Origin: Ruminococcus sp. | Lineage (GTDB): Bacteria > Bacillota_A > Clostridia > Oscillospirales > Acutalibacteraceae | Length of the DNA: 31,867 nucleotides | Direction of reading: 5' to 3' | NCBI GenBank assembly: GCA_017481395.1 | Contig: JAFUPE010000092.1 | Location: 1 to 31,867 of the forward strand | Shown here: piece after piece, positions 1 through 31,867 of the stretch | Numbering within the stretch: position 1 is the first letter of the stretch | Layout: each line of letters opens with the position of its first letter | Notes under the pieces: generated by a model | Seen by the model: the letters and a program-made list of their open reading frames with translations, nothing else | The model's database searches: none | Told to the model about the DNA's origin: nothing | Translations under genes and position numbers: made by a program

Positions 1-48
1 GGAAAAGTGTCTTTTACTTCCGCCTATTAATTTTAGGATGAAACACTT

Positions 49-1425
49 ATGGAAAGGAACTTTGTAACTGTTGATGTTACTATCAACAAGCTTCTTGACG
101 ACAAGAAGTACAAAACCCTCAGGGATATCCTTACCACTATGAATGCCTACGACATTGCCGAAATGTTCGCCGATTTCCACGACTCCAAGATTCAGATTTT
201 ATTCAGAATGTTACCTAAGGAGCTTGCGGCTGACGTTTTTGTTGAAATGGATGAGGATACCCAAGAGTTTTTGATTAAAGGCTTTTCTGACAGCGAGCTT
301 AAAGAAGTTGTAGATGAGCTTTCCGCGGACGACGCGGTTGACATTATTGAGGAAATGCCTGCTAACGTTGTTAAGCGTATTTTACGTCAGGCAGACGCTG
401 AGACAAGAAAACAGATTAACGAACTATTAAAATACCCCGACGACAGTGCAGGCTCCATTATGACAACGGAGTTTGTAAATCTTCGTCCCAGCATGACGGT
501 TGACCAGGCAATCCTTCGCATCCGCCGTACAGGCGTTGATAAGGAAACTATCTACACCTGCTATGTAACCCGCGATGATTCAACATTAGCCGGTGTTATT
601 ACAATCAAGGACATTCTGCTTGCTGACGAGGATGACATTATCGAAAACCTTATGGAGGAAAATGTTATCTCCGTAGGCACCCTTGACGACCAGGAGCAGG
701 TTGCTCAAATCGTTAGAAATTACGACTTTATGGCTGTTCCTGTTGTTGACACTGAAAACCGTCTTGTAGGTATCGTTACCTTCGACGATGCTGTTGACGT
801 TATGGAGGAAGAAACCACCGAGGATATCCAGAAGATGGCTGCTATTACCTCTTCTGATAAGCCTTACACCAAAATCGGCGTTTTTGAAACGTGGTGGCAC
901 CGCTTTCCTTGGTTATTATTGCTTATGATTTCTGCCACTTTTACGGGCATAATAATCTCAAGCTTTGAAGACAAGTTAGCGGCGTCTCTGGTACTTACGG
1001 CATACATTCCTATGCTTATGGGTACTGCAGGTAACGCGGGCAGCCAGTCCTCGGTTACCGTTATTCGTGCTCTTTCCCTTGAAGAAATCGAGTTTAAAGA
1101 CCTTTTGTGGGTTATTTTTAAGGAGTGCAGGGTTTCCATCATCTGCGGTGTAACTCTTGCGGTTGTCAACTTCGGCAAAATGCTTTTGGTTGACCAGATG
1201 CTTCTTCATAATCCCGACGTTACCCCGACGGTAGCACTTGTCGTCAGCTTAACAATTCTTATTGTTGTAGTTGTGGCAAAAATCGTCGGCTGTTCTTTGC
1301 CGATGGTGGCAAAGAAAATCGGCGTGGACCCTGCTGTTATGGCAAGTCCTTTCATTACCACCATTGTTGATACCGTTTCGCTTCTGGTATTCTTTGCTAT
1401 CGCCACTCAGATACTTAATATTTGA
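49..1425 (+). CDS. mgtE: Magnesium transporter MgtE
   Basis: This is a 458-residue Mg2+ channel/transporter of the inner membrane. It has the full MgtE order: an acidic helical N-domain (about residues 25-130, with repeated DDA/EEMP-type motifs), two CBS domains (about 135-255) that act as the cytosolic Mg2+ sensor in this family, then a transmembrane domain from about residue 285 with five hydrophobic segments. The segment with GTAGNAGSQS matches the conserved pore region. Length is normal for the family. The ATG is preceded by AGGATG-like sequence about 8 nt upstream. Only 48 bases of leader are present, so an M-box or other Mg2+-responsive leader cannot be judged. The lipase-like gene follows after 13 nt, so the two are probably cotranscribed. 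Confidence 0.95.
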   Translation: MERNFVTVDVTINKLLDDKKYKTLRDILTTMNAYDIAEMFADFHDSKIQILFRMLPKELAADVFVEMDEDTQEFLIKGFSDSELKEVVDELSADDAVDIIEEMPANVVKRILRQADAETRKQINELLKYPDDSAGSIMTTEFVNLRPSMTVDQAILRIRRTGVDKETIYTCYVTRDDSTLAGVITIKDILLADEDDIIENLMEENVISVGTLDDQEQVAQIVRNYDFMAVPVVDTENRLVGIVTFDDAVDVMEEETTEDIQKMAAITSSDKPYTKIGVFETWWHRFPWLLLLMISATFTGIIISSFEDKLAASLVLTAYIPMLMGTAGNAGSQSSVTVIRALSLEEIEFKDLLWVIFKECRVSIICGVTLAVVNFGKMLLVDQMLLHNPDVTPTVALVVSLTILIVVVVAKIVGCSLPMVAKKIGVDPAVMASPFITTIVDTVSLLVFFAIATQILNI

Positions 1426-1438
1426 GAGGGTCGTAAGC

Positions 1439-2626
1439 TTGAAAATAAGATTTATTTCACTTTTTATCGCCACAGCGGCCATACTTTCGGCTTGCTGTGG
1501 TGTTTTTTATGCCCAAAGTCAGGGCAAAGAGGTTTCTACCAACGCCAATCAAATAACTTCGGACTTTAACTTTAGCCTTGACACAGCCAAGCAAAGCCTT
1601 AGACTCTGTGCTCTGGCGGGCTATCCTGTAAGTCTGAGTGCAACTCTTGAAAACGACGGATATAAATACGTGGAATTCTTTCAGTATGAAAACTCATCTA
1701 AATCCGACAACAAAGCAGGACTTGTGCTTGCATATAAAGAGGGGTTTCTCCTTGGGGTTATCCGCGGCACCAAGGACGAAGAATGGTACTCGAACTTTTA
1801 TATAGGCGATGGCGTAGAGCATGCAGGCTTTTCTAAAGCCGCAGATTTGGTTTTAGAAAACATCATAGAATATTCTGCCCGACACAATATCAATTCCAAT
1901 GATACCGAATTTTTTGTTACAGGCCATTCCCGAGGGGCGGCTGTAGCAAATATGGTGTCGGCACGACTTATCGACAAAGGAAATTTTGCTAAAATTTCCG
2001 CTTATACCTTTGCATGTCCTAACACTACTATGAACGAGGCTTCTCAAAATGAAGCGTACAAAAGTATTATAAACGTCGTAAATCCTCAGGACTTTATCTG
2101 CTACATTCCTCTGCCCCAGTGGGGCTACAAACGCTATGGTCAGACGGTGGAGCTTCCTGATGCAGACACCATTGAAAACTTCGACCGACTTTATGAGGAT
2201 ATGGAAAAAGCCTACCTCGCCGACAACTGCGAGCCTCTTCTGGACTTTCCTAACAAAGGCAGGGACGTAAAAAACATCATAAACTACCTTTCAGTCCTTG
2301 CACCTACACCCGAAGATTACTATCAAAAAGAAATCAGTGTAGCCGGCTTTCAGCTTACAATGTACGACTATATGATGAAGTTAGCGGCAGTTATGAGTGG
2401 CGAAAATCCCATTTTACACGGACTCTTTATGCTTAGCTGCAAAGCTATTCCCGAGGTATGTCCAATTACCGAATTTGTTTTCAGCGGCCTTTCGGAAAAC
2501 GAGCTTAAAACCACCACCTCGCTTGAAAGCACGCCTGTGGTTGCAAATCATATGCACGAAGCTTACTTTGCGTGGCTTAACACTTTAGACGAAAACTACT
2601 TTATCAGCAGACTAAATAATTATTGA
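1439..2626 (+). CDS. Lipase (class 3)-like alpha/beta hydrolase, predicted lipoprotein
   Basis: A 395-residue protein. The start chosen is TTG at 1439, with GAGAGGG 8 nt upstream; the open frame extends further back into mgtE but that part is not protein-like. The N-terminus is a basic-hydrophobic signal ending in a lipobox (LSAC, Cys about residue 16-17), so it is probably a membrane-anchored, surface-exposed lipoprotein. The nucleophile elbow GHSRGA (Ser about 164), a later NPQDF Asp and an NHMHEAY His near the C-terminus fit a Ser-Asp-His triad of the lipase class 3 / DUF2974-like families. The substrate is unknown. It sits between mgtE (13 nt) and ldh (37 nt) on the same strand. The hydrolase fold is well supported; lipase activity is inferred. 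Confidence 0.8.
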   Translation: MKIRFISLFIATAAILSACCGVFYAQSQGKEVSTNANQITSDFNFSLDTAKQSLRLCALAGYPVSLSATLENDGYKYVEFFQYENSSKSDNKAGLVLAYKEGFLLGVIRGTKDEEWYSNFYIGDGVEHAGFSKAADLVLENIIEYSARHNINSNDTEFFVTGHSRGAAVANMVSARLIDKGNFAKISAYTFACPNTTMNEASQNEAYKSIINVVNPQDFICYIPLPQWGYKRYGQTVELPDADTIENFDRLYEDMEKAYLADNCEPLLDFPNKGRDVKNIINYLSVLAPTPEDYYQKEISVAGFQLTMYDYMMKLAAVMSGENPILHGLFMLSCKAIPEVCPITEFVFSGLSENELKTTTSLESTPVVANHMHEAYFAWLNTLDENYFISRLNNY

Positions 2627-2663
2627 AAATGGTGGAATGATAAAACCGAAAGGTCGGAGTATA

Positions 2664-3611
2664 ATGACAAAAAACAGAAAAGTAGCACTTATAGGTACAG
2701 GTATGGTTGGTATGAGCTTTGCCTACTCTGCACTTAATCAGAATGTTTGCGACGAGCTTGTGCTTATAGATATTGACAAAAAACGTGCCAAGGGTGAGGC
2801 AATGGATTTAAACCACGGACTTGCTTTTTCGCATTCAAGTATGAAGATTTACGCAGGCGATTACAGCGACTGCAAGGATGCAACCATTGTCGTCATATCG
2901 GCAGGAGTAAATCAAAAACCCGGAGAATCAAGGCTGGAGCTTCTTAAAAGAAATTGCGAGGTTTTTAAATCTGTAGTTACCGCTGTAACCGAAAGCGGCT
3001 TCGGGGGGATTTTTCTTGTTGCCACAAATCCTGTGGACATTATGACCCGTATCACCTACGAGCTTTCAGGCTTTAATCCCTCAAGGGTTATCGGCTCCGG
3101 CACAACTCTTGACACAGCAAGACTCAGGTACCTTTTGGGCGATTATTTCAGCGTTGACCCCAGAAACGTCCACGCATATATAATCGGCGAGCACGGCGAC
3201 AGTGAGTTTGTACCATGGAGTCAGGCTATGATTTCCACCAAACCTATAAACAAGGTGCTTGAAGACAATCCCCATAAATTTGAGGCAGAAGCTATGGAGC
3301 GTATTGCAGCCGAAGTAAGAGAAGCGGCACAGAAAATAATCGAAGCAAAGCGTGCCACCTACTACGGCATAGGTATAGCCATCACCCGAATTGTACGGGC
3401 AATTCTAAACGACGAAAAAACCGTGCTTACTGTGTCGGCAAGGCTTAAAGGCGAATATGGCGAGCGTGGGGTCTTTGTAGGCACACCCTGCATAGTAGGC
3501 AATCAAGGTGTCGACAGACTAATTGAGCTTGACCTGAATGAGGACGAGATTAAAAGCTTTGCTGCCTCCTGCGAAATTCTTAACAGAGAATACAAAAGCC
3601 TTAACTTATAA
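2664..3611 (+). CDS. ldh: L-lactate dehydrogenase
   Basis: A 315-residue NAD-dependent enzyme interconverting pyruvate and L-lactate, the usual fermentative NADH sink. Visible residues: Rossmann glycines GTGMVG (11-16), the NAD-ribose Asp (36), the substrate-discriminating Gln in NQKPGE (84; malate dehydrogenases have Arg here), Arg90, the Asp150/Arg153 pair, and the catalytic His177 in GEHGDSE. The ATG at 2664 is preferred over the in-frame ATG at 2637. It has GGTCGGAG just upstream, and the protein then starts at the usual family position (MTKNRKVALIG). It follows the lipase-like gene by 37 nt. No clear terminator follows; the next 110 bases hold a promoter for the downstream gene. Confidence 0.95.
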   Translation: MTKNRKVALIGTGMVGMSFAYSALNQNVCDELVLIDIDKKRAKGEAMDLNHGLAFSHSSMKIYAGDYSDCKDATIVVISAGVNQKPGESRLELLKRNCEVFKSVVTAVTESGFGGIFLVATNPVDIMTRITYELSGFNPSRVIGSGTTLDTARLRYLLGDYFSVDPRNVHAYIIGEHGDSEFVPWSQAMISTKPINKVLEDNPHKFEAEAMERIAAEVREAAQKIIEAKRATYYGIGIAITRIVRAILNDEKTVLTVSARLKGEYGERGVFVGTPCIVGNQGVDRLIELDLNEDEIKSFAASCEILNREYKSLNL

Positions 3612-3637
3612 AAAGCACAAAATGTAGAAAATAATAG

Positions 3638-3666
3638 TTTACAAACCACAATATTTATGTTATACT
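3638..3666 (+). promoter_or_regulatory. Putative sigma-A promoter for the coiled-coil gene
   Basis: TTTACA (3638-3643), 17-nt spacer, TATACT (3661-3666). A second TATAAT lies at 3675-3680 without a good -35. The promoter sits in the 111-nt gap after ldh and points at the gene starting at 3723. Confidence 0.55.
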
Positions 3667-3722
3667 TCGTAGTATATAATAGATTATGATGTAAAAAATT
3701 GCCTGAATGGGGTGTAAACTGT

Positions 3723-4130
3723 ATGAAAATCTCCCGTGCAAAAATCGAAGGCTACGAGTTTACCGTTAAAAAAGGAAAGTATTACGAGGGCAAAGGCGTA
3801 GACGCCGCCTTAGAAGAAATCGCCGACGATGTCGAGGAGCTTTTAGACGAGCTTCACGAAAAAAACAAGCGTATCAAAGAGCTTGAAAGCCGCGAAAAGG
3901 ACGTTACCGAAGCCCTTTTGATGGTAAAGAAGCTTTCTGAAGAAATTATAGAGCGTGCAAAAAATGAAGCCGAAAAAGCGGTTATGGAAAAGGCCGCCGA
4001 GGTGCTGACCCTTAAGGAAGAAATCGCAGAGCTTAAAGCCTTGAGAGACAGCTATAAGCAGGAGCTTTTAGAAGAAGTTAACTCTATCACAGCAAAAACT
4101 GCCGAGCTTATAAACGGTGTTGGCAAATAA
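3723..4130 (+). CDS. Small coiled-coil protein, possibly DivIVA-like
   Basis: A 135-residue soluble protein. The ATG at 3723 has GGGGTG 8 nt upstream and is preferred over an earlier in-frame codon at 3699. The N-terminal 45 residues (FTVKKGKYYEGKGVDAALEE) loosely resemble the DivIVA/GpsB membrane-targeting domain, which has an F-x-GYd-x-x-EVD-x-FL pattern. The remainder is charged heptad sequence rich in Glu/Lys, predicted to be a long coiled coil. DivIVA-type proteins act at division sites and curved membranes; that role here is inference from a weak resemblance. It has its own promoter and a strong terminator at 4143, so it is probably monocistronic. Confidence 0.6.
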   Translation: MKISRAKIEGYEFTVKKGKYYEGKGVDAALEEIADDVEELLDELHEKNKRIKELESREKDVTEALLMVKKLSEEIIERAKNEAEKAVMEKAAEVLTLKEEIAELKALRDSYKQELLEEVNSITAKTAELINGVGK

Positions 4131-4142
4131 TTTGCAAAATTT

Positions 4143-4177
4143 CTCCCACTGCAAAAATGCAGTGGGAGTTGTTGTTT
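4143..4177 (+). terminator. Rho-independent terminator; left boundary hairpin of module 1
   Basis: A perfect 10-bp stem CTCCCACTGC (4143-4152) / GCAGTGGGAG (4159-4168) with a 6-nt A-rich loop, then a T-rich tail. It ends the coiled-coil gene and can also serve the opposing gene that stops at 4184. The outer 8 bp of the stem recur in the hairpin at 5953-5982 on the other side of the module. Confidence 0.85.
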
Positions 4178-4183
4178 ATAACC

Positions 4184-5674
4184 TTATTTTTTAGACTTTT
4201 TCATAAATAAAACAAATACTAAAACTATAATTGTTGCAACTAAAATTACTATTACTGCAACCAACAAAATCGTCAATCCTCGTGGCGAACTCGTTGCCAG
4301 TTTCGTTTTGCTGTCAGGTTTTGATATTTCGTTTTCACTATTATATGCTGTACTGTTTGTGGGCTCTGTTTCGTTAACAACGCATTCTATTGCTTTGTCA
4401 ATCATATTAGTAAAATAAGAAGCGTTATTAAAGTTTGCAGCATTAATTGCATTGTCGCTTAATGCGTCGTAAGAGCCCCATGCAATAAAATTTGACACTT
4501 TACTGAGGTCGTTGTTGCCCTTCTTGGCAATTGCGGCATAATTTAAAGCTTCGCCTAAGCTTTTTTCAAACTCCATGTCAGTCTCATATTCATTTTCGTT
4601 AAGCAAGAGAATGTCTGCTGTGTTTGAAGATGTTAAAATTGGACTTGCTACTGTGCTATCCATAATTTCAACGCCCATAGAGTAAGGCATAAATACAGGC
4701 AAAGATGTCGACTCCAAGTCTTCAGTAAAGCTATCGTTTGCATAATTTGCAATGCTTGTAAGCTGAGGTGTAGAGCCCCCCGGAAGAGCCATTGTGAGAT
4801 CGTTTTCGTAGATATATCCTTTTTTCACCTTCATGCCCCACTGCTCTAAAAGTGAGTCAATATTTTCTGTGGACTCAATATAATCAAAAGGAACGTACAT
4901 AAAGGTTTTGCCGTACTCGCCACCGTTTAGGAGCCAGTTGTTGATTTTTTCACTCTGCTCGTCGGTAATATCAACAGAGGGAGCAAACATAATCAAAGCA
5001 TCAATTTCGTCAGAAATCTCTTCGGTAAGAAGATTAATGCTTTCTATCTCGTAACCATTATTATAGAGAAGCTGTGAAATATTGCTATATTCCTCAGATT
5101 CCTCGCTTAAAAGCTCACCATTACCTGTGGAAACAGCAACCTGAAAAACATTAGTGTTTGTCACTCTTTCTATTGCGGTCATTATACTTTCCTCAATATG
5201 CTGCTCCGAGATAATTCTCATTCCATAATAATATAAATACTCCTCATTATAAGTAAACACATCTGATAAAGTAAGCATTCTATATTTATCGCCGCATTCT
5301 ACAAGAATAAAATTTTCTGTTGACAACCATTCGATGTCTGGATATTTTGATGAAAGTTCAGATGCAGAAGCCGCTGAAATTTTCTTGTATTCTAAAGTAA
5401 AGTTTTCGTAAGCAGACATTTCCTTTAATAACTTGTCAACCTGATTGTAATAGGAAGACGAACCCGAGTCATCGGTAAGGTTAACAAAGTCTTCTTCTGC
5501 CATTAAAACAAAAACGGTGACTTTATCACTGATATGTAATAAATAATCCTCAGTTTCACTTTTCAGTGAGTAAGATGTCGCTTCGACAGTTGGCTGAGCA
5601 AATACATTTACTGCCATCATAATACAAAAAACAAATATTATTGCTACTGTACTTCTCAAACATTTCAACCGCAT
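4184..5674 (-). CDS. GldG-like exported membrane-anchored protein (ABC-transporter-auxiliary type)
   Basis: A 496-residue protein with an N-terminal signal peptide (hydrophobic residues 10-26, likely cleavage after VFA), a large extracytoplasmic domain, and a single C-terminal transmembrane helix followed by a Lys-rich tail. The body begins like the GldG/ABC-auxiliary domain (thioredoxin-like part with KVTVFVLM) and contains the IERVTNTN...VSTGNGE segment and an IDALIMFAPS stretch typical of that family. These proteins normally work next to an ABC ATPase and permease (GldA/GldF type). None is present here, so it is an orphan. The gene is divergent from a small ribbon-helix-helix regulator, with an operator lying on its promoter. 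A good RBS (GAGGAG) precedes the ATG. Family call moderate, function unknown. Confidence 0.7.
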   Translation of the reverse strand: MRLKCLRSTVAIIFVFCIMMAVNVFAQPTVEATSYSLKSETEDYLLHISDKVTVFVLMAEEDFVNLTDDSGSSSYYNQVDKLLKEMSAYENFTLEYKKISAASASELSSKYPDIEWLSTENFILVECGDKYRMLTLSDVFTYNEEYLYYYGMRIISEQHIEESIMTAIERVTNTNVFQVAVSTGNGELLSEESEEYSNISQLLYNNGYEIESINLLTEEISDEIDALIMFAPSVDITDEQSEKINNWLLNGGEYGKTFMYVPFDYIESTENIDSLLEQWGMKVKKGYIYENDLTMALPGGSTPQLTSIANYANDSFTEDLESTSLPVFMPYSMGVEIMDSTVASPILTSSNTADILLLNENEYETDMEFEKSLGEALNYAAIAKKGNNDLSKVSNFIAWGSYDALSDNAINAANFNNASYFTNMIDKAIECVVNETEPTNSTAYNSENEISKPDSKTKLATSSPRGLTILLVAVIVILVATIIVLVFVLFMKKSKK

Positions 5675-5693
5675 ATTCCCACTCCTCGCTATA

Positions 5694-5723
5694 TGTTATA
5701 AATTATAACATATATTTATAACA
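5694..5723. promoter_or_regulatory. Predicted operator of module 1 (three TGTTATAA half-sites)
   Basis: A perfect palindrome TGTTATAA-a-TTATAACA covers 5694-5710, and a third copy of the half-site, TTATAACA, lies at 5716-5723. The palindrome covers the -10 of the minus-strand promoter and the third half-site lies in that promoter's spacer. This is the pattern expected for repression, probably by the adjacent ribbon-helix-helix protein. Symmetry is seen directly; the binding protein is inferred. Confidence 0.65.
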
Positions 5724-5731
5724 TAAATCAA
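5702..5731 (-). promoter_or_regulatory. Promoter of the GldG-like gene
   Basis: On the minus strand: TTGATT (complement of 5726-5731), 18-nt spacer, TATAAT (complement of 5702-5707). It lies 28 nt upstream of the ATG at 5674 and is overlapped by the three half-sites described above. Confidence 0.6.
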
Positions 5732-5757
5732 GCCATAATATTGGTGAGGTGAGATTT

Positions 5758-5946
5758 ATGGATAAAAAACTGATTATCAACAAAAAAGCTTTAAAAGGCG
5801 AGGATGGTTATAAAACCTTTTCAATCCGTATCAAAGACGAGACTGTTGCTCACCTCGACCACCTTTCAGCCGATACCAATCGCTCACGAAATGAACTTAT
5901 CAATATGCTTCTGGACTTCGCCATTGAAAACTGCGAAGTAAGATAG
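5758..5946 (+). CDS. Small ribbon-helix-helix DNA-binding protein
   Basis: A 62-residue protein. ATG 5758 is chosen because AGGTGAG lies 4 nt upstream; the earlier in-frame GTG at 5749 is part of that RBS. The pattern is a short strand (KTFSIRIKDETV), then two helices with the loop ADTNRSRNELINMLLDFAIE. This fits the CopG/Arc/MetJ ribbon-helix-helix fold, which binds palindromic operators as a dimer. It is divergent from the GldG-like gene and faces the TGTTATAA operator, so it is the obvious candidate regulator of both. A strong terminator follows 6 nt after the stop, so it stands alone. No toxin partner is adjacent. Confidence 0.75.
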   Translation: MDKKLIINKKALKGEDGYKTFSIRIKDETVAHLDHLSADTNRSRNELINMLLDFAIENCEVR

Positions 5947-5952
5947 CAATTC

Positions 5953-5987
5953 ACCTCCCACTTCAAAAAAACAGTGGGAGGTTTTTT
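5953..5987 (+). terminator. Rho-independent terminator; right boundary hairpin of module 1
   Basis: A perfect 10-bp stem ACCTCCCACT (5953-5962) / AGTGGGAGGT (5973-5982) with an A-rich loop and a run of T (5982-5987). It shares its CTCCCACT/AGTGGGAG stem with the hairpin at 4143-4168. Confidence 0.9.
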
Positions 5988-6006
5988 ATATTGCTGTGAC
6001 CTACAT

Positions 6007-6084
6007 TGTAGGGAACGAATTTATTCGCTTAGCTATATATTCGTTTTAACAAAACTTTTAGGAAGGCATGAATGACTTCCCTAC
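6007..6084. repeat. Intergenic palindromic repeat unit (TTGTAGGG family)
   Basis: An outer inverted repeat GTAGGGAA (6008-6015) / TTCCCTAC (6077-6084) encloses an inner CGAAT/ATTCG hairpin at 6016-6027 and a GGAAG/CTTCC hairpin at 6061-6080. The left end, TTGTAGGG followed by a CGA...TCG stem, resembles the reverse complement of the hairpin at 31574-31597. No coding potential is seen in 5988-6124. Confidence 0.55.
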
Positions 6085-6124
6085 TATAAGCTAACCCACC
6101 AATTTATCCACAGGTAGATAATGA

Positions 6125-6550
6125 TTAAAAGAATCCTTTCATAGTTTTTATATTCTGCTCTTCGGTTTTCTGCAGTTTATCCGAAAGGCTTAAGATATCA
6201 TCATCATTTCCGTCATACTCCCCGCGGTTTTTCATAAGCTTTGTAATACCCATGGTGCTTCCCTGTATCATCATCTCTGCAATTTTTGCGGTGGAATGGT
6301 CCGTCATTGTCTTCATTGCCGAAGTCATCTCAGAGCCCATCTTTGCCATAGGGCTTACGTGCTTTATCTCGGCGTTTCTGTCCTTGAGCATTTCTGCGGC
6401 TTCGCAGTAGATTTTGTCGTACTCCTTCGCCTGCACCCTTAAGGCCTCACGCATTCGCTCGTCGCGGGTGTAGTCCATAACGCTGTCTATACCCACCTTA
6501 CCCATTTCGGCATTTTTTGAAATAAGATTTAAAAATTCTGTATCATTCAT
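6125..6550 (-). CDS. Met-rich ferritin-like four-helix protein, function unknown
   Basis: A 141-residue soluble protein. The start at 6550 is chosen because GAGGTGA lies 5 nt upstream; nine extra residues from an upstream ATG at 6577 would not carry an RBS. The sequence is almost entirely helical, with Glu/Asp spaced in helices and a Met-rich central part (SPMAKMGSEMTSAMKTMTDHSTAKIAEMM is split across helices 2 and 3). It resembles small Clostridia proteins with a ferritin/rubrerythrin-like bundle (DUF2383-like), but I do not see a clean pair of EXXH metal motifs. Metal binding is therefore unproven. It is flanked by unrelated genes and is probably monocistronic. Confidence 0.65.
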   Translation of the reverse strand: MNDTEFLNLISKNAEMGKVGIDSVMDYTRDERMREALRVQAKEYDKIYCEAAEMLKDRNAEIKHVSPMAKMGSEMTSAMKTMTDHSTAKIAEMMIQGSTMGITKLMKNRGEYDGNDDDILSLSDKLQKTEEQNIKTMKGFF

Positions 6551-6659
6551 AAAATTCACCTCAACTATAGTATTCACAGCAAAGATACATTTATTTATGA
6601 AATATCTTGCCGTATTTTGTGACGGTTTTGGGAATTTTTATCCAATTTCCTTTTGCAGG

Positions 6660-6688
6660 TTGAAAACCGCAGGCTTTTCTGTTATGAT
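6660..6688 (+). promoter_or_regulatory. Putative promoter for the sortase-kinase pair
   Basis: TTGAAA (6660-6665), 17-nt spacer, TATGAT (6683-6688); a further TATAAT-like box sits at 6695-6700. It lies about 70 nt upstream of the sortase ATG at 6759. Confidence 0.5.
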
Positions 6689-6758
6689 ATTACATATAAT
6701 GGGTAATTGTATGAATTCACCTGTAGATTTTTAAAATTCATATAAGTGAGGTATATTT

Positions 6759-8132
6759 ATGGAAGATAAAAATTTAAATCCTCAGGAAGAAAATAATACT
6801 CCCGAGGTAGTAGAAATGGAAAGCACTGCTCCCGAGGCTGACGCTAAAACTGCAGAAGAAGCAAATAAAAACGACAAAAAAGGCGGTTTTACGGAGCTTT
6901 TGAAGGAGAAGAAGGCTCTCGTAATTGTCATTGCCGTATTGGCAGTAGTACTGGTTTGCGGTCTTGCAGTTCTTCTTGTAAGCGTATTAGGCGTTGACAC
7001 CTCTGTAGCAACTCCCGACGAGTCTACAATCGAAACCACCTTAGAAGCTACTGCTCCTTCAACCACTGTAGCTGACGGCATGGAAGACACAACATGGCCC
7101 GACGGCACCCCTTACGAGGACAAGCAGGACTGGAATGCACTTAAAAAAATCAACACCGATATTAAGGGCTGGATAACCTTCCACAATGCACCCATTAACT
7201 ATCCTGTGCTTGAATCCGAGGAAGACGGCTATGGCTATCAGTACTACCTTTACCGTGGTTACGACAAGTCCGACGACTACGCAGGCAGTATCTTTATCGA
7301 CCACAGAAGTAAAGACAGCGTCAAGAGTCGCAACATACTTACCCATGGTCACTCTATGCGAGACGGCTCTATGTATATGTCACTTATTGACTACGGCAAG
7401 TACGAAATCGATATGGACTTCTACAAAAAGAATCCCACACTCTTCTTCAATACTCCCGAAGGCAACGAGCAGTGGATTGTCTTCGCGGTTGTAAAAACCA
7501 ACACACTCGAAGACCACGGCGATTTCTTCAACTACCTTATGGGTAGCTTTGATTCCGATGCTCAGTTTATGAACTACGTTTACAACATGAAGGTTCGCTC
7601 TCTTATCGATGTTCCCGTTCCCATTAACGAGGACGACCAGCTTATTACACTTTCTACCTGCTCTTACGAATACGATGAATTCAGAACAGTTGTCTGTGCA
7701 AGAAAAATCAGAAACAACGAAAAAATTACCGACTACATCAATAACGCAAAGCCTGCTGAAAATCCCGTATGGCCCGAGGTTTACTATTACAACCACTCAG
7801 GCGAGCGTCCCGAAATAACAACCTTTAAGACAGAAATGCAAAGTGGTAACATCAACTGGTACGACGGCAAAGGCGAGCTTGAGGGCAGTGAGTGGCTTGT
7901 TATGACCACAGGTAACTCTACCTACACGGTTACGTTCATTAACTACGACGGCTCAATCATCAGCACCCAGTCTGTTGTCAAGGGTCACGCCGCTGTGGCA
8001 CCCCCTGACCCTGTAAAGCCCAACTCTAACGGATACAGATACGAGTTTATCGAGTGGTGCTATGATTTTGACAACGTTACCTGCAATATGACCATTGCAC
8101 CAAAATTCCAACCAATTTATATAGGTGAATAA
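6759..8132 (+). CDS. Class B sortase with C-terminal B-repeat-like domain
   Basis: A 457-residue membrane-anchored transpeptidase. It has an acidic/Lys-rich cytosolic N-tail (1-50), one transmembrane helix (about 52-78), and a Thr/Glu-rich linker to about 120. The sortase fold (about 125-320) contains catalytic His198 in HGHSMRDGSMY, Cys301 in TLSTC and Arg309 in EFRTVV, the SrtB signature. Sortases cleave sorting signals and attach proteins to peptidoglycan or build pili. Unusually, about 65 residues at the C-terminus (about 388-453, TVTFINYDG...FIEWC...TIAPKF) look like an InlB B-repeat/Flg_new domain, normally found in surface proteins rather than sortases. No sorting-signal substrate is encoded nearby. 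RBS AGTGAGGT lies about 7 nt upstream. The stop overlaps the next ATG, so the pair is translationally coupled. Confidence 0.88.
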   Translation: MEDKNLNPQEENNTPEVVEMESTAPEADAKTAEEANKNDKKGGFTELLKEKKALVIVIAVLAVVLVCGLAVLLVSVLGVDTSVATPDESTIETTLEATAPSTTVADGMEDTTWPDGTPYEDKQDWNALKKINTDIKGWITFHNAPINYPVLESEEDGYGYQYYLYRGYDKSDDYAGSIFIDHRSKDSVKSRNILTHGHSMRDGSMYMSLIDYGKYEIDMDFYKKNPTLFFNTPEGNEQWIVFAVVKTNTLEDHGDFFNYLMGSFDSDAQFMNYVYNMKVRSLIDVPVPINEDDQLITLSTCSYEYDEFRTVVCARKIRNNEKITDYINNAKPAENPVWPEVYYYNHSGERPEITTFKTEMQSGNINWYDGKGELEGSEWLVMTTGNSTYTVTFINYDGSIISTQSVVKGHAAVAPPDPVKPNSNGYRYEFIEWCYDFDNVTCNMTIAPKFQPIYIGE

Positions 8133-8626
8133 TGAAGAACATTGTTCTTGTGGGTATGCCCGGTTGCGGCAAAAGCACCGTTGGCGTTATATTGGCAAAA
8201 ACCCTTGGTAAAAGCTTTACCGACACTGACTTGCTGATTTGCGCAAAAGAAGGCACTACGCTTCAGAATATTATCGAAGAAAAGGGCCTCGCGTACTTTG
8301 AAAAAGTCGAATGTGAAATTGGCGAAAGTATTACTGTAGGCGACACAGTAATTGCCACAGGCGGCTCTATGATACTTTATGAAAAAGCTATGGAGCATCT
8401 TAAGGAAACCTCTACAGTTGTTTATATCGACGTAAGTCTTGATGAGCTTAAGAGAAGACTGGTAAACATAAAGACACGAGGCATTACCTTTGCAGAAGGC
8501 GAAACCTTGGATGATATTTTTGCTATCCGAACTCCTCTTTATCAAAAATATGCCGACATAACCGTAAAGGCAGACGAGTTTACAATTGAGGAAACCGTCA
8601 CAAAGCTCACCGAGCTTCTTAAATAA
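8132..8626 (+). CDS. Shikimate-kinase-like P-loop kinase
   Basis: A 164-residue cytosolic kinase. The P-loop GMPGCGKS is at residues 8-15, the DTD acidic pair at 31-33, ATGGS at 76-79 (GGG in AroK), a lid Arg at about 116, and R133 in RTPLY. The overall size and fold are those of AroK. However, the shikimate-binding Arg that normally follows Phe in the FR motif (Arg58 of classical AroK) is replaced by Glu (YFEKVE, residue 57). No aromatic-pathway gene is nearby. It may be a true but divergent AroK or a paralogue acting on another small hydroxylated substrate, so no symbol is given. It overlaps the sortase stop by one base and ends at the terminator at 8632. Confidence 0.8.
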   Translation: MKNIVLVGMPGCGKSTVGVILAKTLGKSFTDTDLLICAKEGTTLQNIIEEKGLAYFEKVECEIGESITVGDTVIATGGSMILYEKAMEHLKETSTVVYIDVSLDELKRRLVNIKTRGITFAEGETLDDIFAIRTPLYQKYADITVKADEFTIEETVTKLTELLK

Positions 8627-8631
8627 AACTT

Positions 8632-8671
8632 AAACCCTAAGCAGATTTTTATAAAGTCCGCTTCGGGTTTT
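8632..8671 (+). terminator. Rho-independent terminator; left boundary hairpin of module 2
   Basis: The arms at 8632-8645 and 8657-8670 pair over 14 positions with two mismatches (AAACCC-AAGC-GA against TC-GCTT-GGGTTT), with T-runs on both strands. It probably terminates both the kinase and the opposing gene ending at 8676. Nearly the same sequence recurs in the same orientation at 9856-9892. Confidence 0.85.
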
Positions 8672-8675
8672 CTGT

Positions 8676-9566
8676 TTACTTAGGCTTTACTTGACCGCAT
8701 CCGCAAGTTCCTACGTAATTCTGATTTATTTTTCCGCATTGAGGACAAACCCATTCGCCTATCCCCTGTGTTCGCTGAGACAACGGTACAGCCGAGCTAT
8801 ACTGTGAATCGTGATTACCGAACAAAGACTTCCTCTCGGGGAATACTATTTCTCTGCCGGCTTTAACATCAGCCACAGCCTTGTTCACATATTCACTGGC
8901 AGTTTTACTGTCATCAACAGATAAATTATATGTGCCGTGTTTACTGTCGATATAAAGATTATAATACTGCTTTCCCTGTGCCGATACCTGAGCCCAACGT
9001 GCTTGACGTATGTCAGTGTATTCAAGCTCAAAATATGCTCCGTCACCTGAGTCTGTAATGTTGCTATATGATATACCGCAAAGATTGCTGTCAGAAAACT
9101 CAAGATAGCATTTGTTAAGATTTCCTATAAGTATATCGTTTTTCTTAGAGCTGAACTTAGGATAAATATATTCTCCAATAAGAATTGCCACAAACAGAAT
9201 AAAGAATATTATTGAAAATGTTCTGATTTTTTCATAATCATAATCTTTATTAAACATTGAAATCGTACAGCCTCCTCCTGCATAACCACAAAGCCATGCA
9301 CCGCAAAAGGTCTGCCTCTTGAAGTCTTGTTTACTTACTGCAACAGCATACAAAATTCCCATAACAACCAACAGGGTTATACCAATCCAATATGTCACTC
9401 TCAGAAAGCTTGTACTTCTCATATCCTGTGTAATACTTAATCCTATAATGTAATAAACTGCCGACAGAGGCAGTGCCGCCACCGCCACAGGATTTAGTCC
9501 TCCTAATTCTTTGATAGACTGAATTAGCAATGTGTTTTGCGTAAATCTTTTGCTAGTTCTTGACAT
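8676..9566 (-). CDS. Membrane protein with C-terminal zinc ribbon, function unknown
   Basis: A 296-residue protein with four predicted transmembrane segments in the first half (about 28-45, 57-75, 85-100 and 116-135). A soluble domain of about 140-240 is rich in Tyr/Asp and resembles a small beta domain (YFELEYTDIRQARW). A C-terminal zinc ribbon follows (WVCPQCG...GTCGCGQ). I do not recognise a named family. The ATG at 9566 has AAGGTGG 7 nt upstream. It is divergent from a small Xre regulator, with GGGATAAT half-sites on its promoter, so its expression is probably repressed under some conditions. Together with that regulator it forms a unit bounded by twin hairpins. Confidence 0.75.
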   Translation of the reverse strand: MSRTSKRFTQNTLLIQSIKELGGLNPVAVAALPLSAVYYIIGLSITQDMRSTSFLRVTYWIGITLLVVMGILYAVAVSKQDFKRQTFCGAWLCGYAGGGCTISMFNKDYDYEKIRTFSIIFFILFVAILIGEYIYPKFSSKKNDILIGNLNKCYLEFSDSNLCGISYSNITDSGDGAYFELEYTDIRQARWAQVSAQGKQYYNLYIDSKHGTYNLSVDDSKTASEYVNKAVADVKAGREIVFPERKSLFGNHDSQYSSAVPLSQRTQGIGEWVCPQCGKINQNYVGTCGCGQVKPK

Positions 9567-9588
9567 AAATATACCACCTTTTAATTAT
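9560..9588 (+). promoter_or_regulatory. Possible promoter of the Xre regulator
   Basis: TTGACA (9560-9565), 17-nt spacer, AATTAT (9583-9588, 4 of 6 consensus). The -35 lies inside the first codons of the divergent gene, and the operator palindrome begins at the end of the -10. This would give autoregulation. Confidence 0.4.
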
Positions 9589-9631
9589 TATCCCAATTCG
9601 GGATAATTTTAATATACCATAGTGGGATAAT
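9587..9631. promoter_or_regulatory. Predicted operator of module 2 (three GGGATAAT half-sites)
   Basis: A perfect inverted repeat ATTATCCC (9587-9594) / GGGATAAT (9600-9607) with a 5-nt spacer, plus a third half-site GGGATAAT at 9624-9631. The third copy lies between the -35 and -10 of the minus-strand promoter and the palindrome lies just downstream of that promoter. Likely ligand: the adjacent Xre protein (inference). Confidence 0.7.
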
Positions 9632-9639
9632 AATTGCAA
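9611..9639 (-). promoter_or_regulatory. Promoter of the zinc-ribbon membrane protein gene
   Basis: On the minus strand: TTGCAA (9634-9639), 17-nt spacer, TATATT (complement of 9611-9616). The spacer contains one of the three GGGATAAT operator half-sites. Confidence 0.6.
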
Positions 9640-9650
9640 GAGGTGAAATT

Positions 9651-9857
9651 GTGAAGCTAAAAGAACTACGAGTTGCAAAAGGTATATCCCAGCTTAAGCT
9701 TGCCCTTGACTTAGGTATGAACCAAAACAGCATAAGCCGCTACGAAAACCACGAGAGAGAAGCAGACTACGCTACACTTATTAAGTTTGCTGACTACTTC
9801 AATGTTTCTTTGGACTATTTATTAGAGCGAACAAATAACCCTAAAATGTTAAAATAA
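9651..9857 (+). CDS. Xre-family HTH regulator
   Basis: A 68-residue protein that is essentially one Cro/CI-type helix-turn-helix domain: KELRVAKGISQLKLAL, then SISRYENHEREADYATLIKFADYFNVSLDYLL. Tight-length proteins of this kind are usually dimeric repressors. It starts with GTG at 9651 behind GAGGTGA. It is divergent from the zinc-ribbon membrane protein and separated from it by 84 nt that contain a three-half-site operator. The terminator begins within its stop codon, so it is monocistronic. Confidence 0.88.
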   Translation: MKLKELRVAKGISQLKLALDLGMNQNSISRYENHEREADYATLIKFADYFNVSLDYLLERTNNPKMLK

Positions 9858-9892
9858 ACCCGAAGCAGATTTTTAAAGTCCGCTTCGGGTTT
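9856..9892 (+). terminator. Rho-independent terminator; right boundary hairpin of module 2
   Basis: 14-position arms at 9856-9869 and 9879-9892 with one mismatch and a short T-rich loop. It is a direct-repeat copy of the hairpin at 8632-8670, differing by one stem base and two loop bases. It overlaps the stop codon of the Xre gene. Confidence 0.85.
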
Positions 9893-9982
9893 GTTAATTT
9901 CAGTTTTTATTCAACCCGCCGTTAACAAAAGGTTGTCTCTATATTTTCTGTCCACAGGTGCACTCCCCACCGTGACTAACGG

Positions 9983-11134
9983 TCACTCTAAAAATGCAAG
10001 CCCTGTATCAGTACAAAAGTTTGATATACTATATAGGATAAGTGCATCAGTTATGCCCTCAGCCTTGCAAAGCTCGCTTACACTTTCCTTATAATAACGC
10101 ATATCAACCATAACTATTTCGCTGTAATTGTCGGCTAAAAACGGTACAAGTGCGTGGGCGTAGCTGTCCTTGATTACAAGCAGCTTACCACCCTCGGCGT
10201 CCGGATTTTTTATCTTAACCAAGGAATGGTTGCCGTCTAAAAACACGGGGTACATATCGGGCTCGTCAAGGTGATTTAAAAAGAACATAGAGTCATAGGA
10301 TTTTACGCTTTCGCCCTCATGAATTTCAACGGTTACCCTTGAACTTGCGGCACCTTGTTCCCAAAGCACCAGCGTGTCAGGTTCGGCTAAAAAATAACCG
10401 CTTGAAGAATACGTTGTACCGCAAAAGCCCTCATACTCTGTCTTTGTAAAACGACTTTCGTCCGTTGGAATATAGGAAAGCTCTGAGGAAAGAGCCTTGT
10501 AGGCTTCATACGCCGCAGGAGTAGTCCAGTGGTGGTCGGTTTTGTAGTAAGGAGCTTCGCCACTACTGTAGAATTCCTTCATAACCGCCTCGAGGTCGCA
10601 ATAATTTATATCATCGCTAAGCTCTGCTTTCAGCTTTTCATAAACCTCGGCATCCTTGTAGCTTATGTGATTTTGGGGTAGCTTATCCTCTAAAATATAG
10701 CCTGCACTGGGTACAACGCCTAAGGTAACATTCATATCCTCGCTAAACGAATTCAAAACCTTGATATTAGTGTCAAGCCTCCGGATGTTGTAAGGCTTTG
10801 TAATAATAAAGCCGTCTTCACCAAAATAATAATCGGAATTTGCAGTATTGCCGAAGCTGAGGTTATAGTAGGAGTTAAGTCCTACAAAAAAGCTTCTGAA
10901 AGGGAAGTGGTCAGAGACATAGCCTGTTGTGCCATTTTCGGAGTCGCCGTCAATTTCCTTAACCAAGTCTCCTGACAGCAAATTGCTAAGGCTGAAAATC
11001 GGAGTTTCGGCCAAATATCTTTTTTCGTAATCGCTAAAATCTTTTTTCGGCAAAGCAAAGAACGCTATACCAAGAGAAAGAGTAAAAGCAATAAAAAGTG
11101 CCGCAGGCAGAAATTTTATGAATTTATTTTTCAA
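9983..11134 (-). CDS. DHHW-motif SGNH-like protein (AlgJ/AlgX-type acetylation partner)
   Basis: A 383-residue protein with an N-terminal membrane anchor or signal (about 6-28) and an extracytoplasmic SGNH-like domain. The signature DHHW is at residues 200-203 (TDHHWT). A late KDSYAHA motif supplies the probable catalytic Ser (about 324), giving a Ser/Asp-His set. DHHW proteins pair with MBOAT proteins: the MBOAT partner brings acetyl groups across the membrane and the DHHW partner transfers them to a surface polysaccharide. The MBOAT gene lies immediately upstream on the same strand (18-nt gap), supporting this. The target glycan is unknown. A weak GTGAC/GTCAC hairpin overlaps the stop codon; no convincing terminator is visible. 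Confidence 0.85.
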   Translation of the reverse strand: MKNKFIKFLPAALFIAFTLSLGIAFFALPKKDFSDYEKRYLAETPIFSLSNLLSGDLVKEIDGDSENGTTGYVSDHFPFRSFFVGLNSYYNLSFGNTANSDYYFGEDGFIITKPYNIRRLDTNIKVLNSFSEDMNVTLGVVPSAGYILEDKLPQNHISYKDAEVYEKLKAELSDDINYCDLEAVMKEFYSSGEAPYYKTDHHWTTPAAYEAYKALSSELSYIPTDESRFTKTEYEGFCGTTYSSSGYFLAEPDTLVLWEQGAASSRVTVEIHEGESVKSYDSMFFLNHLDEPDMYPVFLDGNHSLVKIKNPDAEGGKLLVIKDSYAHALVPFLADNYSEIVMVDMRYYKESVSELCKAEGITDALILYSISNFCTDTGLAFLE

Positions 11135-11152
11135 TATTCTCTCCGCCTTTCC

Positions 11153-12544
11153 TTAAAATCTGAAATAAATAAAGGGGTTATAGCTCTCGCTTACCAGTGC
11201 CGCTGTACATAAAACCATAATAATGGCACAAAAAACGCATTCAAAAGCTACCGCACACTTTGCATTTCTTACCTTTTTGTAAAGAGCTTTAAGCACAGGT
11301 GTACTGAGCACACAACCAACAATGCAAATTGGCAGATAATTAAGCATTATAGAAGCCTGAGCCTCACTTGCCAAAAGTCCGTTTGCACCGAAGAGGGATG
11401 CAAAAAAACCGCCCAAATCCGACATATTGTCGAAACTGAAAATTGCCCAGCCTAACATAATCAGAAATACAGAGTAAATATGACATACCGCTTTAGGGGC
11501 TTTGCTTAAAATTTTACCTAAGAAAAGCTTTTCGGCGGCTAAAATCACAAAGAAATAAAGTCCCCAGATTACAAAGTTATAAGAAGCACCATGCCAAAGT
11601 CCAGTTAAAAGCCATACAATAAAAAGATTTAAAATCTGCCGCTTAAAGCCTTTGCGGTTACCGCCTAAGGGGATATAAACGTAATCTCTGAACCACGTTG
11701 AAAGAGAAATATGCCACCTGCGCCAGAACTCGGTAATAGAACGAGAAATATAGGGATAGTTAAAGTTTTCCATAAACTCGAAGCCTATCATCCTGCCTAA
11801 ACCTCTTGCCATATCACTGTAGCCTGAAAAATCAAAGTAAATCTGCAGAGTAAGTGCCAAAAGTCCTGCCCAAGACGACAAAGCACCTAAGGCTTCGCCT
11901 GTTTCGCTTAAGTTTTTATACATAAGTGCAAACTGATTGGCTAAAAGCACTTTTTTGCCCATACCTGCAAGAAAAAGTATGGTACCGCTTTTAAATTTTT
12001 CAAGAGTTTCTTTCCTTGCGGTAAGCTGTGCCTCAACATCTGTATAACGTACAATGGGGCCTGCAATCAGCTGCGGAAAAAGAGTTACGTATGTGCCCAA
12101 AAGCATAGGATTTTTCTGCACCTTGCAATCCTCGCGGTAAACGTCAATAGTGTAAGACATCGCCTGAAAGGTGTAAAAGCTTATACCTATAGGCAATGCA
12201 GGAGCAGTAAAATTAATATTTATAAAGGGTAGTAAATTAAGGGTATTTACTATCATTCCCGAATATTTAAAGAACACAAGAAAACCTAAGTTAAGCACAA
12301 CCGAAAGTATAAGCCACAGCTTTTTTCTGCCTTTATCCTCGGCTTTACTTATTAGATAGCCTGCTACATAATTTATAAGAATGGTGCCCAGCATCAGCAG
12401 AATATACACAGGCTCGCCCCAGCCGTAAAAGGCAAGGCTTACGATAAAAAGCACAACGTTGCGTGCTTTTTTTGGTGTTACATAGTAGCTTATAAGCACC
12501 ACAGGAAGATATATAAACCAAAAGGTAAGGCTTGAAAATACCAA
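11153..12544 (-). CDS. MBOAT-family membrane O-acyltransferase (AlgI/DltB-like)
   Basis: A 463-residue polytopic protein. It opens with the family N-terminus (LTFWFIYLPVV...LFYGWGEP-like, here AFYGWGEP) and carries the cytosolic RRWHISLSTWFRDYVYIPLGG region (about 275-295) and the invariant His318 in LWHGASYN. These are hallmarks of AlgI/DltB/PatA-type acyl exporters. It starts with TTG at 12544 behind AGAGGGG. The partner DHHW protein follows after 18 nt. No Dlt genes or alginate genes are present, so acetylation of a wall or capsule polysaccharide is the best inference. A well-formed promoter lies upstream (12604-12632). Confidence 0.92.
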   Translation of the reverse strand: MVFSSLTFWFIYLPVVLISYYVTPKKARNVVLFIVSLAFYGWGEPVYILLMLGTILINYVAGYLISKAEDKGRKKLWLILSVVLNLGFLVFFKYSGMIVNTLNLLPFININFTAPALPIGISFYTFQAMSYTIDVYREDCKVQKNPMLLGTYVTLFPQLIAGPIVRYTDVEAQLTARKETLEKFKSGTILFLAGMGKKVLLANQFALMYKNLSETGEALGALSSWAGLLALTLQIYFDFSGYSDMARGLGRMIGFEFMENFNYPYISRSITEFWRRWHISLSTWFRDYVYIPLGGNRKGFKRQILNLFIVWLLTGLWHGASYNFVIWGLYFFVILAAEKLFLGKILSKAPKAVCHIYSVFLIMLGWAIFSFDNMSDLGGFFASLFGANGLLASEAQASIMLNYLPICIVGCVLSTPVLKALYKKVRNAKCAVAFECVFCAIIMVLCTAALVSESYNPFIYFRF

Positions 12545-12581
12545 GTTTTTCCCCTCTTTACGTTAATTTTCTTTTAAAGAC

Positions 12582-12608
12582 TTGACAAAATCTCTCATAT
12601 TACATAAT
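12582..12608 (+). promoter_or_regulatory. Putative promoter for the ComEA-like/hydrolase operon
   Basis: A perfect TTGACA (12582-12587) with CATAAT at 12603-12608 (15-nt spacer) or TAATAA at 12605-12610 (17-nt spacer). The -10 region coincides with the -10 of the opposing MBOAT promoter. Confidence 0.5.
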
Positions 12609-12632
12609 AATTGTTTTAAGTCTGATAGTCAA
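12604..12632 (-). promoter_or_regulatory. Promoter of the MBOAT-DHHW operon
   Basis: On the minus strand: TTGACT (complement of 12627-12632), 17-nt spacer, TATTAT (complement of 12604-12609), about 60 nt upstream of the TTG start at 12544. It overlaps the opposing + promoter face to face. Confidence 0.6.
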
Positions 12633-12663
12633 TTTACAGTTTTGTATCAACTTGGAGAAAACA

Positions 12664-13002
12664 ATGAAAAATATTCATAAACCCCAAATTATAATCTTTG
12701 TTTTAGGGCTTGTGTTTATCGTAAGTGCTTTTGCAGTAAGCTTTCTGCCGAATTCGTACGAAAACCTTAAAGTAAACACAACCGAAACACTGCCACAGGG
12801 CGTACATATACCCATAAACATTAATACCGCAGACAAAGCTACCCTTTGCCTTTTAGATGATATCGGCGAAAAAACTGCCCAAAGCATTATTGATTACCGA
12901 GAAGAAAACGGCAAGTTTGACACCAAAGAAGAAATTATGTGTGTTAAGGGTATTGGCGAGAAAACCTTTGAAAAAATCAAAAACTACATAGACGTTAAGT
13001 AA
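12664..13002 (+). CDS. ComEA-like helix-hairpin-helix protein
   Basis: A 112-residue protein starting at ATG 12664 (GGAG 6 nt upstream; an upstream in-frame TTG overlaps that RBS). It has one transmembrane helix (about 8-28), then a short linker and two HhH motifs (ININTADKATLCLLDDIGEKTAQSI, split across 51-75, and IMCVKGIGEKTFEKI, about 91-105). This is the C-terminal DNA-binding part of ComEA, which holds incoming DNA outside the membrane. The SLBB part of longer ComEA proteins is missing. No ComEB/ComEC neighbour is present: the next gene is a hydrolase 27 nt downstream. DNA binding is likely; a competence role is uncertain. Confidence 0.82.
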   Translation: MKNIHKPQIIIFVLGLVFIVSAFAVSFLPNSYENLKVNTTETLPQGVHIPININTADKATLCLLDDIGEKTAQSIIDYREENGKFDTKEEIMCVKGIGEKTFEKIKNYIDVK

Positions 13003-13029
13003 TAAATATACAGAAAGGTGGGAATAATC

Positions 13030-14106
13030 GTGACTGAAAGGAAAGCCGTAAACAGGAAAATACTAAAAATTACGGCAGTGATTATTGTGGCAGTTTTACT
13101 GCTTTCTTTAGGTATGCTTGCCGTAACTAAATTTATATACGACGCTATTTTTCCCAGATACGACCGAACCCCCTTGGAAACTGCTATTAACATAAGCTAC
13201 GCAGAAATTATGGATACCTACGAAAGAGAAAAAGTAGAGTTTATGTCGGGTGAAAACAAGCTTACGGGCTACATTTACGGCGATGGTAATTCTAAAGGTG
13301 TTGTGGTAATTGCTCCGGGACTTGCAAGTGGTGCTGACGAATACACCTCAATCGCCATGGAATTTGTTGACTTGGGGTACAGGGTGTTTACCTTTGACAC
13401 CACAGGAAGCTTTGAAAGCCAAGGTAAGACCTCGGTAGGCTTTTCGCAAGAGGTAATTGACCTTGACAATGCACTTGGATTTATCGAAACCGACACCGCC
13501 CTTAAGGATTTGCCCCTGTTCTTGTTCGGGCACAGCCGAGGCGGCTACGCCTGTGCCATGATGAGTATGACCGAGCACGATATATGTGCAATTGCTACAG
13601 TAAGCGGAGTAAACTCACCAATGGAAATTACTATGGAGTGGAGCACAAATTACGTCGGGCCTTTAGCCTTTACAGGATATCCTGCACTTTACGCCTATCA
13701 GGCTATGGTTTTCGGCACCGATATTATGAATACAAGCAGTGCCGAGGCTCTGAACGAAGGCGACGTACCCTCACTTATTATACACTGTGAAAACGACGTT
13801 ACCGTTACGGTTGACGGCAGCAGTACTTACGCTCATAAGGATGAGGTAGAAAACCCCAACGTAGAGTTTATGCTTTATGAAAATGATGAAAATGCAGGCC
13901 ACACAACCCTGCTATTTACTAAAGATGCTAATGCCTACCGCGAAGAAATTCACGACGACTACGAGGATTTGAAAACCCGTTTTGAAGGCAAAATCCCCAA
14001 AGAAACCGAAGATGAATTTCTTGATAGTATTGACTCTTTGAAAGCAAGGGAAGCTAACAGGGAATTAATAAATCTGATAAACGATTTCTATTTGAAGAAT
14101 ATATGA
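13030..14106 (+). CDS. Membrane-anchored alpha/beta hydrolase
   Basis: A 358-residue protein. GTG 13030 is preferred (AAAGGTGGG 8 nt upstream); the earlier in-frame GTG at 13018 is part of that RBS. One N-terminal transmembrane helix (about 14-37) precedes an extracytoplasmic alpha/beta hydrolase domain. Nucleophile elbow GHSRGG (Ser about 169), acid in HCEND, and His in AGHTTLL form a plausible triad. An oxyanion/HG-type motif APGLASG occurs early. It resembles serine aminopeptidase S33/lysophospholipase-type hydrolases; the substrate is not predictable. It forms a two-gene operon with the ComEA-like protein and ends at a strong terminator. Confidence 0.82.
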   Translation: MTERKAVNRKILKITAVIIVAVLLLSLGMLAVTKFIYDAIFPRYDRTPLETAINISYAEIMDTYEREKVEFMSGENKLTGYIYGDGNSKGVVVIAPGLASGADEYTSIAMEFVDLGYRVFTFDTTGSFESQGKTSVGFSQEVIDLDNALGFIETDTALKDLPLFLFGHSRGGYACAMMSMTEHDICAIATVSGVNSPMEITMEWSTNYVGPLAFTGYPALYAYQAMVFGTDIMNTSSAEALNEGDVPSLIIHCENDVTVTVDGSSTYAHKDEVENPNVEFMLYENDENAGHTTLLFTKDANAYREEIHDDYEDLKTRFEGKIPKETEDEFLDSIDSLKAREANRELINLINDFYLKNI

Positions 14107-14115
14107 AGAGAAAAG

Positions 14116-14155
14116 AGGAGCTGTCTCGCTAATTTAAGTGAGACAGCTCCTTTTT
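14116..14155 (+). terminator. Rho-independent terminator of the ComEA/hydrolase operon
   Basis: A 12-bp perfect stem AGGAGCTGTCTC (14116-14127) / GAGACAGCTCCT (14140-14151), extended inward by three more pairs including one G-T, followed by a five-T tract. Confidence 0.92.
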
Positions 14156-14233
14156 ATGATAACTTCCAAATTATCCCTATATTACTTAGACGCAAAAATA
14201 TGAAAAAACTCACGGTACTTTTTAAAATTTTTT

Positions 14234-14266
14234 CAAAAAAAACAGGGAAGAATAAATCTTCCCTGT
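14234..14266 (-). terminator. Rho-independent terminator of the PPTase operon
   Basis: A perfect 10-bp stem ACAGGGAAGA (14242-14251) / TCTTCCCTGT (14257-14266). Read on the minus strand it is followed by a run of eight T (complement of 14234-14241). It lies just past the PPTase stop. Confidence 0.92.
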
Positions 14267-14272
14267 CAAAGC

Positions 14273-14869
14273 TTATTGTTCAAAAATCACCGAGCACACA
14301 TAATGCTCTGAAGTGCTCGATTTAAAAACCATCCCGTCTTTTTCTTCGCCCTTAATAAAAGGCAAAACTTCTGCTTTGCTTAGCCCCGAAAGCCCTTCAC
14401 CCGTCATTTTCAGGTAGGCTTCCTTTGCCGTCCAGATTTTAAGAAAAGCTTCTGCTTCATTACTGCTTGACTTCACAAACCGCAGTTCTGATTCATTTAA
14501 AACTCTTCTGATAAATTCAGGCTTAATTTCTCTTTTCGCCTCTAAGTCAATACCCACAGGTGTATCTGCCAAAGCACAGGCTACAAAGTCACCGCTGTGG
14601 CTAATGCTAACAAAAATCTCTTTGCCATCCACATATGCCACCGGCTTGCCCGACGGCATACTTTTAAGGCTTATGCTTTCTTCGGAAGTCCTGTATTCTT
14701 CGCATAGCATTTTTTTAAGAAGCATCTCGCCAAAAGCCATTCGCCGCCTGTCTTCAAGAAATTTGTACCGAAGGCACCTTTCCTGTCTTTCTTTGCTCAT
14801 ACCGCCAAAAGCAATCTCAAAATCCGCTGCGGCAAGGTCTTTTATGTTAAGAATTCGAAACTTCATCAT
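14273..14869 (-). CDS. 4'-phosphopantetheinyl transferase (Sfp type)
   Basis: A 198-residue cytosolic enzyme that transfers phosphopantetheine from CoA to the active Ser of carrier proteins. Mg2+ ligands are visible: D108 and E110 in VGIDLE and E150 in WTAKEAYLK (K154 also conserved). The upstream SGKP and VSISHSGD (86-93) motifs complete the Sfp pattern. The length fits the Sfp/Gsp group (about 200-230), not the shorter AcpS. It follows the glycosyltransferase with a 3-nt gap and no clear RBS, so it is translationally coupled to it. The two carrier proteins encoded divergently nearby (17983 end and 19384) are natural targets. Confidence 0.92.
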   Translation of the reverse strand: MMKFRILNIKDLAAADFEIAFGGMSKERQERCLRYKFLEDRRRMAFGEMLLKKMLCEEYRTSEESISLKSMPSGKPVAYVDGKEIFVSISHSGDFVACALADTPVGIDLEAKREIKPEFIRRVLNESELRFVKSSSNEAEAFLKIWTAKEAYLKMTGEGLSGLSKAEVLPFIKGEEKDGMVFKSSTSEHYVCSVIFEQ

Positions 14870-14872
14870 AAT

Positions 14873-15883
14873 CTAAGAATGAGCCGTAAATTTACGGGTA
14901 AAGTATTCGCCCACCATAACCAGAAAAATGGTCACAATAAAGCAAAAAGTAAAAGACAAAAAGGGAAGCACCGTATGCATAGAAATAATCACAAGCACAT
15001 ACAGCACCCATCTGAGTATAGCAGAAAAAACAAGGCGTTTGTCGCCTCTGAAGCTAAAATCCCTGTACCAGACAAAGCGGTTTAAAACCCAGCTTAAAAT
15101 AATACTTATCATACCCACCGCGTAAAGCCTCAGCGGCCACATGCTCCAGCCGCAGAAAATATCAATAATCGACACAAGTATAATGCTTAAGAATACGGAA
15201 ATAAGGCTTCCCCCTGCACCCATAAACATATTTTTGTGTATTCTCAGTGTATCTCTGATCGGATTAAAATGAGATGAACGGTTGTCGTCTATATAAATGG
15301 TTTTAATAGGAACTGTGCGGATTTTGATTTTCTGCTTTACAGCAGTCATAAGCACGTTCATTTCATACTCATACCTGTTACCCTGCACCCTTGTCATCCA
15401 AGGCACGTGGCACATATCAAAACCGCGTAGCCCCGACTGATTGTCGCTTAAATAATAGCCCGTAGTAACTGCGAATACAAGGCGTGACATGCTGTTGCCT
15501 ACTCGTGAACGCAAGGGTGTATTGCCCTTAAAATCACGTGTGCCTAAAATAAAATTATCGCCGCTTCGCATTTTTTCGCGTATGTTCACTATGTCCTCGG
15601 TGGAATGCTGGCCGTCGGCATCAGCAGTAATAAACCGCTGAGCATCAGGGAAAAAATCCTTTATCCTTTGCATACCGTACTTAAGAGCATAGCCCTTACC
15701 CATATTCTTTTCGTAGCTTAAAACCACAGCATACTTCTGAGCCTCATCAAAAAGCTCCAAAAACTCCTTGGCAGAGCCGTCGTTGACCACAAGTATGCCG
15801 AAGCCTTCCTTTGTAAGCTCGCGAAGGGTAGTAAGCATCATAATATTGGGATTGTATGCAGGAAGAAGTACCACCGTATCCAT
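14873..15883 (-). CDS. GT2 glycosyltransferase fused to a GtrA-like membrane domain
   Basis: A 336-residue protein. Residues 1 to about 225 are a DPM1-like GT-A domain (VVLLPAYNPN at the start, VVNDGS about 33, ITADADGQHS with the metal-binding DAD about 87-89, and the acceptor region DNQSGLRGF). About 225-330 is a four-helix GtrA-like membrane domain. Such fusions transfer a sugar to, or flip, a lipid-linked sugar (polyprenyl-phosphate glycosyl) at the membrane. RBS GAGAGGG lies 7 nt from the ATG. It is the first gene of a two-gene operon with the PPTase and is divergent from the acyl-ligase operon, suggesting glycosylation of that pathway's product or a carrier lipid. Confidence 0.88.
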   Translation of the reverse strand: MDTVVLLPAYNPNIMMLTTLRELTKEGFGILVVNDGSAKEFLELFDEAQKYAVVLSYEKNMGKGYALKYGMQRIKDFFPDAQRFITADADGQHSTEDIVNIREKMRSGDNFILGTRDFKGNTPLRSRVGNSMSRLVFAVTTGYYLSDNQSGLRGFDMCHVPWMTRVQGNRYEYEMNVLMTAVKQKIKIRTVPIKTIYIDDNRSSHFNPIRDTLRIHKNMFMGAGGSLISVFLSIILVSIIDIFCGWSMWPLRLYAVGMISIILSWVLNRFVWYRDFSFRGDKRLVFSAILRWVLYVLVIISMHTVLPFLSFTFCFIVTIFLVMVGEYFTRKFTAHS

Positions 15884-15908
15884 AATCTCGCCCTCTCTTT
15901 ATGGGTTT

Positions 15909-15937
15909 ATTATACTTTAAACGCGGCGGTTTTGCAA
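15909..15937 (-). promoter_or_regulatory. Promoter of the GT2-PPTase operon
   Basis: On the minus strand: TTGCAA (15932-15937), 17-nt spacer, TATAAT (complement of 15909-15914), about 25 nt upstream of the ATG at 15883. It is divergent from the acyl-ligase promoter, with about 62 nt between the two -35 boxes. Confidence 0.65.
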
Positions 15938-15999
15938 TATATAAAGATTATTTACAAAATAATGCGGATTTTACCTTTATTTTTCTAAATGCCCTTAAA

Positions 16000-16028
16000 T
16001 TGACGAACAGGTTATTTGGTGGTATTAT
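16000..16028 (+). promoter_or_regulatory. Promoter of the acyl-ligase/PlsC/ACP operon
   Basis: TTGACG (16000-16005), 17-nt spacer, TATTAT (16023-16028), 32 nt before the GTG start at 16061. Confidence 0.65.
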
Positions 16029-16060
16029 TAATGGTAGATTTATTATAATGGGGTGTTTGT

Positions 16061-17983
16061 GTGTATATTGATAAGTTCTACAAACAGCTTACTGACCTTG
16101 AAGAGGGACAGAAACGTTTTCGCGACATATACGAAATTATGAAAAGACGCTTTTCAGAGGAAATTTTCGGTGTGGAATTTTTCGGCGGTTTTGAAAGCAA
16201 AACCACATACCGCGAATTTTTTGAGCTTTGCGAAAGTGTAGCGGGCGGTATTAGCGATAAATTTACAGGAAAAGAGGGCTCTGTCATAGCCATACGAATG
16301 GACAATTCCGTTTTGTGGTGTGCCTGCTTTTTCGGCTTGCTTATGGCAGGCTTCAGACCTTTTCTTGTTAACACAAGACTTGATGAGGAAAGCATTGCTA
16401 AAGCCGTAAAGCGAAGCGGTGCTTTATGCGTAATCAGTGACAACGAAAGCGGGCTTGAAAACTACGTTGTCGCCTCAAGCCTTAAAAGTAATAAGATTCA
16501 AAATCCCAAGTGGGAAAACGAAATCATACTTATGACCTCGGGCACCACAGGAGAGGCAAAGCTTGTGGTATACAGTGGCAAGGCAATTTGTGCTCAGGTG
16601 CTGACTACCACAGGAATTTTAAAGGAGTCCAAGTCCATTACTCACGACAGCAAGCTTAGGATAAAGCTGCTTGCGCTTCTTCCTTTTTATCACATTTTCG
16701 GCCTAAGTGCGGTTTTTCTGTGGTTTACATTCTTCGGCAGAACTTTAGTTTTCCCCACCGCCCTTGACAGCGATGCAATCCGCTTTGCCTGCAAGCGTGG
16801 CGAGGTTACTCACTTTTTTGCAATTCCTGTGGTGTGGGTTTTAGCTGTACGGGGACTTTTAGCCGAGGCTAAAAAGCAAGGCAAGGAAGAACAATTGAGA
16901 AAAGGTGTTAAAATATCAAATAAGCTTCAGAATATCTGCCCAAAGCTTGGACTTTTCGTAGCAAGAAAAATCCTATTTAAGGACGTAATAGAGCAAATTT
17001 TTGGCAGCAGCGTAAGCTTCTGCATAAGCGGCGGCGGCTTTCTCAGCGACGAAACTGTGGAAATTTTAAACGGCATCGGCTACTGCATGCATGTAGGCTA
17101 CGGCATGACCGAAACAGGTATAACTGCTGTAGAGCTTTCCGAAAAGCCAAAGGTAAGAAACCTTAATACCGTAGGCAAGCCCCTTAAGGGTGTTGAGTAC
17201 ATAATAAACGAAGACGGCGTTCTTTGCGTTAAGGGCGACGTACTTCACTCTGCAATTATCACAGAAAACGGCAGAATAGACCGACAAGACGACGAGTATT
17301 TTATAACAGAAGACAGCTGTGAGGTTGATGAAAGCGGCCGTTGGTGCCTTAAAGGCAGAAAGGACGACATCATCATAGGCGAAAACGGCGAAAATATAAG
17401 CCCCGATATGATAGGACTTAAACTTACTCCGCCGCCCAACCGAGGCTTCTGTGTTCTTGGGCTTGAGGTTCAAAACGACATCAGACCCGTTATAATCCTA
17501 AGTCTCAGCAAAGGTGCAACCGATTACGAAAAAAGCACATCGGCAAATGTGCTTTACAAGCAAATTGACTCTCTGCCTCTTACCATTCGCCCTCACGGCG
17601 TTTACGTAACTACCGACGAACTCCCACAAAATTTGGGCAAGGTTAAGCGTTCCTTGCTTAAAGAAATGATAAACTCGGGTGAGGTTAAAATCCAGCTTAT
17701 TGGCAGAACTTCGGACGCCGAGCTTACAAAAATGTTTGACGAAAGCTTTGCCGAAACAGTTTTTAAACTTAAAAATATTTTCGCACAAGTTCTTGGTTGC
17801 GACATAGATAACGTAAATGAAGGATCAAACTTCATTTACGACTTAGGCGGCTCAAGCATGGCTTACTACAATCTTTTCGCAGTAATTTCCAAAGAATTCG
17901 GTGTTGAGCTTAAAATAGATTCACAGAATCCTATGTTTACTCCTGCAGAGTTTGCAAGAGCAGTGCTTAAGGCGGAGGAATAA
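16061..17983 (+). CDS. Acyl-AMP ligase fused to an acyl carrier protein domain
   Basis: A 640-residue enzyme starting at GTG 16061, 5 nt after GGGGTG. Residues about 30-545 are an ANL-superfamily adenylating domain: P-loop TSGTTGEAK (159-167), YGMTETG (347-353), a GRKDDIII hinge region (432-439) and a C-terminal NLGKVKR with the catalytic Lys527. Residues about 565-640 are a carrier domain with DLGGSSM (attachment Ser599). It should adenylate a carboxylic acid, probably a fatty acid, and load it onto its own or a separate ACP as a thioester. There are no condensation or ketosynthase domains. It is first in a tightly packed operon with two PlsC proteins, a free ACP and an LRAT-like protein. 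Substrate chain length is not predictable. Confidence 0.9.
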   Translation: MYIDKFYKQLTDLEEGQKRFRDIYEIMKRRFSEEIFGVEFFGGFESKTTYREFFELCESVAGGISDKFTGKEGSVIAIRMDNSVLWCACFFGLLMAGFRPFLVNTRLDEESIAKAVKRSGALCVISDNESGLENYVVASSLKSNKIQNPKWENEIILMTSGTTGEAKLVVYSGKAICAQVLTTTGILKESKSITHDSKLRIKLLALLPFYHIFGLSAVFLWFTFFGRTLVFPTALDSDAIRFACKRGEVTHFFAIPVVWVLAVRGLLAEAKKQGKEEQLRKGVKISNKLQNICPKLGLFVARKILFKDVIEQIFGSSVSFCISGGGFLSDETVEILNGIGYCMHVGYGMTETGITAVELSEKPKVRNLNTVGKPLKGVEYIINEDGVLCVKGDVLHSAIITENGRIDRQDDEYFITEDSCEVDESGRWCLKGRKDDIIIGENGENISPDMIGLKLTPPPNRGFCVLGLEVQNDIRPVIILSLSKGATDYEKSTSANVLYKQIDSLPLTIRPHGVYVTTDELPQNLGKVKRSLLKEMINSGEVKIQLIGRTSDAELTKMFDESFAETVFKLKNIFAQVLGCDIDNVNEGSNFIYDLGGSSMAYYNLFAVISKEFGVELKIDSQNPMFTPAEFARAVLKAEE

Positions 17984-17986
17984 AGT

Positions 17987-18628
17987 ATGAAACACATATT
18001 CAGAATTTTTGCAAAATTTATGACATTGTGGTCTATCGGGCTTGGCTACAGAATAAGAATCCGCCACGAAAGCAAAGAGAACCGCAAGTCTACTTTTTTC
18101 TTCAAGGGCCCTGCTGTAATTATCAGCAATCACAATCACTTTATAGATTTTATCATTTTGCTTTACGTTTTTGCTTTCAGATACATCCGCTGTATCGTAG
18201 GCAAAACCCTTTACGAAAGCAGTAGGTTTTTAGAGACCCTGCTTAACGGTTTCGGATGCATAAAGGTTGACCGTTTCTCCTTTGATATGGAGTTTTTCTT
18301 TAAGGCTATGGATGTGCTCAAGAAAAAGGGTGTTGTGCTTATTTTCCCCGAGGGCAAGTTTTCCACCGACGGAAAAATCAACGAATTTAAAAGCACAGCC
18401 GCACTACTTGCACTTCAGTCAGGTGTACCTATAATCCCTGTATATCACAGTGCAAATTACGGTTTTTTTAAACGTACCGACGTTATGATTGGCGACAGAA
18501 TTTATCTTAAAGATTTGTGCAAAAGCAAAACCCCCAGCGAAAAAGAGCTTTTAGAGCTTACCGAAATGCTGCGAAATAAAATGATTGAGCTTAAAGAACT
18601 TTCTGAAAAAGGCGGAGGTGTAAGATGA
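17987..18628 (+). CDS. PlsC-type acyltransferase 1
   Basis: A 213-residue lysophospholipid/glycerol-3-phosphate-type acyltransferase. The HX4D catalytic motif is H49-D54 in NHNHFIDF, and the second substrate motif is FPEGKFS at about 120-126. One hydrophobic stretch about 54-66 suggests membrane association. RBS GGAGGAA lies in the end of the upstream gene (gap 3 nt). The stop overlaps the next gene by 4 bases. In this operon the acyl donor is probably the acyl-ACP made by the upstream ligase rather than acyl-CoA (inference). Confidence 0.9.
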   Translation: MKHIFRIFAKFMTLWSIGLGYRIRIRHESKENRKSTFFFKGPAVIISNHNHFIDFIILLYVFAFRYIRCIVGKTLYESSRFLETLLNGFGCIKVDRFSFDMEFFFKAMDVLKKKGVVLIFPEGKFSTDGKINEFKSTAALLALQSGVPIIPVYHSANYGFFKRTDVMIGDRIYLKDLCKSKTPSEKELLELTEMLRNKMIELKELSEKGGGVR

Positions 18629-19371
18629 GCAACACCGCTAAAATGCCTCAGGACAAAACCTTCAACCGCATTATGTACCGCGTGGCAATCGCCACAGCAA
18701 CAGCCTTTAACGCCATTGTCGGCAGACCAAAAATTTACTTTGAAAGCGAAAAGGCTGCATTTAAAAATCTTCCCGAAAGGCTTATTATTATCTGCAACCA
18801 TACCTACTGGCTGGACCCTGCAAACCTTTCGATTCTTTTCAGAAAAAGGCTTGTAAATTCAGTTGCCGCCAAAGAGGTTTTTGAAAACGGCAGAGGTCCT
18901 CTTATGAGGGGACTCCGGTGCATTCCACTTGACCGAAGCACTATGGATTTAGCCTGTATAAAGGAATGTGTTGCACGCCTTAAGGATAACCAGAGGGTGG
19001 TAATCTTTCCCGAGGGACAGCTTAACCTTACGGATGAAATATTAGAGTTTAAAGCTGGTGCGGCACTTATTGCCATGCAGGCTCAGAGTGCAGTTGTACC
19101 TGTTTATACCTCGGGAGTATACAGACCCTTCGGAGGACTTAAAATAATGGTTGGCGACCCTATTTCTTACGACGAGCTTTTTCCCGAGTCTTTAGGTGCT
19201 ACGGCTATGGTAAACGCCACAAGTCTTATGCAAAAAAGAATGCAAAATCTTAAGGACAGTCTTATGGCAAAGCTTACCGAAAAGGATAAGCAAATCCGCA
19301 TTAAGTCAAGGCAGAAATTTGCCGAAAAGCGAACAAAAGCAGAAGAAAGCAAAAAACAAGCTAACAAATAA
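18625..19371 (+). CDS. PlsC-type acyltransferase 2
   Basis: A 248-residue acyltransferase with HX4D H59-D64 (NHTYWLDP), an RCIPLDRS motif, and FPEGQLNL at about 131-138. The C-terminal 35 residues are Lys/Glu-rich. The ATG lies in the ATGA overlap with PlsC 1. Two tandem PlsC paralogues suggest sequential esterification of two positions, or two distinct acceptors. Confidence 0.9.
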   Translation: MSNTAKMPQDKTFNRIMYRVAIATATAFNAIVGRPKIYFESEKAAFKNLPERLIIICNHTYWLDPANLSILFRKRLVNSVAAKEVFENGRGPLMRGLRCIPLDRSTMDLACIKECVARLKDNQRVVIFPEGQLNLTDEILEFKAGAALIAMQAQSAVVPVYTSGVYRPFGGLKIMVGDPISYDELFPESLGATAMVNATSLMQKRMQNLKDSLMAKLTEKDKQIRIKSRQKFAEKRTKAEESKKQANK

Positions 19372-19383
19372 AAGGTGATAAAA

Positions 19384-19626
19384 ATGGTTATTGAAAAGCT
19401 TAAAAAAATAACAAAAGGCATTATGGCTGACACCCAAAACGGTATCGACTACGACAAAATGAATGAGGAAAGCAGACTTATGGAGGACGTAGGTCTTACC
19501 TCTATTTCTATGCTGATGCTTGTTATCGGTATTGAAGAAGAGTTTTCCATTGAGCTTCCTGTTAAAGAGGCTTCAAACTGCAAAACCGTAGGTGACATTG
19601 TAAAGATTATCGAGGGTTGTCTCTGA
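19384..19626 (+). CDS. Acyl carrier protein (stand-alone)
   Basis: An 80-residue acidic helical protein with the attachment Ser40 in DVGLTSIS. ATG 19384 is preferred: AAAGGTG lies 6 nt upstream, and the in-frame GTG at 19375 is inside that RBS. It is more like specialised ACPs of biosynthetic operons (LTS instead of the DSL of fatty-acid AcpP). It is probably loaded by the ligase encoded at 16061 and activated by the PPTase encoded at 14273. Its stop overlaps the next start (TGATG). Confidence 0.88.
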   Translation: MVIEKLKKITKGIMADTQNGIDYDKMNEESRLMEDVGLTSISMLMLVIGIEEEFSIELPVKEASNCKTVGDIVKIIEGCL

Positions 19627-20042
19627 TGTTCAAATCCAAAAGCATTGAGGATTTACCCGAAAAGTGGGACTACTGCTCCTTTGAAAAAGGTGCTCAGCTA
19701 AGAGTAAAGCGAAGCTTTTACTACCACCACGGAATCTTCACAGGGGAAAGTGTTATTCATTTCGGCGAAGGAAACAGCGAGCAGGATATAAGCTCTCCTG
19801 CAAATAACAGAGTTACCGAGTGCAGTCTGCAGGATTTTTTACAGGGCGGTGTACCCGAGGTTAGGGTGTACTCCCGAAAAGAAAAAAGATTTCTTAAAAC
19901 ACCTGACGAAATTGTAAAAACCGCAAAAGAAGCTTTAGGCAGCGGCGGATATGACTTTTACAGCAATAACTGCGAGCATTTTTCAAACTACTGTGCTTTT
20001 GGTGTGGCTTTTTGCAACCAAGGTAAGCAAAACAGTTACTAA
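19626..20042 (+). CDS. LRAT-like (NlpC/P60-superfamily) thiol acyltransferase
   Basis: A 138-residue protein. The start is ATG 19626, sharing one base with the ACP stop, with GAGGG 9 nt upstream. The lecithin:retinol acyltransferase signature is clear: H35 in YHHGIFTG, second His45 in VIHFGEG, and the nucleophile Cys116 in NNCEHF. LRAT-family enzymes form an acyl-Cys intermediate and pass the acyl group to an alcohol or amine; some members are phospholipases/acyltransferases. Position at the end of an acyl-ACP/PlsC operon argues for the final acyl transfer or remodelling step. A role as a peptidase is less likely given NCEHF. The acceptor is unknown. Confidence 0.85.
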   Translation: MFKSKSIEDLPEKWDYCSFEKGAQLRVKRSFYYHHGIFTGESVIHFGEGNSEQDISSPANNRVTECSLQDFLQGGVPEVRVYSRKEKRFLKTPDEIVKTAKEALGSGGYDFYSNNCEHFSNYCAFGVAFCNQGKQNSY

Positions 20043-20057
20043 CATAAATTAACTTGT

Positions 20058-20085
20058 GGGCGGAGAATATCCGCCCCTGATTTTT
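20058..20085 (+). terminator. Hairpin/terminator of the acyl operon (palindromic repeat family)
   Basis: GGGCGGA (20058-20064) / TCCGCCC (20070-20076) with a 5-nt loop and a T-run at 20081-20085. It ends 14 nt before the next gene. The stem and loop match the GGCGGATATT palindrome family also seen at 31518-31597. Confidence 0.7.
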
Positions 20086-20098
20086 AGGATTGATTAAT

Positions 20099-21037
20099 AT
20101 GAAAACCGTTTACCCCGATTATTACGAAAGCTTCAAGTGCATTGCCGATAAGTGCAGGCACAGCTGTTGCGTCGGCTGGGAAATTGATATTGACAGCAAA
20201 AGCTTTGATTTTTACCAAAGTGTAAAGGGCGAATTCGGCGAAAGACTTTGCCGCAATATTTCTATCGAAGGCACACCTCATTTTGTCTTAAAAGAGGATG
20301 AACGTTGCCCGTTTTTAAATAAAAATAACCTTTGCGACATTTACAGTAAATTAGGCGAAAAAAGCCTATGTCAGATTTGCTCGGAGCATCCTCGGTTTTA
20401 TAACGAATTTTCTGACAGAATTGAGGCAGGGCTTGGGCTTTGCTGTGAAGAAGCTGCAAGGCTTATAATCACAAAAAAAGAGCCTTTTAAACTAACAGGC
20501 ATAGAAGATATAGAAAAAACAGGCAATTTTCTCGGCAGAAGCCTGATGTTTAAACACATGCAGAACCGAAGGCTCTCTATCCCTCAAAGGATTGATAAAA
20601 TATTGACTCTTACGGTTAAAAACCGCCCCGAGCTAAATACCGAAAAATATCTGCCGCTTTTTGAAAGTCTGGAGCGTCTCGATAAAAGCTGGACAAAGCT
20701 CCTTTTGATGCTTAAAGAGAATAAGTCCGACCAAAAAGCTTTCAACAATTTTATGAAAGACAGAGAAACCGAGTACGAGCAGTTTATCTGCTATCTTTTA
20801 TACCGATATCTTGGCAGGGCGGAATTTGCCGAAGACACAGGCATTTACACCTGCTTTGCGGCACTATCATACAACCTTATTTATTCTATAGGTGCTGTGA
20901 TTTTCACCCAAAAAGGCGACTTCACCGTAAATGACCAGCTTGAAATTATGCGGCTTTTTTCATCGGAAATAGAATATTCCGATGAAAACCTTGATATTAT
21001 TTTATATGAATTAGAAAAAGAAATCTTTGGCTATTGA
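20099..21037 (+). CDS. FliB-like Cys-cluster protein (lysine N-methylase family)
   Basis: A 312-residue protein. ATG 20099 is chosen with AGGA 9 nt upstream, over an in-frame TTG at 20090. The N-terminal 125 residues carry a dense Cys pattern: KCRHSCCVGW, CPFLNKNNLCDIY, CQICSEHPRFY and GLCCEEA. This is the pattern of FliB (flagellin lysine N-methylase) and YkgJ-like Fe-S/zinc proteins. Redox or radical chemistry is probable for the family. No flagellar genes are in the window, so flagellin methylation cannot be assumed. It is separated from the acyl operon by a terminator-like hairpin. Confidence 0.82.
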   Translation: MKTVYPDYYESFKCIADKCRHSCCVGWEIDIDSKSFDFYQSVKGEFGERLCRNISIEGTPHFVLKEDERCPFLNKNNLCDIYSKLGEKSLCQICSEHPRFYNEFSDRIEAGLGLCCEEAARLIITKKEPFKLTGIEDIEKTGNFLGRSLMFKHMQNRRLSIPQRIDKILTLTVKNRPELNTEKYLPLFESLERLDKSWTKLLLMLKENKSDQKAFNNFMKDRETEYEQFICYLLYRYLGRAEFAEDTGIYTCFAALSYNLIYSIGAVIFTQKGDFTVNDQLEIMRLFSSEIEYSDENLDIILYELEKEIFGY

Positions 21038-21062
21038 ATTTAAATCCTCATGAGTTTATAAT
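21034..21062 (+). promoter_or_regulatory. Promoter of mscS
   Basis: TTGAAT (21034-21039, overlapping the upstream stop codon), 17-nt spacer, TATAAT (21057-21062), 30 nt before the ATG at 21093. Confidence 0.65.
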
Positions 21063-21092
21063 ATTTATAAAATATATAAGGAGATGGATTTT

Positions 21093-21902
21093 ATGAATTG
21101 GGAACAAATCTGGACTACTCTTTTTGAGTTTGCCACATCTTGGGGTATCAAGCTTTTGGCGGCAATAATAATCTTAATTGTTGGCATAAAGCTTATTAAG
21201 GCACTTACAAAGTGGATTAAAAAGTCCCCTAAGCTTGACAAGCTTGACGAAAGCCTTCGCTCTTTCCTTGGCAGCTTTTCAAAAATAGCACTTTACATAA
21301 TTCTTGTTATTACTGTTGCTATGATTTTGGGCGTACCTGCAACCTCGTTTATTACAATTCTCGCTTCCTGCGGTGTTGCTATCGGTCTTGCTCTGCAGGG
21401 CTCGCTTTCAAACTTTGCAGGCGGAATTATGATTCTTTTATTCAAGCCCTTTAAGGTTGGCGATTATATCGAAGCAAGCGGCGAATCCGGCACAGTTGAG
21501 GAAATTTCTGTTGTTTATACTGTTCTTTTAACTACCGACAACAAGCGAATCACCATTCCCAACGGCACACTGACAAACTCTGTTATCGAGAATTACTCCT
21601 CAGAGAAAACAAGACGCGTAGACCTTACATTCAGTACAGCTTACGATGCAGATATCGAAAAGGTTAAGAAGGTACTTCTTGAGGTTGCCGAAAGCCACCC
21701 CAAGGCTCTTTCTGATCCTGCTCCCTTTGTAAGACTTTGTGAGCACTCTGACAGTGCCCTTACCTACACAGTACGCATCTGGTGTAAAACCGAGGATTAC
21801 TGGGATGTTAACTTCGACACCATCGAAAAAGTAAAGGAAGCCTTCGATAAAAACGGCATCGAAATCCCCTATCCTCAAATGGACGTGCACATTAATAAAT
21901 AA
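21093..21902 (+). CDS. mscS: Small-conductance mechanosensitive channel (MscS family)
   Basis: A 269-residue membrane channel that opens under membrane tension to release solutes. There are three N-terminal transmembrane helices (about 10-35, 55-80 and 85-112). The third carries the Ala/Gly-rich pore pattern ending GLALQGSLSNFAGGIMIL. A beta domain follows (FKVGDYIEASGESGTVEEI, ITIPNG) and an alpha/beta C-domain. The ATG at 21093 has AAGGAGATGG 6 nt upstream; the ATG at 21084 sits inside this RBS. The length matches the compact MscS group. A hairpin array starts at its stop codon. Confidence 0.93.
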   Translation: MNWEQIWTTLFEFATSWGIKLLAAIIILIVGIKLIKALTKWIKKSPKLDKLDESLRSFLGSFSKIALYIILVITVAMILGVPATSFITILASCGVAIGLALQGSLSNFAGGIMILLFKPFKVGDYIEASGESGTVEEISVVYTVLLTTDNKRITIPNGTLTNSVIENYSSEKTRRVDLTFSTAYDADIEKVKKVLLEVAESHPKALSDPAPFVRLCEHSDSALTYTVRIWCKTEDYWDVNFDTIEKVKEAFDKNGIEIPYPQMDVHINK

Positions 21903-22120
21903 TGAAATCTGACCCTGAGGTCAGATGAAATCCACCTCTTGGTGGATGAAGTGTCGCAAGCAATATGAAATATATTCTGTCGAAAATGTTAAGGGTCGCT
22001 AACGCTCCGAATTTATTATAAATTATATCAATCGCGACTTTAGCCGCCACCCACATATTTGCCGGTGGCAAATACTTCATACACATCGTGTACTTCATTT
22101 GCTGTGAAGCAAACTTCATT
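21902..22120. repeat. Hairpin-array element A
   Basis: The left half has linkers ATGAAAT (21902, 21925, 21965) and ATGAAGT (21946). Between them are hairpins ATCTGACC/GGTCAGAT (21907-21926) and ATCCACC/GGTGGAT (21930-21947). The core is CAATC at 22029, a GCGACT/AGCCGC hairpin, then CACCCACATATT ending at 22059. The right half has hairpins ATTTGCC/GGCAAAT (22057-22073), TACAC/GTGTA (22080-22092) and TTTGC/GCAAA (22098-22113), separated by ACTTCAT linkers (22074-22080, 22092-22098, 22113-22119), the reverse complement of the left linkers. It starts on the last base of the mscS stop. Some internal units (21953-22028) are degenerate. No ORF. Confidence 0.85.
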
Positions 22121-22157
22121 AAAATCCCGTCGTTAATAAAACGACGGGATTTTTTTA
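22121..22157. terminator. Bidirectional terminator between mscS and the symporter
   Basis: A 13-bp perfect stem AAAATCCCGTCGT (22121-22133) / ACGACGGGATTTT (22141-22153) with T-runs on both strands. It directly follows hairpin-array A and ends both convergent genes. Confidence 0.93.
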
Positions 22158-23483
22158 TTCAATCTCTTTATTAAGCATGTAAAGTGCTGTGGTATTGGGT
22201 ATAACCAAAAGTACGTTTACCGTATCGGCAATGCTCCACACAAGCTCTGAATTTATAGAGGCAGACACCAAAACTGCCGCCACCCACAGCACTCGGTAAA
22301 GCTTAACACCCTTAAACCCAAGCAAAAATTCAATGCACCTTTCCCCTATATACGACCAACCGATTATAGTTGAAAAGGCAAAAGTAATAAGTCCGAAGAA
22401 AAGCACCGGTCTGCCTATAAAAGGTAAGGTATCAAAGGCAAGGCTTGCCAGCATATCACCTGATGTTTTTTCGGCGGTTTCGGGATTTGCAAGCATAGCC
22501 GAAACCACAGCAACACCTGTCATCATACAAACCACAGCAGTATCCCAGAAAGCCGCTGTCATTGCGACATAAGAAAGATTTTTATGATTGTCACCCTCTG
22601 CCGCCGCTGAAACCACCGAGGCTGTACCTACGCCTGCTTCGTTGGAAAATAGTCCTCTTGCCATACCAAAGCGACAGGCTGTCATTATAGTAGAGCCTGC
22701 AAATCCACCTCCTACCGCCTGCGGCGAAAAAGCCGAGGTGATTATAAGCGATAAAGCCTTGCCTAAATAATGACGGTTTACAATTAAAATCCCCACACAG
22801 GCAAGCATATAAGCAACTGCCATAAACGGCACCAAAACCTGACACACACTGCCTACAGATTTAACTCCGCCCATTATTACCAAAGCGGTCAGAACTGCAC
22901 CTAAAACACCTACGGCTATAGTAACAAAGTTCAGCTCTACGGTACTCTGGGATTTTTCTATTTTAAAAAAGCCATGAACCGCGGTGCTCATGGCATTGCC
23001 CTGTAAAGCCGCACCTGTTATAAGTCCTCCCATTGATGCCGCCACAGCGAAAAACAAACCTAAGCCTTTTGCGTTCATTCCTCTTTGCATATAATACATT
23101 GGGCCGCCTACATACACGCCGTCTTTGTTTTTCACCCTGTATTTAAGAGAAAGAAATGACTCGCAATACATAGTAGCAATACCTAAAAGTCCCGTTATAA
23201 GGCACCAGAAAAGCGAGCCTGCTCCGCCCAAGGAAATCGCCGTACCTATGCCAATGATATTGCCTGTGCCCAACGTAGACGCAAGAGTAGTACAAAGAGT
23301 CTGAAAAGGACTTATATTTTTTCCCTCAGAACAGTTACCCCTAAAGGAAAGCTGAATTCCTTTGAAAAGCTTCTTCTGTACAAAGCCTGTTTTAAACGTC
23401 ATAAACAAATGGGTAAAAAGCAAAAAAGCTATCATCGGGAAACCCCAAAGATAGCTGTTAAGCGTGTCAAAAAAAGCAGTCAT
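22155..23483 (-). CDS. Sodium:alanine/glycine symporter (AGCS family)
   Basis: A 442-residue polytopic transporter. It has the family's N-terminal LNSYLWGFPM segment, the TLGTGNIIGIGTAI motif, the KNKDGVYVGGPMYYMQRGM segment, GMARGLFSNEAGVGTASVV (about 285-303), and late IGWSYIGERC. All are highly conserved in AGCS (AlsT/DagA-type) Na+- or H+-coupled amino-acid importers. Length is normal. A GAGGGTG lies just before the ATG. It is 44 nt downstream of citrate synthase on the same strand and probably cotranscribed. Confidence 0.93.
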   Translation of the reverse strand: MTAFFDTLNSYLWGFPMIAFLLFTHLFMTFKTGFVQKKLFKGIQLSFRGNCSEGKNISPFQTLCTTLASTLGTGNIIGIGTAISLGGAGSLFWCLITGLLGIATMYCESFLSLKYRVKNKDGVYVGGPMYYMQRGMNAKGLGLFFAVAASMGGLITGAALQGNAMSTAVHGFFKIEKSQSTVELNFVTIAVGVLGAVLTALVIMGGVKSVGSVCQVLVPFMAVAYMLACVGILIVNRHYLGKALSLIITSAFSPQAVGGGFAGSTIMTACRFGMARGLFSNEAGVGTASVVSAAAEGDNHKNLSYVAMTAAFWDTAVVCMMTGVAVVSAMLANPETAEKTSGDMLASLAFDTLPFIGRPVLFFGLITFAFSTIIGWSYIGERCIEFLLGFKGVKLYRVLWVAAVLVSASINSELVWSIADTVNVLLVIPNTTALYMLNKEIE

Positions 23484-23527
23484 AGCACCCTCACAGTACC
23501 GATGTTACTTTTTTATTCCTTGTATTT

Positions 23528-24913
23528 TTATTTTCTGTCTTTTAAAGCGACATAGTCCTTTTCAACGCAAACACTCATATAAGCAGGACGGATAATCTTA
23601 CCTGCATTAATAAGCTCTTCCATTCTGTGGGCAGACCAACCAGCAATTCTGGCAATTGCGAAAAGCGGTGTATAAAGCTCGGTAGGAAGACCAAGCATGC
23701 TGTAAAGGAAGCCGCTGTAAAAGTCAACGTTGGCACTTACGCCCTTGTAAATCTTCTTTTCCTCGGCAATAATCTGCGGTGCTAACTCCTCAACCTTTGC
23801 GTAAAGGTTAAATTCCTTCATACAGTCGGACTCAATTGCAAGATGCTCCACATAACGCTTAAGCACCTTTGCTCTGGGGTCGGAAATCGAGTAAACAGCA
23901 TGACCCATACCGTAAATAAGACCAGCCTTGTCGTAAGCCTCTTTATGTAAAAGCTTTCTTAAGTAGTCCTTGATTTCGTTTTCATCTTCCCAATTTTTAA
24001 CGGTTGCCTTAAGCTCGTTAAACATACCTACTACCTTGGCGTTTGCACCACCATGCTTGGGACCCTTAAGAGAAGAAAGTGCCGCCGCAATTGCAGAGTA
24101 GGTATCGGTACCCGAAGAGGTAACAACCCTTGTGGTAAATGTAGAGTTATTACCACCGCCATGCTCGGCATGAAGCACCAAGGCAATGTCAAGCACCTTT
24201 GCCTCTAAGGCTGTATACTCCTTATTGGGTCTGAGCATTCTTAAGATATTCTCGGCTGTAGAAAGCTCAGGCTTGGGATTGTGAATGTAAAGGCTATTGC
24301 CCTGTGCATAGTGGTTATAGGCATGATAGCCGTAAACAGAAAGCAAAGGGAAAATTGAAATAAGCTGTAAGCACTGCCTCAAAACGTTTTCAAAGGAAAT
24401 GTCGTTGGCGTTACTGTCGTAGCAGAAAAGAGTCAGTACGCTTCTTGCCAATGTATTCATCATATCAGCGCTGGGAGCCTTCATAACAACATCGCGGACA
24501 AAGTTTTTGGGCAAAGTTCTGTAGCTTGCCAAAAGCTCTTTAAAATCCTTCATCTGTGTTTCGTTGGGAAGCTCGCCGAACATAAGAAGATAAACTGTCT
24601 CCTCAAAGCCGAAGCGATTGTCCGAAGCAAAGCCCTCGATAAGCTCATTGATGTTATAGCCACGATAGAAAAGCTTGCCGTCTGTAGGCACAGCCTCGCC
24701 GTCAACGATTTTGTTCTGTCTTATTTCAGATACCTCGGTAAGACCTGTAAGCACGCCTTTACCCTTAAGGTCACGTAAGCCTCTCATTACGTTATGCTTA
24801 CCATAAAGAGCAGGGTCAATCTGAGAGTTCTGCACACATTTTTCACAAAGATTTTTTACCTCCTCAGTTGTTACGGAGTAGTCGTTATTAACTATTGAAT
24901 TCACAGCAATCAC
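23528..24913 (-). CDS. Citrate synthase
   Basis: A 461-residue enzyme condensing oxaloacetate and acetyl-CoA. Motifs seen: LFYRGYNINELI near the start, HAEHGGGNNSTFTTRVV (catalytic and CoA-binding region, His about 249-252), SLKGPKHGGAN, and GMGHAVYSISDPRAKVL (about 340). It belongs to the roughly 450-residue Clostridia group with an N-terminal extension rather than the short Gram-positive form. The start is GTG at 24913 or GTG at 24904; AAAGG lies too close to the first and rather far from the second, so this is undecided. No other TCA-cycle gene is near, so a glutamate-synthesis role is an inference from the family. Confidence 0.93.
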   Translation of the reverse strand: MIAVNSIVNNDYSVTTEEVKNLCEKCVQNSQIDPALYGKHNVMRGLRDLKGKGVLTGLTEVSEIRQNKIVDGEAVPTDGKLFYRGYNINELIEGFASDNRFGFEETVYLLMFGELPNETQMKDFKELLASYRTLPKNFVRDVVMKAPSADMMNTLARSVLTLFCYDSNANDISFENVLRQCLQLISIFPLLSVYGYHAYNHYAQGNSLYIHNPKPELSTAENILRMLRPNKEYTALEAKVLDIALVLHAEHGGGNNSTFTTRVVTSSGTDTYSAIAAALSSLKGPKHGGANAKVVGMFNELKATVKNWEDENEIKDYLRKLLHKEAYDKAGLIYGMGHAVYSISDPRAKVLKRYVEHLAIESDCMKEFNLYAKVEELAPQIIAEEKKIYKGVSANVDFYSGFLYSMLGLPTELYTPLFAIARIAGWSAHRMEELINAGKIIRPAYMSVCVEKDYVALKDRK

Positions 24914-25120
24914 TACCTTTCTTTTTTACATTCCTATAGCGTATGTACACCGCTTGCTGTGAGAAAGCAATGCACAAATTACAGACATTAATATATATGA
25001 CTTATTTTACCATATTATACTGCATAAAATCAAGTTTTATTTCTAAAATAAAAAAATCCTTAACACTTTTTGCATAATCGGTTTCAAAATTATTCATTTT
25101 TCGTTATTATTTACAGTATT

Positions 25121-25960
25121 TCACTCATTTTCGAAAAGCTCGGGGTGAAGTCGTGCATAATGAAAAATATATTGCTGAGCAATTCCGGCATATTCCCCGA
25201 AATCAGCACCGGTAAAATTCGGGAATAACCTATCCATGGCACGTTTCATCCAAACGTCCACAGGAAAGCCCTCGAGACGGTGAAGTCCGTAAAGCAAAAC
25301 GCAGTCGGCAACCTTACTGCCTACGCCTGTGATTTTCATTAGCTCAGCCTTTGCTTTGTCGTAGCTCAACTCCTTAAGGGCGTTTAAATTCACCTCGCCG
25401 CTTTTTACCTTCTGTGCCGCATCCGCAATATATCTTGCTCTAAAGCCTGCACGAATCGGCGATAAATCCTCGGCTGTTAATTTCGCTAACTCATCGACTG
25501 TAGGAAAAGCAAAAACACCCTCAGATATTTCTTTGCCGCAAAGAGTGCATAATCTTTCCACAATTCCCGAAATTCTTTTAATGTTGTTATTCTGGGAAAT
25601 AATAAAGGAAATAAGTGCTTCAAAGGGTTCCTGTCTCAAGATGCGTATGCCCGGAGCAAACCTTGCCGCTTCTTTTAAAGTAGGATGAATTTTACTAAGG
25701 TCGCTTTTTATTTTGCTGTAGTCAAGGTCTAAATCAAAATATGCTCGCCAGATATTTAAAAAATCTTCCTCAGAGGTATAAAGCGCCAAGGTATCGTGAT
25801 TTTTGCTTAGAGTTATCTCTTTTCCAAAAGCAACACCCGTAAATGAGCCGTCGGTATTTTCCTTAAAACGAAAGCATTGCCCGCACATAAGGGTATCCCT
25901 AAGCTCAAAATCGGTAATACCGTAAACCTCTATTTTATTTTCAAATGCTTTATAGTTCAT
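25121..25960 (-). CDS. OGG1-type 8-oxoguanine DNA glycosylase/AP lyase
   Basis: A 279-residue base-excision repair enzyme. The N-terminal OGG-type domain (about 10-110) is followed by an HhH-GPD domain with GVGSKVADCVLL (nucleophile Lys216) and GFPVDVW (catalytic Asp235). The Lys marks a bifunctional glycosylase/lyase. RISGIVERLC and SFIISQNNN match the OGG1/AlkA-like core. It is divergent from the DUF6062 gene. A role against oxidative guanine damage is inferred from the family. Confidence 0.9.
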   Translation of the reverse strand: MNYKAFENKIEVYGITDFELRDTLMCGQCFRFKENTDGSFTGVAFGKEITLSKNHDTLALYTSEEDFLNIWRAYFDLDLDYSKIKSDLSKIHPTLKEAARFAPGIRILRQEPFEALISFIISQNNNIKRISGIVERLCTLCGKEISEGVFAFPTVDELAKLTAEDLSPIRAGFRARYIADAAQKVKSGEVNLNALKELSYDKAKAELMKITGVGSKVADCVLLYGLHRLEGFPVDVWMKRAMDRLFPNFTGADFGEYAGIAQQYIFHYARLHPELFENE

Positions 25961-26046
25961 TTTTTATCCCTGCCTTTAAAAAAGCATAGCATTATTATTT
26001 TTTGTATGGTATACTGAATTTATAATTATCATATAGGAGAATTGTT

Positions 26047-26745
26047 ATGAAAGAAACTATATGCACAATACCTATTAACGATATTTTTAATCTTCACGAC
26101 GGATGTCCTTTCTGCCGTATGTACGAGATGCTTGAAAATCAGTACGCAACCTTTATTACAGGCTCGGCTATGATGGACCCCGAAACCCGTGTTGCGACTA
26201 ATAAAAAAGGCTTCTGCCCAAGACATTTTGAGAAGATTGTCGAGGTTGGCAAACGCCTTCCTGTTGCTCTTATTTTAGAAACACATCTCGATTTCATCCG
26301 AAATGAAATTCTGCCTAAAAAAGCAGGCAAGCCCGACAAAAAAACCTTAGCCAAAGCTCAGGAAATAACCGACAGCTGTTATATTTGTGACCGAATTCAG
26401 TTTGATATCCAGCATTTTCTGCAGACTGTATTTGTAGAATGGGCAAACTCGGCTGAATTTAAAGAGCTTTATAAAAATCAGGATTTTATCTGTATGAGGC
26501 ACTACACCGAGGTAATGAGGTATGCAAGCATAAAAATGCCCTCGAAGCACCTGTCGGCATTTCATGAGGACACCTTAAAGCTCGCACGCGGTTACCTTGA
26601 TACCCTTAAAAACGACACCACTCATTTTTGCCGAATGTTTGATTATCAGAACCGCGGTGCAGATTGGGGCAACAGCAAGGACGCTATTGAACGTGACATC
26701 AGGTTCCTTTCGGGCTACCTTGACAGAACGCCCGAAGATAAATGA
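26047..26745 (+). CDS. DUF6062-type protein with paired Cys motifs
   Basis: A 232-residue soluble protein of unknown function. The Cys/His layout is regular: CPFCRM (about 20-25), GFCPRHF (about 57-63), CYICDRI (about 115-121) and FICMRHY (about 150-156). This looks like two repeats of C-x-x-C followed by C-x-x-H, suggesting one or two metal sites. AGGAG lies about 8 nt before the ATG. TATAAT at 26021-26026 could be its -10, but the -35 is poor. Its stop codon lies inside the first linker of hairpin-array B. Confidence 0.75.
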   Translation: MKETICTIPINDIFNLHDGCPFCRMYEMLENQYATFITGSAMMDPETRVATNKKGFCPRHFEKIVEVGKRLPVALILETHLDFIRNEILPKKAGKPDKKTLAKAQEITDSCYICDRIQFDIQHFLQTVFVEWANSAEFKELYKNQDFICMRHYTEVMRYASIKMPSKHLSAFHEDTLKLARGYLDTLKNDTTHFCRMFDYQNRGADWGNSKDAIERDIRFLSGYLDRTPEDK

Positions 26746-26966
26746 AGTTTGCCCGAAGGCCAATGAAATATATCTGATGATATATAAAATATTGTAAACA
26801 ATATGAAGTGTTTGCTCTGCAAACATTATGAGCCACCAGCTCAGCATTTAATAGTTGTTCCAATCGCACGCATAGCGTGCCACCGACATATTCGCTTTTG
26901 CGAATACTTCATATCGAAGATACTTCATACGCTATACGTACTTCATATTCCAAAGGAATATTTCAT
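26742..26966. repeat. Hairpin-array element B
   Basis: The clearest of the three arrays. The left half has linkers ATGAAGT (26742), ATGAAAT (26763), a degenerate copy (26784) and ATGAAGT (26803). Between or beside them are hairpins TTTGCC/GGCCAA, ATATATC/GATATAT, ATATTG/CAATAT, TGTTTGC/GCAAACA and TGAGC/GCTCA. The core is CAATC (26861), perfect hairpin GCACGC/GCGTGC (26866-26880), then CACCGACATATT (26881-26892). The right half has hairpins TATTCGC/GCGAATA, TATC/GATA, TACG/CGTA and ATATTCC/GGAATAT, separated by TACTTCAT (26905, 26921, 26939) and closed by ATTTCAT (26960). Units repeat every 16-21 nt. It overlaps the upstream stop codon. No ORF. Confidence 0.9.
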
Positions 26967-26984
26967 TCATATTACCTATTACTT

Positions 26985-27011
26985 AAACAAAAGCTCCCCA
27001 TTAAGGGGAGC
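26985..27011 (-). terminator. Terminator of the AraC-family gene
   Basis: A perfect 7-bp stem GCTCCCC (26993-26999) / GGGGAGC (27005-27011). On the minus strand it is followed by TTTTGTTTA. It starts 10 nt after the AraC stop codon. Confidence 0.85.
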
Positions 27012-27020
27012 AAAGTTTTC

Positions 27021-27899
27021 TTATATTCTGCGGATTTCAGAAATTGAAGGTACGTCGTGGTACTGCTTGATATACTCGCTTAAGGTGCAGTTGTAAACGC
27101 TCTTGAAAGCGGCAATAAACGCCTTAACACTGGGAAAGCCGTTTTCAAGTGCTGCCCTTGTTTCAGAAATACCTGTAGTCTGAATATCTCTTAAAGCATT
27201 TTCAAGTCTTATGAGATTCAGATACTGCTTAAAAGTCTTGCGGGTATTCTGCTTGAAATAACGCGAAAAATATGTAGGTGTAAGACCAACGTGCGACGCA
27301 ATCTCGTCTAAGGTAATACGCTCCTTAAAATTAAGCTTTATATAATCTATTGCTTTTTTGGCGTACTCAAGTTCTTCGTGCTCGGGTATAGTCTGGGTAC
27401 GAGTTCGTTCCTCCTTACAGGAAACGAAAAGATGCACTAAAATCTGAGCCATAGAGGTAGAAATCTTAAGGTCGGAAAACTCGGTCTGAGCCTGAGTTTC
27501 CTCCACAATTTCCTTCAAGAGCTTTGTAATCTCAGCCTTGGCGGCAACGTTTTTGTTAACGTCAAAGCTGTAGGATTCGAAATCCTCGAAATACGCCTTG
27601 ATATAATTGTACGAAAACTGTACCACAAGATACTTAACGTTTTCCTGTGGAATCTTACCGCAGGTCTGGTGAATATCGTCATTGTTAATAACGATAAAAT
27701 CGCCGTCGGTAAGGTCGTTATCCACGCCGTTAATCATAACCCAGAAGTTACCCTTGATAATATAGATGACTTCTATATTTTTGTGCCAATGCTTGTTGGT
27801 GTAGCACTCCTGTCCGGGCTTATCAAAAAGTATAACTTTACCGGGTAAATTATCATCGGCAGATATTATTTCATACTTATAACGATAATTCTTAGGCAT
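27021..27899 (-). CDS. AraC-family transcriptional regulator with cupin sensor
   Basis: A 292-residue protein. The N-terminal cupin (about 15-105, HWHKNIEVIYIIKG and DGDFIVINNDDIHQ) is the ligand-sensing part, typically for sugars. The C-terminal double HTH is at about 185-285 (ITLDEIASHVGLTPTYFSRYFKQ and the second helix region FPSVKAFIAAFKSVYNCTL). AAAGGAGG lies before the ATG. It is divergent from the MBL lipoprotein across 184 nt. No sugar transporter or catabolic gene is adjacent, so the target is unknown. Confidence 0.9.
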   Translation of the reverse strand: MPKNYRYKYEIISADDNLPGKVILFDKPGQECYTNKHWHKNIEVIYIIKGNFWVMINGVDNDLTDGDFIVINNDDIHQTCGKIPQENVKYLVVQFSYNYIKAYFEDFESYSFDVNKNVAAKAEITKLLKEIVEETQAQTEFSDLKISTSMAQILVHLFVSCKEERTRTQTIPEHEELEYAKKAIDYIKLNFKERITLDEIASHVGLTPTYFSRYFKQNTRKTFKQYLNLIRLENALRDIQTTGISETRAALENGFPSVKAFIAAFKSVYNCTLSEYIKQYHDVPSISEIRRI

Positions 27900-28083
27900 G
27901 GTACTACCTCCTTTACATTAATTTCATATCCTTAATTTGTATTGTAACAGAAAAAGATAATTTTTGTATACCCCTAATTTAGCTTGAAAATTATTACCGT
28001 TGGCGTATTTTGCCTTAAATATAAATTTTTCGCTAAATTTTAACCTTAAAATATCCAAGTTTTTTTAGAAAGTCGGTGTTTTC

Positions 28084-29169
28084 TTGAAAAAGAAGCTTAA
28101 ATTTTTAATATTGTCATTTTTTATCCTTATATTTTTTATAATAAGCGGATGTGAGCTTCCCAGTGTTTTGTCAGATAATATATCTGCAAACAATGCAGAG
28201 CTTACAATTTCCTTTATTGACGTAGGGCAGGGCGATGCCACACTGATTGAATGCGATAATGAAGCAATGCTGATTGATGCAGGACTCTATTCTGAGCGAC
28301 AAGCGGTTACCTCGTACATATACAAAAGGGGCATAAGAAGCCTTGATTACTGCGTTGCCACCCATCCTCACGCAGACCATATCGGCGGTATGAGCGATGT
28401 AATTTACAGCCTTGATGTCGATACTCTTGTATATCCCCTTTGTGATACCGAGTCAAGCTCGTGGAATTACGTCTTAGATGCCTGCGACGAGACAGGGGTT
28501 TCTTACTTTAACCCCGAGCCTCTTGACACCATTAAATTAGGCAAGGCAACTATAACCTTTCTTTCTCCCGAAAGAAACGCCGTATACGACGACCTTAACA
28601 ACTATTCATTGGTGCTTAAGCTTGAGTATGAAAATGTTTCCTTTTTATTTACAGGCGACGCCGAAAAGCAAGTCGAAACTAAACTATTGGAAACGCACTT
28701 CGATTTAAGTGCAGATGTACTTAAATGCGGTCACCACGGAAGCTCAACCAGCTCCTCTGAAGCTTTTATTAATGCCGTAAATCCTGCGGCAGCAGTTATT
28801 TCCTGCGGTATAGATAACGAATATGGTCATCCTCACCGCGAAACTTTAAACACCCTTAATGACCGCGGAATTAAAATTTACCGCACCGATATGAGTTCTA
28901 CCATTGTGGCACTTTCTGACGGCGAGACCATCACCTTTTGCTCCGGCGACGAGGTTTTAGGCGAGGTTGCCGTCAACACACAATCAGAGACTCAATCTGC
29001 TTCAAGTGAAGCTGCATATAATTATGTAGGCAACAAAAACAGCAAGGTTTTTCACTCTCTAAATTGCTCCTCAGTAGAAAACACTAAAGAAAAAAACAAG
29101 GTGTATTTCAACACCCGAGAAGACGCGGCAGACAATGGCTACAGCCCTTGCAAAGCCTGCAATCCTTAA
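28084..29169 (+). CDS. ComEC-type metallo-beta-lactamase-fold lipoprotein with Ada-like C-terminal domain
   Basis: A 361-residue protein starting with TTG at 28084. The signal ends in lipobox ISGC (Cys23). The MBL domain (about 38-300) has FIDVGQGDA, the metal site THPHADH (H94, H96, D98, H99), FTGDAE and KCGHHGSS, the pattern of the ComEC/Rec2 C-terminal hydrolase and related secreted nucleases or phosphodiesterases. After a Ser/Gln linker, the last 45 residues (NYVGNKNSKVFHSLNCSSV...YSPCKACNP) match the Ada-like metal-binding fold found at the ends of secreted nucleases. This supports an extracellular nucleic-acid or phosphoester substrate, but that is inference. The stop is followed after 4 nt by the FkbM gene. 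Confidence 0.85.
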   Translation: MKKKLKFLILSFFILIFFIISGCELPSVLSDNISANNAELTISFIDVGQGDATLIECDNEAMLIDAGLYSERQAVTSYIYKRGIRSLDYCVATHPHADHIGGMSDVIYSLDVDTLVYPLCDTESSSWNYVLDACDETGVSYFNPEPLDTIKLGKATITFLSPERNAVYDDLNNYSLVLKLEYENVSFLFTGDAEKQVETKLLETHFDLSADVLKCGHHGSSTSSSEAFINAVNPAAAVISCGIDNEYGHPHRETLNTLNDRGIKIYRTDMSSTIVALSDGETITFCSGDEVLGEVAVNTQSETQSASSEAAYNYVGNKNSKVFHSLNCSSVENTKEKNKVYFNTREDAADNGYSPCKACNP

Positions 29170-29173
29170 TGCT

Positions 29174-30223
29174 ATGAATATTACAGAAAAACTCCTTTCC
29201 TATACATCAGTATGGGAAAAGCTTAAAAACGAAAAGTCCCCCATTGTGCTTTACGGCACAGGTAACGGTGCTGATACTGTCCTTGACATTTTTGAAAGCC
29301 TTAATATAAAAGCAAGTGCAATTTGTGCCAGCGACGGCTTTGTACGCAAACGCATCTTCCGAGGATTTGAGGTTATAAGCATTAGCGACGCTAAAGAAAG
29401 GTTTGAAAATCCTCTTTTTTGCCTCAGCTTTGCATCAAGCATCAATGACGTTATGGAAAACATAAAGTCCCTTAACCCATTGGTACCTGTTGTGCCTGTT
29501 TTCGGCAAAGATTACATAGACAGAGATTTTATTGTCGGCAATCGTGAGAAAATTGACTCTGCCTACAACCTGCTTTCTGACGATAAAAGCAAAGAAGTTT
29601 TCGAAAACATACTTACTTTTGAATTTACAGGTGAGCTTTCTTATCTTATAAAAACCGAAAGCACAAGAGAAGAAGCCTTGTGTAAGCTTTTAAAGCTTAC
29701 AGATAAAGAGCACTACGCCGACCTTGGAGCATACCGCGGTGACACCGTTGAAGAGCTTGTGAATCTTTGCGGTGGTTTTGAAAAAGCCTATGCCTTTGAG
29801 CCTGACAAAAAGACCTTTTTGAAGCTTAAAGAAAACACAAAGGATTTCGAAAACCTGACTCTTTTCCCATATGCTCTATGGAGTGAGAATACCACCCTTA
29901 ATTTTTCGGGCGGTGGCGGCAGGCAAAGTGCTTTAAGTAATGAGGGCTATGAGGTAAAGGCTGTTGCACTTGACAATATTTTAGGCGATAAAAAAATCAC
30001 CTATATCAAGGCAGATGTGGAGGGTGCCGAGAAGGAAGCCTTAGAGGGTATGAGCAGGATTTTAAAGGAACAGAAACCGAAATTATGTATAAGTGCATAC
30101 CACAGTAGTGCCGACATTTTCGAGCTTATTCTGCAAATCCACAGTATCAATCCCGATTACAAAATAAGCCTCAGACATCATCCATACATACCCGCATGGG
30201 ATACGAACTTGTATTGTATGTAG
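29174..30223 (+). CDS. FkbM-family SAM-dependent methyltransferase with N-terminal Rossmann-like domain
   Basis: A 349-residue protein. ATG 29174 is chosen because it avoids a 35-nt overlap with the upstream gene; ATG 29135 is the alternative. Neither has a good RBS, so coupling to the upstream stop is likely. An N-terminal part (about 25-110, IVLYGTGNGADTVLDIF) resembles the nucleotide-binding domain of PglD-like or sugar-modifying proteins. The C-terminal part (about 180-345) is FkbM: YADLGAYRGDT (SAM loop), FEPDKKTF, YIKADVEGAEKEAL, and LCISAYH. It is probably an O-methyltransferase on a sugar or polyketide-like substrate; none is identified nearby. Its stop codon TAG forms the left edge of hairpin-array C. 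Confidence 0.85.
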   Translation: MNITEKLLSYTSVWEKLKNEKSPIVLYGTGNGADTVLDIFESLNIKASAICASDGFVRKRIFRGFEVISISDAKERFENPLFCLSFASSINDVMENIKSLNPLVPVVPVFGKDYIDRDFIVGNREKIDSAYNLLSDDKSKEVFENILTFEFTGELSYLIKTESTREEALCKLLKLTDKEHYADLGAYRGDTVEELVNLCGGFEKAYAFEPDKKTFLKLKENTKDFENLTLFPYALWSENTTLNFSGGGGRQSALSNEGYEVKAVALDNILGDKKITYIKADVEGAEKEALEGMSRILKEQKPKLCISAYHSSADIFELILQIHSINPDYKISLRHHPYIPAWDTNLYCM

Positions 30224-30410
30224 GCGGCTTTGCCGCCTGCGATATAAATCCTGTCAGGATTTGCGATATACATTCTGTGTGATATAACTTTCGTTGTGAT
30301 TTGCACCTTCGGTACAAGGGGATTTATATGAAATCGCAACCGAACCCAGTAAGGTTATATCGCATTTGTTAAACAAATATATCGCATGAGCAATAAGCTC
30401 ATATATCGCA
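30222..30410. repeat. Hairpin-array element C (different linker)
   Basis: Same design as arrays A and B but with linker TGCGATATA on the left (30238, 30262, and a TGTGATATA variant at 30278) and its exact reverse complement TATATCGCA on the right (30356, 30378, 30402). Hairpins: AGGCGGC/GCCGCCT (30222-30238), AAATCCT/AGGATTT (30246-30262), AAC/GTT (30286-30295) and TGCACC/GGTACA (30302-30316) on the left; ATTTGT/ACAAAT (30364-30378) and ATGAGC/GCTCAT (30386-30402) on the right. The middle contains AAATCGC (30332) and AACC/GGTT arms. The first hairpin begins inside the FkbM stop codon. Confidence 0.87.
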
Positions 30411-30434
30411 AAACGATTAGTTTTTATAATTATT

Positions 30435-30752
30435 CTATGCCATCAGCTCTGCACCAAGCAAGGTGTAGAGCTCTGATTTTTTCAGCAGTCCTGTCGCTTT
30501 ATTAAGCGGCTTGCCGTCCTCAAAAACTATAATTGTAGGCACCGCAGAAATACCGAAGGCAGTCTTGAGGCTCGGCTCTTTGTCAATATCAACCGTGTAA
30601 AATTGTGTTAAGCCAAAGTCACGTTCGGCTTTTTCCACCATAAGCTTCATGCTTCTGCAAAAACCGCACCAAGGTGCAGTAAAAAGCACCGCACACCGCT
30701 TGTCTTCGAAAAAAACCTTTTCTCTAAAGTCTTCTGTATTCAAAATTTCCAT
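30435..30752 (-). CDS. Thioredoxin-like protein
   Basis: A 105-residue cytosolic thioredoxin fold with active site WCGFC (28-32) and the cis-Pro loop SAVPTII (about 73). The centre is GF rather than the GP of housekeeping TrxA. The start at 30752 is chosen because AAGGTGA lies 5 nt upstream; a longer N-terminus from 30791 would overlap the upstream gene. It is second in a two-gene operon behind the YtxH-like peptide (10-nt gap). Confidence 0.9.
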   Translation of the reverse strand: MEILNTEDFREKVFFEDKRCAVLFTAPWCGFCRSMKLMVEKAERDFGLTQFYTVDIDKEPSLKTAFGISAVPTIIVFEDGKPLNKATGLLKKSELYTLLGAELMA

Positions 30753-30762
30753 ATTTATCACC

Positions 30763-30942
30763 TTATTTAAACATATACCCTGCAGTATCAAGCATATTGC
30801 TCATAGATTTAAGGGCTTTGCCTGCTTTTTTCTTCATATTCTTTTTACTGCCCTTGTCCATCATCTTAGAGCCGACCACACCTGCGGCAACACCTGTCAT
30901 AACGCCAACCGCCATACCTTTTACAATGGTCATTGCTTTCAT
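30763..30942 (-). CDS. YtxH-like small membrane peptide
   Basis: A 59-residue protein. ATG 30942 is chosen for GGGAGGTGA 5 nt upstream, over ATG 30957. One Gly/Ala/Val-rich helix (IVKGMAVGVMTGVAAGVVG) is followed by a strongly basic tail (KGSKKNMKKKAGKALKSM). This is the layout of YtxH-type stress-related membrane peptides. It is in an operon with the thioredoxin-like gene. Function unknown. Confidence 0.65.
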   Translation of the reverse strand: MKAMTIVKGMAVGVMTGVAAGVVGSKMMDKGSKKNMKKKAGKALKSMSNMLDTAGYMFK

Positions 30943-31014
30943 ATTTTCACCTCCCAAACTAAGACTTGCATAATTAGTATTTACAGTTTAAAATACTTTT
31001 AGAGGTGATAACTT

Positions 31015-31515
31015 TTGCCAGAACTTAATATTGTATTGGTAGAGCCTGAAATTCCACAAAACACAGGCAACATAGCACGAACCTGTGCCGCTACAGGTGC
31101 AAGGCTTCATTTAGTTGAGCCTATGGGCTTTACTGTTGACGACAAAAAGCTTAAACGCTCGGGGCTTGACTATTGGTATCTTCTGGATATCACATACTAC
31201 AAGGATTTAGACGACTTTTTTGAAAAAAATAAAGACGGCAAATTCTTCTATTTTTCCACAAAAGCAAGGCATACTTATGCTGAGGTGGAGTATCCTGACA
31301 AAGCGTACCTTGTTTTCGGCAAGGAAACTGCAGGACTTCCCGAAGAACTGCTTTTAAAGAATAAGGACACCACCGTGCGAATTCCTATGATTAGTGATGC
31401 ACGAAGCCTTAACCTTTCAAACTCTGTGGCAATCGGCGTTTACGAGGCTTTAAGGCAGTGGAACTTCCCCGAGCTTCAGAATTTCGGAGAATTACATCGG
31501 CATTCCTGGGATTAA
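31015..31515 (+). CDS. trmL: tRNA (cytidine(34)-2'-O)-methyltransferase
   Basis: A 166-residue SPOUT-fold methyltransferase that modifies the wobble base of tRNA-Leu. Motifs: NIVLVEPEIPQNTGNIARTC (motif 1, with the N-T-G-N-x-x-R signature), VFGKETAGLPEELL (motif 2) and RIPMISDARSLNLSNSVAIGVYEALRQ (motif 3, trefoil knot). Length is that of stand-alone YibK/TrmL. It starts with TTG at 31015, 6-7 nt after AGAGGTGA. Confidence 0.93.
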   Translation: MPELNIVLVEPEIPQNTGNIARTCAATGARLHLVEPMGFTVDDKKLKRSGLDYWYLLDITYYKDLDDFFEKNKDGKFFYFSTKARHTYAEVEYPDKAYLVFGKETAGLPEELLLKNKDTTVRIPMISDARSLNLSNSVAIGVYEALRQWNFPELQNFGELHRHSWD

Positions 31516-31517
31516 CA

Positions 31518-31597
31518 GTTTTGCAGGCGGATATTATCCGCCCGCAAAACGCTTATGTAATATGAAACCTTTTGGGCGATTAATACTCGCCCCTACA
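31518..31597. repeat. Two palindromic repeat hairpins (GGCGGATATT family)
   Basis: The first hairpin has arms 31518-31532 and 31536-31550: GTTTTGC + GGCGGAT pairing with ATCCGCC + GCAAAAC, one mismatch, 3-nt loop. It begins 3 nt after the trmL stop and may end its transcription, although no T-run follows. The second hairpin is GGGCGA (31574-31579) / TCGCCC (31587-31592), followed by CTACA. Related units lie at 20058 and 6007. Confidence 0.7.
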
Positions 31598-31669
31598 AGA
31601 CAACTTGCATATTAACAAAGAAAATAGCCAAAAATTACTGTAAATACTTATTAAAATGCAAATATGTAC

Positions 31670-31699
31670 TTGATATTTGTATAGAGATTGTAGTATAAT
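31670..31699 (+). promoter_or_regulatory. Promoter of pgk
   Basis: TTGATA (31670-31675), 18-nt spacer, TATAAT (31694-31699), giving a leader of about 50 nt before the ATG at 31757. Confidence 0.7.
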
Positions 31700-31756
31700 T
31701 AACAAGGTAAAATTTGTCTTTTTTGACAAGAAATTCATTTGAAAGGAATAATACCT

Positions 31757-31867
31757 ATGAACCTTAACAAAGTAAGCGTTGATGATATCAACGTAGCAGG
31801 CAAAAAAGTATTAGTTCGCTGCGACTTTAACGTTCCCCTTAAAGAGGGCGTTATCACAAACGACAAC
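31757..31867 (+). CDS. pgk: Phosphoglycerate kinase, N-terminal fragment (runs off the window)
   Basis: The first 37 codons of a frame open to the window end. After GAAAGGA 9 nt upstream, the protein reads [20 protein letters not shown] and continues [11 protein letters not shown]. This is the characteristic N-terminus of phosphoglycerate kinase, whose RxDFNVP motif binds 3-phosphoglycerate. Its own strong promoter fits a highly expressed glycolytic gene. Confidence 0.92.

Follow-up and report, generated by a model that had tools for sequence, protein, structure and literature searches.

What kind of element is a run of short hairpins, framed by mirrored linkers, that lies between two convergent genes? 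The question is raised by positions 26742-26966 of a 31,867-nt stretch of Ruminococcus sp. DNA, which was analysed over its whole length and is called the window here. This array (element B) and its surroundings are as follows.

26742-26966, no strand assigned: element B, hairpin array, with left linkers ATGAART at 26742, 26763 and 26803 and right linkers AYTTCAT at 26906, 26922, 26940 and 26960
26810-26899, minus strand (orientation assigned by eye, via comparison with L087): core of B, hairpin GCACGC/GCGTGC plus a CACC.ACATAT block common to element A and to copies in the related genome G004
26047-26745, plus strand: DUF6062 gene, left neighbour of B, whose stop codon overlaps the first B linker
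27021-27899, minus strand: AraC-type regulator gene, right neighbour of B, convergent

The presence of a hairpin array at B is confirmed. The initial annotation had counted ten or more hairpins, and a single-strand DNA fold of 26738-26972 gives ten (z -5.96; 0/200 shuffles as stable). The RNA fold of the same stretch has a z of -4.92, and none of 200 shuffles folds as well. A stem scan of 26742-26966 found nine non-overlapping perfect stems of at least 4 bp and seven of at least 5 bp. The nine together comprise 53 bp, whereas shuffles average 15.5 bp and never exceed 38 (0/500 reach 53). B is more structured than shuffled sequence in both kinds of comparison. The linker words read earlier were both located, ATGAART in the left half and AYTTCAT in the right half, and ATGAART-gap-ATGAART occurs nine times on the two strands of the window versus 0.09 expected. 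The regular unit of about 16-21 nt that had been described holds for the right half, where linkers are spaced by 16, 18 and 20 nt; the left half is less regular, since exact linkers there are spaced by 21 and 40 nt. The statement that each hairpin is set off by a linker was too strong, because the middle of B contains hairpins that no linker sets off.

Two further arrays were located in the window.

21902-22119, no strand assigned: element A, hairpin array, linker as in B; left linkers at 21902, 21925, 21946 and 21965, right linkers at 22074, 22092 and 22113
21084-21902, plus strand: MscS-type channel gene, left neighbour of A
22155-23483, minus strand: sodium:alanine symporter gene, right neighbour of A, convergent
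30239-30409, no strand assigned: element C, hairpin array; left linkers GCGATAT at 30239 and 30263 and GTGATAT at 30279, right linkers ATATCGC at 30357, 30379 and 30403
29135-30223, plus strand: FkbM-type methyltransferase gene, left neighbour of C
30435-30791, minus strand: thioredoxin-like gene, right neighbour of C, convergent

Ordered hairpins, mirrored linkers and a core are found in A, B and C alike, and a convergent gene pair flanks each of them (3/3). A and B have a common core, by eye CAATCGC..GCCACC.ACATATT. When stem content was compared per 225-nt stretch across the window, A and B ranked highest (45-46 bp) and C came next (36 bp), with a median of 5 bp. In the minimum-energy RNA fold of C (z -5.84), the left linkers pair with the right ones and hairpins protrude at the joints. 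No rRNA gene lies around A, B or C, each of which sits between protein genes, and no Rfam family reaches its gathering score anywhere in the window. A literature search, which excluded preprints and mostly did not reach subscription papers, found no published description of this element.

For its interpretation of B the initial annotation had named two tests, further copies in related genomes and stems that vary with pairing kept. Copies were found: related Oscillospiraceae genomes, most of the compared ones being metagenome bins, contain dozens of them. With the DUF6062 neighbour of B as query, 80 loci were kept, mostly from metagenome-assembled Oscillospiraceae, Ruminococcus and other Clostridia. 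At the orthologous DUF6062-AraC gap, three of the four closest loci have no such array, and in the fourth, L004, there is one whose linker is AATACCACT; neither exact element ends nor a target duplication were found at this gap, where the relatives are too diverged to fix them. The genome of L004 (G004) has 26 ACTTCAT-gap-ACTTCAT matches, which form eleven arrays. ACTTCAC arrays stand at six loci there, and nine arrays are of the ATACCACT type, so several linker families coexist within one genome. Eight of the ATACCACT arrays are near-identical by eye and stand at different places, for which reason this family seems to have spread recently. In relatives, 21 arrays could be located wholly outside reading frames, and 11 of these lie between convergent genes.

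Stem variation was examined in two sets of copies. The constant linker part of array copies is TGAAG/CTTCA, nearly all units are palindromes closed by T...A, and hairpin order and closing pairs are kept across copies and genomes. Eight half-arrays from the window and G004 have the same four hairpins and align hairpin by hairpin. In an arm-swap test on these, whose statistics ignore kinship among copies, 48/48 cells of hairpin 4 are paired, against an arm-swapped mean of 0.78 and a largest value of 0.96 in 2000 swaps. Hairpin 2 has 31/31 cells paired (arm-swapped mean 0.87, largest 1.00), hairpin 3 has 38/40 (0.90, 0.95) and hairpin 1 has 46/48 (0.94, 0.96), so that only hairpin 4 beats every swap. 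The same test was applied to 10 of 17 extracted ACTTCAC sequences, those sharing hairpin order (from G004, G010 and G102). Here H6 is paired in 50/50 cells with seven both-side changes (swapped mean 0.81; 0/3000 reach), and H2 in 37/40 (swapped 0.77, p = 0.0003). Support is weaker for H1 (p = 0.022) and H5 (p = 0.025), and H3 and H7 have too little variation for the swap test. Stems therefore vary with pairing kept, as hairpin 4 and H6 of the sister family demonstrate, and the earlier interpretation of B is supported. That interpretation had left a choice between selection for structure and a process that writes palindromes; its premise of stem variation with pairing stands, and the data separate the two only partly. 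In a strand test the array stems have 25 G-U versus 10 A-C mismatches and the control 24 versus 14, a weak result. By eye, the core contains the complement of an arm of the outermost left hairpin, for example TTTTATTCGCC...GGCGAATAAAA, both in elements with the IVP gene described below (such as L152, L161 and L239) and in gene-less L339-L344. Because of this complement, forming the first hairpin could preclude a long-range stem to the core and vice versa, which would make a possible switch.

Some arrays of relatives are joined to a gene. The arrays of G023, G027 and G032 and one of G004 run almost up to the start codon of a small gene with the Pfam domain 23S_rRNA_IVP. Its family (PF05635/TIGR02436) is that of the IVP/S23p four-helix-bundle proteins, and among 148 relatives of G004, 89 have PF05635 (E 1e-10). 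In the window an IVP gene is absent, the best E among 668 frame segments being 0.3. In the initial annotation's text on B the kept hairpin order and a second linker type are absent, and the partner protein was invisible from the sequence alone.

At least 137 distinct IVP genes are among the matches listed, and 134 of them have at least 200 nt upstream; the sample includes 80 regions beyond the loci first matched. Here and in the tests below, linker words and class thresholds were chosen with the sequences already in view. Of the upstream regions, 47/134 reach a mirrored heptamer score of at least 4, versus 1/134 shuffles and 2/54 control stretches. The upstream regions have 3.1 hairpins per 300 nt versus 1.2 in shuffles. 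A protein tree was made from 130 of the 137 genes (protein of 100-160 aa, at least 200 nt upstream; 121 columns, with 56 of 124 inner branches open). An array or at least four hairpins was found in 45 rows of this tree, 43 of which fall into one clade of 53 (SH-aLRT 99); the other two are among the 77 rows outside it. Five of the ten array-clade rows scored as having none possess a mirrored heptamer scoring 7 or 8. Arrays are thus associated with one IVP clade, and the link between IVP and the array is well supported. A tRNA or tmRNA gene lies upstream of 26/51 array-clade elements and ends 172-456 nt before the IVP start; outside the clade, 13/76 IVPs have one within 650 nt. The tRNA or tmRNA strand is the IVP strand in 39/39 cases.

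Outside the array clade, many IVP genes are flanked by a short tandem repeat and, on the opposite side, by the reverse complement of that repeat, such as CACTAACCACT or AATTACGCATTACG (L145, L146, L149, L157, L163, L164 and others). Judging from these pairs, free-standing IVP genes in general may be marked by mirrored repeats. The best solved relative of IVP is 2RLD (E 5.9e-21), which has five identical chains, and S23p of Xanthomonas is reported as a homopentamer (PMC4990558). S23p proteins are described as being without known function in the 2016 IVS study (PMC4990558), and the domain as functionally uncharacterised in a 2024 study (PMC11270868).

The linkers vary by IVP subclade (CTTCA, TTTCA, CATCA, ATAxCA, ATATAAC, TTTAGC, AATTCA and others). 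On the tree, linker type changes 11 times among 33 labelled rows versus a shuffled mean of 19.8 (0/200 as low), a test in which L162, L246 and L253 were labelled TTTCA and by eye have ATATAAC or ATAxCAC. Common descent of whole elements accounts for part of this match between linker and protein. When the left and right halves were scored independently, they had the same linker type in 35/41 elements, against a permuted mean of 9.1 and a largest value of 19 in 5000 permutations. Such agreement is predicted by pairing of the two halves, or by one reader of both. In folds of 28 elements 60/88 left linkers pair with right ones, as complementary words tend to do anyway. Right linkers ATATCGC, as in C, were also seen by eye in an IVP element of G134 (L232).

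ACTTCAY triple arrays were found in 19/148 genomes, two of which (G026 and G089) were set aside on reading the matches, as being without palindromes or a plain tandem repeat. PF05635 is present in 16 of the remaining 17 versus 73/131 others (Fisher p = 0.0027); G102 has ACTTCAY arrays and no PF05635 at 1e-10. Among the matches listed, an IVP with a CTTCA-type linker occurs in at least nine of the 17 (G004, G005, G010, G020, G023, G027, G032, G052 and G144), and in G027 and G032 the ACTTCAY matches are the IVP's own array. No CTTCA-linker IVP is among the matches listed for G007, G030, G057, G064, G065, G102, G120 and G148. It is suggested that gene-less copies depend on an IVP with the matching linker.

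What, then, are A, B and C? With moderate confidence we regard them as gene-less (non-autonomous) copies of small, apparently mobile IVP elements. A full element would consist of ordered left hairpins, a core, ordered right hairpins and then the IVP/S23p gene. It would act as folded RNA (or single-stranded DNA), in which the left linkers pair with the right ones into a rod with the hairpins at its joints. The IVP ring may recognise this rod via the linkers, and IVP from a full copy may aid gene-less copies in trans, in the way that gene-less REP copies are thought to depend on RAYT (PMC3733652). We infer that the arrays are transcribed and that a step exists which moves the DNA. Copies would settle at the 3' ends of genes and tRNAs, where extra structured RNA would do little harm, and the stem sequence would drift with the linkers staying, because the stems need only pair. 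The array clade and its subclade-linked linkers make the array a candidate substrate for IVP, so that the function of this protein becomes directly testable. Such an account would also name and explain hairpin repeats that recur in gut Clostridia.

Among the closest known systems is the 23S rRNA IVS, in which the same protein family (PF05635, TIGR02436) is encoded by a frame inside structured RNA; the IVS is inserted in an rRNA gene, and RNase III cuts it out of the transcript. The full-length relatives of the arrays likewise encode IVP/S23p, which the window copies A, B and C lack. In Coxiella, the IVS is bounded by inverted repeats, and tandem heptamers precede the S23p frame (PMC4990558). 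The array elements differ from the IVS in that they lie between genes or after tRNAs and not in rRNA, and in having ordered hairpins, mirrored linkers and many gene-less copies. PF05635 resembles Avd of diversity-generating retroelements in sequence and structure (PMC10053308). However, no reverse transcriptase or variable repeat was noticed by eye beside the array elements. Integron attC sites keep their structure while their sequence varies, and they are recognised as a folded single strand. The arrays too keep structure while sequence varies, but no integrase or cassettes were noticed with them, and their linkers and fixed hairpin order are different.

The arrays might instead be host regulatory RNA without mobility of its own, which would stabilise 3' UTRs, terminate transcription in both directions or, as a leader, control the translation of IVP. 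The convergent genes around all three window copies and around 11 of the 21 placeable arrays of relatives fit this reading, as does the array that ends just before the IVP start codon. However, terminator-like hairpins stand beside the arrays as separate structures (by eye), and three observations look like spread: presence and absence at the one orthologous DUF6062-AraC gap, the many copies with the same linker per genome, and the near-identical copies at different places. Host regulatory RNA is therefore a rather unlikely explanation of the arrays.

The reading as IVP elements can also be extended. The elements might be RNA-templated: the IVP ring, as a relative of Avd, would package the rod-shaped array RNA and, together with a borrowed reverse transcriptase, deliver it to positions downstream of tRNAs and genes. 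A, B and C, being gene-less, would then be SINE-like parasites, each tied by its linker to one IVP subclade, and the 23S rRNA IVS would be the special case in which the insertion site was an rRNA helix. We consider this extended scheme unlikely.

Another reading is purely mutational: template switching or quasi-palindrome correction between recombining linkers would create the palindromes and hold them perfect, without selection on structure. Quasi-palindrome correction yields perfect palindromes with drifting sequence, and the drifting perfect palindromes of the arrays fit such correction. Long direct repeats flank IVP in 4/41 array-class elements (94, 73, 37 and 26 nt) and could feed recombination. 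However, correction alone predicts neither the hairpin order and closing pairs that are kept between copies and genomes, nor the joint change of left and right linkers, nor their match to the protein tree, and this process is very unlikely to account for the arrays. In the elements with direct repeats, part of the left half, or a terminator-like hairpin before it, is repeated directly after IVP (L267, L241, L150 and L262; by eye also L345 of G010). These repeats represent either terminal redundancy or a duplicated target. Repeats of at least 26 nt in 4/41 elements and in the one G010 element seen by eye are not enough to accept target duplication.

With REP/BIME repeats the arrays share small palindromes, a constant tag, paired opposite orientation and a position mostly downstream of genes. 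REPs are described as tagged palindromes in opposite orientations that lie downstream of genes or between convergent genes, the tag beside the palindrome being GTAG or CGTC (PMC3733652). In contrast, the array tag is TGAAG/CTTCA or another linker, it stands between all units, and the partner protein is IVP and not Y1. REPs share their stem sequence, whereas array stems differ at every unit. A REP/BIME-like nature of the arrays, in which a Y1 transposase (RAYT or IS200/IS605) would move them by reading a hairpin with an adjoining short single-stranded tag, here the linker, is highly improbable, since Y1 genes were present in six of ten relatives tested but 0/8 Y1 loci (1.9-3.4 kb each) had tandem linkers of the four patterns tried, which IVP genes do have; Y1 was rejected as the array partner.

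Two minor observations were made beside the arrays. A second repeat module, by eye GTTAGCCACGGTGGGCARTTCC.CC...TCAACGG.GG, occurs several times in a row beside many arrays (L330-L338, L104 and L099; G004). In the window, a single frame at 28084-29169 fuses a metallo-beta-lactamase-fold domain with an Ada-type metal-binding domain.
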